From Thermostichus lividus PCC 6715 (GTDB lineage Bacteria; Cyanobacteriota; Cyanobacteriia; Thermosynechococcales; Thermosynechococcaceae), in NCBI RefSeq assembly GCF_002754935.1, contig NZ_CP018092.1:248001-312000 (forward strand): DNA of 64,000 bases, written 5' to 3'. Of the stretch, positions 1-64,000 are shown one piece after another. A model generated the notes under the pieces. The model worked only from the letters and a program-made list of their open reading frames with translations. It ran no database searches and had not been told where the DNA came from. The translations under genes and the position numbers were made by a program. Numbering within the stretch: the stretch's first letter is position 1; each line of letters starts with the position of its first letter.

Positions 1-1
1 C

Positions 2-2736
<2,735 letters not shown>

Positions 2737-2827
2737 CCTAAAAAGTGTAAAAGTAATAGTTTTCGTTTAACAGCCCAATTTGAACCGTCACGTTTGAGCA
2801 CCACTGCGGGGATCACGACAAGCGACT

Positions 2828-3556
2828 ATGGTATCTGTAACACCTCATCCATCTGCTCGGGACACCACCTCCATGCCGACTGTTTCCGCCCCAACCTACC
2901 AACACCAGCTTCATCAAGCCCATCCCGCCCGCACCAACCACTATAGCCTCCGCGACTACTTGCAGTTTAGTAGTGCCCAAGGTAGCATTCGGGATTGGTA
3001 CGATCAGCGAGTCATGCTGGTCACAGAGGACTTTGTCATTGGGTTGGTGCAGGGCTTAGAGGAAGAAGTCGGCTCTGCCTCCGCCTTGGTGATGTACAAA
3101 ATAGGTGAAGAATGGGGCAAACGGGATGCCGTTGTATTTAGGCAACACTTTGAGCAGGATTACAAGCGTGAACTGCGCAAGGCTGCCCTCACCTTCATTC
3201 TAGAAGCATGGTGGTGGCCGTTTACCACCCAAGGCTGGGGCAACTGGGACGTTGATTTGACCGAGCAAAAAAATGGATTTATGTTCATCAATATTTTTGA
3301 CTCGGTGGTAGCGCGCACCCTTGGGGATGTGGGTAAGCCAGTGTGCTACATCTATGCCGGATTGTTTGCGGGCTTCTTTACAGGGCTGATTCAAAAGCCC
3401 TTGGGCTGCATTGAGCTTCAGTGCTATGCCATGGGGGAGACCTACTGCAAGTTTTTAGTCGGGAAACAGGATCGTATTGATGCGGCGGCCTTTTGGCAAA
3501 ACGAGGGTGCCACAGCCCGCGATATTGAAAAGCGTTTACGACAGGGGAGTTGGTGA
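2828..3556 (+). CDS. V4R-domain protein, photosystem assembly (PAP) operon type
   Basis: A 242-residue protein with a low-complexity N-terminus of about 45 residues, then a V4R (4-vinyl reductase) small-molecule-binding domain over roughly residues 130-235. The conserved cysteine pair is seen in CYAMGETYCKF. V4R proteins of this kind (Slr0144 and Slr0147 in Synechocystis) belong to the PAP operon needed for efficient photosystem II assembly, and some bind tetrapyrroles. The next two genes, phycobiliprotein-fold proteins on the same strand, match the Slr0146 type and support that assignment. The ferredoxin-like members of the PAP operon are absent here. The exact ligand cannot be read from the sequence. 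Confidence 0.8.
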   Translation: MVSVTPHPSARDTTSMPTVSAPTYQHQLHQAHPARTNHYSLRDYLQFSSAQGSIRDWYDQRVMLVTEDFVIGLVQGLEEEVGSASALVMYKIGEEWGKRDAVVFRQHFEQDYKRELRKAALTFILEAWWWPFTTQGWGNWDVDLTEQKNGFMFINIFDSVVARTLGDVGKPVCYIYAGLFAGFFTGLIQKPLGCIELQCYAMGETYCKFLVGKQDRIDAAAFWQNEGATARDIEKRLRQGSW

Positions 3557-3630
3557 CCAACAAAGGGTGATGTAGTACCGCGCTGCGGTGATTGTTTTCG
3601 TATTTAGTGTTCATTTGCGAGGATTTTCCT

Positions 3631-4104
3631 ATGTTCCGTCAGTTAAATCACTTGACCGTTAGTGCCGATGGCCGTTATGCCCGTGCGGAAGAGTTGAACT
3701 TCCTGCGGGATTACCTCGCCTCGGTGGACACCCGCATTAGCGCCTACGAAAAAATTCGTGCGGAAGGCGAGCTGATGGCAGATAAGATTCAAGCTAAGCA
3801 AAAGGCTGAAAACCCTCACTGTTTTCACTACGGCCAACGCGACCACAGTGAAATTTGCCGCCGCGATCTGGTAGATGCCATTCGGTTGTCTGCCTCCGCC
3901 ATGCTCTTTGCCGAACTCGATCTGATGCGGGACAACTTCCTGCTGTGGTACCGTACCATCGTCAAAGCCTTTAACTACGAGACCATGGCCGATTCTACCT
4001 ACGGCAAACTGCTGCCCGCGATGATTAAGCAGCTTCTCACACCAGAAGAACAGCGGGTGATGCAGCCCGTTCTTGCCCTTAGTAGTTCAATTTTGTCAAA
4101 ATAG
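3631..4104 (+). CDS. Phycobilisome-domain (phycobiliprotein-fold) protein, copy 1
   Basis: A 157-residue globin-like phycobiliprotein-fold protein that is not a standard phycocyanin or allophycocyanin subunit. The opening MFRQLNHLTVSADGRYA resembles the N-terminal helices of phycobiliproteins. The motif EICRRDLVDAIRL lines up with the bilin-site Cys-x-Arg-Asp of phycobiliproteins, followed by a helix ending in LLWYRTIVKAFN. The start was set at the ATG preceded by GAGG eight bases upstream. It is a tandem paralogue of the next gene and follows the V4R gene, as in the PAP operon (Slr0146-like). Whether a bilin is attached is unknown. Confidence 0.83.
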   Translation: MFRQLNHLTVSADGRYARAEELNFLRDYLASVDTRISAYEKIRAEGELMADKIQAKQKAENPHCFHYGQRDHSEICRRDLVDAIRLSASAMLFAELDLMRDNFLLWYRTIVKAFNYETMADSTYGKLLPAMIKQLLTPEEQRVMQPVLALSSSILSK

Positions 4105-4165
4105 AGACTACAGCAGGCTCTGGAACGCCACCTGCTTGTATTGTCCACTCACTTCACGGAAACAT

Positions 4166-4636
4166 ATGCTGCGCCAACTTGAAAAACTCAGCCTTGAGGC
4201 CGATGGCCGCTATGCTACAGCAGCGGAGCTACAGTTTCTCAAAAACTATCTCGCTACGGCTGAGCAGCGCATTAGTGCCTACGAAAAAATCCGTGATGCC
4301 CAGGAGACGATTATTGAGCAGGTGGATCAACAATTGTGCTCCCCAAACCCCCATATTTTCCGCAAAGGGAATCAAGACTATACCGCAGTCTGTCAGCGCG
4401 ATCGCAGAAGTGTTTTGCGTCTGGCGGCAGCGGCAATGCTTTTTGCCGATTTAGATGCCCTGCGGGATGGGTTCTTGCTCTGGTACCGTACTATTATCAA
4501 GGCCTTTAAGGATGAAAAAGCGGCACGGGTGACGTATCAGGTTCTACCGACGGTCGTGAATCAAGTCCTTGGGGCGGAAGAAGCACCGTTGATGACGCCT
4601 GTCATGGCCTTAACCCAGTCCATTCTTGGGGAATAG
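4166..4636 (+). CDS. Phycobilisome-domain (phycobiliprotein-fold) protein, copy 2
   Basis: A 156-residue paralogue of the preceding gene, 61 bases downstream. It shares the pattern LxLEADGRYATAAELQFLKNYLAT at the N-terminus, RISAYEKIR, and FLLWYRTIIKAF near the C-terminus. The potential bilin site reads AVCQRDRRSVLRL, again Cys-x-Arg-Asp. The start was chosen at the ATG that aligns with copy 1; the upstream ribosome site is weak. The role is inferred from the V4R neighbour and the PAP operon: an assembly or tetrapyrrole-handling factor rather than an antenna subunit. Linker-type genes and cpc or apc genes are not present nearby. Confidence 0.83.
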   Translation: MLRQLEKLSLEADGRYATAAELQFLKNYLATAEQRISAYEKIRDAQETIIEQVDQQLCSPNPHIFRKGNQDYTAVCQRDRRSVLRLAAAAMLFADLDALRDGFLLWYRTIIKAFKDEKAARVTYQVLPTVVNQVLGAEEAPLMTPVMALTQSILGE

Positions 4637-4802
4637 CCAACAGCAAGCCAACGGTTCGGGTCGCCGATCCAAGGGTGCTGCTCTAAATGCGCTACCCTAG
4701 AATCACCAGCAGTGGATCGTTAGGTTAGGTGATGTTTTTCAGCAAGTTCCTTGGCGATCGCCGCTATAGTATTAACTGAGATTCGTTGGGATACACAAGG
4801 GC

Positions 4803-5696
4803 ATGACCATATCGGCGCAATTGCTGCAACGAGCAGACTTGATCGGCACACAGGTAATCACCCGAGACACCGGTCGTAAACTGGGCGTCATTAACCAAGT
4901 TTGGGTGGATATTGATCAGCGGCAAGTGGTCGCCTTGGGTGTGCGCAATACGCTGTTTACCGGCGAGCAACGTTTTGTGCACCTCGACAGCATTAGTCAA
5001 ATTGGGGATGTCATTCTCGTCGAAAACGACGATGCTGTAGAGTCGATGAATACCTATAACTACAGCACCCTCATTGATAACGAGATTGTTACGGAAACTG
5101 GCGAAATTTTGGGTAAGGTACGAGGGTTTAAGTTTGATCCTCAAACTGGGGAAATTACGGATCTAATTTTGGCCTCCCTAGGGCTACCGTGGATTCCAGC
5201 CCAACTCATTAGCACCTACGAGTTGCCGGTCGAGGAAATTGTCAGTACAGGCCCCGATCGCATTATTGTCTTTGAAGGGGCAGAAACCCGCCTCCAACAA
5301 TTGACGGTTGGCCTTCTAGAGCGCGTGGGGCTGGGGGCACCGCCGTGGGAAACCGATGAGGATGAATACTACCAACCGGTGACCCCTAGTAGTAATCAGT
5401 TGCCTTCTGGGGCGCGATCGCCAGTGTATCCTCCCCAGCGCAGCCGGGCTGAGTATCAAGATGATTGGGAAAATACCCCCCGCCGTCGCCGTCGTCAATC
5501 CGAGACCTATGATGACTACGACACCTCCTACGACGAGGAGTACGAGTATGAACCGGTGCGTCCACGGCAAGCCAAGCCGCCGGCTAAGGTTATCCCTGTT
5601 GATTTGCCTGAGTCTGAACCGCAATCAGACCCATGGGAGGAACCCCAGCCCATGAAACTAGAGCAGCGGCAGCAAGAAGAAGAATACGATTATTAG
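4803..5696 (+). CDS. PRC-barrel domain protein with charged disordered tail
   Basis: A 297-residue protein. The first 165 residues hold two PRC-barrel-type repeats (LIGTQVITRDTGRKLGVINQ and LIDNEIVTETGEILGKVRGF), the small beta-barrel first described in the photosynthetic reaction centre H subunit and in RimM. From about residue 185 the chain is low-complexity, rich in Asp, Tyr, Arg, Pro and Glu, and probably disordered. Proteins of this layout are common in cyanobacteria with no settled function. It has its own intergenic space (about 166 bases) after the phycobiliprotein-like pair, so operon membership is uncertain. Confidence 0.8.
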   Translation: MTISAQLLQRADLIGTQVITRDTGRKLGVINQVWVDIDQRQVVALGVRNTLFTGEQRFVHLDSISQIGDVILVENDDAVESMNTYNYSTLIDNEIVTETGEILGKVRGFKFDPQTGEITDLILASLGLPWIPAQLISTYELPVEEIVSTGPDRIIVFEGAETRLQQLTVGLLERVGLGAPPWETDEDEYYQPVTPSSNQLPSGARSPVYPPQRSRAEYQDDWENTPRRRRRQSETYDDYDTSYDEEYEYEPVRPRQAKPPAKVIPVDLPESEPQSDPWEEPQPMKLEQRQQEEEYDY

Positions 5697-5711
5697 CGTT
5701 TGTTATAGTAG

Positions 5712-6144
5712 TGATGTGGGCGGGCTAAAACCCCTCCGCTTTAGCGAGGGGATACAGCCAACTCAGGGGGCTTTAGCCCTCTCTATGCGTTAAACTAGAG
5801 ACGTGGAAAGTAGGCGTATCAACTACGCGAAGAAACATCCTAGTACGGAGAGATCCCGGCAAGTAAGTCACTACCGCTTTGGCGGCAAGCCTAAACCACT
5901 GCAAGCAATGGCAGGATGTTGAGCGTATCGAATTGGCTAGTGTTGAAAAGCGCGAAACCACAAACCGAAACATAAACGTAGTCCCAATAGCAGGAATGCT
6001 TGAGGTGAGTAGGGGGTCTTTGACTGCTCCCACCCGCATTAAGTTGTGGGTGACAGCTCAAGGGAAAAGCGAAGCAATGTGGCTTCAGCCCGTTGCGTAG
6101 CATCCTTTGGGAATCCCCTCTCTTTCAAAGAGGGGAGAAGTCAA
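5712..6144 (+). ncRNA. Orphan structured RNA element with IS200/IS605-like ends (omega/HEARO-type RNA candidate)
   Basis: No convincing protein is encoded between the PRC-barrel gene and the esterase. The stretch is packed with potential stems: GGCT (5723) to AGCC (5756) enclosing a CCCCT/AGGGG hairpin, an AGGG..CCCT hairpin at about 5765, GTAG..CTAC at about 5811, a long-range AACATCC (5834) with GGATGTT (5914), CCGC-TTTG-GCGG at 5874, CTGC..GCAG near 5900, CCCAC..GTGGG near 6030, and a terminal CCCCTCT/AGAGGGG hairpin. The ends look like IS200/IS605 left and right ends. Short motifs recall, from memory, the omega RNA of IscB (HEARO). The nuclease gene is absent. RNA class and direction are inferred. 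Confidence 0.55.
6110..6144 (+). repeat. IS200/IS605-type right-end hairpin closing the 5.7 kb element
   Basis: GAATCCCC, a 7-bp stem CCCCTCT/AGAGGGG with a 7-base loop, then GAGAAGTCAA. Read on the minus strand it becomes TTGACTTCTCCCC, the same pattern as the solitary hairpins at 31.17, 47.63 and 61.46 kb. This is the shape of the right end of TnpB- or IscB-type elements. Confidence 0.5.
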
Positions 6145-6259
6145 CCCGAACAGACCTCTCTGATAGCACGATGGGTTTGGCGATCGGTAAACCTCATGGC
6201 CTTAGGGAGGATTACGTCGAAGGCTTACCTACGTGTGCTGCTCTAGTAAGGGAGATTGA

Positions 6260-6904
6260 ATGCAATATATTTATCTGCATGGGTTTGCCTCGTCACCTCG
6301 CTCTAGTAAAGCACAGTACTTTAGCGATCGCTTCCGGGAGCTGGGGCTGTCCCTGCTCACGCCCGACTTGAATCAGGGGGATTTTTTTCACCTGAGCCTG
6401 AGTCGTCAAATTCAGCAGGTGATCTCTCTGCTGCGGCAGGACGAACTAGTAACGCTGATTGGTTCTAGTTTTGGTGGCTTGACGGCGGCATGGGTGGCGC
6501 AACGCTGCCCCCAAGTCAAGCAGTTATTTTTGCTGGCGCCGGCCTTTGAGTTTGCGGCGCAGTGGCTACCACGTCTGGGGTCTCAGCTTCACCAGTGGCA
6601 GCGTACTGGCTCGTTGGCGGTCTATCATTACACTGAACAGCGGTGGCTGCCCTTGAGCTATGGGTTTGTCGAAGATCTGCAAACCTATGATGACGCAGCC
6701 TTACAACGTCCGGTACCAACGCTCATTTTCCACGGCACTGCGGATGATGTCATTTCAGTGGCGGCCAGTCGCCACTACAATGAAGGGCGGCCTTGGGTGA
6801 GCCGTGTCGAACTTGACAGTGACCATACCCTCACGAATGCCCAAGAGGCGATTTGGGGAATGATGTATCCTTTGATTTATCAGCAGTTACAGGTTGTGTC
6901 CTAA
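6260..6904 (+). CDS. YqiA-like alpha/beta-hydrolase (esterase)
   Basis: A 214-residue alpha/beta hydrolase of the YqiA/YcfP family. It opens with [16 protein letters not shown], the HGF-x-SSP signature of the family. The nucleophile elbow is GSSFGG (about residue 70), the acid is probably in HGTADDVIS, and the histidine is in DSDHTLTN. There is no signal peptide, so it is cytosolic. The true substrate is unknown; family members hydrolyse short acyl esters. A ribosome site GGGAGA precedes the ATG by a few bases. It lies just downstream of the structured element and eight bases before mutS. Confidence 0.85.
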
Positions 6905-6911
6905 GGGTTTC

Positions 6912-9542
6912 ATGTCTGACAGTGGCGATCGCCGATTACCCCATACTGAAATAGATGCACCGACCCTGCGGCTGGGGCGCAATCCGGGACTACAAGTGCG
7001 CCATGATGAAGTTGAGCGTTCGTTGCTGACCCCCATGCTACAGCACTACGCCGATCTGAAGGATGCTTATCCCCAAGCGTTGCTGCTGTACCGCGTCGGT
7101 GACTTTTACGAAACGTTTTTTCAGGATGCCTGTACCGTTGCCCGCGAACTAGAACTGGTTCTAACAGGGAAAGAGGGGGGCAAAGAGGTTGGGCGAGTTG
7201 CCATGGCGGGGATTCCACACCATGCCCTAGAGCGCTATTGCCGCACCCTCATTGAAAAGGGCTATGCCATTGCCATCTGCGATCAAGTCGAAGATCCGGC
7301 GCAAGCCCAAGGACTTGTCAAGCGGGAAGTAACCCATGTGTTTACTCCGGGCACCGTTTTAGATAGCGAATTACTCCAACCCCGCCGCAATAATTTTCTA
7401 GCAGCGGTGATTCTCTCAGGCCATCACTGGGGGCTCGCCTATGCTGATGTCTCAACGGGGGAATTTTGTACCACCCAGGGGGGCGATCGCGCCGATTTAG
7501 TTGCCGAGCTAAATCGCCTCCAACCCGCAGAAGTCCTGATTCCCAGTGAGGCACCCGACCTCAACCGCCTGCTGCGCCCCCACGAGGCCAAAGAGCACCT
7601 GCCAGCAGACTTACCCAACCACTGGTGCTACACCCTGCGATCGCCCCACGACTTTCATGCCGCTGAAGCACGGCAACGCTTGTGTCAGCGCTTTCAGGTG
7701 AAGTCCCTTGAAGGCTTTGGCTGCGAGCATCTCACCCTTGCCACCCGTGCCGCTGGTGGGCTACTGGCCTATTTAGACGAAACCCATCGCCAGCAAACCG
7801 TCCCCCTGCAAAACCTGAGCACCTATTCCCTACAGGAGTACCTCTTCTTAGATCCGCAAACCCGCCGTAACCTCGAGCTCACCCAAACCGTTCGTGATGG
7901 GAGCTTTCAAGGCTCCTTGCTGTGGGCGATTGATCGCACCACGACGGCCATGGGAGGGCGGCTCCTGCGGCGTTGGCTGCTGCAACCCTTACTCGATCTA
8001 GAACAGATTACCGCCCGCCATGATGCTATCGCTGAGTTAATGGCCAACAGTGGCCTGCGGCAAACTCTCCACCGCCATCTTCAAGAAATTTACGATCTCG
8101 AGCGACTCGCAGGACGGGCTGGCTCTGGAACGGCGAATCCCCGCGATCTGGCAGCGTTGCGGGATTCATTTCGCACCTTAGTGTCCCTTGCGGCGGCTCT
8201 GAAGGAGGTACACTCTCCCTACCTGTGTGCCCTAGCAACGGTGCCCGCTGAGATTGAACAGTTAGGGGAAACCCTAGCCGCTGCCCTTGTGGAGCAGCCC
8301 CCCATCAGCTCGACTGAGGGAGGAATTATCCGCAGTGGCGCGTATCCCGATCTCGATCAGCAACGCCTGCAAATTGAGCAGGATCAGCAGTGGATTCTCA
8401 ATCTCGAAGCTCAAGAACGCGAACGCACGGGTATTCCCACCCTCAAAGTGGGCTATACCAAAGTTTCGGGCTACTACCTCAGTGTCTCCCGTGCTAAGGT
8501 GAGCCAAGTCCCCGACACCTACATCCGCAAGCAAACCCTCACCAATGAAGAGCGCTTTATTACCGCTGAACTGAAGGAGCGCGAAGCCCGCTTGATGGGG
8601 GCGCAAAGCCACCTTTTTGAGCTAGAGTACCAGTACTTTGTGCAGTTGCGTGAGCAGGTTGCCGCCCATGCTGCAACGATTCGAACCCTTGCCGCCGCGG
8701 TGGCCGCAGCGGATGCCCTCCTCAGTCTGGCAGAGGTGGCACTGTACCAAGGCTACTGCCGCCCCCAGATGACCCTAGATCGGCGGCTTGAGATTTGCGC
8801 GGGTCGTCATCCCGTGGTCGAGCAACTGCTGCCTGCTGGGTTCTTTGTTCCCAATGAGACACGGCTGGGGGATAAGGCAGACTTAATGATCCTGACCGGC
8901 CCCAATGCCAGCGGCAAAAGTTGTTATCTGCGGCAAGTCGGACTCATTCAACTGCTGGCGCAAATGGGCAGCTATGTGCCTGCCACCCGCGCCACCCTTG
9001 GCCTTTGCGATCGCATCTTTACCCGCGTGGGGGCTGTTGATGATCTGGCGACCGGCCAATCCACCTTTATGGTGGAAATGAACGAAACCGCCAACATTCT
9101 TAACCATGCGGGGTCGCAGTCGTTGGTCTTGCTCGATGAAATTGGTCGCGGTACCGCTACGTTTGATGGCTTGGCGATCGCGTGGTCTGTGGCAGAATAT
9201 TTGGCGACAACGCTGCGATCGCGTACGATTTTTGCCACCCACTACCACGAACTGAATCAACTGGCCTCGCTGTTGCCAAACGTGGCCAACTTCCAAGTGG
9301 TGGTGAAGGAACTACCGGAGGAAATTATTTTTCTGCACCAAGTGAAACCTGGTGGTGCCGATCGCTCCTATGGGATCGAAGCAGGGCGTTTAGCGGGCTT
9401 GCCTCCCGTCGTAATTCAGCGGGCACGGCAGGTGATGCAACAAATTGAAAAGCACAGCAAAATTGCGGTTGGCTTGCGCAAAAGTCCACTATACGACCCA
9501 CAGACCGCCGCAGTACCAGATCAAGGAGAACTCCCCTTTTGA
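6912..9542 (+). CDS. mutS: DNA mismatch repair protein MutS
   Basis: Mismatch-recognition ATPase, 876 residues from the ATG chosen here. An in-frame TTG six codons upstream is less likely. In order: the mismatch-binding domain with [16 protein letters not shown] (F-x-E mismatch contact), connector, lever and clamp domains, then the ABC ATPase with Walker [26 protein letters not shown], Walker [18 protein letters not shown] and THYHEL. The C-terminus ends in a short tail after [10 protein letters not shown]. The first 30 residues before the mismatch domain are poorly conserved. Length and motifs are complete. Confidence 0.96.
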
Positions 9543-9592
9543 TCCCATTCGTTAGAATTGAAAATGTAACGTTTTGTTAACTAGGGGGATCC

Positions 9593-10822
9593 GTGATTGT
9601 TCTGATGAAGTTACCCCCACCGCTGCGGCATACCCTCCTGAAGGTCTTGCTAGCGGGGCTGTTATTTTGGTCGAGCATTGCAGCACTGCTGCCGACACTG
9701 CCCCTATACATTGCTGCCCAAGGAGGCAGCCCCCACCAAGTGGGGATTGTCATGGGTGCCTTTGCTGTTGGCTTAATCGTTTCTCGGTCGTGGCTAGGCC
9801 CATTGGCGGACAACCGCGGGCGCAAAATTACGCTCTTGATTGGCTTGGCGGTAGCGGCGATCGCCCCCCTTTTTTACATGGTCAGTCATAATGTGCCCCT
9901 CCTGATTGCGGTGCGCCTCCTGCATGGTGTAAGCATCGCAGGCTTTACCACAGGTTACATGGCGCTCGTGACCGATATTGCCCCACCTCGCCATCGCGGG
10001 GAAATCATTGGTTACACCAGCTTAGTCCATCCCATTGGGGTGGCCGTGGGGCCGAGTTTGGGCAGTTGGCTTCAGCACGCCTATGGCGATAACTGGGTCT
10101 TTGTCGTGGCCAGCGCCTTAGCGACCTTGGGAATCATTGCGGCGGCGGGGGTTCGCCCCGTTGCCCTAACCTCAGAGGGGATCGCTACTGATAACCATTC
10201 CAAACCCCTATTTTGGCGACTCTTGCTCTCAGAGCGGTTGCGGATTCCCACCCTAGTGATGCTCAGCGTGGGTCTCACCTTCGGCACGATTGCCACCTTT
10301 ATTCCCCTCTTTATTGCTGCCGAACGGATCGATCTCTCTGCTGGCGTGTTCTACACCGCCGCGGCGATCGCCAGCTTTATGGGGCGGGTGGCCACCGGCT
10401 CAGCCTCCGATCGCTGGGGACGCGGCATTTTCATCTCCAGTAGTCTGGTGTGTTACGTCGTGTCTATGGTGTTACTGGCCCAAGCCGAAACACCCTTAGA
10501 CCTTTTGTGGGCAGCCATCCTTGAAGGATTAGCCGGTGGCGTACTCATTCCCATGGTGGCGGCCTTAATGGCCGATCGCTCCCATCCTAACGAGCGGGGA
10601 CGAGTCCTCAGCCTTAGCCTCGGCGGGTTTGACCTAGGGATGGCCTTGGCAGGACCGCTGCTCGGGGTCTTAATTGTGCCCCTCGGCTACCGCATTCTCT
10701 TTCGCATGGCCGCAGGGTTTAGTTTGCTAGGGCTAACCGTCTTTTTAACCGCTAGCAGCAAAAATATACCGGATTCCCTACGCTTTGCCCTCGGCATGGG
10801 GCGCGATCGCTATGCCCTCTAG
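9593..10822 (+). CDS. MFS drug-type efflux transporter
   Basis: About 409 residues with 12 hydrophobic segments in two six-helix halves, a major facilitator of the inner membrane. The loop-2/3 signature is present as GPLADNRGRKITLLIGLA, and motif C-like GPSLGSWL in helix 5 is typical of the drug/H+ antiporter branch. The substrate cannot be predicted. GTG was taken as the start, five bases after AGGGGG; an ATG four codons later is equally possible. It stands alone between mutS and the ABC1 kinase. Confidence 0.85.
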   Translation: MIVLMKLPPPLRHTLLKVLLAGLLFWSSIAALLPTLPLYIAAQGGSPHQVGIVMGAFAVGLIVSRSWLGPLADNRGRKITLLIGLAVAAIAPLFYMVSHNVPLLIAVRLLHGVSIAGFTTGYMALVTDIAPPRHRGEIIGYTSLVHPIGVAVGPSLGSWLQHAYGDNWVFVVASALATLGIIAAAGVRPVALTSEGIATDNHSKPLFWRLLLSERLRIPTLVMLSVGLTFGTIATFIPLFIAAERIDLSAGVFYTAAAIASFMGRVATGSASDRWGRGIFISSSLVCYVVSMVLLAQAETPLDLLWAAILEGLAGGVLIPMVAALMADRSHPNERGRVLSLSLGGFDLGMALAGPLLGVLIVPLGYRILFRMAAGFSLLGLTVFLTASSKNIPDSLRFALGMGRDRYAL

Positions 10823-10835
10823 GAGGCCATTGACG

Positions 10836-12610
10836 ATGATTCTTCGCGATTCACAAGGGATTCGTTACAATTTGTTGAGATCACCCACTACAGAACGCCG
10901 CGTGTCAACTCCAGCTTCGGTTACCTTTATGCCCACAGGCAAATCCTATCGGTGGAATCGAGAACACTACTCGAAGACTCGCCGCTTTTTTGATATTTGG
11001 TTCTTTGTCTGGCGATTTCTGGGCGGTCGCTGGCTGTTGGGAAAGGCATGGAGTTACTGGGGGGGATGACCGATGCCAAACGCGCCGCTCGCCGTCGCGC
11101 CCAAGCCATCTGGATTCGGGAAACCTTTCTCGACCTAGGCCCAACCTTTATTAAACTCGGGCAACTCTTCTCCACCCGCGCCGATCTCTTTCCCACCGAA
11201 TACGTCGAAGAACTCAGTAAGCTTCAGGATCGGGTGCCCGCCTTTAGCTACGACCTTGTAGAAAAAATCATCTACGAAGACTTTGGCCGCCGCATTCCCG
11301 AACTCTTCCGCAGCTTTGACCCCATTCCCATGGCCGCTGCCAGCCTCGGCCAAGTTCACAAAGCCCAACTTGTCTCTGGCGAAGAAGTCGTGGTCAAAGT
11401 ACAGCGCCCCGGATTACGGCAACTCTTCGACATTGATCTGGCCATTCTCAAAGGCATTACCCGGTATTTCCAAAACCATCCCAAATGGGGGCAAGGTCGC
11501 GACTGGATGGGCATTTATGAGGAGTGCTGCCGCATCCTTTACGAGGAGATTGACTACCTCAACGAGGGACGTAACGCCGATACTTTTCGGCGTAACTTTC
11601 GGGATCGCGAGTGGGTCTGTGTTCCGCGGGTCTATTGGCGGTATACCTCACTGCGGGTACTCACCCTTGAATACTTGCCCGGAATTAAAATTAGTCACTA
11701 CGAGGCGCTTGAGGCAGCAGGATTAGACCGCAAGCGCTTAGCTGAGCTAGGGGCCAAAGCCTACCTCTACCAAGTGCTCAACGATGGCTTCTTTCACGCT
11801 GACCCCCATCCGGGCAATATTGCCGTTAGCCCCGGCGGCCAACTGATTTTCTATGACTTTGGTATGATGGGTCGCATCCAAGCGGTCACCCGCGACAAAT
11901 TACTCAGAACATTTTTGAGTATTGCCCAGCGGGATGGTGAGCAGGTGGTACAGTCCCTAATTGAGTTGGGGGCGTTGGTTCCCACTGGGGACATAGGGCC
12001 GGTGCGTCGCTCGATTCAATATCTTCTAGACAACTTTATGGATCAACCCTTCGAGGTGCAGTCCGTTGCCCAAATTAGCGATGATCTCTACGAAATTGCC
12101 TACGATCAACCGTTTCGCTTTCCCGCTACCTTTACCTTTGTCATGCGAGCATTTTCGACCCTAGAAGGGGTAGGCAAAGGACTCGACCAAGACTTTAACT
12201 TTATGCAAGTTGCTCAACCCTTTGCGAGTGAACTGATGACCAACGGAAATTTCTCAGACCCCAACAATGGCAGTCTCTTTTCCGAGATCAGCCGCCAAGC
12301 TGCCCAAGTGGGCACCAGTGCCATTGGCCTGCCCCGTCGCCTCGACGAAGTGCTCGATAAACTGGAAAATGGAGATCTACGGCTACGGGTACGCTCTAGT
12401 GAAAGCGACCGCATTTTACGACGCTTAAGTAATATTAATTTAGGCTTAAACTACGTTGTTCTCATTGGCAGCTTTTCACTGGCGGCAACGATTCTACTGG
12501 TCAACCAGTATATTTTGTTAGCGGGTGTGGCAGCCGCCTTAGCGGTATGGTTGGGTATCCTCTATTGGCGACTCATGCTTAAACTCGATAAGTATGAAAA
12601 AATGTTTTAG
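10836..12610 (+). CDS. ABC1/UbiB-family atypical kinase (frameshifted as sequenced)
   Basis: Atypical kinase of the ABC1K/UbiB family; in cyanobacteria and plastids these affect prenylquinone and redox homeostasis. The main body has LGPTFIKLGQLFSTR (the KxGQ motif), AAASLGQVHKAQL, VVVKVQRPG, ADPHPGNIAV and YDFGMMG, then two C-terminal membrane segments. The family N-terminus (YRWNREHYSKTRRFFDIW..WSYWGG) is encoded from the ATG at 10836, which has AGGAGG upstream, but in another frame. The frames meet at a run of seven G at 11059-11065. One extra G restores WSYWGGMTDAKRAARRR and a 591-residue protein. Confidence 0.85.
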
Positions 12611-12634
12611 AATACAGCCCGGAATAGGAGGGTC

Positions 12635-13357
12635 ATGGACGTTGCTGGCTTAACAGACTGTGGTCTCATTCGTAAAAGTAATCAAGATGCTTTTTACATT
12701 GACGAAAAGAATCATCGTTTTTTCATTGTTGCTGATGGAATGGGAGGACACGCAGGCGGAGAAGAGGCTAGCCGTCTAGCGGTAGAGCACATTTATCAGT
12801 ATTTAGACGCTCACTTGCAAGAGTTAGAGTACGACCCAGTCACGCTGTTGCGTCAAGCCTTTCTGGCCGCCAATGAGGCCATTGTGGAACAGCAGCAGCA
12901 AAATGCTGGTCGTGCGGATATGGGCACTACGGCAGTTGTGGTGTTGTTAGATGACAGTCGGGATGGGGCATGGTGTGCCCACGTAGGGGATTCACGCATT
13001 TACCGCTGGCGTAGGGATGAACTGCGCCAAATTACCCAAGATCACACCTGGATTGCCCAAGCAGTACAGTTGGGCAGCTTAACCCTTGAGCAGGCACGGC
13101 AGCATCCATGGCGGCATGTGCTCTCCCAGTGTTTGGGACGGGAAGATTTAAGCCAAATTGATATTCAACCCATTGATCTGGAGCCGGGCGATCGCCTGCT
13201 GCTGTGTACCGATGGTCTCACCGAAGAACTCACCGATGACGTGATTAGTATTTACCTCAGCGAGCCAAATGTGGAAAAAGCGGCCGCGGCGCTGGTCCAT
13301 GCCGCTAAAAACCATGGTGGCCGTGACAATGTGACCGTTGTGGTCGTCGGAATTTAG
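12635..13357 (+). CDS. pphA: PP2C-type protein phosphatase PphA
   Basis: Metal-dependent PPM/PP2C serine/threonine phosphatase of 240 residues, the single-domain bacterial length. Metal-binding aspartates lie in [32 protein letters not shown] and [22 protein letters not shown] is also characteristic. From memory the sequence is nearly that of tPphA from Thermosynechococcus elongatus, which dephosphorylates the nitrogen regulator PII, so PII is the likely substrate. GGAGGG precedes the ATG. The 3' end overlaps the convergent KaiB-like gene by four bases. Confidence 0.93.
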
Positions 13358-14076
13358 GGTGTCAATAGTCGTTGGACTCGATCGCGATCGTCAAGATGCC
13401 CCACTAAGCGCCGGACGGGTCTAGGGTGTACCCGCACCAATGTGGGGGTAGCCGTCACCTGATCTTCTTCGGCAAACTCTGGTTGCTTTGTAACATCTAC
13501 AACCTTAAGGGTATAGGGAACCGTTAAACACTGACTGAGAAGGGTATGGAGATTTTTTAGGGCATGCTCCACCGCACTGGTTTCACTTGCCACGTAAAGG
13601 CGCAAGACATAGCGGTCTGGTTCGGTGCGGCGGGGAACAAAACTACTGGCGGGGGAGGCCTGCCGCAAATCATAGACCAGGTGGTGATGCTCCCACAGTT
13701 GCGGGAAATCGGCACGATAAGACTCAATGGCAAGGCGATCGCACGGATGTTGCGGATCCTCCACCAATTGCCACAGCAGTGTTTTTTGATCTGGCAAGGC
13801 AAAAAGAGCATCTAGCAGCGGGCGGTGCGGCCATGCTAACGGATAGACCTCCGCTGCCACCCGTAACAGTTGTTGCTCCTCGTCAAACCAGTAATCAACC
13901 GCAGCACTGTAGCAGGGGACGAGAAATAACGGTGGCTCCCGCAGATCGAGGAGTTGCTGCAGCGCATGACAAAGGTCTTGGTGCCAGTGCCCTTGCTTGG
14001 TGCTATCGCGACAGAACACCACATCCTGACCAGGAGTCAACAGGGCAAGCCCTTTGTATAGTATTGGCCTGATCAC
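13354..14076 (-). CDS. Two-domain protein with C-terminal KaiB-like thioredoxin fold
   Basis: A 240-residue protein with no signal peptide or membrane segment. Residues from about 152 on ([19 protein letters not shown] .. [27 protein letters not shown] .. [19 protein letters not shown]) match clock protein KaiB and the sensor domain of SasA. The N-terminal 150 residues ([19 protein letters not shown]..) are not recognised. SasA has its KaiB-like domain at the N-terminus followed by a kinase; here the domain is C-terminal and no kinase is present. A clock or KaiC-binding role is inference only. GTG start; convergent with pphA. Confidence 0.8.
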
Positions 14077-14126
14077 AACCTTATTGAACCATTGCCGCAG
14101 CAGCCCCGATCGCAGAAGGAGTCCCC

Positions 14127-15539
14127 CTACACGCGACCCCGCAGGATTTGTGCCATTTCATTGGGCTTGGGCGAGTTTTCAATCGCCGTTTCCTCATCAA
14201 TGCGCCCGGCCTCGTAGAGTTCGTAGAGGCACTGGTTCATGGTACACATCCCATCATAGGTACATTGGGGAATAATCGCCTCAATTTGTTCCACTTCCCC
14301 ACGCAAAATGTAGTCTTTGATGGCATCGGTGTTGATCATGATTTCATGAATGGCTGCCCGCTTACCATCGGTGGTGCGCACCAAGGCTTGGGCAATCACG
14401 GCCACCAGTGACTCTGCCACCTGCATCCGCATCGGCCCCTGTTCATCAGGGTTATAGAGGTTGAGAATCCGCTCGATGGTTTTTACAGCACTGTTAGTGT
14501 GCAACGTACCAAAGACTAAGTGACCTGTTTGGGCGGCTTTGAGAGCCGTATTGACCGTTTCGCGATCGCGCATCTCCCCAATCAGGATAATATCTGGGTC
14601 TTCCCGTAGAGAGGCTTTGAGGGCATTATCAAATTTAAGGGTATGAATACCCACCTCCCGCTGGCGAATCATGGCTCGCCGACTTTGGTGAACAAATTCT
14701 ATCGGGTCTTCAATGGAAATAATATGCTTGGGCATTTCTGTATTGATAAAATCCACCATTGCCGCAAGGGTGGTGGACTTACCAGAACCCGTGGGGCCAG
14801 TCACCAAAATTAACCCCTTATGGTAGTGACATAAATCCTTAAAGACTGGTGGCAAGTTCAATTGCTCAAGGGTGAGAATTTTTACCGGAATTAGCCGCAG
14901 CACCATGGCCGGCCCCTTCAGCGCCACAAAAATGTTGATCCGTACCCGACACATGCCTTCATACTGGTAAGCACCGTCGTACTCTAAATGGGTACGAAAC
15001 TGCTCAATTTGCTGCGGTGAGAGCAACTCGTTTAACCAGTAATTAAAGGTTTCTTCATCGGTAACAGGGTAGTTAGTCACTTCTAGCTTGCCGCGATCGC
15101 GAAACCGTGGTGCCTCACCAACACCAACATGAATATCAGAGTAACCATGCTCAAAGGCTTCCCGCACTAACTGCTCCATCGTCGGCCCCGAAATCCGTGC
15201 TGCGGGGGTGGGCATGGACTGAGTGGGAACCATTTGCTGTGGCATCCCTTGCGGGGGAACCCCTTGGGGCGGCATCGGGCGTGGTGGTATCCCCTGCGGA
15301 GGAACGCCTTGGGGCGGCACCGGGCGCGGTGGCATCCCCTGCGGGGGAACGCCTTGGGGGGGCATCGGGCGCGGTGGCATCCCCTGCGGGGGAACGCCTT
15401 GGGGCGGCATCGGGCGCGGCGGCATCCCTTGCGGGGGGGCACCTTGGGGCGGCATGGCCGGAGTGCTTCCCGCAGGACGTGGCGGTGGCATAGGTGGTGT
15501 ATTGGGAACACGGGGTGGGGGCGTTTGGGGATTCGTCAT
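14127..15539 (-). CDS. pilT: PilT-family type IV pilus retraction ATPase
   Basis: Hexameric AAA-like ATPase that powers pilus retraction and twitching or phototactic motility. After an unusual Pro/Gly/Met-rich N-terminal extension of about 115 residues, the PilT core follows: PAS-like N-domain (SDIHVGVGEAPRFR), Walker A GPTGSGKSTT, Asp box IISIEDPIEFVH, Walker B DIILIGEMRD and His box TGHLVFGTLHTNSA. The retraction signature AIHEIMINTDAIKDYI agrees with PilT rather than PilB. The extension is encoded by a tandem 45-base repeat. Which cyanobacterial PilT paralogue this is was not determined. Confidence 0.92.
   Translation of the reverse strand: MTNPQTPPPRVPNTPPMPPPRPAGSTPAMPPQGAPPQGMPPRPMPPQGVPPQGMPPRPMPPQGVPPQGMPPRPVPPQGVPPQGIPPRPMPPQGVPPQGMPQQMVPTQSMPTPAARISGPTMEQLVREAFEHGYSDIHVGVGEAPRFRDRGKLEVTNYPVTDEETFNYWLNELLSPQQIEQFRTHLEYDGAYQYEGMCRVRINIFVALKGPAMVLRLIPVKILTLEQLNLPPVFKDLCHYHKGLILVTGPTGSGKSTTLAAMVDFINTEMPKHIISIEDPIEFVHQSRRAMIRQREVGIHTLKFDNALKASLREDPDIILIGEMRDRETVNTALKAAQTGHLVFGTLHTNSAVKTIERILNLYNPDEQGPMRMQVAESLVAVIAQALVRTTDGKRAAIHEIMINTDAIKDYILRGEVEQIEAIIPQCTYDGMCTMNQCLYELYEAGRIDEETAIENSPKPNEMAQILRGRV
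15241..15456 (-). repeat. Tandem 45-bp repeat in pilT (15-residue Pro-rich unit)
   Basis: Four complete 45-base units and one partial unit, nearly identical. Each encodes a 15-residue MPPRPMPPQGVPPQG-type unit in the N-terminal extension of PilT. The unit length is a multiple of three, so copy-number changes keep the frame. A G7 run inside one unit (about 15354) stays in frame. Confidence 0.9.
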
Positions 15540-15583
15540 GGCTACTGCTCACAATGCATTAGGTTAATTTCAGTGTGCCACTC

Positions 15584-16372
15584 TTACTCAAGCACCTTGG
15601 CCGTCGTAATACTTCTGTTACAGAGAGTTAACTTTGCCGTCCCTAAAAAGTCAATCCCCGCAGGGCTTATGGCAAAGCGATAGGGTAGCACCTCAACCCC
15701 CATGGCTACCGCTGTGCGCAACAGCTCACCATAGGTGGGGTCAGCACTATCCCCAGGGGCAAAGCGATCGCAATCACCACGGTTAATAAAGTACACCATG
15801 CACACGCGAGCCTGCGGCTGAGTTTGGCGCAGCCATTGCAGTTCCCGCAAATGTTTCTGCCCCCGGGTGGTGACGGTATCTGGAAATAGGGCTAAGCCAG
15901 AGCGCGCCCATGTTGTATTTTTGACCTCCACATAGGCTGGGGGCTGCTGCGGGTGCCCTGTCAAGAAAAAGTCGATACGGCTACGCTCCTGACCGTAGGG
16001 AACTTCCCGCTGGTGGTTGGCATACCCCGCCAACTCAGGCAGTTTCCCCGCGGCTAAGGCAGAGGCTATGACCTTGTTGGGTAACCCTGTGTTCACCCCT
16101 ACCCATGTGCCATCGACAAAAATCATTTCCCATGTATAAGCCAGCTTGCGTCTTGGATCGGGATGATAGGAGACCTGCACAGGTGCCCCCACTTCACAAA
16201 TACCCGTCATCGGGCCTGTATTGGGACAGTGAGCAACGATGCGATCGCCACTGCTCAACTCAATCTCGGCAAAAAAACGCTTGTAGCGCCGACACAGAAC
16301 ACCTGCTTGCAAGGGAGGATAGGCATACCGCCAAGAGTCTTGAGAATGGAGGCTGACGGCCAAGGACTGCAC
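15584..16372 (-). CDS. sfsA: SfsA family DNA/RNA nuclease-fold protein
   Basis: Sugar fermentation stimulation protein A homologue, about 262 residues; the family usually has about 235. Signatures: RRYKRFFAEIEL, AHCPNTGPMTG, VGVNTGLPNKV, RIDFFLTG and YVEVKNTTW (nuclease-like D..EVK core), and RGQKHLRELQWL. E. coli SfsA was described as a DNA-binding regulator of maltose genes, while the fold suggests nuclease activity; the role in cyanobacteria is unknown. The GTG start is tentative. The C-terminal 25 residues go beyond the family core. Confidence 0.87.
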   Translation of the reverse strand: MQSLAVSLHSQDSWRYAYPPLQAGVLCRRYKRFFAEIELSSGDRIVAHCPNTGPMTGICEVGAPVQVSYHPDPRRKLAYTWEMIFVDGTWVGVNTGLPNKVIASALAAGKLPELAGYANHQREVPYGQERSRIDFFLTGHPQQPPAYVEVKNTTWARSGLALFPDTVTTRGQKHLRELQWLRQTQPQARVCMVYFINRGDCDRFAPGDSADPTYGELLRTAVAMGVEVLPYRFAISPAGIDFLGTAKLTLCNRSITTAKVLE

Positions 16373-16711
16373 CTACAAACTGTGCCTAAAAAATAAGAAC
16401 CTATGCATCCATAAGTAAGATGCCAGCTCCTAAAATAAAATAGAAGCTGACACCTTACAACTTATTAAAGGAGATTTAAGGTTAAGGTCTATATACGCTG
16501 ACCTCATTTCAATATCCTTGATTTTGGCATCACTTCTCGGAGAGATCAGGATTCTCTAATCTTTTTTTTATATTTCCTAAGACTACGGCTTTGTTACATA
16601 CTGGCTCAATATTTCCTCATTTCCTCTGGATCTGAACTATGGGGGACTAGGAAATGATCCCTAATAACGTAATATTAAGATGTATGTCGCAAATCTTAAG
16701 AATTCTGTGGT
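16373..16711. other. AT-rich intergenic region between sfsA and rubA
   Basis: About 340 bases between divergent genes with no protein that can be supported. It holds two small potential hairpins: AGGTC/GACCT around 16485-16504, and AGAGA/TCTCT followed by a run of T. The last 90 bases before rubA are AT-rich and presumably hold its promoter, but no clear -35/-10 pair could be fixed. Confidence 0.5.
16541..16569 (+). terminator. Weak terminator-like hairpin with T run
   Basis: A 5-bp stem AGAGA/TCTCT with a 7-base loop, then four bases and a run of T. The stem is short and no plus-strand gene ends here. It could end a small RNA or be chance. Confidence 0.3.
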
Positions 16712-17047
16712 ATGACAACCGAAACCCCTGACGATACCCTGCTGGATCGGTTTGAGTGTCGCGCCTGCGGCTACGTTTACGAACCTGCTAAAGGGGATAG
16801 CACCCGTGCCATTGCAGTGGGCACTGCCTTTGCCGACTTGCCCATTACCTGGCGCTGTCCAGTGTGTGGTGCTCCCAAAAAGCAGTTTAGTAATATCGGA
16901 CCGGTGGGTTCCCCCTCAGGGTTCAAGGAAAACTTAAACTATGGCTTTGGGGTCAATACCCTGACCCCCGGCCAAAAAAACCTACTGATCTTTGGTGGTC
17001 TTGCCATTGCTTTTCTTTTTCTACTGAGTTTCTATAATGTTCGCTAA
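16712..17047 (+). CDS. rubA: Membrane-anchored rubredoxin RubA
   Basis: A 111-residue rubredoxin needed for photosystem assembly in oxygenic phototrophs. The one-iron site is formed by CRACGYVYEP and CPVCGAPKKQF. Residues from about 88 on (NLLIFGGLAIAFLFLLSFY) form a single C-terminal membrane anchor, as in cyanobacterial and plastid RubA/RBD1. It overlaps ycf48 by 11 bases, the usual rubA-ycf48 pairing for photosystem II assembly. In many cyanobacteria psbEFLJ follow; here they do not. Confidence 0.94.
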   Translation: MTTETPDDTLLDRFECRACGYVYEPAKGDSTRAIAVGTAFADLPITWRCPVCGAPKKQFSNIGPVGSPSGFKENLNYGFGVNTLTPGQKNLLIFGGLAIAFLFLLSFYNVR

Positions 17048-18062
17048 GCAAATTCATTCCCACCGTCAAAATATAACCAAGCTCACCCGTAGCGTACTGA
17101 TCATGGTGGCACTGTGGCTATCTCTGACAGCCCATGCCCTTGCGGTTCCTAGCCTTGAGTACAACCCGTGGGAGGCGCTGCAACTGCCCACCACGTCGAC
17201 AATTCTCGATATTAGTTTTATTGATGCCAACCATGGCTGGCTGGTAGGGGCTAACGCTACCCTGATGGAAACTCGTGATGGTGGCCGGACGTGGGAACCC
17301 CGCACCCTTGTGTTAGATAACCCAGACTACCGCTTTAACAGTGTCAGCTTTAAGGGGAATGAAGGCTGGATTGTTGGTGAGCCGCCAATTATGCTGCATA
17401 CGGAGGATGGCGGTCAGTCGTGGAATCAAATTCCCCTTAGCCCCAAACTCCCAGGAGCACCCCGCTTCATTAAGGCGCTGAGCAACGGCCAAGCGGAAAT
17501 GATGACGGATGTCGGTGCTATCTACCGCAGCCAAGATGGGGGCAAAAACTGGCAGGCGCTTGTACAAGAAGCCATCGGCGTGATGCGTAACCTGAATCGC
17601 TCGCCGGCTGGCGAATATGTGGCTGTGTCTTCGCGGGGTAGCTTTTACTCGACGTGGCAGCCGGGGCAAGCAGCATGGGAACCCCATAACCGCACCAGTT
17701 CACGGCGGGTTCATAATATGGGCTTTACGCCCAACGGCGCTCTGTGGATGATTGTCAATGGTGGCAAAATTGCCTTTTCTGACCCCCAAAACCCCGATGA
17801 ATGGGGGGAGCTACTGAGTCCCCTGCGGCGCAATAGTGTTGGGCTGCTAGATCTCGCCTACCGTACCCCCGAAGAAATATGGTTGGCGGGAGGGAGTGGT
17901 GTGCTGCTCTGTAGTTTTGATGGCGGCCAAACGTGGCAGCAAGATATGGATGTGAAACAGGTGCCCTCCAATTTTTATAAGATTCTCTTTTTTAGCCCGC
18001 AGCAAGGCTTCATCATTGGTCAGCGGGGGATTTTGCTGCGCTATGTCAGCGACGTGGGCTAG
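17037..18062 (+). CDS. ycf48: Photosystem II assembly factor Ycf48 (HCF136)
   Basis: A 341-residue lumenal assembly factor that binds D1 precursor and early photosystem II intermediates. An N-terminal hydrophobic segment (SVLIMVALWLSLTAHALA) acts as a signal or anchor; then come seven beta-propeller blades with the repeated motif D-G-G-x-x-W (ETRDGGRTWEP, HTEDGGQSWNQ, RSQDGGKNWQA, SFDGGQTWQQ). The conserved Arg-rich patch lies in SPLRRNSVG. From memory it closely resembles the crystallised T. elongatus protein. The start lies inside the rubA 3' end, implying translational coupling. Confidence 0.95.
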   Translation: MFAKQIHSHRQNITKLTRSVLIMVALWLSLTAHALAVPSLEYNPWEALQLPTTSTILDISFIDANHGWLVGANATLMETRDGGRTWEPRTLVLDNPDYRFNSVSFKGNEGWIVGEPPIMLHTEDGGQSWNQIPLSPKLPGAPRFIKALSNGQAEMMTDVGAIYRSQDGGKNWQALVQEAIGVMRNLNRSPAGEYVAVSSRGSFYSTWQPGQAAWEPHNRTSSRRVHNMGFTPNGALWMIVNGGKIAFSDPQNPDEWGELLSPLRRNSVGLLDLAYRTPEEIWLAGGSGVLLCSFDGGQTWQQDMDVKQVPSNFYKILFFSPQQGFIIGQRGILLRYVSDVG

Positions 18063-18080
18063 TGGATCCGCGCAGAAAAT

Positions 18081-18104
18081 AAGGGGCGAGGGGGTCAGCC
18101 CCTT
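18081..18104 (+). terminator. Hairpin after ycf48
   Basis: AAGGGGC pairs with GCCCCTT across a 10-base loop, starting 19 bases after the ycf48 stop. The T tail is poor (TTTACCTT), so termination strength is uncertain. Confidence 0.5.
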
Positions 18105-18160
18105 TACCTTCAAAACAGGGTGGTAGAATTGAGGCAACTGGGCAGTATTCAGGTTTTTCT

Positions 18161-18925
18161 ATGCTTTCCCTTGAGACTGTGGTTGATGCACCTGTATCCC
18201 ACGTACCGCCAGCGATCGCACACATTTTAGTGATTGAAGATGAAGATTTAATTCGAGAAACGTTAGTTCTTGCCCTTCAGGATGAGGGTTTTCAGACAAT
18301 TACAGCAACGGATGGTCATGAGGCACTGAGTCTCATTAACTCCCATCTTTTTAGGTCTCATGCAGACCTGAACCCAGCCATAGACTTAATTATTTTGGAT
18401 TTGATGCTGCCGGGGGTAAGCGGCTTGGATCTCTGTCGCCTGATTCGGCGTGAAGGGTGTACCGTACCGATTCTGATGATCAGTGCCAAAGGAAGTGAAA
18501 TTGATCGGGTAGTCGGTCTAGAAATTGGTGCTGATGATTACCTCTCAAAGCCCTTTGGTATGCGCGAAATGGTGGCTCGCTGTCGAGCGCTGTTACGACG
18601 GGTTCAGCCTCAGCACTTTGCTTCACCGCCGGTGCTGCGGTTTCAGGAACTGTGCCTGTATCCTCAGGAGTGCCGTGTGACCTTACGGGGAGAAGAGGTG
18701 AGTTTATCCCCCAAAGAGTACAAGCTACTGGAGCTATTTATGCGCCAGCCACGCCGGGTGTGGTCACGGGAGCAGTTGTTAGATCAGGTGTGGGGGCACG
18801 ATTTTATTGGTGACAGCAAAACCGTGGATGTTCACATTCGCTGGCTACGAGAAAAAATTGAAGTGGATCCTAGTCATCCCGAGTATATCCTAACGGTCAG
18901 GGGGTTTGGTTATCGCCTTGGTTGA
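18161..18925 (+). CDS. OmpR/PhoB-family response regulator
   Basis: A 254-residue two-component regulator. The receiver domain (about 20-140) has acidic residues IEDED, the phosphoacceptor Asp in LIILDLMLPG, and the Lys in GADDYLSKPFGMREMVARC. The winged-helix DNA-binding domain (about 155-254) ends VDVHIRWLREKIEVDP..LTVRGFGYRLG. The phrase GADDYLSKPFGMREM and the overall form resemble the phosphate regulator SphR, but that is not certain. No histidine kinase lies nearby. The receiver carries a short insertion (SHLFRSHADLNPA) before the phosphoacceptor strand. Confidence 0.88.
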   Translation: MLSLETVVDAPVSHVPPAIAHILVIEDEDLIRETLVLALQDEGFQTITATDGHEALSLINSHLFRSHADLNPAIDLIILDLMLPGVSGLDLCRLIRREGCTVPILMISAKGSEIDRVVGLEIGADDYLSKPFGMREMVARCRALLRRVQPQHFASPPVLRFQELCLYPQECRVTLRGEEVSLSPKEYKLLELFMRQPRRVWSREQLLDQVWGHDFIGDSKTVDVHIRWLREKIEVDPSHPEYILTVRGFGYRLG

Positions 18926-19103
18926 GCCGCACCAAGACAACAGCCATCACAAGGCTAGGAAACAGCACCAGAGCCAAGATCACGCCTAACGTCGGTGGTA
19001 ACGGATAGAGGGGTGCCACTGTCTTCAGGCCAACGGCTATCCCCAAGGAGGCCAAAAAGACCCCCAGTAACCACCTTAATTCTGCCCAAAATGGGTTAGC
19101 CAT
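18897..19103 (-). CDS. Small two-helix membrane protein, conserved in cyanobacteria
   Basis: A 68-residue protein with two hydrophobic segments (WLLGVFLASLGIAVGL and GVILALVLFPSLVMAVVLV) around a short Pro-rich loop. The function is not known. The start lies five bases after the restored stop of the GDT1/Mnx gene, so they are probably one operon. The 3' end overlaps the convergent response regulator by 29 bases. I recall similar small proteins in other cyanobacteria but cannot name a family. Confidence 0.6.
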   Translation of the reverse strand: MANPFWAELRWLLGVFLASLGIAVGLKTVAPLYPLPPTLGVILALVLFPSLVMAVVLVRLNQGDNQTP

Positions 19104-19107
19104 TCCC

Positions 19108-19739
19108 TTAAGCTCCCGGTAAGCCTTGAACCGCTGTCACAATTGCAAACACCAAAAACAGGGCGCCCCCCCCAAGGTTAGGGTTCGTTCTGAAATCCTG
19201 CCGGCAATCAAGCTACCCCCCAGAACGGCAATGAGCGCACAAATGCCATGCCCCGCAATGGCTCCTAGGGCTACTCCCCACGGATTATAGGTGGCGGCAA
19301 GGGTAATCGTGCTAATTTGGGTGCGATCGCCCCATTCAGCGACAAACGTCAGGCTAAAGGCTTCAACAACTGTGGCCCAGATGGGATTATTGCCCCAGCG
19401 ACTGAGGTTGGCCTCAGCTTTCTCAACGGTTTCCGCCGCTGCTTCACATTCATCTTCGCAGGGGCTATCAGCCATACGCCAGCCGTGAATCAACATTTTC
19501 AGGCCAAAGATAGTGAACAGACCAATGGCAGCATAAAACGTAAACGCCTTGGGCAGCAGGCTAAACACCTTACCTACGGCGATTGAGAGCAAGGTCATGA
19601 CAATAAGGGCAGTCCACACTCCAATAAATACCCACCGCTTGGGGTGCCGGGCAGCCAAGATCATCCCAATAAAGAAGGTTTTATCCCCTAACTCGGAGAT
19701 GGTAATTAGGGTGAGGCCTGCCGTAAACGCTGTTAGCAT
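19108..19739 (-). CDS. GDT1/TMEM165 (Mnx-type) manganese exporter (frameshifted as sequenced)
   Basis: Six-helix cation/H+ exchanger of the UPF0016 family; the cyanobacterial member Mnx exports Mn2+ from the cytoplasm. Both signature motifs are present: ELGDKTFFIGMILA in the first half and EWGDRTQISTITLAA in the second. As sequenced the protein ends abnormally in APCFWCLQL (stop near 19138). One extra base in the C8 run at 19166-19173 restores the expected last helix, GGGALFLVFAIVTAVQGL, and a stop at 19108, giving about 210 residues, the family length. Confidence 0.85.
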
Positions 19740-19786
19740 TTAGAATACACTCGAACTGTTGCCAAACTCTAAGCTAGCACGCACTC

Positions 19787-21250
19787 ATGATGGCAGAACC
19801 CAATTTAGCGGCTGTGTTGAACCAAGTGGATGTGCCTGTCGATTGGCTAGGGCTGCGCTACGTTGATGAAACACTGATAACCCGCAGTGCCCGGGATGGT
19901 CAGCCAGACATGAACCAAAGGGTACGCCAGCGGGGGGTGATGGTGGACGTTCTGGTGAATGGCCAGTTTGGTTACGCTGCCACTGCCCAATTGGCACCCG
20001 CCGCCATTCATGATGCCATTCGTAAGGCCTACAACCAAGCCAAGGCAGCAGCCCCATGGCAACTTTTTGGCTTTACGAGGGCGGCGCGGGGGGTTGCCCA
20101 AGGAACCTACCGATCGCCCCAACAGCAACCCTTTGATCGCTTATCACCTAGGGAGGTGAGCGATCTGTTGGTGCGGCTGTGCCAAGACCTCAAAGTGGCC
20201 GATGCGATTGTCCAAACTCGTGCCTTTGTGCAGACGGTGGAGACAACCAGCCAATGGCTTACCAGTGATGGCAGTGCCGTTGAGCAGCAATTTTACCAAG
20301 TGCTCACGGATATGAGTGCCACCGCCCAAGCAGCGGGGGTGGTGCAGCAGCGCACCGATCACGGGTGGCTGGCTCGCTGCTATCAAGGCGGCCTAGAGTG
20401 GGTTGAGCTGCAGGCGATGAGCGATCGCGCCCGTTATATTGGCGAGCAGGCGGTGGAACTGTTGAGCGCACCCGAGTGCCCCGAAGTCACCACAACCCTC
20501 GTTTTGGCGCCCGATCAGATGATGTTGCAAATTCACGAGAGCATTGGCCATCCCCTCGAGTTGGATCGTATTCTTGGAGATGAGCGCAATTACGCAGGCA
20601 GTAGCTTTATTCGGCTAGAGGATTTTGGTCAGCGCCAGTACGGATCGCCATTACTGAACGTCACCTTTGACCCGAACGTCACCGGTGAACTTGCCAGTTA
20701 TGCCTTTGATGATATTGGCGCAGCCGCAGAGCGCACCTACCTGATTAAAGAAGGGCGCTTGCTGCGCGGGCTAGGTAGCCTTGAAAGCCAGCAGCGGGCT
20801 GGGGTAGTGGGGGTAGCAAATGCGCGGGCTAGTTCGTGGAACCGCCCCCCCATTGATCGCATGGCAAACCTGAACATTGAGCCGGGGCACACCAGCTTTG
20901 AGGACATGATTGCGGGGATTGAATCGGGAATCTATATGGAAGCTAATCGCTCGTGGTCTATTGATGACTATCGCCTGAAGTTTCAGTTTGGTTGTGAGTA
21001 TGCCAAGCTCATTGAACAGGGTCGCCTAACGCGCACCGTGCGTAACCCTAATTATCGCGGCACCACCCCTGACTTCTGGCATAACCTCATTGCGGTTGGG
21101 GATGCAACGACAACAGAGATGTTCGGCACCCCCTTCTGTGGTAAAGGCGAACCCAACCAAGCCATTCGGGTGGGTCATGCCTCACCTGTTTGTGCCTTTG
21201 CCAATATCCAAGTGTTTGGTGGAGTTTCCATTCGATCGCCTTCCCCCTGA
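19787..21250 (+). CDS. tldD: TldD-family metalloprotease, C-terminus encoded by CRISPR repeat
   Basis: Zinc metalloprotease of the TldD/PmbA family, 487 residues; TldD acts with TldE/PmbA in peptide maturation and degradation. The metal site HESIGHPLELDR (HExxxH) is present, as are GSLESQQRAGVVG and the C-terminal domain with GDATTTEMFGTPFCGKGEP. The native end is probably near QVFGG: the last eight residues (VSIRSPSP) and the TGA stop are encoded by the first CRISPR repeat. No tldE/pmbA partner is adjacent. Confidence 0.9.
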   Translation: MMAEPNLAAVLNQVDVPVDWLGLRYVDETLITRSARDGQPDMNQRVRQRGVMVDVLVNGQFGYAATAQLAPAAIHDAIRKAYNQAKAAAPWQLFGFTRAARGVAQGTYRSPQQQPFDRLSPREVSDLLVRLCQDLKVADAIVQTRAFVQTVETTSQWLTSDGSAVEQQFYQVLTDMSATAQAAGVVQQRTDHGWLARCYQGGLEWVELQAMSDRARYIGEQAVELLSAPECPEVTTTLVLAPDQMMLQIHESIGHPLELDRILGDERNYAGSSFIRLEDFGQRQYGSPLLNVTFDPNVTGELASYAFDDIGAAAERTYLIKEGRLLRGLGSLESQQRAGVVGVANARASSWNRPPIDRMANLNIEPGHTSFEDMIAGIESGIYMEANRSWSIDDYRLKFQFGCEYAKLIEQGRLTRTVRNPNYRGTTPDFWHNLIAVGDATTTEMFGTPFCGKGEPNQAIRVGHASPVCAFANIQVFGGVSIRSPSP

Positions 21251-21487
21251 AGAGGAAGGCTAGGCGCATGGATAGGGCGCAACAGCGTGATCGTTCCGCT
21301 CGTTTCCATTCGATCGCCTTCCCCCTGAAGAGGAAGGTTTAAAAGGAGGTGGGTTTAACGGCACAAGCTGGGTGATACGTTTCCATTCGATCGCCTTCCC
21401 CCTGAAGAGGAAGGGTCTAGACGACGGCAGCGTGCATGAGTTAAAAGGTGTGTTTCCATTCGATCGCCTTCCCCCTGAAGAGGAAGG
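21224..21487 (-). CRISPR. CRISPR array: four identical 36-bp repeats, three spacers
   Basis: Repeats at 21224-21259, 21302-21337, 21379-21414 and 21452-21487 are identical. Spacers are 42, 41 and 37 bases and unrelated to each other. On the plus strand a repeat begins GTTTCCATTCGATCG. On the minus strand it ends in ATGGAAAC, the usual 8-base crRNA 5' handle, so the array is probably read on the minus strand. The repeat has a CCTTCC/GGAAGG stem. No complete cas gene is nearby, and the type I-E relic at 62 kb would be expected to use a shorter repeat. Confidence 0.93.
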
Positions 21488-21951
21488 TTAATGAAAAGAC
21501 TGACCTGTGGCAATTGCCTGAAGACGAGAAGGGTTTTCGGGATCTATTCCAGAGAAACTTGCGTTCTATTTATGAAGCGATCGCCTATTTAACCGGCAAG
21601 AAAATTAATAGTCAACACCCTCAATTACTGAGTGCAGGAACTGTTACTACTGTTACTTCTGAAGATTGGTTAGAGGTACTTGATGGAAACTGCCGCATTG
21701 TCATCTGTAGTGGTGATAGTCGAGGAGAAAAACCCTATGGTCTCTCACTGTTACACGATCCTAAGCTCAAACATAATGGGAATTACGACGAAAGACTTTG
21801 CGGTTCAACTGGAAAACCATCTCCTGTCTGGGTTTCCGATTTAGGAGAGTATCAAGTTATTACGATTTTTGGTGTCACTAAAGATCCACGATTAAACTTC
21901 CTAAAATCCTTACAAGGAAAATGCTTGCAACTATTCCCGTTTAAACAATGA
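21488..21951 (+). pseudogene. 5'-truncated gene of unknown function adjoining the CRISPR array
   Basis: An open frame of 154 residues runs out of the last repeat (VNEKTDLWQLPEDEKGFRD..) to a normal-looking end (LFPFKQ). There is no start codon in this frame after the repeat; the frame opens only inside the array, so the natural N-terminus has been lost. The sequence is soluble and mixed alpha/beta, with no recognised motif. The position beside an array suggests it may once have been a CRISPR-associated gene, but I do not recognise the family and this is unproven. Confidence 0.5.
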
Positions 21952-22016
21952 AAAACAATTGGGCAATCTGTTGGGTAGGAAGCTGCTGTTGTAATCGTTG
22001 ATTCAATAGCGGTAAG

Positions 22017-22226
22017 TCACGTGGCCGGTGTTTGATCGTTATTGGAGTGGGTTGGCAGCTTTAGGGGAGATAACCCCATGGGATTGGGGGTGGCCATGGG
22101 GAGGGGGGCATCGCTGATGGTGACCCCTGCAGTGGCTCGTAAGCGTGCTCGCAGGAGTTGGCTGACGGCTTGGCGTTGAATGACATCTTGTTCCGTCAAG
22201 GATTGAACTGAAGGCTTAACGTCCAT
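22017..22226 (-). CDS. Hypothetical short ORF (doubtful)
   Basis: 69 codons starting MDVKPSVQSLTEQDVIQRQ, with plausible helical composition in the first 35 residues and a Pro/Thr-rich end. No clear ribosome site and no recognised family. Beyond the stop, another frame reads on in coding-like fashion to about 21951 (PRDLPLLNQRLQQQLP). It may be a remnant of a longer decayed gene. Confidence 0.25.
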   Translation of the reverse strand: MDVKPSVQSLTEQDVIQRQAVSQLLRARLRATAGVTISDAPLPMATPNPMGLSPLKLPTHSNNDQTPAT

Positions 22227-22294
22227 AGCTTGCCTGCGCTAAATTATTGGTTATGGTGGGATACCTAAGCTACGTTCACTCCCTACACGCAATT

Positions 22295-22328
22295 GCAGGA
22301 CATTGTTGCATTGCTGTCCTGCATTTTT
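22295..22328 (+). terminator. Rho-independent terminator-like hairpin
   Basis: An 8-bp perfect stem GCAGGACA/TGTCCTGC with a 12-base loop, followed by ATTTTTAT. It would end plus-strand transcription coming from the CRISPR-side remnant and insulate the sulfur operon. Confidence 0.6.
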
Positions 22329-22509
22329 ATCTGCTACTTTCAATTTTAAGGGCGATCGCCCCCTCGCTCATAGAGGTATTCTTGTTTTGCCGTCCTTTTG
22401 TTAGCTTCTGCTGACAATGTTACAGCTTCGACATTTCAGGTTCACATCGGGACGGTAGTTAGGTCTAGCTGCCATGGCCGCTTATGGGTTGGAGCGTCCC
22501 CTCTACGCC

Positions 22510-22540
22510 TTGACATTATTCAACTATTTGGTTATATAAT
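22510..22540 (+). promoter_or_regulatory. Probable promoter of the sulfur operon
   Basis: TTGACA is followed after 17 bases by TATATA, or after 19 bases by TATAAT. The interval and downstream flank are AT-rich with near-palindromic character (TTATATAATCATATTA), which could hold an ArsR/BigR-type operator. No regulator gene is adjacent. Confidence 0.5.
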
Positions 22541-22602
22541 CATATTAGTTATCCTTGCACAGGATCGCTTAAGATTTACCGAGGGTCTATAGGGAGTTGC
22601 AC

Positions 22603-23301
22603 ATGTTATTCCGGCAATTATTTGACCAAGCCACTTGGACCTATTCTTACCTGATTGCTGACCCAGCCACGAGCGAAGCAGCGCTGGTGGATAGTGTTTT
22701 GGAGCAGGTGGATCGGGACCTGTTGTTGATTGAGCAGTTGGGCTTAAAACTGCGCTATTGCTTAGAAACCCACGTTCATGCGGATCACATTACTGGTGCA
22801 GGAAAACTGCGAGAGCACACGGGCTGTCGTACCCTCGTCCCCCAAAATGCCAAGGTGGACTGTGCAGACGGTTTCTTGCAGGATCAAGAGACAATTTACG
22901 TCGGGGCTATTCCCATTCAGGCGATCGCCACCCTTGGCCATACCGATAGTCATCTAGCCTTCTTGGTGAATGGCAACCACCTACTCACAGGAGACTCGCT
23001 GTTCATTCGCGGTTGTGGCCGCACCGATTTTCAAAGTGGCGATGCGGGTGCTCTCTACGATGCCGTTACCCAACGCCTCTTTAGCCTTGCAGACGACACC
23101 CTTGTATATCCCGGCCATGATTATCGCGGCTTTACTGTGTCCACGATTGGTGAAGAGAAACGGTTTAACCCTCGCTTTGTTGGGCGCGATCGCCAGCAAT
23201 TTATTGAATTTATGGCCAGCCTGAACCTGCCCAACCCACAAAAAATGATGGAAGCCGTACCGGCCAATGAACGTTGTGGCTTAGCCGTTGCGGCGGTTTA
23301 G
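22603..23301 (+). CDS. Persulfide dioxygenase-type metallo-beta-lactamase fold protein
   Basis: A 232-residue MBL-fold enzyme of the ETHE1/persulfide dioxygenase type, which oxidises glutathione persulfide to sulfite. The iron ligands lie in THVHADHITGA, TLGHTDSH and YPGHDY. GRTDFQSGDA is characteristic of persulfide dioxygenases rather than glyoxalase II. The ATG was preferred over a TTG two codons upstream because AGGGAG lies six bases before it. It is the first gene of a three-gene cluster with a rhodanese and a TauE/SafE exporter, which fits oxidation of sulfide-derived persulfide to sulfite and export. Confidence 0.88.
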   Translation: MLFRQLFDQATWTYSYLIADPATSEAALVDSVLEQVDRDLLLIEQLGLKLRYCLETHVHADHITGAGKLREHTGCRTLVPQNAKVDCADGFLQDQETIYVGAIPIQAIATLGHTDSHLAFLVNGNHLLTGDSLFIRGCGRTDFQSGDAGALYDAVTQRLFSLADDTLVYPGHDYRGFTVSTIGEEKRFNPRFVGRDRQQFIEFMASLNLPNPQKMMEAVPANERCGLAVAAV

Positions 23302-23350
23302 CTATCTAACTTGAACCTACGCTATCCGTTTTAAGACATAGGAGGACATC

Positions 23351-23878
23351 ATGACCATCACCCCTACGCCAACCCTCATCACCGCTGCGGAACTGCATCG
23401 GGCACTTGCCGATCGCGACCTGCTGCTGATTGATGTGCGTGAACCCAACGAGTACGCCAGTGGCCATATTCCCGGTGCCTTACTTTGCCCTCTGGCTGAT
23501 GTCCAAGACCTTCACCTGCCTACCCTCAATATCCCCATTGTTCTCTATTGTCAGTCGGGTCGCCGCTCACACCTAGCGTGGGAAATACTCCAGGCGAAAG
23601 GGCTAAGCAACCTCAGGGAATTGCAGGGTGGCTTTCAGGCATGGCAGCAGGCGGGGTACGGTGGCAGTACTGCCCCCATCAGCCTCATGCGCCAAGTGCA
23701 AATTGTGGCTGGCAGCCTGATCCTTGTGGGGGTGATCGCTGGCTTTACGGTGAATCCCGGCTTCTTTCTCCTCTCAGGATTTGTCGGGGCTGGCCTACTG
23801 TTTGCAGGCATTACAAACACGTGCGCCTTGGCGCGGCTCCTTGCGCTTCTGCCCATGAATCGCCCGCGCAGGAAGTAG
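23351..23878 (+). CDS. Membrane rhodanese (YgaP-like sulfurtransferase)
   Basis: 175 residues. The N-terminal rhodanese domain (about 10-110) has the persulfide-forming Cys in LYCQSGRRSH. The C-terminus has two membrane segments of the DUF2892 type (IVAGSLILVGVIAGF and FFLLSGFVGAGLLFAGI). This is the YgaP architecture: a sulfurtransferase facing the cytoplasm from the membrane. AGGAGG lies just before the ATG. It sits between the persulfide dioxygenase and the TauE gene and probably passes sulfane sulfur to the former. Confidence 0.9.
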   Translation: MTITPTPTLITAAELHRALADRDLLLIDVREPNEYASGHIPGALLCPLADVQDLHLPTLNIPIVLYCQSGRRSHLAWEILQAKGLSNLRELQGGFQAWQQAGYGGSTAPISLMRQVQIVAGSLILVGVIAGFTVNPGFFLLSGFVGAGLLFAGITNTCALARLLALLPMNRPRRK

Positions 23879-23881
23879 GCG

Positions 23882-24808
23882 ATGTTAGGGTATTGGCTGG
23901 GGCATGGGTTAGCGATCGCCATCGGTCTGAGTTTAGGGCTTTTAGGGGGCGGTGGGTCTGTCTTGGCCTTGCCGGTTCTGGTCTATGTCATGGGTATTCC
24001 AACCAAGGTGGCGATCGCCATGACATTGGTGATCGTTGGCAGTGTCAGCCTCTTAGCGGCCATTCCCCAATGGCGACGGGGCTACGTGAATCTGCGATTA
24101 GCTCTTGTGTTTGGCTCCGCCACAATGCTTGGTGCCTACCTAGGGGCACGACTGGCTGCCCTGCCCTTGATTACCGACACCGTGCAGCTGTTACTCTTTG
24201 CCAGCACCATGATGATCGCTGCCTTTTTAATGATTCGGCGGCAGCAACGCTCCACCCCACCCGAATTGATGCCTCCAGAGGTCACCCTAGAAAGCCAACT
24301 CTATCGCCCGCCTGCCTGCAAATACTGCTGGCTTTGGCTGCCTACCGAGGGGCTAGGGGTAGGACTTCTCACCGGATTAGTTGGGGTGGGAGGTGGCTTT
24401 GCCATTGTGCCAGCCCTGGTGCTACTGGGTAAAATTCCTATGCGGCAGGCAATTGGCACATCGCTACTAATTATTGCAGCGAATTCTGTGGCTGGGGTAT
24501 GGGGCTACTTAGGAACTGTAACACTCGATCCACGCCTGACGCTGACATTAACCCTTGCCGCAGCCCTTGGCTCCTTGCTAGGAAGCTACTGGGGACAGCG
24601 AGTCTCCACCCAAAAACTTCAACAAGCATTTGGTTACTTCTTAATTGCCATTGCTAGCGTAGTGATCCTCAAAACCCTGCTATCGCCCCCTCAAGGGTCT
24701 TCTCGGGACGTGCCCCGCAGTAGCACCGCCGCAGTGTTAAGGGCAAGTGACCCTACAGGAGCTGGCCACTACAAGAAAGCCACCCCCGTGTTGAGTAAAC
24801 GCGCCTAG
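23882..24808 (+). CDS. TauE/SafE family anion exporter (sulfite/sulfonate type)
   Basis: A 308-residue integral membrane protein with eight or nine hydrophobic segments in two related halves, each with the family signature: LLGGGGSVLALPVLVYVMGIPTKVAIAMTL and LVGVGGGFAIVPALVLLGKIPMRQAIGTSLLI. The family exports sulfite, sulfoacetate and related anions. It starts three bases after the rhodanese stop, so it is co-translated with it. A 45-residue polar tail follows the last helix. It converges on atpA across about 140 bases. Confidence 0.9.
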   Translation: MLGYWLGHGLAIAIGLSLGLLGGGGSVLALPVLVYVMGIPTKVAIAMTLVIVGSVSLLAAIPQWRRGYVNLRLALVFGSATMLGAYLGARLAALPLITDTVQLLLFASTMMIAAFLMIRRQQRSTPPELMPPEVTLESQLYRPPACKYCWLWLPTEGLGVGLLTGLVGVGGGFAIVPALVLLGKIPMRQAIGTSLLIIAANSVAGVWGYLGTVTLDPRLTLTLTLAAALGSLLGSYWGQRVSTQKLQQAFGYFLIAIASVVILKTLLSPPQGSSRDVPRSSTAAVLRASDPTGAGHYKKATPVLSKRA

Positions 24809-24945
24809 TTGGCGTGCGGGTGTCTCGTTTCGTCTGCTAGTCTGCAATTGGCACGGGGGTATCTGTATCCCGTACTGACTGCCTCTCGACGGTACAGTGC
24901 AGGGCGTATCTACCCCCGCACTCCCTCAGCTAATTGTGGAGGAAC

Positions 24946-26475
<1,530 letters not shown>

Positions 26476-26506
26476 TTAGACAGTTTACAAAAAGGTACAA
26501 AAAGAG

Positions 26507-27064
26507 TTACACCGGTTGTGCCAAGCTGACACTTAAGCGCCGTAGCTGCCCGCGCAGGCTGGCATCAAAAATTTGTGAGCCAACTTTAATCACCACACCA
26601 CCAAGGAGTTCAGGGTCGATGGCGATCGCCAGTTCAACATCAGCGGCACCGGTCATGGTTTTTACCTTCTCCACAACTGCGTGGCGTTGCTGCTCCGTCA
26701 GTTCTACAGCACTGATCACTTCCGCCAAAACAATATTGCGGAGTTTGCGCAGCAGGGCGCGGTACTGCTGACAAATGGCAGCTAACAGATTAATGCGCCG
26801 CCGATCCACCAGCAGCATGAGGAAATTGAGAAAATAGCCATGTACCTTATCCACGGTCAGCTGCCGCAGGACGTTCTTTTTAGCATCAGGATTAATGAGC
26901 GGGTTGGCTAAAAACTCTTGCAGTTCCGCTGAGGCGGCCAGTAGGTCTAAAATCAAACCGCTATCCTGCTGAAACTGATCAGCGAGATTGTGCGACTGCG
27001 CCAAAGACAGTAGGGCTTCGGCGTAGGGTTCGACAAGTTCACCACGGATGGTGGTCTGCATCAT
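26507..27064 (-). CDS. atpH: ATP synthase F1 subunit delta
   Basis: A 185-residue OSCP/delta subunit connecting F1 to the peripheral stalk. The N-terminal six-helix domain ([19 protein letters not shown]) and the C-terminal signature ([30 protein letters not shown]) are both intact. The start overlaps the atpF stop by four bases (ATGA), indicating translational coupling. Confidence 0.96.
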
Positions 27065-27591
27065 TTGCCTCCTAGTAGGGCAATACTGCGATCAACAAGG
27101 GTGCGCTGAAGCTCGGCATCGTGACTCAAGCGCTCTTTGAGCTGCTGCTCCGCTTGAGCTAGGGCAAGGGCGGTAATGCGCTCACGGATCTCGGCGATCG
27201 CCCGCTCCGTTGCCGCACTGGTGTCTTGAGAGGCCGTTTGTTTCAAGCGCTCAATTTCCTGCTGTGCCTTGGCGATCAGTTCTTCTTTGGCTGCCTTGGC
27301 ACGAACCAACGCCGCTTCGCGAATACGCGCTGCCTCCTCCTTTGCTTGGGCTAGCTTCTGCTGCTCCTGAGCCAAGCGAGCTGCTGCGGTGCGTTGGCGT
27401 TCTTCCGCCTCTGCAATCGCCGTTGCAATTTGTTGCTGGCGATCGCCAAGGGTTTTGCCCAGCAGACCACGACCAAAATAAACCAGTACCCCAATAATGA
27501 TGGCAAGGTTAATCACATTGGTTTCGAGCAAATTGGTGTTTAAGCCAAAATGCCCTACCTCTTCCGTTGCCATTAAAATTACTGCGTCCAT
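27061..27591 (-). CDS. atpF: ATP synthase Fo subunit b
   Basis: A 176-residue peripheral-stalk subunit. One N-terminal membrane helix ([16 protein letters not shown]) is followed by a long Ala/Glu/Gln/Arg-rich coiled coil that dimerises with b'. Four-base overlap with atpH downstream and 11 bases from the b' gene upstream. The length is standard for the phototroph b subunit. Confidence 0.95.
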
Positions 27592-27602
27592 GACCCAAAC
27601 TC

Positions 27603-28019
27603 CTAGGCCAGTAACTTGGCTAACAACTGCTCACTCAAGCTGCTCACTTGACCTTCGAGCGCCTGCAGTGTCGCCTGCTTTTGCTGATCAATCTCTGCTT
27701 GAGCCTTCATTAACTCTGCCTGTAGGGCCTGCTGTGCTGCTGCAATTTCAGCCGTGGCAATTTTTTGTGCCTCTGCCCGTGCCTCTTCAATGATCGCTTG
27801 GGCTTCACGGCGGGTATATGCCAATTCCTGTTCGTACTGATTGGCTAGCTCGGTGGCCTGTTGCAGCCGCTCCTTGGCCTGTTGCAAATTGGTGCGGATG
27901 TACTCATCCCGATTGTCCAGTGCCTGACCCAACGGCTTATACAGCAGCGCATTCAAAATGACGGTCAAAATTAAAAACTGCACAGCCATCAAGGGTAGGG
28001 TGGCATCAAAATCAAACAT
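27603..28019 (-). CDS. atpG: ATP synthase Fo subunit b'
   Basis: A 138-residue second stalk subunit found in phototrophs (also called AtpF2). The membrane helix is [18 protein letters not shown], followed by a long coiled coil. The frame is open 21 codons upstream, but the ATG giving [10 protein letters not shown] was chosen because GGAGAGG lies directly before it and it matches the family N-terminus. Confidence 0.94.
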
Positions 28020-28089
28020 CAGCCTCTCCAGAATGGGGCGGAACAAAAGGGGAAAGCGCACATAGCTCGCCTTCCCCACCATGGGCTAT

Positions 28090-28341
<252 letters not shown>

Positions 28342-28410
28342 TTATTTCCTCAGACTGTAGTGGGACGAAACAAAATTTCCAAAAGATAACAATAGCAGGG
28401 TATGTACCCT

Positions 28411-29169
28411 TTAGGAGTGAGCCTCTTCGTGCTCTCCCCCATGCCCTTCCATTGCCTCACCAATGTAGGTGGCGGCCAATGTTGCAAAGACAAGGGCTTG
28501 GATGGCACTGGTGAATAACCCCAACGCCATGACCGGTAACGGCACAAACAGGGGAACAAGCAACACCAAGACCCCTACCACCAGTTCATCCGCCAAGATG
28601 TTGCCAAAAAGACGGAAGCTCAGGGAAAGAGGTTTTGTAAAATCTTCCAAAATGGCAATAGGAAGCAATACCGGTGTTGGCTCAATGTATTTAGTGAAAT
28701 ACTTTAGCCCCCGCTTCCGCAGCCCTGCGTAAAAGTAAGCCAAGGAGACCAACAACGCAAGGGCAACAGTGGTATTAATGTCATTGGTGGGTGCTGCCAA
28801 TTCCCCTTCTGGTAACTCAATGAGTTTCCACGGCACCAGCGCCCCTGACCAGTTACAGACAAAAATGAACAGGAACAGTGTTCCCACAAAGGGAACCCAA
28901 GCACGGTATTCGTGTTCACCCATCTGGCTTTTGGTCAAGTCACGGATAAATTCAAGGGCATATTCCATGAGGTTTTGGATACCACTGGGAACCCGCTGAA
29001 TATTCCGGGAGGCCGCAAGAGCCGCCACGATCAATATGCCCATCACAATCCATGTGGTGATGAACACTTGACCGTGAACCTTGAGGTTGCCAATATGCCA
29101 GTAGAAGTGATGACCCACCTCGAGTTTGGCAACGGGGAGAGAGGTCCAAAGGTGTATCAAAGGCATCAT
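28411..29169 (-). CDS. atpB: ATP synthase Fo subunit a
   Basis: The 252-residue proton-channel stator subunit (also called AtpI in cyanobacteria). The essential Arg is in [16 protein letters not shown]; several membrane helices and the C-terminal [16 protein letters not shown] are present. It lies between Atp1 and the c subunit, the normal order of the cyanobacterial atp1-a-c-b'-b-delta-alpha operon. Confidence 0.96.
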
Positions 29170-29209
29170 GCCTCCGCACGTAATGTTCTAAGCACAACAA
29201 AGCCAGTCG

Positions 29210-29680
29210 TTAGGGGGACGGCAAAACCGTACGAAGCATATAGACCAGAATGGCGGCTTTGTAGGTCAAAAATCCCAAAAATACGGGAATAATGTGCAAC
29301 TCGTGCCAGCGGGCAGCCAAAATAATGACCGCCACCACAACGAGAAGCTGTGTCTTTCCTAGCTTTTTCTGGTCATGTCCCAAGCGTTCCACATTGCGAG
29401 CAAGTAAGCGCAAATAAATCAGGCTGGCACTTGCTCCCAGTAAGTAGTTTAAGGCTGTGTTTAGGTCGTAGATGACCCAGACAGTCCCAAAGGCGATCGC
29501 CATCAATACCAAGCTTGTCGTGAATAATTCGCGACAGAGTTGGTAAAACTCCGCCATCGCTCCACCAGTTGCACTCTGGTTAGGAACAGTTGTTGAAGGG
29601 GAGGGCGCAGATGCCGAATGGGGAACCGTCACAGCAGCACGCGGAGCATCTTGAGATGCCTCAAACTGGCCACTAAGCAT
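29210..29680 (-). CDS. atp1: ATP synthase accessory protein Atp1 (AtpI-like)
   Basis: First gene of the atp operon, a small membrane protein that helps c-ring assembly or Mg2+ supply in related systems. Four hydrophobic segments start at about residue 55 (LFTTSLVLMAIAFGTVWVIYDL). The first 41 residues are polar, Ser/Thr/Pro-rich and not conserved in type. An internal ATG at 29557 with GGTGGAG before it gives MAEFYQLCREL and about 115 residues, the usual length, and may be the real start. Confidence 0.82.
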   Translation of the reverse strand: MLSGQFEASQDAPRAAVTVPHSASAPSPSTTVPNQSATGGAMAEFYQLCRELFTTSLVLMAIAFGTVWVIYDLNTALNYLLGASASLIYLRLLARNVERLGHDQKKLGKTQLLVVVAVIILAARWHELHIIPVFLGFLTYKAAILVYMLRTVLPSP

Positions 29681-29705
29681 CCTATCACGCTGTGGTTACA
29701 TTTCA

Positions 29706-30146
29706 TTACAGCGATTCCGCTGCGGCTACCTCTGCCCGAATATGCTGCTCTAGCAGAGCTAAAACGTCTTGTAGTCGTTGCGGATCCGTGAGATAGAGAT
29801 AGCCCAAGAGTGCTTCAAACCCCGTTGCTTGGCGATAGATTTTAGCGGGCACCCGTTTGGGGCCATCCGCCGCCGCATTGCGACCTTGGCGAAAGATCGT
29901 CAGCTCTGCGGCGGTGCAGTGGGGCCACAGAATGTCCATGTAGCGAGCTTGGCTTTCAGCACGGACATGTGCCACGACTTGGTGGTGGTAGGCATTGATC
30001 CGTTGGGGGGGAGTCAAAAAGATAAAGCGAATAAACAGCTCATAGACCGCATCCCCAAAGTAAGCAAGGGCAGAAGGGGACAAGCGCTGAGCAGCAATTG
30101 CATCCGACACAATGGGTAAAAAAGGGGCAGACGCCATCATAACCAT
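29706..30146 (-). CDS. mrnC: Mini-ribonuclease 3 (MrnC)
   Basis: A 146-residue RNase III-like nuclease lacking the double-stranded RNA-binding domain; it matures 23S rRNA ends. Signatures: [19 protein letters not shown] (catalytic Asp), GRNAAAD and [16 protein letters not shown]. The stop is only 25 bases before atp1 on the same strand, so read-through from this gene into the atp operon is possible. Confidence 0.92.
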
Positions 30147-30190
30147 GGGGCTGAGACATCGCCCCTGAGGACTGCAACCATAGAGCGACG

Positions 30191-30571
30191 TTACGAGGCA
30201 GAGGGTTGATCCGTAATCTGGGCGATCGCCGTGGCCAAATCTGGCTGGAGGGGCAGAAATTTTTCGAGCCGTACCATTTTTACGGTTTGGGTCACCCGTG
30301 GATTGGTGACAATCTGGAGTTGCCCTTGGTGCTCCTGTGCCTTTTTGGCTAGTTGGACAAGAACTCCCAAGCCTGAACTATCAAGAAATTCAATTTTCGA
30401 GAGGTCAAGGATAATGTTTGCTGGGCCATCGTCAAAGCACTTGGTAATGACTTTGCGGAAGGCAGACTCCGAGAAGGCATCGATGAGACCCGTCAGGCGG
30501 AAAACTTGGTAGTCATCACGCACCTCACGGGTTCCCCGTAAGCTTTGGGTTAGGGAAAGTGGTTCAGAAAT
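30191..30571 (-). CDS. STAS-domain anti-sigma-factor antagonist, possible ATT start
   Basis: A STAS protein of the SpoIIAA/RsbV type, a partner of a serine kinase anti-sigma factor. The phosphorylation site is [26 protein letters not shown] begins the domain. The frame is open upstream to a TTG at 30610 without a ribosome site. A strong AAGGAGG lies five bases before an in-frame ATT at 30571-30569, which is taken as the start ([11 protein letters not shown]..). ATT starts are rare and recall infC. The next alternative, GTG at codon 30 of the open frame, would clip the domain. Confidence 0.8.
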
Positions 30572-30849
30572 GGGAGCCTCCTTAGCAAATAACTCAAGAC
30601 AGAAAAACAAGAAGCCTGTGCTAAATATCTGTAGGCTCTAAAAAACATCAGAACCCTTGGGCACGTCCCAAGACTGGATCCTGCTTTCGTGTTCCCCAGA
30701 TATTCTGCGGCTAGGAATCGGGTTGAGCAACTAAGTATAGCTAAGTATAGGCAAAGCCGTTTGTCTTGTCCATTGCCTCAATAAAAATTTGAATTTGCAG
30801 CAGAGAGTCCTTTGGCAAAATTAGAAATACCCTTTTTAGGAGACCTGCG

Positions 30850-31152
30850 GTGAAACGTTTTGCTGCCTTGCTAGGAGCCAGCAGCCTATGCCTTGGGGCG
30901 CTGCCCACTATAGCAAATACACCCAATACTTACCCACCAGAAGCGGTTGCTGCCTTTATGGCTGACTGTGAACCTAAGTTTGCGGCGCAAGCACCTGCCG
31001 GCTTTGGCGATCGCGGCGATCGCTACTGCACCTGCGTCATTAACCGCCTCCAAGAAACCATGCCCTATGAGCAGTTTCGTCAGCTTGACCCCAACGAGGA
31101 ACCGCCAGAGCTGAAGGCGGCCACCCATAACTGCATTACCTCTATCTTTTAA
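30850..31152 (+). CDS. Small secreted cysteine-containing protein
   Basis: 100 residues starting at a GTG with AGGAG eight bases upstream. A clear signal peptide (MKRFAALLGASSLCLGALPTIA) is followed by a mature part of about 75 residues with four cysteines (ADCEPKF, YCTCVI, HNCITSIF), suggesting two disulfides or a metal or heme site. YCTCVINRLQETMPYEQF resembles a short helical domain seen in small periplasmic proteins of cyanobacteria. The function is unknown. Confidence 0.75.
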   Translation: MKRFAALLGASSLCLGALPTIANTPNTYPPEAVAAFMADCEPKFAAQAPAGFGDRGDRYCTCVINRLQETMPYEQFRQLDPNEEPPELKAATHNCITSIF

Positions 31153-31167
31153 GATGTTAAAGATGCC

Positions 31168-31200
31168 TTGACATCCTCCCCTTGCTAACGGGGTTGCCGG
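31168..31200 (+). repeat. Solitary IS200/IS605-type end hairpin in front of phr
   Basis: TTGACATCCTCCCC with a CCCC/GGGG stem, the pattern of TnpB-type element ends. It lies in the 5' leader of the photolyase gene, and its right edge reaches the ribosome site (GGAGG). Confidence 0.5.
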
Positions 31201-31208
31201 AGGTTTGG

Positions 31209-32624
31209 ATGAGTTACCCCCTACATCTGTTTTGGCACCGCCGCGACCTGCGCCTTGCCGATAACTTAGGTTTGTACGCAGCGCGGCAGCACACCCCAAC
31301 GGTGGTTGGGGTCTTCTGTTTTGACCCAGCACTGCTGCAAGGGCAAGATGTGGCCGCAGTGCGGGTGGCCTACTTGCTGGGGTGCCTACAGGCGCTCAAG
31401 GAAGCGTACCAGCAACGGGGAGGCTGTCTGCTCATGGTGCAGGGGGATCCGCGGCAAGTGATCCCAGAGGTGGCCACCACCTTAAAGGCCACAGCGGTAC
31501 ACTGGCACGAAGACGTGGAACCCTACGCCAGAGAGCGCGATCGCGTCGTTGCCGCCACCCTAAATGACCTTGGCATCGCCGTTCACCGCCAGTGGGATCA
31601 GCTATTGCACCCCCCCAGTGCTGTGCAAACCCAACAGGGACAGCCCTACACTGTCTATACCCCCTTTTGGCGCAATTGGTCAGCCCTGCCCAAAGCCGCT
31701 CCCGTGCCACCGCCACCAGACTTTGCCCCCCTAGAGGCCACCGAAATAGCGAGCATCCCCTTGCCCAGCACCCATGACTTAGGCTTTGACTGGTCGGGGG
31801 AGTTGATTTTAGCTCCAGGAGAAGCAGCAGCAGCCCAACAGCTCGCGCACTTCAGCCAGCACGCCATTTACGAATACGGTGAGCAGCGGAACTACCCCGG
31901 GCGACCCGGCACTGCCCTATTAAGCCCTGCCTTAAAATTTGGCGTGATCGGCATTCGCACCGTCTGGGCCGCCAGTGAAGCAGCCCTCGAGCACGCCCGT
32001 AGTGATGAAGCCCGTGCGAGTATTCGCACGTGGCAGCAGGAACTGGCCTGGCGGGAATTCTATCAGCACGCCCTCTACTGGTTTCCAGAGTTGGCCGAAC
32101 GTCCCTATCGTCAAGGGTTTGCCAGCTTTCCGTGGGTAAATGACATATCACAGTTTGAGGCTTGGTGTCGCGGCGAGACCGGCTACCCGATAGTGGATGC
32201 CGCCATGCGCCAGTTGAACGAAACCGGTTGGATGCACAACCGCTGTCGCATGATTGTCGCCAGCTTTCTCACAAAGGACTTAATCATTAATCCACAGTGG
32301 GGGGAGCGGTATTTTATGCAGCGCCTCATCGATGGCGATTTAGCCGCAAACAATGGCGGCTGGCAGTGGAGTGCCTCCAGTGGCATGGATCCAAAGCCAC
32401 TGCGCATTTTTAATCCCATGAGCCAAGCACAAAAATTTGACCCCGATGCCGACTATATCCGTCGGTGGCTACCGGAACTGCGCTCGGTTGACACGCCAGA
32501 GTTACTATCCGGGAGTATTTCTCCGTTGGAGCGTCATCGCTGTGGCTATCCGCCCCCCATCGTCGATCACCACGTGCAACAGCAACGCTTTAAGCAAATG
32601 TATCACGACCATTTCCGCCGCTGA
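31209..32624 (+). CDS. phr: Deoxyribodipyrimidine photolyase (class I CPD)
   Basis: Repairs cyclobutane pyrimidine dimers using blue light and FAD; 471 residues. The N-terminal antenna domain begins [17 protein letters not shown]. The FAD domain carries [39 protein letters not shown] and [16 protein letters not shown], the signatures of CPD photolyases. The ATG was chosen nine codons inside the open frame because GGAGG lies just before it. The 8-HDF type of antenna is likely for cyanobacteria but not proven. Confidence 0.94.
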
Positions 32625-32702
32625 GTTCCCTCGATTCCCTTGCGACCAGAACAGCGTTATCCTGAAAAGGAATCATTGTTCGGTTGCCCTTGGCTCACAC
32701 TC

Positions 32703-33530
32703 ATGAATATCCTTGGTAATCTGCTCACTCCCCCCACCACTCCCGTGCAAACCCGCCCCCGCCGTGGGATTGAAATTAAATCTAAGCGGGAAATTGACAT
32801 TATGCGGCAAGCCTCACGGATTGTGGCTACCGTCTTGAAAGAAATTTCCGAGATCATCAAGCCCGGGATGACCACCGCCGATCTTGATGCCTATGCGGAG
32901 CAGCGAATTCGGGAGATGGGAGCTACCCCCAGTTTTAAGGGTTACCAAGGGTTTCCGGCTTCCATTTGCGCCTCAATTAATAATGAAGTGGTTCACGGTA
33001 TCCCCAGCCCCCGCAAGGTAATCCGCAACGGCGATATTGTGAAAATCGATACTGGCGCTTACTACAATGGGTTCCATGGTGACTCCTGCATTACCATTGC
33101 CGTGGGTCAGGTGTCGGAGAGTGCCAGTAAATTAGTCAAAGTAGCCGAAGAAGCACTCTATCGGGGGATTGAGCAAGTCAAAGAAGGCAACTACCTGATG
33201 GATTTGGCGGGAGCCATTCAAGACTACGTGGAAGCCAATGGGTTTGTTGTGGTTGAGGATTTTACTGGCCATGGGGTAGGGCGCAATCTTCACGAAGAAC
33301 CGTCAGTGTTTAACTTTCGCACGAATGAATTGAAGAATGTGCGACTGCGCTCAGGGATGACCCTTGCCATTGAACCCATTGTGAACGCTGGGTCGAAGCA
33401 GGTGCGAATTTTGCAGGATCGCTGGACAGCGGTGACGGTGGACAATTCCCTGTCAGCCCAGTTTGAGCATACTGTCTTGGTTACCAAGACAGGCTATGAA
33501 ATCCTCACGGATCGCCAACTGGTGAGCTAA
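32703..33530 (+). CDS. map: Methionine aminopeptidase, type I
   Basis: Removes N-terminal Met from new proteins; 275 residues. The five metal ligands are visible in [13 protein letters not shown] (two Asp), [12 protein letters not shown] (His), AIEPIV (Glu) and FEHTVLV (Glu). It has a 20-residue N-terminal extension ([21 protein letters not shown]) before the core, as in other cyanobacterial copies. The ATG is preferred to the upstream in-frame start at 32640. Confidence 0.94.
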
Positions 33531-33532
33531 GG

Positions 33533-34090
33533 ATGAGTAACACCCACAGTCCCGCTGAGGTGCTCGAACGTCATTGTTTCTGCCGTAGTCGCAAGTTTAC
33601 GTTTGAGGTCAATCAGTATCGCCTCCCTCACGGTGCAGTGGCAGTGATGGGAACGGTGCGGCATCCAGGGGGTGCTTTGGCGGTGCCTGTAACCCCTAGT
33701 GGTCATCTGGTACTGGTGAAACAATACCGTTTTGCTACTGAGAAGTATCTCCTTGAATTTCCGGCAGGTACCGTAGAGGATCATGAAAATCCCTTTAAGA
33801 CCATTGAGCGGGAAATACAGGAGGAAACGGGCTACCGTGCCCACCAGTGGCAACCCCTTGGCGAGTTTTACATTGCCCCTGGCTACTCCGATGAAGTCAT
33901 CTACGCCTATTTGGCCACCGATCTTGAACCCTTAGCCACCCCTCCAGCGCAGGATGATGATGAGCACATTGAAACCCTAGAGTTCAGTATTCCCGATTTT
34001 GAAGCGGCTATTCGCAGTGGTCAGGTGGTCGATGCCAAAACCATTACCAGTTTCTATTTAGCCCTGCCCTATTTATCTGCTACAAGCTAA
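33533..34090 (+). CDS. Nudix hydrolase (ADP-ribose pyrophosphatase type)
   Basis: A 185-residue Nudix enzyme. The Nudix box reads GTVEDHENPFKTIEREIQEETGY, matching Gx5Ex7REUxEExGU. LVLVKQYRFATEKYLLEFPAG before it is typical of ADP-ribose or nucleotide-sugar pyrophosphatases. It starts two bases after the map stop, so it is probably co-transcribed. The exact substrate is not determined. Confidence 0.9.
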   Translation: MSNTHSPAEVLERHCFCRSRKFTFEVNQYRLPHGAVAVMGTVRHPGGALAVPVTPSGHLVLVKQYRFATEKYLLEFPAGTVEDHENPFKTIEREIQEETGYRAHQWQPLGEFYIAPGYSDEVIYAYLATDLEPLATPPAQDDDEHIETLEFSIPDFEAAIRSGQVVDAKTITSFYLALPYLSATS

Positions 34091-34163
34091 AGTATAGGGA
34101 ACCGATACATCGATGCATTGCGTCCCAAGGTAGTTAGGTGCACTCCAGCAAGGAGACAAGCCA

Positions 34164-34754
34164 GTGATCTCGAAAGTGACTCGTTCCCGTCCTGCTCTAA
34201 TTGTGCTAGCGGCAGTCGGCTTGGCCTCAGCAGGGACGGCAGTATGGCTCACCCTCAATCCACCACGGTTTGATGACCCACAGCCGCAACCCACCCCCAC
34301 CGATGTTGCTCGACAGCAGGACACGCAAGTGTTTTGGCTGGTGAGTGAGGGAGATGCATTGGTATTGGTGCCAACGACAGTCCGCCTTGAAGGTGACCCA
34401 GCCCAACCAGAACTCTTGATCAAGTCCCGACTGGAGCGGTTATTTGCTGGGCCGGTCAATGCAGATGTGGCCACCAGTATTCCTGAAAATACGCGATTGA
34501 ATCGCGTCGAGGTCAAGGCGGATGGGATTCATATTGATGTGTCAAGAGAGTTTACCCGTGGCGGTGGTAGCACCTCAATGCAAGGACGTTTAGGCCAAGT
34601 GATCTTTACTGCAACAGCGAATGATCCCGAGGCTCCTGTGTGGATTTCTGTGGCTGGAGAGCCGTTACGGGTTCTAGGGGGGGAGGGGCTGGAGGTAACC
34701 CAACCGATGACCCGCAAGCAGTTTCAAGCGGCGTTTCCTTTGCGCCGCCAATAG
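34164..34754 (+). CDS. GerMN-domain protein with N-terminal membrane anchor
   Basis: 196 residues from a GTG start. The N-terminal hydrophobic segment (ALIVLAAVGLASAGTAVWL) is an anchor or signal, followed by a Pro-rich linker, then a GerMN domain (VFWLVSEGDALVLVPTTVRL .. FAGPVNADVATSIPENTRLNRVEV .. VIFTATAN) to the end. GerMN is known from spore-germination protein GerM, and in non-sporeformers occurs in envelope proteins of unknown role. The end overlaps the convergent permease by 31 bases. Confidence 0.86.
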   Translation: MISKVTRSRPALIVLAAVGLASAGTAVWLTLNPPRFDDPQPQPTPTDVARQQDTQVFWLVSEGDALVLVPTTVRLEGDPAQPELLIKSRLERLFAGPVNADVATSIPENTRLNRVEVKADGIHIDVSREFTRGGGSTSMQGRLGQVIFTATANDPEAPVWISVAGEPLRVLGGEGLEVTQPMTRKQFQAAFPLRRQ

Positions 34755-36001
34755 TGCCACGCCAAACCGATGACAATGAGGCCACTGCCGCTGCACCACA
34801 CCACTGGCTCCACCCAAACGGTAAGCCCGCCACAGCCCACTAGCCCGACAATTGCTAACCAGCGGGGAAACTGGCGATCGCCCTCTGGCAGTTGTAGTGC
34901 AGCCCAGTTGGTAATGGCATAGTAAATCAAGACACTGAAGGCGCTAAACGACCAGGTGGTTTTGACATTGCCAAGGAGCACGAGCAGACAAATCCCCAAA
35001 CTGACCGTCAGAATGGCCGCCGTGGGTCGAGATCCCTCCAGACTAATCTGCGCCAATACCGCTGGTAAATCTCCCCGCCGTGCCATGGCCAACACCATCC
35101 GCGACAGGCCAAGGATCAGGTTGAGCAAAATACCAACCATGGCAGAAATGGCACCCATAGCAATGAAAGGACGCACCCAAGGGACACCAAAACTAGTCAC
35201 CAGTACCTCTAGGGGAGCGGCTTGCTGATGGGCAGCCTGCCCCAACGCGGTTGGCCCTACCCCAGCTAGGGCGACAACAGTAACAGCACCGTAGAGCAAC
35301 ATCACAAGGCCAATAGTCACACCAATGGCGCGGGGAATCGTTTGCTGGGGGGCTTTCACTTCCTCGCCGAGAACGGTAATACGGGCGTAGCCGCTGTAGG
35401 CCACAAACATCAGGGCGGTGGCCTGGAGGACATCCGGTAACCGCAAGGGATCCCAGCCTAGGGTTAATCCTACCCAAGCTTGGCGTTGGGCGTACTGCGC
35501 TGCCACAATGACAAAGGTCAATAAGCTTAAGAACGTGACGGTGAGAATGGCTAGATTGACGTGGCTGGAGCGGCGCACCCCTAAAATGACCACCCCAGTG
35601 AGCAGCCAAATTAAGGCGATGGCACCAACGACAGGCGCCGAATCATCGAGGTTGACTGCTGGCAGCACGCTTAACAGATAACCCATACACCCTAAGGCGG
35701 CAGTAGCGGCTGAGGCTGACTTGGCCACCAGAAACATCCAGCCCGCGGTGAACCCCAAGGCGGGGCTAAGGTAGCGATAGCCATACTCATAGGTGCCGCC
35801 ACTGAGGGGGTGGCTGGCCGCCAGTTGGGCGCTGCTTAACCCATTGCACAATGCCAGTCCAGCCGCTAAGGCGAGGGCAACTAATACCCATGAGCCAGCG
35901 ATGCCCGCTGCAATCCCGAGACTGACAAAAATACCCGTGCCGATCATGGAGCCAAGACCCGTGAGGATGGCTCCCGTGAGACCCAGTTCCCGTTTGAGCA
36001 T
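34724..36001 (-). CDS. APC-family amino acid permease
   Basis: 425 residues with 12 hydrophobic segments. The first helix carries the APC unwound motif GSMIGTGIFVSLG; SAQLAASHPLSGGTYEYGYR and FVAYSGYARITVLGEEVKAPQQTIPRAI are typical of the amino acid/polyamine/organocation family. The substrate is not determined. It lies four bases downstream of the DMT transporter on the same strand, so they are probably one operon. Confidence 0.9.
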   Translation of the reverse strand: MLKRELGLTGAILTGLGSMIGTGIFVSLGIAAGIAGSWVLVALALAAGLALCNGLSSAQLAASHPLSGGTYEYGYRYLSPALGFTAGWMFLVAKSASAATAALGCMGYLLSVLPAVNLDDSAPVVGAIALIWLLTGVVILGVRRSSHVNLAILTVTFLSLLTFVIVAAQYAQRQAWVGLTLGWDPLRLPDVLQATALMFVAYSGYARITVLGEEVKAPQQTIPRAIGVTIGLVMLLYGAVTVVALAGVGPTALGQAAHQQAAPLEVLVTSFGVPWVRPFIAMGAISAMVGILLNLILGLSRMVLAMARRGDLPAVLAQISLEGSRPTAAILTVSLGICLLVLLGNVKTTWSFSAFSVLIYYAITNWAALQLPEGDRQFPRWLAIVGLVGCGGLTVWVEPVVWCSGSGLIVIGLAWHYWRRKGNAA

Positions 36002-36004
36002 TGT

Positions 36005-37000
36005 TTAGGAGTGATCTGATACGTTGACTGTAACAGTCTCTGAGGGGCGTAATTGTCTGGATAGGGGTAACTGCTGCCATTGGCTCCCGAGCACGTGGCG
36101 CTGATTAATGAGGTAGATGCTGATGAGGGTGAAACCAACCCCTAGCAATTGTAGCCGACTCAGGGTTTCTGCCAAGAGCAGATGGCCAAAGGTGAGGGCA
36201 AACACCGGGGTTAAAAAGGTGAGGGCACTCAGGCTGGTTAGGTTGCCTTGGGCCGCAAAGTAAAAGAACACACCGTAGGCAATGGCACTGCCAAAGACGG
36301 TGGCATACCCTAGATTGAGGAGATCCCCAAGGTGCAGGTTCAACCACGGTGCTGGCTGGTGTAGGCTGGCGATCGCCAACAGGGGTAGCCCCCCCAAGAC
36401 CATATGCCAGCCGGTGGCCACAATCGGATCGACATGGCGTGCCACTGGCCGCATCAAAATCGTCCCCACTGCCATTGAGAGCGCCGCTAAGAGCATCCAC
36501 AATTCGCCTCGCTGCCCCCAGTGGTGCCAAGAAATGGCGGCGAACGGTTGCGGCTGTTGTAGCAGGTGCAGTAGATCGTCCCCTAGGCCAATGCAGCTAA
36601 TGCCCAGCACCCCTAGCCCTAATCCCAGCCAGCCCCACCCCCCGACGCGCTCAGCGTAGAGCCAGCGAGCAAGCAAGGCCACCGCCAAGGGTTGGGAGTC
36701 AATCATCACTGAGCCTAGCCCTGCCCCGGTCTTGGCTAAGCCAGTGGCTAAAAATCCCTGAAATAATAACCCATCCACTACTGCAAATAGGAGAATCCAG
36801 CCCCATGCCTTAGGGGTACTTGGTTGCGGTTTCCCCAAGGCGATCGCTAAAAGGATCACAAGCACTCCGGCGGGCACTAGTCGCACCCCTGCAACAAAGA
36901 AGGGGGAGGTATGGGGCAGCACCTCTTTCATGGCCACCATTGCTGTTCCCCAGAAGAAGAAGGGGGAAATGAGGATGAAGCGTTGTAGCAGGGTGGTCAC
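36005..37000 (-). CDS. EamA/DMT-family transporter
   Basis: 331 residues with ten membrane segments in two EamA halves, from the drug/metabolite transporter superfamily. The N-terminus SPFFFWGTAMVAMKEVLPHTSPFFVAGVRLVPAGVLVI is characteristic of the cyanobacterial branch. The second half ends TPVFALTFGHLLLAETLSRLQLLGVGFTLISIYLINQ. Substrate unknown. A 30-residue polar C-terminal tail follows. Confidence 0.9.
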   Translation of the reverse strand: MTTLLQRFILISPFFFWGTAMVAMKEVLPHTSPFFVAGVRLVPAGVLVILLAIALGKPQPSTPKAWGWILLFAVVDGLLFQGFLATGLAKTGAGLGSVMIDSQPLAVALLARWLYAERVGGWGWLGLGLGVLGISCIGLGDDLLHLLQQPQPFAAISWHHWGQRGELWMLLAALSMAVGTILMRPVARHVDPIVATGWHMVLGGLPLLAIASLHQPAPWLNLHLGDLLNLGYATVFGSAIAYGVFFYFAAQGNLTSLSALTFLTPVFALTFGHLLLAETLSRLQLLGVGFTLISIYLINQRHVLGSQWQQLPLSRQLRPSETVTVNVSDHS

Positions 37001-37155
37001 GGCAGTCTAGGGTAAATTGTTAAGGATTATTACGTTTTATTTACCTAGATTATACCGCCTGTTTCACATTGGTGCAGCAGTGGTGAATGGTGAGGCCATG
37101 GCGATCGCACTCGATGTAGTCGTCGCGGTAGAGGCTTGCGGGGGTGTCCATGCAG

Positions 37156-38127
37156 TTAGCTCCAAGGCAACAAACAGGTCAAGGTCTGTAACTCGGTTGC
37201 AGGGCTCAGATCAAGCTGGGCTAGAAGCATCCGATCTAAGGCCATGGCACCACACAGGAGCATCATATACAAAATCGAAAATTTGAAGAGGGAGCGCGCC
37301 CGCTCTTTGTCACTGGGGACTTGGGTGAGGTGCCAAGCGCGATAGAGAAACCCTCCCCCCAAGGCGATCGCTGCTAGACCGTAGCCCCAGCCCACCACAC
37401 CACAGGGATAGATCAGCAATAGGGAGGTTGGAACTAACGCAAGGGTATAGAGGAAAATTTGCCGTGCAGTGGTCGCGTCGCCATCGACCACCGGTAACAT
37501 TGGCACGTTCACCCGGGCATAATCGTCTTGGATGAGCATGGCCAAGGGCCAAAAGTGGGGGGGAGTCCAGATAAAAATAATGGCAAAAAGCACCCACGCT
37601 GCCCAACTGAGTTCACCGGTGACGGCTGCCCAGCCCACAAGGGGAGGAATGGCACCAGCGGCACCGCCAATGACAATATTCTGAGGGGAAGAGCGCTTTA
37701 GCCAGTGGGTATAGACCCCCACATAAACCGCAATACCCGCCATGGCTAAGCACGCACTCAGGAGGTTTGCAAAGACGGCGAGGAGAATAAAGGCGATCGC
37801 CGCGAGGGTGAGGGCAAAAAGTAAGGCTTCTAGGGGCGACACCCGTCCCGATGGCAGGGGGCGATGGCGAGTACGCTCCATGATTGCATCAATATCGCGA
37901 TCGTAGAGGCAGTTAATGGTGTTGGCGGCTCCCGCGGCACAGGCACCACTCAGCAAGGTGACAAGGAGTAACCACGGTGAGACAGTGCCTTCACTGGCCA
38001 CCACCATAGCGGCAGCGGTGGTAATCAAAAACAGGAGGATTAAGCGGGGCTTGGTCAGTTGCCAATAATCTGCCAATAGACTTTGCCAAGCCCGAGGCGT
38101 GGTGGCTGTCAAGATAGTTTCTGGCAT
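37156..38127 (-). CDS. ctaB: Protoheme IX farnesyltransferase (heme O synthase)
   Basis: A 323-residue UbiA-type prenyltransferase that adds farnesyl to heme b to make heme O for cytochrome oxidase. Seven to nine membrane segments. The first Asp-rich motif is [26 protein letters not shown] and the second part has [13 protein letters not shown]. It lies 20 bases downstream of ctaA on the same strand: together they make heme A. The oxidase subunit genes are not in the window. Confidence 0.94.
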
Positions 38128-38147
38128 AGGGTCAGTCCTGTAGGGTG

Positions 38148-39113
38148 CTAGGGGGCGATCGCCCCATTGGCGGCAGAGTTAGCGCGATCGCGCCCGGCAA
38201 GGGTAGTCAAGGCCACCAGTAAGCCAAGGAGAGTTGCCCCAACAAGCTGGTGCGCTACGGTGAGCGGCGGCACCTGTAGCTTGAGTTGGAACGTTGCTAC
38301 CCCTAAACCAATTTGAGCCGCAATAACAAACAGCAAACTAAAACTGAGCTGCCGCAGTACAGTTGCCAAGGCGGGGCTACGCCATGCAACAGTCACCACG
38401 GCAAGAACGCTTAAGGTGGCCGGCGCAACCCCTAATAAGTGGCTATTGAGCACATGACACAGGCGATCGCCGTACAGGCACTGATGCACAGCCCATTGGG
38501 AAGACACCAGCCCGCCGAGGATGCTCTGGCCATAGACACACACCGTTGCAATGGCAGCAGTTAACCTTAGCCACCGCGATGTGCCGGTTCCCTGAAACGG
38601 CACCAGCCCCACCGTGATACTGACCAACAGGCAAAAGAAAAGCAGCCCCATGCCCAAGTGAGCCGTGACCACTTCAAACCGCAGCAGTTCTGTTACGGTC
38701 AAGCCACCGAGAATCCCCTGAAGCACCACAAGAGCAAGGGCGCTGGCCGCCGCATAGGGTAACCAACGGGGCAAGGCGTGTCGCCATGCAATGCTCAACC
38801 CCGCAAAGGCGATCGCCATCCCGCCCAAGCTCGTCGCTAGCAGACGATGAAACCACTCTAGGAAGACCTGTAGGTTCATTTGCTTTTGGGGAACCAAGGT
38901 GCCAAAACACAGGGGCCAATCGGGACAGGCCAGACCGGCATCCATAACGCGGGTGGCACTGCCAACGGCCATCAAAACGAGCGTAAAGAGACTCATCAGC
39001 AGCACGAGTCGCATTATCCATTGACGACGGTTGTCAAGCGCAACTAGCGAACTAGACTCTTGGAGATCAAAGCGCCCAAGCACTGATTTTTCCTCGACAG
39101 CAACATTCCCCAT
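38148..39113 (-). CDS. ctaA: Heme A synthase (COX15/CtaA)
   Basis: A 321-residue membrane protein that oxidises the methyl of heme O to a formyl group. Eight membrane helices; candidate heme-ligand histidines in [26 protein letters not shown] and [12 protein letters not shown]. The conserved pair of cysteines seen in many bacterial forms is suggested by [12 protein letters not shown]. First gene of the ctaA-ctaB pair. Its N-terminus has a 35-residue soluble extension. Confidence 0.93.
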
Positions 39114-39240
39114 GGTAAAGAGGCTAAGGGCGGGATCAGGGGTGCGGTAAAAATCTATAGCTTTTCTTTAAGTTTCAATCAGAGTATAAATATTCTTTAC
39201 GTATTGATTCTAGTTTGTTCTAGCATTGGCCTATATTGGC

Positions 39241-39840
39241 CTAAAACGAGGGTTCCCCAGGGCTGGGTTGGCGTTGCAAAAAGTGTAGGAAGTCGAGAAG
39301 TTCCTCATCACTCAGTTGTTGGCGCGATCGCTTGCCATAGCGCTCTAGCAAACACGCACGACCTTGGGCGTCCGTCCAGCCAAGGCGTTTCATCTCAACG
39401 GTGGTTTGGGCAATTTCATCGGCAAAGTCCACTGGTTCCTGTTTCGGAGCCACTTTCTCTGCGGCGGGTTTGTTGGCAGCCCTACCCCGCCGCGCAACGG
39501 GTGGAGGAGCAGGCTCTAACATCAGCTCTGAGGTCTCGTCCTCCGGCCATGGTGCTGCCCCTAAAGCGGCGCGTTGAGGAGATGGGTCTGCGGCAATTAA
39601 CTCAGCTTGGGTTTGTAGGGGTAGGTGAATCCCCAGCAGTTGCAATGCCCGTTGCCGGGCGCTATCCTCTGCCTGCTCAAGGGTGGGGGCGGCGGCCATT
39701 CCCGTGGCCAGAACACTGCCCCCGACCAAGAGGGAGGTTTTGACAATAAAGAGGTCGTCATGAATTTGTAGCAGTTCACTGACCAAGCTGCCCGTAGGAT
39801 AGCGACGATGGAATTCGCTCAGAGTATGCACATCCGCCAT
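39241..39840 (-). CDS. Conserved cyanobacterial protein of unknown function
   Basis: 199 residues, soluble. The N-terminal domain (FHRRYPTGSLVSELLQIHDDLFIVKTSLLVGGSVLATGMAAAPTLEQAEDSARQRALQLLG) is a compact alpha/beta unit reminiscent of Rad52/DdrA-type annealing domains, but this is only an impression. A variable Pro/Ala-rich linker follows, then a conserved C-terminal helical segment (MKRLGWTDAQGRACLLERYGKRSRQQLSDEELLDFLHFL). A role in DNA metabolism is possible; ssb is found 2.4 kb upstream on the same strand. Confidence 0.65.
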   Translation of the reverse strand: MADVHTLSEFHRRYPTGSLVSELLQIHDDLFIVKTSLLVGGSVLATGMAAAPTLEQAEDSARQRALQLLGIHLPLQTQAELIAADPSPQRAALGAAPWPEDETSELMLEPAPPPVARRGRAANKPAAEKVAPKQEPVDFADEIAQTTVEMKRLGWTDAQGRACLLERYGKRSRQQLSDEELLDFLHFLQRQPSPGEPSF

Positions 39841-39938
39841 GGCGATCGCCTCTCAGCAATACCAGCAATCCCGTTCATCGTAGCTTATCTGGCTGTCGCT
39901 GCTAAGGGCAAGCAGGCAGAATTTTAGCAGTAGGCGCT

Positions 39939-42172
39939 TTACTGCAGCACTTGCCCCATATAGTCCCCCCACAGGGCAGCAGCTAGGCCACTACTCCCTT
40001 GGGTAGGGCTGTTATCGTCGTTGCCTAGCCAAATCCCCGTGAGAACATCTGCAGCAGGAACATAGCCAATAAACCACAGATCCCGCCCATCGTTGGTGGT
40101 GCCCGTTTTGCCTGCGACAGGCCAGCTCAGTGCTGCCGCGCGACCGGTGCCCCGACTCACGACAGCGGTCAATAGGTCGGTCATCTGGTTGGCGATCGCC
40201 ATCTCGAGCACCGGCTGAGGTGCCTCTGTCTTGGCCTGATAGATCACCCGGCAGGTCTGCCAAGCGGTGGGGGTGGTACAGTCGCTGCCGTCGCGCACCT
40301 CAAGAATGGTGTGGGGAGGAATCCGCTTGCCAGCATTGGCGAGGACAGCAAAGGCACCACTCATCTCTAGGAGGGTAGTTTCGCTTTGCCCCAGCACTAA
40401 ACCGGGTACCGCTTGCAGAGGGGTGCTCAGCCCCATCCGTTGCGCCAGTTGAATCGTGGGCTGTAGCCCGACCTCCTGAGCCAGCCGCAGGGCAATGGGG
40501 TTTTCTGAGAGGGCAAGGGCAGTGGCTAAATCCATGGCGCCTCCCCCGTGGCGGCAGCCCTCAAAGCGTTGCCCCTGCCAAAATACCGGCTCGCACGACA
40601 GGGTCTCGTGGGGCGATCGCCCCTGCCGCAGGGCTTCAGCAAAGACAAAAATTTTGAAGGTGGAGCCAGGTTGGCGCATCGCTAGGGTTGCGCGGTTAAA
40701 CTGGCTTTTTTGGTAGTCAACCCCGCCCACAAGGGCACGGATCAGCCCCGTACTCGGTTCGAGGGTGAGGATTGCCCCTTGACTAACGCCGTAGCTGAGC
40801 GCAACCTCATTGATAAAGGTTTTGAGGCTGGCTTCGGCAGTGGCCTGCCAAGTGGGGTCTAACCCTGTCTGTACAATTAGGTTCCCTTCCCGGGCTAGGT
40901 CGTCACCCAATAGCCGATCCAACTCGTGGTACACCTGATCGGTGTAGTAGGGAGCACGCTGCGCCGCAAACACCTCCTTGGCTTTAGGGCTAAGTTCAAT
41001 GCGCGATCGCCGGGCGCGATCGGCATCTTCCTTGCTAATCCGCCCCTGCTGTACCATCCGCAACAGCACCCGATTTCGATAATCCACTGCGGCATCGTAA
41101 TCCCGCACGGGGTTAAAGCGGTTCGGTGCTGGCAAAATACCCACCAGTGTTGCCGCCTCATTAAGGGTGAGGTCTTTAGCGGACTTGCCAAAAAAGAACT
41201 GGGCAGCATCTTCAAAGCCTGTGTTCCCTACCCCCAAATACACCCGGTTCAGGTAGGTCAACAGTAATTCATCCTTGCTATAAAAGGCCTCTAGCTTTAG
41301 GGCAACGACCATTTCCCGCCACTTGCGCCCTAGGGAGTCATCAGTGCCCACGTAAGAGCGAAAGAGAGTGCGTGCCAATTGCTGTGAGAGGGTACTGGCT
41401 CCTTCCCGTAACTCGCCGCCGCGCACATTGGTGATAACTGCTCGCGCCAGACCGAGGGGATCCATCCCAAAATGCCAGTAATACCGCGAATCTTCGGAAG
41501 CGAGCACCCCATGGATCAGATAGGGGGAGAACTCCTTAAGGTGGCGCAGTTCTTGGTGAGGCCGACTCTCCACAGGGTTCACCGGCTGCCCTTGGCGATC
41601 GAGGAGAACAATGGGGCCTTGCTCAATGGCTGGGATGGGATGCACAGAAACCTTCGCTGCTTCGGCAGTGATGATCCCCCCGCGAGTAGGCTCACCCCCA
41701 GCAGGCCGTACAGACTGTAGCACACCCCCTTTACCCAGCGAGGCGGTGGGTTCACAAACCGCAGGGTGACCCCATTTTGCAGTTCTGGCGGCCCTAGGGT
41801 CAGCACATCCCCATCGTGGAGCACATCCACCGCCATTTTCTGCCGCCCCCGGTATAGGCCATTGGTGGAGTCTAAATCCCGAATCTCAAAGACCCCTGTG
41901 GGGGTCAACCGCCGCAGTTCGGCATGACAACCACTGACAATTTCGCTGTCAATGATAATATCGGCCTTGGTGCGACTGCGGCCAAGGATGTAGCGATCGC
42001 CCAAGAGGGGATACCTACGGTGTGCCCCGGCTCCCTCAACCCAGAGTTCCGTTTTGCGTGCAGTCTCCTGAACCGGTACTTGGCTCCAATCAAACCGTGC
42101 CTGTACCGTCTCTACCGCTTGGGTGAGAGTTTGCGTCATGGTATGCCACAGGTTACGGGGTGAGTTGCTCAT
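39939..42172 (-). CDS. FHA-domain class A penicillin-binding protein (frameshifted as sequenced)
   Basis: Bifunctional peptidoglycan synthase. N-terminal FHA domain (RYILGRSRTKADIIIDSEIVSGCHAEL .. DLDSTNGLYRG), a membrane segment (VCYSLYGLLGVSLLAGG), a GT51 glycosyltransferase (SEDSRYYWHFGMDPLGLARAV) and a transpeptidase with GSTFK, SEN and KTGT motifs. As sequenced it is split into an FHA part (from 42172) and a PBP part: the frames meet at a run of six C at 41676-41681. One extra base restores one protein of about 744 residues. FHA-PBP fusions are known in cyanobacteria and link wall synthesis to Ser/Thr phosphorylation. Confidence 0.85.
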
Positions 42173-42244
42173 AGCTGTGGTAAACGGTTGCCGGAGGAGG
42201 CACGTGCAACTTGCATAGACGTAGCCACCATGCCATCGTATCCC

Positions 42245-42607
42245 CTAGCGATCGGGCATATACCCAGAGGGCACCGCAGTGGGATCGCTATCGCGCCTTG
42301 AACTCAGCAGCTCCATGCGATCAACCAAGATGACGGGGGTGGAGCGATCGACACCGGTGGCGCGGTCTTGCCAGCGATCAAACTTGAGGCTACCTTTGAC
42401 GCCAAGGAGGGTGCCTTTGCGAACGTAGTCGGCAGCAACTTGTGCCGTTTTACCCCAAATTTCTAAATTAAACCAGTCGGGTTGGTCGTCTTTGCTGGGA
42501 CGGTTGACCGCCAGGGTGAGGCGGCATTTGACACTGCCGGATTCAAAGTAGCGCACCTCCGGATCGCCCCCCACCCGACCAACCAGATGCACAACGTTTA
42601 GACTCAT
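42245..42607 (-). CDS. ssb: Single-stranded DNA-binding protein
   Basis: A 120-residue OB-fold SSB (VVHLVGRVGGDPEVRYFESGSVKCRLTLAVNRP .. WFNLEIWGKTAQVAADYVRKGTLLGVKGSL). The C-terminal acidic tip (DDIPF type) that recruits repair partners in E. coli is absent; the protein ends AVPSGYMPDR, as seen in some cyanobacterial SSBs. It lies 24 bases downstream of the large sensor gene on the same strand. Confidence 0.92.
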   Translation of the reverse strand: MSLNVVHLVGRVGGDPEVRYFESGSVKCRLTLAVNRPSKDDQPDWFNLEIWGKTAQVAADYVRKGTLLGVKGSLKFDRWQDRATGVDRSTPVILVDRMELLSSRRDSDPTAVPSGYMPDR

Positions 42608-42631
42608 GGCTCAGCCTCCGAATACGTCGCC

Positions 42632-45600
42632 TTAACACTCTATTCTAGGGGGTGCGGTCTGTACCCACTCAATCAATTCCGCGTAGGGCATGGGTCTAGC
42701 GAAAATAAAACCTTGAATAACATCACACCCCAAAGCAGTAAGTTGCTCTAGTTGCGCGACTGTTTCCACCCCTTCGGCCACGATGGGCAACCCCAGTCCT
42801 TTTGCCAGATCAATGATGGCTTTGGTAATAGCTTGATCTTGGCGATCGCTGACAATATCTTCCACAAAGGAGCGATCAATCTTCAGCCCCGTAATCGGAA
42901 AGTGTTTGAGATAGGTGAGGGAGGCATATCCCGTGCCAAAGTCGTCAAGGATAATGCCCACCCCAAGGGCGCGCAAATGACTGAGAATTTGTTGGGTGAG
43001 GTTGACGTTGTGAATAGCGGTTGATTCGGTAATTTCTAAGGTGAGCAGGTGCGGTGGCAACCGAGAGGCCGCAAGACTCTGCTGAATTTCCTCAAGCAGG
43101 TTTGGGTGCAAAAACTGCCGCGAGGAGAGGTTCACCGCAACCCCGACCCCTGCTAATCCTTGGCGTTGCCATGCTTGACAGTCATGACAGGCGCGGCGGA
43201 GCGCCCAGTCGCCAATGGGTAAAATTAAACCATTTTCTTCTGCCATATTAATAAATCGCCCAGGGCCAAGTAACCCTTGCGTGGGATGCTGCCAACGCAC
43301 AAGGGCTTCGATGTGGTGAATCTGTCGCCGTTTCAGCTCAAGTTGGGGCTGATAGTAAAGGCACAGCTCTTCAAAGCTGAGGGCAGTGTGCAGGTCATTT
43401 TCAAGGCGCAGTAGGGCATGGGCGGCAGAGTTAAAGCTGTCGGTGTAGAACTGGTAGGTATTCCGTCCGGTTTCCTTGGCACGGTAGAGTGCCGTATCTG
43501 CATTCCGCAGCAGTAGATCGACTGACTCGCCATGATCAGGGTACATAGCAATGCCAATACTGGTGGTGATGTGGAGATGGTGGCCATCTAAAATAAACTC
43601 GGGCTTTAGGGCGTGGAGAATTCGCTCGGCCACAATGGCTAAATCATCACTGTGGTGCACCATCGGCAGCAGAATGGTAAATTCATCGCCCCCCCAGCGG
43701 GCAATGGTGTCAGTTTCCCGTAGGCAGTGCACTAGTCGCTCAGCCACCTGTTGCAGGAGTTGATCGCCAATGGCATGGCCAAGGGTATCGTTAATCACTT
43801 TGAAGCGGTCTAGATCCAGAAACATCACCCCCACCCCCTGCTGCGACCGCCGGGATTCCGCTAAGGCAAGGGAGAGGCGATCGTCAAAGAGGGCGCGGTT
43901 CGGTAGCCCCGTCAGGAGATCATGAAAGGCTTGATAGTGAATCGTGCGTTCTGAGAGTTTGCGCTCGGTAATATCAACAACGGTGCCTTCAAAATAAGCA
44001 AGGCGACCGTCGTCATCGTAAACTGCCCGGGCATTTTCAGAGATCCAAATAATCTGGCCATCGCGACGATACACTTGGGACTCAAAGTTGGTCACAATAC
44101 CGTTTTTCACAAGAGCTTGGACAAATTCGTCGCGTCGTCGGGCATCGACATACAGTTGATGGGCAATATCTGTCAGTTCAGCTTGCAGTTGCGCAGGTGA
44201 TTCATAGCCATAGATGCGCGCTAGAGCCGGGTTAACGTTCAGGTAGTAACCATCGGGGGTGGACTGGAAGATGCCTTCGGTGGCATTTTCAAAAATACTG
44301 CGGTACTGGGCTTCAGCGCAGCGGAGTTCTGCGTCCAGTCGAATGCGATCGCTAATATTGCGGACAAAGGCCACGACTTCGTCATCTTGGAATGGCAACA
44401 GGCGGGCTTCAAAAAATTGCTCTCCCTGGGGGTAGGGGAGTGAGTAGGTCAGCGTCGACAGGGCGCGATCGCGCAGCACTTGACCAATGGCATCCTGAAA
44501 TTGCTTAGCAACTGAGGTGGGCAGGAACTCAAACATTGAACGCCCCAGCAGTTCTGACTCAGGCACGTAGAGTTCGGCATGAGCGCCCCCCTTATAGTCC
44601 AAAATCGTTGTGTCCGCCGCAATCCGAAAGTAACGATCGGGATACACCGCAAAAATCGCTTCCATCTCTGCCGTGGCTTGCTGAAGCTGAGCCGCTGCTA
44701 GTTTGCTTTGGGTAATGTCTTCGACTGTACCTTCGTAGTAGCAGACCTGCCCTGCCTCATTGCGAACGACGCGGGCGTGCTCCGAAACCCAAATAATGGA
44801 GCCATCCTTCCGATACACTTGGGATTCAAAGTTGCTGAGGGTGGGATGCTGCTCCAGAGCTGCGACAAAGTCTTGCCGTCGCTGGGGGTCAACATAGATC
44901 TGAGTAGGAATGTGCTGAACAGTATTGATGAGTTCATCGGGAGACGCATAGCCATACATGCGCGCCAAAGCAGGATTCACTGCCAAATAGCGACCCTCCG
45001 GCGTAGACTGAAACATCCCCTCTACAGCATTTTCAAAAATACTGCGGTATTTGCTTTCAGCGGCTCGCAGCGATCGCTCCGTTTCTTGGCGCTCCAGCAC
45101 ATTGGTAAAGGTGGCAGCCATCACCTCCATCAGGGGCAACAGGGTCTCTAACTCCTGCCGCGCTTGCCTCACAAAATCTAAGCCCAGAAAACCAATGATT
45201 TCAGAGCCACGGCGCAGCGCAACCACAATGAGGGACTGAATCCCTTGGGCGTCTAAGCCAGCGCGATCGCGGAGATCTAAGGGCAGGTCTGTCACGCGCG
45301 GCCAAAGCACGTGCCCCTGGGTGTACAGTTGCTGAAAAAAGAGGGGGAAGTCCGTGCTGGCAACCCCCTGAAGAGTGTCTTGTTGGGGTTCGATGTCTGC
45401 TGCACACCACTCATAGGTATTCGAGAAGCTCCTTAGGGTTGGGGTGTCTCGCTCAAAAAGATAGCTGCGATCGGCGGCAGTGATCTCCCCCAATAGACGC
45501 AAAACCTTGTGAATCCCTTCAGGGATGTTGCCCAAGGGCAGATTAATAAACTCGCTGGCAACGGTACTGATTAACTTTTCGTAGCGCAGTTGCTGCTCTA

Positions 45601-46888
45601 GATGCGCTTCGTGGGCTTTCAGGGCACGCTCAGCACGGATGCGCTCTAGTTCTGCGGTAAGGCGCACCCCAAAAATTTTCAGCAGCCCCTCAATGTAGGC
45701 GACCCGCTCAAGAGGCTGTGAGTGCATAATCGCCACCAACCCAAGGGTTTCGCCTAAGGAGTTGCGCAAGGGGATCCCAATGTAGGCTTCAACCCCAGCT
45801 GTGGCCAGCATCTCATCCTTAGGAAACAGGCGAGCGACCCCTTGGCTGTAAAAACAGGTATCGGCATGGAGAACACCAGCACAGGGTGTATCGGCCAGAC
45901 AGTAGCTCAGGGGCGGGTGCAGTTCGCCCTGACAGCAGTAGGCAACTGTGGTGACCCAATCATTATTTCGACCGCTGATCTCCCCAATCAGGACATGATC
46001 CACACCCAACTGCTGGCTGAGAAATTGAGCCAAATGACAGACAAAATCACTGCCAACCCACTGATTCAGGCCAGCGATGGGTTGTTCGAGGGCGTACTCT
46101 AGCTCTTTCCAGAGGGTGATGTCGGCGATCGCCCCATCAATGGCAATGACGCGGCCAAGGCTATCCAGCACCGGTATGCCTTGCTCCCGCACCCAGCGTA
46201 GATGCCCATCCCGATGGTGAATGCGATACTCGATTTCATAGGGGCTGGCGTGGGCGATCGCCTGCTCAATAGTTGCCAGTACCTGCGGCAAGTCCTGAGG
46301 ATAGGTAATTTCATTCAGCCCCTGATCGCCACGGCTCAAGAAATCGGTAGGCGTATAGCCGGTCACAGCATAGCACCCCTGACTCAGATAGGTGAGTCGC
46401 CAAGGTGGCATACTTTCGCAGGAAAAAATAAATCCCAGTAATTGATCTAGCAGTTGGCTCAATCGTGCCGGATTTTCATAAATAGGGCTACGACTCGTGT
46501 CTTTATCGAGCAGGCCAAGGATAAAACCAGTTGTAGTTCTCCCACTGTCTTCTGGCAGGGGGATAAAGCTGAAACAGAGACGGCGATAACAGTGTTGAAC
46601 GCTCACTTGCTGCTGCCAGCATTGGTTTAAGCAAGCCACTAGGCGCTCATTCTGCAGGAGGTCTGCCCTTGGCAGGTATTGCCCTAAAAGCTGCTGTGCA
46701 ACTGCATTGACACTGAGCACCTGATAGCAAGGACGGGTCGCATCTACCCCTAGTAAAAGCATTCCTTGGCTACTAAAGCTAAAAATGCTCTCTAACAGGC
46801 GATCGTGCAACAACTCCCTCAACGTGCTGTTGATCGTTAGGAGAGGCATTGCAGCTGTACTGTCTTCAAACCTAGACGGCTGAGCCAC
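42632..46888 (-). CDS. Multi-PAS/GAF sensor with GGDEF and EAL domains
   Basis: A 1,418-residue cytosolic cyclic-di-GMP sensor enzyme with no membrane segment. Approximate order: PAS (30-125), PAS (140-260), GAF (285-420), GAF (440-600), PAS (610-730), PAS (740-855), PAS (865-985), GGDEF (985-1150), EAL (1165-1410). The cyclase site is canonical (RWGGDEFTILL) with an inhibitory RETD site five residues upstream; the phosphodiesterase has HHIEALVRWQHP and ILDDFGTGYASL. Both activities look intact. The first and third of the late PAS domains are near-duplicates (SIFENAVEGMFQST / SIFENATEGIFQST). GTG start, tentative. Confidence 0.92.
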   Translation of the reverse strand: MAQPSRFEDSTAAMPLLTINSTLRELLHDRLLESIFSFSSQGMLLLGVDATRPCYQVLSVNAVAQQLLGQYLPRADLLQNERLVACLNQCWQQQVSVQHCYRRLCFSFIPLPEDSGRTTTGFILGLLDKDTSRSPIYENPARLSQLLDQLLGFIFSCESMPPWRLTYLSQGCYAVTGYTPTDFLSRGDQGLNEITYPQDLPQVLATIEQAIAHASPYEIEYRIHHRDGHLRWVREQGIPVLDSLGRVIAIDGAIADITLWKELEYALEQPIAGLNQWVGSDFVCHLAQFLSQQLGVDHVLIGEISGRNNDWVTTVAYCCQGELHPPLSYCLADTPCAGVLHADTCFYSQGVARLFPKDEMLATAGVEAYIGIPLRNSLGETLGLVAIMHSQPLERVAYIEGLLKIFGVRLTAELERIRAERALKAHEAHLEQQLRYEKLISTVASEFINLPLGNIPEGIHKVLRLLGEITAADRSYLFERDTPTLRSFSNTYEWCAADIEPQQDTLQGVASTDFPLFFQQLYTQGHVLWPRVTDLPLDLRDRAGLDAQGIQSLIVVALRRGSEIIGFLGLDFVRQARQELETLLPLMEVMAATFTNVLERQETERSLRAAESKYRSIFENAVEGMFQSTPEGRYLAVNPALARMYGYASPDELINTVQHIPTQIYVDPQRRQDFVAALEQHPTLSNFESQVYRKDGSIIWVSEHARVVRNEAGQVCYYEGTVEDITQSKLAAAQLQQATAEMEAIFAVYPDRYFRIAADTTILDYKGGAHAELYVPESELLGRSMFEFLPTSVAKQFQDAIGQVLRDRALSTLTYSLPYPQGEQFFEARLLPFQDDEVVAFVRNISDRIRLDAELRCAEAQYRSIFENATEGIFQSTPDGYYLNVNPALARIYGYESPAQLQAELTDIAHQLYVDARRRDEFVQALVKNGIVTNFESQVYRRDGQIIWISENARAVYDDDGRLAYFEGTVVDITERKLSERTIHYQAFHDLLTGLPNRALFDDRLSLALAESRRSQQGVGVMFLDLDRFKVINDTLGHAIGDQLLQQVAERLVHCLRETDTIARWGGDEFTILLPMVHHSDDLAIVAERILHALKPEFILDGHHLHITTSIGIAMYPDHGESVDLLLRNADTALYRAKETGRNTYQFYTDSFNSAAHALLRLENDLHTALSFEELCLYYQPQLELKRRQIHHIEALVRWQHPTQGLLGPGRFINMAEENGLILPIGDWALRRACHDCQAWQRQGLAGVGVAVNLSSRQFLHPNLLEEIQQSLAASRLPPHLLTLEITESTAIHNVNLTQQILSHLRALGVGIILDDFGTGYASLTYLKHFPITGLKIDRSFVEDIVSDRQDQAITKAIIDLAKGLGLPIVAEGVETVAQLEQLTALGCDVIQGFIFARPMPYAELIEWVQTAPPRIEC

Positions 46889-47047
46889 AGTTGATTTAGT
46901 CTGATGATTTTACAGTGTATTACTCGCTACTCTAAACGATCGTGCCAATCATTGACTGTTAAACCGAAAACAGTTTGCACATTTGCTGTGCCACCTAATT
47001 CCTTGGGGTGACCCCTGATCAATGAATCATCAGAATCAGCACAATAA

Positions 47048-47566
47048 CTAATCAAAATAGAAAAGCGTTACCACCTTATGCTGTTCCTCTGCCAATTCAC
47101 AGGTTTGCAGAAGGGTATGGCTATCGTGAAAGGCAAAACAGATCAGTTGTTGACAGCGGGAAACAATTTCTTGGTTACATAGCGCACTGGCTTCCCCCAA
47201 GGGAAGTTGATCATTCTCAGGTTTTTCAACCAAGTGCATCACCTTGTCAAGCTGCTGCCGCGACTCCCGCGGTTGTCGTTCTAGGCTCTGGGGCAGAATC
47301 ACCGTTAACAAGTTGGGGTTTGCCCGCATGGCACCGCGAATCGCCGCTGCATTCGTTCCCAGAGCACCGGAGGTCATCAGACGGTTGCCTGCCAAAACCA
47401 ATGCATAACTCATCATTTCAATCAGGTGCTGATGAGTAATAGGCACATGACGCGACCCCAAAAGGGCAATTCGCTTGGGACCGGCATTCTGGATGGTGGC
47501 TAATTCTTGTAAAAATTCATCAATTTTTGGGGAATCTATGCCCGGAAGATCAGTCGCCTGGGTCAA
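47048..47566 (-). CDS. DprA/Smf-like Rossmann-fold protein
   Basis: A 172-residue protein of the DNA recombination-mediator/LOG-like Rossmann fold (RIALLGSRHVPITHQHLIEMMSYALVLAGNRLMTSGALGTNAAAIRGAM). It is shorter than DprA (about 290-370 residues) and lacks SAM and winged-helix domains. Annotation as DNA recombination-mediator protein A is usual in cyanobacteria but function is not established. It is transcribed divergently from the GH57 gene. Confidence 0.8.
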   Translation of the reverse strand: MTQATDLPGIDSPKIDEFLQELATIQNAGPKRIALLGSRHVPITHQHLIEMMSYALVLAGNRLMTSGALGTNAAAIRGAMRANPNLLTVILPQSLERQPRESRQQLDKVMHLVEKPENDQLPLGEASALCNQEIVSRCQQLICFAFHDSHTLLQTCELAEEQHKVVTLFYFD

Positions 47567-47622
47567 GACGGTGTCTCATGTGCTACAGAACGAGGTTATT
47601 TTAGCACGTTAGAGCGACTTCT

Positions 47623-47648
47623 ATCCTTTAGGGCGGGGAGTATGTCAA
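47623..47648 (-). repeat. Solitary IS200/IS605-type end
   Basis: On the minus strand it reads TTGACATACTCCCCGCCC, the same pattern as the hairpins at 6.11, 31.17 and 61.46 kb. It sits in the intergenic space upstream of the GH57 gene with no transposase or TnpB gene. Confidence 0.45.
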
Positions 47649-47720
47649 AGTGTGTAACAACTTGGCTAGAGGGCAAAATTCCCTGAAATACTAGAGGGTA
47701 GCGTTACCTAAGGTGCGTTT

Positions 47721-49952
47721 GTGGCGTATCCCTTACACATTGCCTTTGTTTGGCACCAGCATCAACCCCTCTACAAAAGTTGCCGTACAGGTCAGTATCT
47801 TCTGCCGTGGGTGCGCTTGCATGGCACTAAAGATTACCTAGATTTAATTCTAGTGCTAGCGAAGTATCCCCGCCTCAAGCAAACCGTCAATTTAGTGCCC
47901 TCTCTGATTTTGCAAATAGAAGATTATGTCAATGGTGTGGCACTAGACCCGTACCTGACCGCCGCCCTCACCCCTGTTGAGCAACTCACGGATCAACAGC
48001 GGTGGTTTATCATTGAGCATTTTTTTGATGCCCACCACCGCACGATGATTGATCCCCATCCCCGCTATCGCGAACTCTACGAGCAACGGCAGACGGAAGG
48101 GGCAGTGTGGTGTTGGCAGCACTGGCACCCCCAAGACTATGGCGATCTGCTGGCATGGCACAATCTGGCATGGATTGATCCGTTCTATTGGCAGGAGGAA
48201 GAGGTGAGTCAGTGGCTTGCCCAAGGACGAAACTTCAGCCTCAGCGATCGCCAGCGGATTATTTCCAAACAGCGGGACATTCTGCGGCAAATTGTGCCTC
48301 AGCATCGCGCTTTGCAAGAGGCCGGTCAAATAGAGGTAACGACCACCCCCTACACACATCCCATCTTGCCCTTACTGGTGGATACCGATGCCGCAAAGGT
48401 GGCCGTTCCGCAGATAACCCTGCCTCAGCACCGCTTTCAGTATCCCCACGATGTGTCCCGGCACCTGCGGCGATCGCGCGTGCTCTACGAACACTATTTT
48501 GGGTGTGCCCCCCGTGGGTTATGGCCCTCCGAACAGTCTGTCAGCCCCGCCATTTTACCCGCCATCATTGAGCAGGGATTTGAGTGGATTTGCTCCGATG
48601 AAGCGGTCTTAGGGTGGACGACCGGTACCTACTTTCACCGCAATGAAGCAGGGGTGGTTCAAGAGGCGGCGGTTTTGTACCAACCCTATCGGCTCACCAC
48701 CAGCAGTGGCGATTTGAACATTATCTTTCGTGATCACCGTCTCTCCGATTTAATTGGCTTTACCTACAGTGCCATATCCCCTGAAACAGCGGCAGCAGAC
48801 TTGATTCAACAGTTAGAGGGCATTCGGCAGCACCTGTTGGCTTACGAAGGAACCGGCGGCACTGCCCTTGAGCAACCGTGGCTAGTGACGATCGCCCTCG
48901 ATGGCGAAAACTGCTGGGAGTACTATCCTCGCGATGGCTTACCCTTTCTGGAAACCCTTTACCAGTTGCTCAGTGATCATCCGCACTTGCAGTGTGTCTC
49001 TGTAGCCGAATATTTGCAAACCCATCCGCCGCGAGCTGTGCTGGCGGGCGAATCGCTCCACAGTGGTTCATGGATTGACGGTAATTTCTGTACGTGGATT
49101 GGGGATCCGGTCAAAAACAAAGCCTGGGATTACTTGGCGGCGGCACGCCAAGCCCTTGAACACCATCCTGACGCAACAGAGCAGGCCAACCCAGCCGCGT
49201 GGGAAGCCCTCTTGGCGGCTGAAGGCTCTGATTGGTTTTGGTGGTTTGGTGAGGGGCATTCCTCCAATCACGATGCCATGTTCGATCAGCTATTTCGCGA
49301 ACATTTAATTGCACTGTACGAGGCTCTTGGCGAGCCGGTGCCCGAGTACTTAAATGAGCCACTTGAAGTTCACGAAGCTAAGGATACTTATCCTCCCCAA
49401 GGGTTTATTCACCCGCAAATTGATGGGCGTGGTGACGAACAGGACTGGAACTTTGCGGGGCGGATTCACATTGGCGGCAACCGTGGCACGATGCACCGGC
49501 AAACCCTGATCAACCGCCTCTGGTATGGTGTTGATCACCTTAACATCTATATGCGGCTGGATGCCCCTGCTCAAAAGCAGCCCTTTGGTACCGAGATTGG
49601 CACCGTCCACTTTTGCTGGTACTACCCCAATGTGGTGACCTACAATAGCCGACTGTCCCTAAAGGAGTATCCTGACGAGCCACCCCTCAATTACTTGTAT
49701 CACCACCAACTGGTCATTGACATCGAACGTCAATGCATTGAGTTTAGCGAGGCGATCGCCAACGACCAATGGCAGCCTCGGATCACCCATGCTCGATACG
49801 CCCTAGAGACGTGCCTCGAAGTTGCAATCCCTTGGGCGGATCTCCACCTCAAACCAGACTGTGGTTTACACCTCCTAGTCATTCTGGCGCAGCACGGCTA
49901 TTACCTTGATCATTTTCCCACTGAGCAATTGCTGTTTTTGAGGACACCCTAG
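47721..49952 (+). CDS. Glycoside hydrolase family 57 (alpha-glucan acting)
   Basis: A 743-residue GH57 enzyme of the amylopullulanase or 4-alpha-glucanotransferase type. Conserved region 1 is IAFVWHQHQPLY; the nucleophile region is GLWPSEQSVSP, followed by WICSDEAVLGW; the acid Asp region is IALDGENCWEYY. Residues after about 560 form a beta-sandwich-like C-terminal domain (GFIHPQIDGRGDEQDWNFAGRI..). No signal peptide, so probably acts on intracellular glycogen. GTG start. Activity (debranching, hydrolysis or transfer) cannot be separated from sequence alone. Confidence 0.88.
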   Translation: MAYPLHIAFVWHQHQPLYKSCRTGQYLLPWVRLHGTKDYLDLILVLAKYPRLKQTVNLVPSLILQIEDYVNGVALDPYLTAALTPVEQLTDQQRWFIIEHFFDAHHRTMIDPHPRYRELYEQRQTEGAVWCWQHWHPQDYGDLLAWHNLAWIDPFYWQEEEVSQWLAQGRNFSLSDRQRIISKQRDILRQIVPQHRALQEAGQIEVTTTPYTHPILPLLVDTDAAKVAVPQITLPQHRFQYPHDVSRHLRRSRVLYEHYFGCAPRGLWPSEQSVSPAILPAIIEQGFEWICSDEAVLGWTTGTYFHRNEAGVVQEAAVLYQPYRLTTSSGDLNIIFRDHRLSDLIGFTYSAISPETAAADLIQQLEGIRQHLLAYEGTGGTALEQPWLVTIALDGENCWEYYPRDGLPFLETLYQLLSDHPHLQCVSVAEYLQTHPPRAVLAGESLHSGSWIDGNFCTWIGDPVKNKAWDYLAAARQALEHHPDATEQANPAAWEALLAAEGSDWFWWFGEGHSSNHDAMFDQLFREHLIALYEALGEPVPEYLNEPLEVHEAKDTYPPQGFIHPQIDGRGDEQDWNFAGRIHIGGNRGTMHRQTLINRLWYGVDHLNIYMRLDAPAQKQPFGTEIGTVHFCWYYPNVVTYNSRLSLKEYPDEPPLNYLYHHQLVIDIERQCIEFSEAIANDQWQPRITHARYALETCLEVAIPWADLHLKPDCGLHLLVILAQHGYYLDHFPTEQLLFLRTP

Positions 49953-50072
49953 CCACTGGCTGTGCTTTGGTGAGAGGATGATTGCAGCCCGTTTGAACCT
50001 AGCGTTGCGCGATAGTGTCTCTGTCTCACTATCTTACAAACACGTTCTCAACACGTATTCAATCGCAAGTAA

Positions 50073-51229
50073 ATGGATACCATTCCGATTCTTGATCTGA
50101 AGGCACAGTACCAAAGCCTACAACCTGAAATTGATCGCGCCATTGCCGAGGTGCTAGCTTCCGGACAGTTTATCCTTGGGCCTGAGGTTCATGCCTTTGA
50201 AGCCGAGGTGGCCGCTTATTTGGGGGTGCGTCATGCCGTTGCCGTGAATTCCGGCACCGATGCGCTGGTGATTGCGTTGCGTAGCCTCGGGATTGGCAGT
50301 GGTGATGAGGTGATTACCACCCCTTTTTCTTTTTTTGCCACAGCGGAGTCAATTAGCTTGGTGGGGGCACGCCCGGTCTTTGTGGATGTGAATTTGCGCT
50401 CCTTTAACCTTAACCCCGCTAATATTACCGCTGCGATTACTCCGCGCACCAAGGCTATCATGCCGGTACATTTGTTTGGCCGCCCTGCTGCCATGGGTGA
50501 AATCCACGAATTGGCACAGACGTACAAATTAGCCATTATTGAAGACTGTGCCCAATCCTTTGGTGCCCGCTATTGCCCCCCTGCGACCAGTGCCAGTGTG
50601 CTGAATCAACCCAGGCATTGTTGGCCAATCGTTTGACCGGGGCGATCGGAACCATGGGGGCATTTTCATTTTTTCCTACCAAAAACTTAGGTGCCTATGG
50701 CGATGGCGGCTTAATTACCACCAATGATGATGAGCTGGCAGGACAGGCACGCATGCTGCGCGTCCATGGTTCACGGCAACGCTACCACCATGAAACCCTA
50801 GGGTATAACTCGCGCCTAGATAGCGTGCAGGCAGCCATTTTGCGGGTGAAACTTCCCCATATTGATCGCTGGAACCAAGAACGGCGACGGGTGGCAGCTA
50901 CCTATAACCGCGAATTAGCCGGAATTGAGGGGTTAGTAACGCCTGAAATCGTCCCCGGTCATGTTTTTCATCAATACACGGTGCGCGTGCTCCATGGCGA
51001 TCGCGATCGCCTAGCTGCTTTTCTTAAAGCCGCAGGCATTAGTTCAATGATTTATTATCCCATTCCCCAAGATCACTGTCCCATGTACAAGGGGCAATAT
51101 CCGCCCAATCCCGTGAGCGATCGCCTTGCGGGGGAAGTCCTCAGCCTACCCATTTGGCCAGAGTTAAGCGATGCTACGATTGCCCACATTGCCGCAACTA
51201 TCCGTGAGTTTTTTGCCACCTCCCGCTAA
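50073..51229 (+). CDS. DegT/DnrJ/EryC1 sugar aminotransferase (frameshifted as sequenced)
   Basis: PLP-dependent aminotransferase acting on nucleotide-linked keto-sugars for surface glycans. N-terminal motifs: IPILDLKAQYQSL, VNSGTDALVIALR, IEDCAQSFGARY. The PLP lysine is in FSFFPTKNLGAYGDGG, and LGYNSRLDSVQAAILR follows. The frame breaks between ARYCPP and CDQCQC at a run of six C (50576-50581). One more C gives one protein of about 385 residues, the family length. As sequenced, the first part ends at 50636 without the catalytic Lys. Confidence 0.86.
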
Positions 51230-51293
51230 ACTCAGGGTCAAGAACCATCGAGCTATACTATGCTTTAGGGTGACTTAGGGCAGTTTGAGCTGT

Positions 51294-52355
51294 ATGCTAA
51301 TCCTCTTTCGCGTGGATTCTGCCACCATGATTGGCATCGGTCACCTCATGCGCTGTCTCACCTTGGCAGATGCCCTAAGGCGCAGAGGTGCAACCTGTGA
51401 ATTTATTTGCCGTAACCACCCCCATAACAGTATCGATTTAGTTAGGCAGCAGGGCTTTAGGGTTTATGAACTACCCCAAGCCGCTGAACCCACCGCACCA
51501 GATGATTTAGGCGTGGGGGCGATCGCTGATGCGATTGACACCTGCCAAATCATTGAGCAGTGTCCCGCAATCCCCGACTGGCTCATTGTGGATCATTACG
51601 GCATTGATCGGGAGTGGGAACTAAAGCTGCGTCCATATGTTAAACGTATTTTTGCCATTGATGATTTAGCAAATCGTCCCCACGACTGTGATGTGTTGCT
51701 AGATCAAAATGACTACAATAGAGGCGCTTATACACAATTAGTATTACCTTTTTGCTTATGCTTACTAGGCTCAGAGTATTCGATCATTAGAAATGAATTT
51801 CTAGGATCAAATAAAAAAATAAGGCCTTTTAACAATCGTTTGTCAAAAGTATTTATTTATTTTGGAAGTAGCGATCCTTACGGATTAACACTATTAACAA
51901 TTAACAGCCTTCTAGATAAAGATTTAATTAATTTAGAAGTAGATATTATAGTTTCAAAATATAATTCGTTTTTTGATCAGATAAAAAACATAGCAGATGA
52001 CAAAAATTATAATTTATACACATTTCATGAAAATATTTGTGATCTTATGAACCTAGCAGACTTAGGTATTGGAGCTGGAGGAACGACTGCTAAAGAAAGG
52101 ATAGCTACAGGCTTGCCTTCTATCGTTGTAAGTCTTGGTCTTGATCAAGAAAGAAATTGTATTCATTTAAGCAAATCAGAAAAAATTTATTACTTAGGTA
52201 GTTATTTATCTGTAGATACGAATCAAATGAGAGACGCCATAATAGAGCTAAAGAATAACCCTGATCAGTTATCGAGAATGTCACTCAATTGTATCAACTC
52301 ATATATTGTGGATGGGGTTTCTAAAATTTGTAGAGTTCTGCTAAAGGACAGATAA
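51294..52355 (+). CDS. PseG-like UDP-sugar hydrolase/glycosyltransferase
   Basis: 353 residues from the ATG giving MLILFRVDSATM. It has the PseG/GT28 fold: IGIGHLMRCLTLADALRRRGATCEFICR at the N-terminus and LADLGIGAGGTTAKERIATGLPSIVVSL in the C-terminal UDP-binding half. PseG removes UDP in the pseudaminic acid pathway; related proteins serve legionaminic and other nonulosonate-like sugars. The first 400 bases are host-like in composition and carry HIP1-type sites; from about 51700 on the DNA is strongly AT-rich. It is joined directly to the next gene with no gap. Confidence 0.8.
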   Translation: MLILFRVDSATMIGIGHLMRCLTLADALRRRGATCEFICRNHPHNSIDLVRQQGFRVYELPQAAEPTAPDDLGVGAIADAIDTCQIIEQCPAIPDWLIVDHYGIDREWELKLRPYVKRIFAIDDLANRPHDCDVLLDQNDYNRGAYTQLVLPFCLCLLGSEYSIIRNEFLGSNKKIRPFNNRLSKVFIYFGSSDPYGLTLLTINSLLDKDLINLEVDIIVSKYNSFFDQIKNIADDKNYNLYTFHENICDLMNLADLGIGAGGTTAKERIATGLPSIVVSLGLDQERNCIHLSKSEKIYYLGSYLSVDTNQMRDAIIELKNNPDQLSRMSLNCINSYIVDGVSKICRVLLKDR

Positions 52356-53201
52356 ATGAAACAAAAAGTTGCAGTTGCTATTGGAACTGGTGATGAGCAA
52401 TCATACTTTATCAATCTAGCAAAGAAATTAGGTTGCTTTGTTATTGGTTTTGATAAAAGCATCAATAGTAAAGGCTCTAGCATTTGTGATGTATTTTATC
52501 CTATCTGCATATCAGATGTAGATAAAATTATTAATACACTTGAAAAGTACAAACCAAAATTTGTTATTCCATCTCCTATTGGAAAAAGACTGACAACAAT
52601 AGGACTTATACATGATTATTTTCAAATCAATTCATTTAATCATTTTGCAACTGAATCCGTAACCAATAAACTGATCTTTAGTCAACTTCTTAAAAGATTA
52701 AATATACCTCATCCCCAAACTAGGATATTTCAAGATATAGATCAAATTATAGCTAATTTTGATCAAATTGATTTTCCAGTCATTGCCAAGCCAAATGAAG
52801 GTTCGGGAAGTCGTGGGGTATTTATCATTAAAAATAAAAATTCTATACTAGATTTCAAAAATTACTATAATCAAAACAAACGCTGGCAATTACGGCGGAT
52901 TGGCACCAACCAAGAGGTGACCCTAGATAGTGTATTTCTTGAGTTTGATGCGGCACAGCAGCGGGTGAGGGGCTTTAGTGGCTGCAATTATTTCAATGGC
53001 GGCTATCGCCTGACGGATCACGGCCTCACGTTTGGCGCGATCGCCAGTACTAAACGCGCCTGCCTAGAGGCACCGATTCAAACCATCGAGATGGCGTTCT
53101 ACGAGGCATTGGGGCAAACAACCCGCTATCACCTTGCGGGTGATCAGTTGCATTTCTATGGGGGCGATCGCCTATTATTAACGTTCCAGCCAATACCCTA
53201 A
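52356..53201 (+). CDS. ATP-grasp enzyme of a surface-sugar cassette
   Basis: A 281-residue ATP-grasp ligase-like protein: N-terminal pre-ATP domain (VAVAIGTGDEQSYFINLAKKLGCFVIGFDKS), then the ATP-grasp core with FPVIAKPNEGSGSRGVFII. The substrate is unknown; such ligases in glycan clusters add amino acids or acyl groups to sugars. The first 530 bases are AT-rich; from about 52885 composition returns abruptly to that of the host (RWQLRRIGTNQEVTLDSVFLEF onward). The expected acidic metal-binding motif near the end is not evident, so the C-terminal part may be replaced or divergent. Confidence 0.78.
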   Translation: MKQKVAVAIGTGDEQSYFINLAKKLGCFVIGFDKSINSKGSSICDVFYPICISDVDKIINTLEKYKPKFVIPSPIGKRLTTIGLIHDYFQINSFNHFATESVTNKLIFSQLLKRLNIPHPQTRIFQDIDQIIANFDQIDFPVIAKPNEGSGSRGVFIIKNKNSILDFKNYYNQNKRWQLRRIGTNQEVTLDSVFLEFDAAQQRVRGFSGCNYFNGGYRLTDHGLTFGAIASTKRACLEAPIQTIEMAFYEALGQTTRYHLAGDQLHFYGGDRLLLTFQPIP

Positions 53202-53236
53202 CGGTTGATTTCTCCTAAATATCTGAGACTCCCTTA

Positions 53237-54169
53237 ATGACTGAAAAACCTCGACTGCGTAAACTGAACCGCCGTGACGAGCGTCCGCACAAAAGTAGTG
53301 GTAAACCCCGACCCCAGCGTCAACACCGGCCTAGCCAAGGAAAGCGGGTCGCGCCGAGCCGCCCCACCCGCCGTGAAGCCCCAGAGCCAGCAAACGATGC
53401 CCCCGAGTTACTCTACGGTCGGCATACTGTGCTTTCGGCGCTTGAAAGTGGTCGTCCCTGCAACCGCATTTGGGTCATTCCTGCCCTGCGCTACGACCCG
53501 CGCTTTCACCAACGGCTGAACGATGCGAAGCAGCAGGGGGCTGTAATTGATACCGTCACCCCTGAGCGGCTGGATCAACTCTGCCAGCGGGGTCGTCATC
53601 AAGGCATTGCGATTCAGGTGGCCGCCTACAGCTATTGGCAGTTGGACGACCTATTAGCGAAGGCACGTACAGCGCCTCATCCTGTTTTGCTCGCAGCAGA
53701 TGGCATTACAGATCCGCAAAATCTCGGTGCCATGATTCGCACGGCGGAAGCCCTGGGGATGCAGGGAATGATTCTTCCCCAGCGCCGCGCCGTCGGTATT
53801 ACTGCAACAGTGGCCAAAGCGGCAGCAGGCGCCCTGGATCATTTGCCAGTGGCGCGGGTGGTGAACTTAAATCAAGCCTTGGAAGCATTGAAGGCCGCCG
53901 GATATTGGCTCTATGGCCTCTCAGAACGAGGTTCTATCCCACTTTCAAAGGTCACGTTTGATCGCCCCACGGTGTTTGTGGTGGGTAGCGAAGGCCAAGG
54001 GGTTAGCTTGCAAACCCAAAAGCACTGTGACCATCTTGTAGCCATTCCCCTTGCTGGACGCACCAACAGCCTCAATGCTGCCGTTGCTGTGGGAATTGCC
54101 CTTTACGAGGTGTGCCGTCAGCGATCGCCCGCTTGGGATTTAACAAAGGGGGATATGGCCAACCCCTAG
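53237..54169 (+). CDS. rlmB: TrmH/RlmB-type rRNA 2'-O-methyltransferase
   Basis: SPOUT methyltransferase, 310 residues, probably for G2251 of 23S rRNA. A 55-residue basic, disordered N-terminus is followed by the L30e-like substrate-binding domain (LLYGRHTVLSALESGRPCNRIWV) and the knotted SPOUT domain with motif 1 DPQNLGAMIRTAEALG, motif 2 FVVGSEGQGVS and motif 3 IPLAGRTNSLNAAVAVGIALYE. The basic N-terminus is typical of cyanobacterial copies. Confidence 0.92.
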   Translation: MTEKPRLRKLNRRDERPHKSSGKPRPQRQHRPSQGKRVAPSRPTRREAPEPANDAPELLYGRHTVLSALESGRPCNRIWVIPALRYDPRFHQRLNDAKQQGAVIDTVTPERLDQLCQRGRHQGIAIQVAAYSYWQLDDLLAKARTAPHPVLLAADGITDPQNLGAMIRTAEALGMQGMILPQRRAVGITATVAKAAAGALDHLPVARVVNLNQALEALKAAGYWLYGLSERGSIPLSKVTFDRPTVFVVGSEGQGVSLQTQKHCDHLVAIPLAGRTNSLNAAVAVGIALYEVCRQRSPAWDLTKGDMANP

Positions 54170-54194
54170 ATAGCCATTGGACGAGGAGGGCACC

Positions 54195-54752
54195 GTGCAA
54201 AAAGCAATCCTGCGAAAACAGTTCCTGCACTGGCGCGAGCAGATGAGTGACAGTGAGTGGCAGGAGCGTAGTCATCGTCTCTGTCAGCACCTCTTGGCTC
54301 AGCCCCAGTTTCAAGCAGCAACCACTATCTTGACCTATGTACCCCATCGCCGGGAACCCGATGTGCGCTCCCTCTGGAGTATTCCGAAGCGGTGGGGACT
54401 GCCACGGGTGGTTGGTAACACCTTGGTGTGGCACGAGCTTACCAGCCCTGATGCGGCGCTACAAGTCGGACGCTACGGCATTCTAGAACCAGCAGCAACA
54501 TGGCCGCCCATTGATCCCTCAACGGTGGAGTTGTGCTTAGTGCCTGCCATTGCCTGCGATCGCCGGGGGTATCGCTTGGGGTACGGTGCCGGTTTCTTTG
54601 ACCGCCTCTTTGTGGATCCCCTGTGGCAGGCCATTCCCCGCTGGGGGATTGTGTTTGCCGCCACCGATCAGGTGTCATTTCCAGTAGAGGCGTGGGATCA
54701 TCCCCTCACAGCAGTATGCAGCGAAGAGGGGCTACGGTTGACCAACCTATGA
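54195..54752 (+). CDS. 5-formyltetrahydrofolate cyclo-ligase
   Basis: 185 residues; converts 5-formyl-THF to 5,10-methenyl-THF with ATP. Basic N-terminus KAILRKQFLHWREQMSDSEW and the family signature DRRGYRLGYGAGFFDRLF near the C-terminus. The GTG start was chosen because GAGGAGG lies five bases before it; an in-frame TTG six codons upstream overlaps that ribosome site. It ends three bases before the convergent lipoprotein gene. Confidence 0.92.
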   Translation: MQKAILRKQFLHWREQMSDSEWQERSHRLCQHLLAQPQFQAATTILTYVPHRREPDVRSLWSIPKRWGLPRVVGNTLVWHELTSPDAALQVGRYGILEPAATWPPIDPSTVELCLVPAIACDRRGYRLGYGAGFFDRLFVDPLWQAIPRWGIVFAATDQVSFPVEAWDHPLTAVCSEEGLRLTNL

Positions 54753-54755
54753 ATC

Positions 54756-56042
54756 TTAGGACAAGCGGCTATTCCACGCGGTGGCCGCATCATTGAGAGC
54801 CTGATCAATTGTTTTGCGCTCCAGCAGAACAGCTTGCAGGTTTTCGTAGAGCAGCCGTTGCAGTTGCTTAATATCGCGCACTGGTGGAATCAGGACTTGT
54901 GCCTGCGACATTTGCGCCGCACTCACCGCCCGGGCACGCTCCACGGGCGTGGCTGTTGCCCCCACCGACTGAAAGTAGGGATCGTCTAAGGCCGCTTGGG
55001 TGGAGGGCAACACATTAGCAGCTTTGGCAAACGCCAGTTGATTCTCATTATTTGTAACAAACAGCGCAAATTCAACGGCAAGATCAGGATGCTGCGTTTG
55101 CCGAGGCACCAGCAGGTTCATGACCGCAACATTTTTTTTACCCGTCTCCCCCGTCAGTTGGGGCGCAGGGGCAGAAACGGCGGCAATCGTCGGGGCATTA
55201 GTGGCAATAGTATTTAAGAACTCTGGGCTGGTCATCAGCAGCGCTGTTTGCCCTGACTGGTACAGTTCAATTCCTTGGCGGTGGCCTTCGGTCAGCACTT
55301 GCGGCGGCAGCAATCCCTGACGGTACAAATCCACCCAGTACTGAAACGCGGCGCGCCCCTCAGGACTATTAAATGCTGCCCGTCCTTCGTCATCCACTAA
55401 GGTCACCCCCATCTGTACCATCGATTCCATGAGTTCGGCAGAGTCTTCCGGCACCATAGTGATAAAGAAGGCGTATTTCCCCGTTTTTTCTTTAACTGCT
55501 TTGGCAACGGTGGCCAGTTCTGCGTAGGTTTGGGGTGGTGTTTCCACGCCCGCCGCCTTGAGGAGGTCTTGGTTGTAGATAGTGATCCGTGAGGTTAAGT
55601 ACCAAGGCACGGCAAAACTCTGGCCATCGAGGGTGGTGGCCTCCCAAATTTTGGGTAAGTAGCTCTGCCGTACCGCTGCGGGCACGTAGTCATTGAGGTT
55701 CAGCCATGCATTCCGTGCTGCCAATTGCGAGGCAAAGTCAGGGTTGAGGTTAACCACATCTGGTGCTGTACGAGCAGAAACGGCGGTTAAAATTTTGCTT
55801 TGCATTGCCGTCCATGGCACATCCACCCAGCGTACCTTAACCCCAGAGTGTTGGGCTTCAAACTTAGCAATCAGGGTGTTGAAGTAATCGGTGAATTTCG
55901 GCTGGAGTTGCATGGTCCAGAACTCAATCTGGGTACCATTCGTGGCTGGTGGTGAAACGCAACTAGGCAGCAGGGCTAAACACAGCCCCAAGAGGAGCCA
56001 ACAGCACCACTGGAGCCAACGGGGCGATCGCCAAACCAACAT
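54756..56042 (-). CDS. ABC transporter solute-binding lipoprotein (sugar type)
   Basis: 428-residue family 1 extracellular solute-binding protein. Signal peptide with lipobox (LLLGLCLALLPSC); the body has TQIEFWTMQLQPKFTDYFNTLIAKFEAQHSGVKVRWVDVPW and FAVPWYLTSRITIYNQDLLKAAG, typical of carbohydrate binders such as MalE and GgtB. The ATG has GAGGAG eight bases upstream; an open frame extends 20 codons further. No permease or ATPase genes are adjacent, so it is an orphan that must use components encoded elsewhere. Confidence 0.9.
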   Translation of the reverse strand: MLVWRSPRWLQWCCWLLLGLCLALLPSCVSPPATNGTQIEFWTMQLQPKFTDYFNTLIAKFEAQHSGVKVRWVDVPWTAMQSKILTAVSARTAPDVVNLNPDFASQLAARNAWLNLNDYVPAAVRQSYLPKIWEATTLDGQSFAVPWYLTSRITIYNQDLLKAAGVETPPQTYAELATVAKAVKEKTGKYAFFITMVPEDSAELMESMVQMGVTLVDDEGRAAFNSPEGRAAFQYWVDLYRQGLLPPQVLTEGHRQGIELYQSGQTALLMTSPEFLNTIATNAPTIAAVSAPAPQLTGETGKKNVAVMNLLVPRQTQHPDLAVEFALFVTNNENQLAFAKAANVLPSTQAALDDPYFQSVGATATPVERARAVSAAQMSQAQVLIPPVRDIKQLQRLLYENLQAVLLERKTIDQALNDAATAWNSRLS

Positions 56043-56052
56043 GTAAATCTCC

Positions 56053-56469
56053 TCAAAGGGGCGGTAACTCAGCGGTACAGGCACGACAGCGCGTTGCTGC
56101 AAGGGGAACCTGCTCTAGACAGTACGGACACTGTCGTTGTTCCGAGGATGGGGGTCTTTTGGGTAAGACGGGCAGGAGACATCGCAAAATAACAAACAGA
56201 CTCAGAGCAATGATCACAAAATCAAGCACGTTGCCCAAAAAACTACCAATTTTAATCCCGCTTCCAACGGTTATTTCCCGCCAATTACCACCCGGAATAA
56301 TCGGGTTGAGCAAGGGCATGAGCACATCTTGAACAAGAGACGAAATAACCCGGCCAAAGGCTCCACCAATCATCACCGCGATTGCCAGATCAATCACGTT
56401 GCCTTTGAGGGCAAACGCCCAAAAGTCTTGCCAAAACTGCTGTGCTTTGCGACGGCTGCTGCGAGCCAT
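56053..56469 (-). CDS. mscL: Large-conductance mechanosensitive channel MscL with zinc-ribbon tail
   Basis: A 138-residue osmotic safety-valve channel. Two membrane helices: NVIDLAIAVMIGGAFGRVISSLVQDVLMPLLNPI (pore-lining M1) and SFLGNVLDFVIIALSLFVILRCL (M2). After M2 the usual cytoplasmic helix is replaced by a short tail with two CxxC pairs (CPYCLEQ and CRACTAE), a zinc-ribbon-like end. The ATG giving MARSSRR was chosen because GAGG lies just before it. Confidence 0.9.
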   Translation of the reverse strand: MARSSRRKAQQFWQDFWAFALKGNVIDLAIAVMIGGAFGRVISSLVQDVLMPLLNPIIPGGNWREITVGSGIKIGSFLGNVLDFVIIALSLFVILRCLLPVLPKRPPSSEQRQCPYCLEQVPLAATRCRACTAELPPL

Positions 56470-56545
56470 TAGAACCTCTTCGTGCACACCCATAGGCTAG
56501 CGGGTTGATGGCTAGTATGCAATTTCTGGGGTGTATCCTAGGCAA

Positions 56546-57199
56546 TTAGCTGAGTGTTGCTGGCAGCTTTGGTGCGGCTTCCGGCTCCAAAATCCGGTCA
56601 ATAATACCGTACTCCTTCGCTGCATAAGGGGTCATGTATAGCAGCCGATCCATGTCGCGGCTAATGCGTTCTGGGGGCTGCCCCGTATTTTGCGCCAAGA
56701 TCTGAATCATTGTTTCCTTATTGGCTAGAACCTCTCGGGCACGAATTTGAATGTCTGAGGCTTGGCCTTGGGCATAGCTTTTCATCTGGTGAAGCACGAT
56801 GGTGGCGTGGGGCAAGCTAGCGCGACACCCCTTTGTTCCTGCCGAGAGGAGCATGGCTGCCATCCCCATCGCTTGACCAATGCAAATCGTATGCACCGGC
56901 GGCTTAATGTAGCGTAACGTATCACAAATAGCAAAGGCTTCAGTTTCAAACCCAATCGGTTCACCATCGTAGCGGGAGGTTCCCGTGGAATTGATGTAGA
57001 TGCGAATGGGCTTTTCGGGGTCGTCGTACTGCAAGTACAGTAGCTCAGCAATAATCAGTTCCGTTACCGCTGGTACTAAGGGCATCCCCAGATAAACAAT
57101 GCGCTCCTTCAACAGTAACGACGGCAAATCAGGCGGCGGTGTTCGGTAGTAGGCATCACCGTAGTAAGCCGCTTGGGCAGCAGTAATGGGCAACCGCAT
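56546..57199 (-). CDS. clpR: ClpR, inactive ClpP-like protease subunit
   Basis: A 217-residue ClpP-fold subunit of the cyanobacterial ClpP3/R core. The catalytic Ser position is lost: CIGQAMGMAAMLLSAG has Gly where active ClpP has Ser (GQAASMGA). The cyanobacterial ClpR signature STGTSRYDGEPIGFETEAFAICDT is present. The His-region reads ATIVLHQMKSYAQGQASD. In many cyanobacteria clpP3 and clpR are adjacent; here clpR is alone, with mscL downstream. It is essential for the mixed Clp core but not proteolytic itself. Confidence 0.9.
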   Translation of the reverse strand: MRLPITAAQAAYYGDAYYRTPPPDLPSLLLKERIVYLGMPLVPAVTELIIAELLYLQYDDPEKPIRIYINSTGTSRYDGEPIGFETEAFAICDTLRYIKPPVHTICIGQAMGMAAMLLSAGTKGCRASLPHATIVLHQMKSYAQGQASDIQIRAREVLANKETMIQILAQNTGQPPERISRDMDRLLYMTPYAAKEYGIIDRILEPEAAPKLPATLS

Positions 57200-57457
57200 A
57201 GGACGTTCAGCGAATGACAGACTACCTGTACTCTAGCAAGATTATTGCCCGTTAGATCGGCAGTATCCGTTTAGCCAGCTTGCCAGCCATTGTGGACGGT
57301 CTAGGCTGAGCCTGCCGTAGGCATAGGCTGCCATCTGCTAGAATTGGCACATCACCTGCCGACGAGCCTTGCAGGATCGCCATGACTAGACTCTGAGTGC
57401 AGATATGGGATCGATAGAGCGTTGCGATCCGGTTTTCCCAATTGCCCTGAAAGCTAT

Positions 57458-58297
57458 ATGAATCAACTGCTCAACTCTCGCCTGATGTCTGCTGTCCTAA
57501 TTGTGGCGGGGGTGATCTTCGTTTTTCTGCTCAATTCAGTGGTGGTCATTAACCCCGGTCAAGCAGGGGTCTTAAGTATTCTCGGGAAGGCTCAAGATGG
57601 GCCGCTGTTGGAAGGGTTGCACTGGAAACCCCCCTTCATTGCCGCCGTGGATATTTACGATGTTACGGTGCAAAAATTTGAAGTTCCTGCCAAAAGTGCC
57701 ACAAAAGACCTACAGGATATTACCGCCAGTTTTGCCATTAATTTTCGTCTCGATCCTTTAGCCGTTGTGGAGGTTCGCCGCACCCAAGGGACTCTTGAGA
57801 ATATTGTTACCAAAATCATTGCCCCACAAACTCAAGAAGCATTCAAAATTGCTGCTGCTCGCCGCACTGCTGAAGAAGCTATTACAAAACGCGATGAACT
57901 GAAGGATGACTTTGATACGGCCCTTAGCGATCGCCTTGCCAAATACAACATCATTGTCCTTGACACCAGTGTGGTGAATCTGGACTTTTCTAACGAATTT
58001 TCTAAGGCTGTAGAAGACAAACAAATTGCTGAGCAGCGGGCGCAGCGGGCCGTCTATGTCGCCCAAGAAGCCGCCCAGCAAGCCCAAGCCGAAATTAACC
58101 GCGCCCAAGGCAAAGCAGAAGCCCAGCGCCTATTAGCTGAAACCTTGAAGGCAGCAGGGGGGCAACTGGTGCTGCAAAAAGAAGCCATTGAAGCGTGGCG
58201 AGAGGGCGGTGCCCAAGTGCCAGAGGTGCTTGTCATCAATGGCGAGGGTGGCACACCACCCTTCTTCTTGAACCTGGCACCCTCCCAGTCAAAGTAG
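57458..58297 (+). CDS. Prohibitin-type SPFH/Band 7 protein
   Basis: A 279-residue homologue of prohibitin (Synechocystis Slr1106 type). One N-terminal membrane segment (VLIVAGVIFVFLLNSVVVI) followed by the SPFH domain (NPGQAGVLSILGKAQDG .. VQKFEVPAKSATKDLQDITASFAINFRLDP) and a long coiled coil (KQIAEQRAQRAVYVAQEAAQQAQAEINRAQGKAEAQRLL). It forms large ring complexes in the membrane in relatives and is linked to membrane quality control. The ATG 12 codons into the open frame matches the family start. Confidence 0.9.
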   Translation: MNQLLNSRLMSAVLIVAGVIFVFLLNSVVVINPGQAGVLSILGKAQDGPLLEGLHWKPPFIAAVDIYDVTVQKFEVPAKSATKDLQDITASFAINFRLDPLAVVEVRRTQGTLENIVTKIIAPQTQEAFKIAAARRTAEEAITKRDELKDDFDTALSDRLAKYNIIVLDTSVVNLDFSNEFSKAVEDKQIAEQRAQRAVYVAQEAAQQAQAEINRAQGKAEAQRLLAETLKAAGGQLVLQKEAIEAWREGGAQVPEVLVINGEGGTPPFFLNLAPSQSK

Positions 58298-58418
58298 GAT
58301 GGCAGCCGCGAGAGATTTTGAAGCGACAATTTTCTAGGGTGAGCGATCGCCCAAATCCCGCCTAAAATTGAGAGGAGTAGCTCGCTCCTAACCGTTAGAT
58401 TTCTGTCAACATTCAGCC

Positions 58419-59774
58419 ATGACTCCAGCCTTTGCCCCCCTTTCACCAAATCAGCAAATTTTGCCACTTACCGCCGAAACTAATTCTCGAGGACATCTTG
58501 TCATTGGTGGCTGTGATGTTGTTGAACTTGTTGCCCAGTTTGGCTCCCCCCTCTACATCCTTGACGAGATAACCTTTCGCACCGCTTGTCGCCAGTACGT
58601 CGATACCTTCCAGCACAGCTATGGAGGTGACACCCTAGTACTATATGCCTCCAAAGCGTGGAACTCCTTAGCAACCTGCGCCCTTGCCCATAGCGAAGGG
58701 TTAGGCATTGATGTGGCCTCTGGGGGTGAACTTTACACCGCCTTGGCGGCGGGTGTGCCTGCCTCCAAGATTTACTTCCACGGTAACAACAAATCCCCTC
58801 AAGAATTGCTCTACGCCCTTGAAGTGAACTGTACCATTGTGGCGGACAATTGGTTGGAGTTAGAACGATTGGCTGCCTATGCCGAAGAGCACGATCTGGG
58901 AATGCCGCCCCGGGTGATGCTGCGACTGACGCCGGGGATTGAGTGCCACACCCACGAGTATATCCGCACAGGACATCTTGACAGTAAATTTGGTTTCGAT
59001 CCCCAGCAATTTCCTGAGTTGCTCCGGTTTGCCCGCGCCCATCCTGAACTTGACTGGGTCGGGCTCCATGCCCACATCGGGTCGCAGATCTTTGAGCAGC
59101 AACCCCACCTTGATTTGTGCATCGTTCTGGTGGAGTGGCTCCAAGCAGCGCGGGAGGCTATGCTGCCCATGCGGGAACTGAACGTAGGGGGCGGTCTAGG
59201 TATTCGCTATATTGAAACCGATAATCCACCGGCGATCGCCCCGTGGAGCAAAGCCATTAGCCATCACCTCAGCCATGCCTGTCGCGATCGCAACCTTGCC
59301 TTGCCAAAACTCATTTGTGAACCGGGGCGCTCCATTGTTGGGCCAGCCGCCGTTACCGCCTACACAGTCGGCAGTCGCAAAACCATTCCTGGGCTACGTA
59401 CCTACATTGCTGTCGATGGGGGCATGTCTGACAACCCCCGCCCCATTACCTACCAAGCGCAGTACACCGCCCTGTGCGCCAATCGCATGACTGCCGCTGC
59501 CACTGACACTGTCTGCATTGCTGGCAAGCACTGCGAATCCGGCGACATTTTGCTGCCAGCCGCCACCTTACCCCCCCTGCAACCCAACGATATCCTTGTT
59601 ATTGCCAGCACCGGTGCCTATAACTACAGCATGGCCTCTAACTACAACCGCCTAACGCGGCCAGCAGCAGTACTGGTGTGTGAAGGCGAGGCGAATCTAA
59701 TTTTGCAACGGGAAACCTACGCAGATCTTACGGCTCACGATGTTTTACCCCTACGCCTGACACTCACCACCTAG
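58419..59774 (+). CDS. lysA: Diaminopimelate decarboxylase
   Basis: A 451-residue PLP enzyme for the last step of lysine synthesis, alanine-racemase fold. The PLP Lys is in LYASKAWNSLA, with the glycine-rich loop GGGLGIRY, phosphate loop CEPGRSIVGPA and substrate Cys/Glu motif GKHCESGD. First gene of the lysA-cdaA-uppS cluster, an arrangement common in cyanobacteria that links cell-wall precursors and c-di-AMP. Confidence 0.95.
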   Translation: MTPAFAPLSPNQQILPLTAETNSRGHLVIGGCDVVELVAQFGSPLYILDEITFRTACRQYVDTFQHSYGGDTLVLYASKAWNSLATCALAHSEGLGIDVASGGELYTALAAGVPASKIYFHGNNKSPQELLYALEVNCTIVADNWLELERLAAYAEEHDLGMPPRVMLRLTPGIECHTHEYIRTGHLDSKFGFDPQQFPELLRFARAHPELDWVGLHAHIGSQIFEQQPHLDLCIVLVEWLQAAREAMLPMRELNVGGGLGIRYIETDNPPAIAPWSKAISHHLSHACRDRNLALPKLICEPGRSIVGPAAVTAYTVGSRKTIPGLRTYIAVDGGMSDNPRPITYQAQYTALCANRMTAAATDTVCIAGKHCESGDILLPAATLPPLQPNDILVIASTGAYNYSMASNYNRLTRPAAVLVCEGEANLILQRETYADLTAHDVLPLRLTLTT

Positions 59775-59792
59775 GAGGACGAGAGTACTTGG

Positions 59793-60677
59793 ATGATTGT
59801 CCTCACCCTTGGCCTCCTTGGAACCCTACCGTGGCCACTGGTTTCCTCAGAAACACAAACCCGCTTAAAAATGCTTGTGGATGTGGTGTTGGTGTTGGCC
59901 TTAACCTACACCATTTTACGGGTCATTGCAGAGCGGCGGACGCTGTGGATGGTACGTGGCTTTATCTTCCTCATTTTTGCTGCATCCCTGAGTCGGGCGC
60001 TTGAACTTAACTTTCTCACCTTTGTCCTGAATAATCTGGTCGTGGGGTCAGCGGTGGCGCTAGCAGTGATTCTCCAATCGGAAATCCGTATTTTCCTAGA
60101 GCAGTTAGGGCGGGGGCAGTTTTTTGGCCAACCAAGGGTGGAGTCAACCCTGACCAATGATGCTGTGGATCTAGTGGTTGCTGCGGTGAAAGAACTCTCT
60201 CAGGATCGCACAGGCGCGTTAATTCTCCTAGAAACCCACACCCAGCTCAGCCCCCAAGACTTTACCCATGCTGGCATTCCCTTGCAGGCTCGCCTCTCTC
60301 CCGAACTCATTACCTCAATTTTTCAGGTGAACTCGCCCCTACACGATGGCGCTATTTGGGTACGCGGCAGTGAAGTGGTGGCGGCCAAGCTCATTTTGCC
60401 CTTGTCAGAGCGCACGGGGCCATGGCAGTTGGGTACCCGTCACCGTGCCGCCTTGGGCATTACCGAGCGTATTAGTCACTGCGTTTGCGTTGTCGTCTCT
60501 GAGGAGACAGGCTCAATTTCCCTTGCCTTTAAGGGAGACCTTCAGCGTCCCCTCACAAGCAGTAAACTAGGGGAGTTGCTGCGTCAGTACGTGCAGGAGG
60601 AAACGGCGGGAACTTCCAAGCCAAGTCAGCGTCACCGCAGCTTAAAATTCTGGAAAATGGTTTGGCCTCTCCGCTAA
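59793..60677 (+). CDS. cdaA: Diadenylate cyclase CdaA (c-di-AMP synthase)
   Basis: 294 residues: three N-terminal membrane segments then a DAC domain. The catalytic motifs are [10 protein letters not shown] (DGA) and [12 protein letters not shown] (RHR). It makes c-di-AMP from two ATP; in cyanobacteria c-di-AMP controls osmotic and day-night responses. 18 bases after lysA and 22 before the uppS start, so probably one transcript. The C-terminal 45 residues are basic and variable. Confidence 0.94.
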
Positions 60678-60699
60678 TTTGAGCCTATTGGATGTGCCC

Positions 60700-61449
60700 A
60701 TGACTCTACAGCCCCATTCCCTGATCACACTACCGGATGATCTTGATCCCGATCGCCTTCCTCGCCATGTCGCTGTCATTATGGACGGGAATGGTCGCTG
60801 GGCACGGCAACGGCACTTACCCCGGATTATGGGGCATCAGCGGGGGGTAGATACCCTCAAGGACTTGCTGCGCTGCTGCAAAGACTGGGGAATCGAGGCC
60901 TTAACCGCCTACGCCTTTTCAACGGAAAACTGGGGTCGCCCTCTACCGGAAGTCGATTTTTTAATGACTCTCTTTGAGCGGGTGCTGCGGCGGGAACTCC
61001 CAGAAATGGTCGAAGAAGGGGTACAAATCCACTTTGTGGGAGATTTAACCTGTTTACCCCCCTCGCTGCAAGCGGAAATTGAGCGGGCGATGTCGGCGAC
61101 GGCTCATAATCAAAAGATCAAGTTTGTGGTAGCCACGAACTATGGCGGCCGGCGGGAAATTATCCAAGCCTGTCGCTCCCTTGCAGCAAAGGTTAAAGCA
61201 GGGGTACTAGATCCAGCGGACATTGATGAGGTGCTCTTTGAGCGGCATTTGTACACTGGGGGGTTACCGGATCCCGATTTGCTGATTCGCACCAGTGGCG
61301 AAATGCGGGTGAGCAACTTTTTGCTGTGGCAGGTGGCCTACGCGGAAATTTACGTGACCAACACCCTCTGGCCCGATTTTGACCGAGCCGCCTTCCATGA
61401 GGCACTCCGGAACTTTCAGCAACGCCACCGCCGCTTTGGGCGACTGTAA
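60700..61449 (+). CDS. uppS: Isoprenyl transferase (undecaprenyl diphosphate synthase type)
   Basis: 249-residue cis-prenyltransferase making the lipid carrier for peptidoglycan and glycans. Signatures: [16 protein letters not shown] (catalytic Asp), [24 protein letters not shown] and [19 protein letters not shown]. The ATG giving MTLQPHSL was preferred to a TTG seven codons upstream, directly after the cdaA stop. Last gene of the lysA-cdaA-uppS cluster; an IS-type hairpin follows six bases after its stop. Confidence 0.95.
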
Positions 61450-61454
61450 AAGAC

Positions 61455-61490
61455 TGTGACACTCCCCGCCGTGGAACGGCGAGGCTTCTC
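61455..61490 (+). repeat. Solitary IS200/IS605-type end hairpin at the edge of the cas relic
   Basis: TGTGACACTCCCC followed by GCCG/CGGC pairing and GAGGCTTCTC, the classic right-end pattern of TnpB elements. It lies between uppS and the cas7e fragment, where the rest of the cas operon should be. It may also act as a bidirectional terminator. Confidence 0.55.
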
Positions 61491-61520
61491 TAAGTTAGGC
61501 TAGAGCAAAACCAATCTGCC

Positions 61521-62107
<587 letters not shown>

Positions 62108-62131
62108 TATTTTTCCTCCTGATTTTTCCGA

Positions 62132-62341
62132 TTAATGAGGTGCGGGTTTTGCAATCATGTAGCTAACAAATTGAGGATCATCGACACGCTGAGAGGCATC
62201 TAATACCTCTAGGCCGACGACATTGCCCTCGTCATCAAAGTCGAAGATAATCCCTGATACATCTTCATCACTTTCGCTAATGGGCGTATCTCTAAATAAA
62301 ATTCTCAGTACATCAACCTCTGGGTCGTAAATAATTTTCAT
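62132..62341 (-). CDS. DUF2283 protein, antitoxin-like partner
   Basis: 69 residues: KIIYDPEVDVLRILFRDTPISESDE .. IIFDFDDEGNVVGLEVLDASQRV matches DUF2283, a small beta-rich acidic family often paired with DUF4258. The ATG overlaps the stop of the upstream gene as ATGA, so the two are coupled. The pair resembles a toxin-antitoxin module in size and arrangement; no activity is established from sequence. Confidence 0.8.
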   Translation of the reverse strand: MKIIYDPEVDVLRILFRDTPISESDEDVSGIIFDFDDEGNVVGLEVLDASQRVDDPQFVSYMIAKPAPH

Positions 62342-62601
62342 GACATCCTCCAGTATTTTTGAATTTTGCTAGTTCGATAGACTGTGATTACAACCGATGG
62401 CGAGATAGTTTCATCTACAAAGACTCGCAGAAGATATTGCTTTTCGCCATCAAAACGGATTCTAGATTGGTAAATAGTGCGCCGATTTCGCCCTAGCAAG
62501 ATCTGCTCCGGCTGCGAAAGTACTGCTTCTACCTGTTCTCGGGCAATGCCCCGGCGCTGCATTTCTTCCAAAGCGTGGGCTGTAAATCTAAGCTGACTCA
62601 C
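62338..62601 (-). CDS. DUF4258 protein, RelE-like toxin candidate
   Basis: 87 residues starting at GTG: RFTAHALEEMQRRGIAREQVEAVLSQPEQI .. RIRFDGEKQYLLRVFVDE .. VVITVYRTSKIQKYW, matching DUF4258. The pattern (H-A-x-x-R-M/QRRGI at the start, V-x-T-V-Y-x-T-x-K at the end) resembles RelE/BrnT-type small ribonuclease folds. It overlaps the cas11e fragment upstream (GTGA) and the DUF2283 gene downstream (ATGA), so all three are on one message. Confidence 0.82.
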   Translation of the reverse strand: MSQLRFTAHALEEMQRRGIAREQVEAVLSQPEQILLGRNRRTIYQSRIRFDGEKQYLLRVFVDETISPSVVITVYRTSKIQKYWRMS

Positions 62602-62930
62602 GACTCAGCCTCGTCAGCTATACTAGGTGGTGCTGCCCGCCAGAAGGTTTTGGCCCACTGGTCTTGGATAAATTGATCAGGATGATCCCAGAAACAGATA
62701 TCGGCTATGAGTTGGGGATAGTAGATGGGAATTTTCTTGTCCTTTTTACTTTTAATCTGTCGCACCAACGCTGTAATCGGAGATTGGATATTAGCAAGAT
62801 CGGTATCTAGCAAGGCTTTAAATCGCCGTTCTGGGCCTTTAGATTGACTGCTGTTGTGTAGGCAAACGGTAGCAGAGCAGGGGAGCATGTCACTTTTTGA
62901 GAGAAAAGGCGGGTCAAGGTGCCCATTCAA
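62598..62930 (-). pseudogene. cas11e (casB/cse2) fragment, type I-E Cascade small subunit
   Basis: From about residue 33 the frame reads ERRFKALLDTDLANIQSPITALVRQIKSK, then IPIYYPQLIADICFWDHPDQFIQDQWAKTFW, the C-terminal half of Cse2/CasB. The family has about 160-190 residues and the first half is absent; the preceding 30 codons (LSKSDMLPCSATVCLHNSSQ) are doubtful. Upstream lies an IS transposase remnant and then acnB, so cas8e and cas3 are gone. On the minus strand the order cas11-(TA pair)-cas7 follows canonical type I-E order with the pair between. Confidence 0.72.
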
Positions 62931-63010
62931 AAGCCTATGGCTTTGTAAACTTCAACAATTTTCGGGAAAGGTTGTTAGCACGAGTGTTGAATTTGGTAGA
63001 GAAAGACAGA
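62915..63010 (+). pseudogene. Transposase C-terminal remnant (ISL3-like)
   Basis: About 30 codons reading KAYGFVNFNNFRERLLARVLNL. The phrase YGF-x-NF-x-N(F/Y)RxRxLA is typical of the end of ISL3-type transposases. No further part of the transposase or terminal repeats could be seen. It marks the upstream break of the cas operon. Confidence 0.5.
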
Positions 63011-63106
63011 AAAAAGTGGCCAAACTGCGATGATTTGGCTACAAGTAAAACAAACTATAGCGGTTCTTGCGCCTGTTTTATTATCAACTGAGCAAGAGAT
63101 ACCTGA

Positions 63107-64000
63107 CTACCCTCCAACGCTCGCCATGAGTTTCTCCTCTTCAGCTATGGAAATTAAGCGACCTTGGTTTTCGTAGTCAGGAATTTGATCAAAGTAGAGG
63201 TAGCGGTATATATCAGCAGCTAGCGGATCAATTTTACGGGTAACAATCTCTAAGTATTCCTCACGAGTGGGGATGCGCCCCAACAGTGCGCAGACTGCCG
63301 CCAGTTCTGCTGAGCCTAAATAGACCCTTGCCCCCTTGCCCATCCGGTTATTGAAATTGCGGGTTGAGGTAGAAAATACCGTCGTATTATCTGCAACCCG
63401 CGCTTGGTTCCCCATACACAGCGAGCAACCGGGCATTTCCATCCGTGCCCCTGCTGCTGCAAAAATACCATAGTAGCCTTCTTCCCGGAGTTGCTGCTCA
63501 TCCATACGAGTGGGGGGCGCAATCCATAGGCGTACCTTGACTGCCCCTTCTCCTTCCAGCACCTTGGCAGCAGCGCGATAGTGGCCAATATTGGTCATGC
63601 AAGAGCCAATAAAGACTTCCTGAACAGGGTCACCCGCACACTCGGACAAGGTTTTAATATTGTCCGGGTCGTTCGGGGCAGCCACTAATGGCTCACGAAT
63701 TTGATCAAGATCCACCTCAATCACATCAGCATACTCTGCATCTGGATCCGCCGCGAGGAGGGTGGGGTTAGCTAACCACTCTTCCATCCGTTTCACCCGC
63801 CGCAAAATTGTCCGCGGATCGCTGTATCCCCGCGCCACCATGTTTTTCAAAAGCACAATATTGGAGCGCAAGTAGGTGGCCACAGTTTCTTCGCTGAGTT
63901 TAATGGTGCAACCCGCCGCCGATCGCTCCGCGGTGGCATCGGTGAGTTCAAAGGCCTGCTCCAGTTGCAAATCTGGCAAGCCCTCCATTTCCAAAATCCG
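63107..64000 (-). CDS. acnB: Aconitate hydratase B, C-terminal part (cut by window end)
   Basis: Bifunctional aconitase/2-methylisocitrate dehydratase of the TCA cycle. The frame is open to the window edge; about 298 of the usual 850-870 residues are present. Cluster ligands are visible in SCMTNIGHYRAA and PGCSLCMGNQARV; RNFNNRMGKGARVYLGSAELAAVCALLGRIP is the AcnB signature near the C-terminus. The stop lies about 100 bases from the transposase remnant, so acnB is the intact border of the decayed cas region. Confidence 0.95.
   Translation of the reverse strand, partial: RILEMEGLPDLQLEQAFELTDATAERSAAGCTIKLSEETVATYLRSNIVLLKNMVARGYSDPRTILRRVKRMEEWLANPTLLAADPDAEYADVIEVDLDQIREPLVAAPNDPDNIKTLSECAGDPVQEVFIGSCMTNIGHYRAAAKVLEGEGAVKVRLWIAPPTRMDEQQLREEGYYGIFAAAGARMEMPGCSLCMGNQARVADNTTVFSTSTRNFNNRMGKGARVYLGSAELAAVCALLGRIPTREEYLEIVTRKIDPLAADIYRYLYFDQIPDYENQGRLISIAEEEKLMASVGG

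Follow-up and report, generated by a model that had tools for sequence, protein, structure and literature searches.

Two adjacent genes of a thermophilic cyanobacterium encode small proteins that resemble phycobiliproteins, and the question is whether these are antenna subunits or whether each of them carries a bilin for a different task. The window, i.e., the whole stretch of 64,000 nucleotides that was analyzed, comprises bases 248001-312000 of a 2.66 Mb Thermosynechococcus genome that consists of a single contig (G000). The two genes, here named BBAG1 and BBAG2, and their neighbors are listed in Table 1. Both ORFs begin with an ATG codon at the first position given, and longer frames with a TTG start also exist. 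An earlier note on this DNA had described two tandem ORFs with a phycobiliprotein fold behind a V4R gene, and this description was confirmed: the V4R gene was found by Pfam, the Phycobilisome domain (PF00502) was above the cut-off in both proteins, and BBAG1 and BBAG2 are 50% identical (79/157 columns). The note had also placed a bilin-type Cys-x-Arg-Asp motif at the bilin site of both, which HMMER alignments to allophycocyanins verified in register for residues 76-79. For BBAG2, C76-R78-D79 coincided with the motif of ApcA in a clear match (E 1.5e-9); the same residues of BBAG1 were also aligned to the motif, the best match to a solved allophycocyanin being a weak one to ApcB3 (E 0.004). The role of the motif residues in bilin binding has been described in PMC10151467. 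Within the 52 ATG-started frames of at least 150 aa in the window (17,311 residues), C-x-R-D was observed twice versus 0.7 occurrences expected by composition; both lie at residue 76 of BBAG1 and BBAG2, and a chance origin of the motif was therefore rejected.

Table 1. Positions of the tandem pair, its motifs and its neighbors in the window.
Feature	Position	Strand	Basis
V4R-A gene (Slr0144 type), cassette copy	2828..3556	+	Pfam V4R, E 1.7e-21
BBAG1, 157 aa	3631..4104	+	PF00502, E 7e-9; BBAG1 clade, n=13, support 100/99
Cys76-Arg-Arg78-Asp79 of BBAG1	3856..3867	+	Sequence; CxRD in 13/13 BBAG1 rows
BBAG2, 156 aa	4166..4636	+	PF00502, E 1.1e-18; BBAG2 group, n=13, support 75/85
Cys76-Gln-Arg78-Asp79 of BBAG2	4391..4402	+	Sequence; CxRD in 13/13 BBAG2 rows
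PRC-barrel gene, neighbor; putative cassette member	4803..5696	+	Pfam PRC, E 6.3e-24

The surroundings of the pair were also inspected. Two promoter-like sites versus 1.8 in shuffled sequences and five terminator-like sites versus 2.6 (sd 1.8) were counted, and such counts say nothing firm about transcription. Repeats around the pair were limited to one weak family with two copies of 19 nt, and no RNA family of Rfam exceeded its gathering score at positions 1-12000 of the window. The PRC-barrel gene is found downstream of the pair in 10/11 Thermosynechococcus loci and is absent there in G096, G066 and G112. A frame of 88 aa (MRVGAVKDPLL...) at 5773-6039, at least 0.6 kb 3' of the pair, has a near-identical counterpart at 11101-11367 of locus L018, in the vicinity of this genome's main Pap operon.

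Monomer models, based on an alignment of eight rows, were of middling quality (mean pLDDT 71.9 for BBAG1 and 61.9 for BBAG2) and placed Cys76 close to the beginning of a long helix that spans residues 73-93. Within the best 50 Foldseek rows for each model, all matches were phycobiliproteins, with smURFP among the rows of BBAG2. The matches with a probability of 1.00 were phycobiliproteins with E-values of about 1e-3 for BBAG1 and 4e-5 for BBAG2; among the matches listed, E was below 0.001 for 39 of BBAG2 and for none of BBAG1. VIA-align superimposed BBAG1 on the bilin domain of ApcE (rmsd 3.5, 140 aligned) and on smURFP (rmsd 2.4, 120 aligned) with a Z of 13.5 in both cases, which is no strong proof because mostly helical models without a clear match typically reach a best Z of 14. 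The domain searches and the models agree on a phycobilisome-fold globin domain in both proteins.

A PF00502 search of the genome itself yielded, in addition to the pair, six antenna subunits, ApcE in two pieces, and one further short protein, which is encoded at 2.297 Mb and flanked by two V4R genes; the names of the antenna subunits are those that we take to apply. Antenna equivalog models were not passed by the pair, which scored at most 40.2 bits versus cut-offs of at least 225. In a quick tree, a branch with an SH-aLRT of 100 separated 94 BBAGs, all of them cyanobacterial, from six antenna rows, and the pair grouped with the cluster-associated BBAGs. On the basis of the scores, the tree and the antenna set already present in the genome, an identity as antenna subunits was rejected, and the non-antenna status that the earlier note had assigned was thus borne out.

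The bilin biosynthesis-associated globins (BBAGs) were published as a family in 2023, with slr0149 as a cyanobacterial example and with functions that are not yet known (PMC10151467). The same gene has been termed phycobiliprotein-related, within slr0144-0152 (PMC6002478). In the present analysis, slr names were assigned by gene order. The BBAG profiles were the best scorers on the pair, the s0146 profile scored lower, and neither s0145 nor V4R-B adjoins the pair. Slr0146-type rows contained CxRD at the aligned site in 0/53 cases, one row having C-x-R-D elsewhere. Orthology to Slr0146 was rejected on the grounds of the profile scores and the missing motif. According to the earlier note, Slr0146 is the protein of this type that such operons usually contain, a view that was not confirmed: the sampled Pap clusters commonly encode an Slr0146-type protein plus a separate Slr0149-type BBAG, and the pair corresponds to the latter. 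Judged from its sequences, the pair thus consists of cyanobacterial BBAGs of the Slr0149 type.

The pair is not part of the main Pap operon, which lies at 2.29-2.30 Mb of the same genome and comprises genes for V4RA, s0145, s0146, V4RB, a 2Fe-2S protein, a TPR protein and a kinase. The gene set of V4R-A, s0145, s0146, V4R-B and the Fe-S protein is not present together in the cassette of the window, where only V4R-A and the BBAGs are found. With two V4R genes and an Fe-S protein as the mark of a cluster, V4R-A adjoins the pair, and V4R-B and the Fe-S protein are located at the distant main operon only. A search of 11 Thermosynechococcus genomes yielded no BBAG at the main operon in any of them. 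In all 11, the Fe-S gene is single and is preceded, at a distance of about 1.1-1.2 kb, by the s0146 gene; the other BBAG1 matches at E 1e-5 were the pair elsewhere and nothing more. The proposed tie to the operon holds for the family, which is linked to the Pap cluster, but not for the location, as the pair resides in a separate cassette and the main operon lacks a BBAG. The Slr0146-type gene of this genome (L018 6921-7430, about 2296920-2297430) is split over two frames, whereas it is open in 10 congeners (164 codons); either a sequencing error or a broken gene accounts for this. A transposase-like frame, presumably of the TnpB type, is located at L018 481-1743.

The comparison was based on 80 loci from 79 genomes, hand-picked among the strongest matches, and the counts of gene order and of Cys and Trp describe that sample; some loci end at contig ends, so that neighbors could be missed. 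Three genera, namely Thermosynechococcus and those to which G066 and G112 belong, were sampled at 13 loci, and the cassette V4RA-BBAG1-BBAG2 was present in 13/13 of these versus 0/68 of the other loci. In the single-BBAG loci of other genomes (n=68), the Fe-S gene directly precedes the BBAG in 45 cases, and the order V4RB, Fe-S, BBAG, TPR, as in the slr0147-slr0151 stretch, was found in 19. At E 1e-10, two matches were detected in 14 of the 29 genomes of the family, one in 13 and none in 2, some genomes being incomplete. The fourteenth genome with two matches, G187, contains its BBAGs in two separate full Pap clusters. These clusters (L061, L062) each include a BBAG with CxRD, yet the genome has just one other PF00502 match. 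In the draft genome G146, V4RA shares a contig with a lone BBAG, and s0146 and V4RB are on a different contig, which is possibly an intermediate arrangement. The search from which the loci were picked gave matches in 339/388 genomes, many maybe through antenna proteins alone, and is no count of BBAGs.

The history of the cassette was reconstructed from trees. The 26 pair rows grouped together with a support of 94/92 in a careful tree (48 rows) and of 98 in the quick tree (100 rows). In the careful tree, BBAG1 formed a clade of 13 with high support, and BBAG2 formed a weakly supported group of 13, within which the 11 Thermosynechococcus rows had a support of 100/99 (Table 1 gives the values for the two groups). 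The cassette V4R-A copies of the 13 loci were a single clade in a quick tree (SH-aLRT 97), placed next to the V4R-A of the main operon with a support of 80. From these groupings it follows that V4R-A and BBAG were, as far as the trees tell, doubled before the three genera split. In the 11 Thermosynechococcus genomes, the mean dN/dS was 0.090 for BBAG1 (range 0.022-0.338; 55 pairs) and 0.085 for BBAG2 (range 0.028-0.195; 53 of 55 pairs, two with dS of at most 0.05 being omitted); the values are rough, as dS exceeded 1 in most of the ten comparisons printed per window gene. Both copies are under purifying selection. A recent or decaying duplicate was rejected, because the split is older than the three genera and dN/dS is low.

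The motif was retained in both copies after duplication, as the earlier note had proposed: CxRD was found in 26/26 pair rows from 13 genomes. The other sampled BBAGs (n=68) were not uniform. CxRD was present in 21, WxRD in 25, and Trp with a changed Arg in 16; of the remainder, three had the Cys with one other change, and three had another residue instead of Cys with Arg and Asp kept. Since only 21/68 other BBAGs have CxRD, its retention in the pair is informative. Trp thus replaces the bilin Cys in 41/94 sampled BBAG rows, all of them among the 68 outside the pair (BBAG rows of L069-L128). In these 41, the Asp at +3 was retained in every row and the Arg at +2 in 25, so that Asp79, unlike the Cys, is nearly fixed across the sampled BBAGs. 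The frequent Trp suggests that the family can manage without a covalent bilin. On the quick tree, the distribution of Trp needs at least four changes. The order V4R, Fe-S, BBAG was absent in 40/41 Trp rows versus 4/24 Cys rows; with only four independent pairs on the tree, this association is indistinguishable from shared descent. The presence of CxRD in both BBAGs of G187, with one other PF00502 match in that genome, speaks against the motif being a leftover from antenna proteins. CXRD has been noted in some cyanobacterial BBAGs (PMC10151467); the main text of that paper contains no word beginning with Trp. The change from Cys to Trp offers a natural control: if Trp-type relatives keep their partners without a covalent bilin, the thioether link is dispensable.

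In phycobiliproteins, the subunit contact involves Asp13 and Arg93; like other statements on which residues make contacts or bind ligands in these proteins, those on the motif excepted, this is general background. The contact Arg was kept as R85 in 13/13 BBAG1 and 13/13 BBAG2 rows, and Arg is also found in 6/6 antenna rows. The Asp column (column 11) contained Glu in 13/13 BBAG2 rows and Val in 8/13 BBAG1 rows, with Ser in the copy of the window. In the antenna rows, the contact Asp falls in column 11 and not at Asp13 of the BBAGs. Because the Arg is kept but the Asp column is Glu or mostly Val, the alignments give mixed evidence for a phycobiliprotein-like pairing of BBAG1 with BBAG2.

We propose that Thermosynechococcus and two related genera share an ancestor in which a BBAG became located beside a V4R-A copy outside the Pap operon and was doubled, whereas the main operon lacks one. 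Via Cys76, each copy would bind a linear tetrapyrrole, for which phycocyanobilin and biliverdin are the likeliest candidates, and Arg78 and Asp79 would be its hydrogen-bond partners, as in phycobiliproteins and in the published BBAG-1 and BBAG-3. The covalent attachment is inferred for each copy. The pair, the V4R proteins and the 2Fe-2S protein of the main operon would form a thylakoid complex like Slr0144-Slr0149; as the pair lies outside the main operon, this membership is suggested by analogy. The bilin would act in assembling or repairing photosystems, as a sensor or as a cofactor, and not as an antenna pigment. The pairing of BBAG1 with BBAG2 is the least certain step. As a whole, this explanation of twin covalent bilin carriers in such a complex seems to us slightly better than an even bet. 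Published background is as follows. Bilin binding has been published for BBAG-1, -2 and -3; no lyase is needed for the binding to BBAG-1 and BBAG-3, the former is poorly chromophorylated, and the fluorescence of BBAGs is weak (PMC10151467). The literature examined contains no report of bilin binding by any cyanobacterial BBAG. Slr0144-Slr0149 are reported to interact on the thylakoid, as checked with tagged Slr0149 (PMC9880817). The Pap proteins are said to stabilize intermediates of photosystem II, and photosystem I, rather than II, was proposed in early operon work (PMC4853703). PMC10151467 warns that the function of cyanobacterial BBAGs is not essential and maybe not conserved, and that assembly phenotypes perhaps stem from the adjacent slr0150-0152.

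Several other explanations have to be weighed. The pair might receive a loosely held bilin or another tetrapyrrole, such as a chlorophyll precursor or breakdown product, from V4R, with a different role for the Cys and with the Trp types as the same machine minus the thioether. The abundance of Trp at the Cys site, with Asp always and Arg often retained, speaks for this, as does the V4R family itself, which has been tied to chlorophyll precursors and other ligands of small size and hydrophobic nature (PMC13326532); the invariant CxRD of the pair and the bilin binding of the CxRD-bearing BBAG-1 and BBAG-3 (PMC10151467) speak against it, and we regard it as possible but doubtful. A more far-reaching proposal is an obligate two-bilin BBAG1:BBAG2 heterodimer, a second independent alpha/beta split that would serve pigment sensing or handling in photosystem assembly, with the Trp-type relatives elsewhere as the non-covalent version of the same assembly factor. 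It is less probable because the subunit-contact Asp is not kept in BBAG1, and we consider it unlikely.

That one copy is merely redundant, without a role of its own, would agree with the 50% identity, with the shared motif, and with one copy or none being sufficient in other genera. Both copies have nevertheless been kept in all 13 loci since before the three genera split, with low dN/dS, and this explanation is distinctly improbable. Least credible of all, and hardly worth entertaining, are minor antenna or phycobilisome core subunits: allophycocyanins and the bilin domain of ApcE are indeed the best sequence and fold matches, but the bit scores, the separating branch, the antenna subunits and ApcE already encoded in the genome, and the BBAGs retained by G187 with a single other PF00502 match all oppose it.

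When the preferred twin-carrier explanation is set beside known systems, the closest is the usual cyanobacterial BBAG, Slr0149 of Synechocystis (PMC10151467), which shares the phycobilisome fold outside the antenna clade, the V4R neighbor and CxRD; BBAGs that follow the Fe-S gene in Pap clusters have the same tree position as the pair. In contrast to these, the pair is a tandem duplicate accompanied by a second V4R-A, distant from the Fe-S and V4R-B genes, and, unlike the other sampled BBAGs with their frequent Trp, it has CxRD throughout. The BBAG family is already known, and BBAG duplication has been mentioned in general terms in print; neither the tandem-pair V4R-A cassette nor the Cys/Trp split was found in the main texts of the literature examined. 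BBAG-1 and BBAG-3 of non-photosynthetic bacteria (PMC10151467), compared by description only, resemble the pair in CXRD and in V4R and Fe-S partners, but the cassette of the window contains neither a heme oxygenase nor a bilin reductase. The Slr0146-type Pap protein has the same fold and belongs to the same operon family, yet it lacks CxRD at the aligned site and forms a set of its own when rows are assigned by their best profile score. Allophycocyanin and phycocyanin subunits share the fold, the motif in register and the Arg at the R93 position, but differ at Trp106 and Tyr39, which are present in 91/91 BBAG rows (four groups), where the antenna rows have Gly (6/6) and Ala (5/6). A thermophile with two conserved CxRD copies in a three-gene cassette thus offers a compact system for studying bilin carriage, pairing, and the role of a bilin in photosystem assembly.
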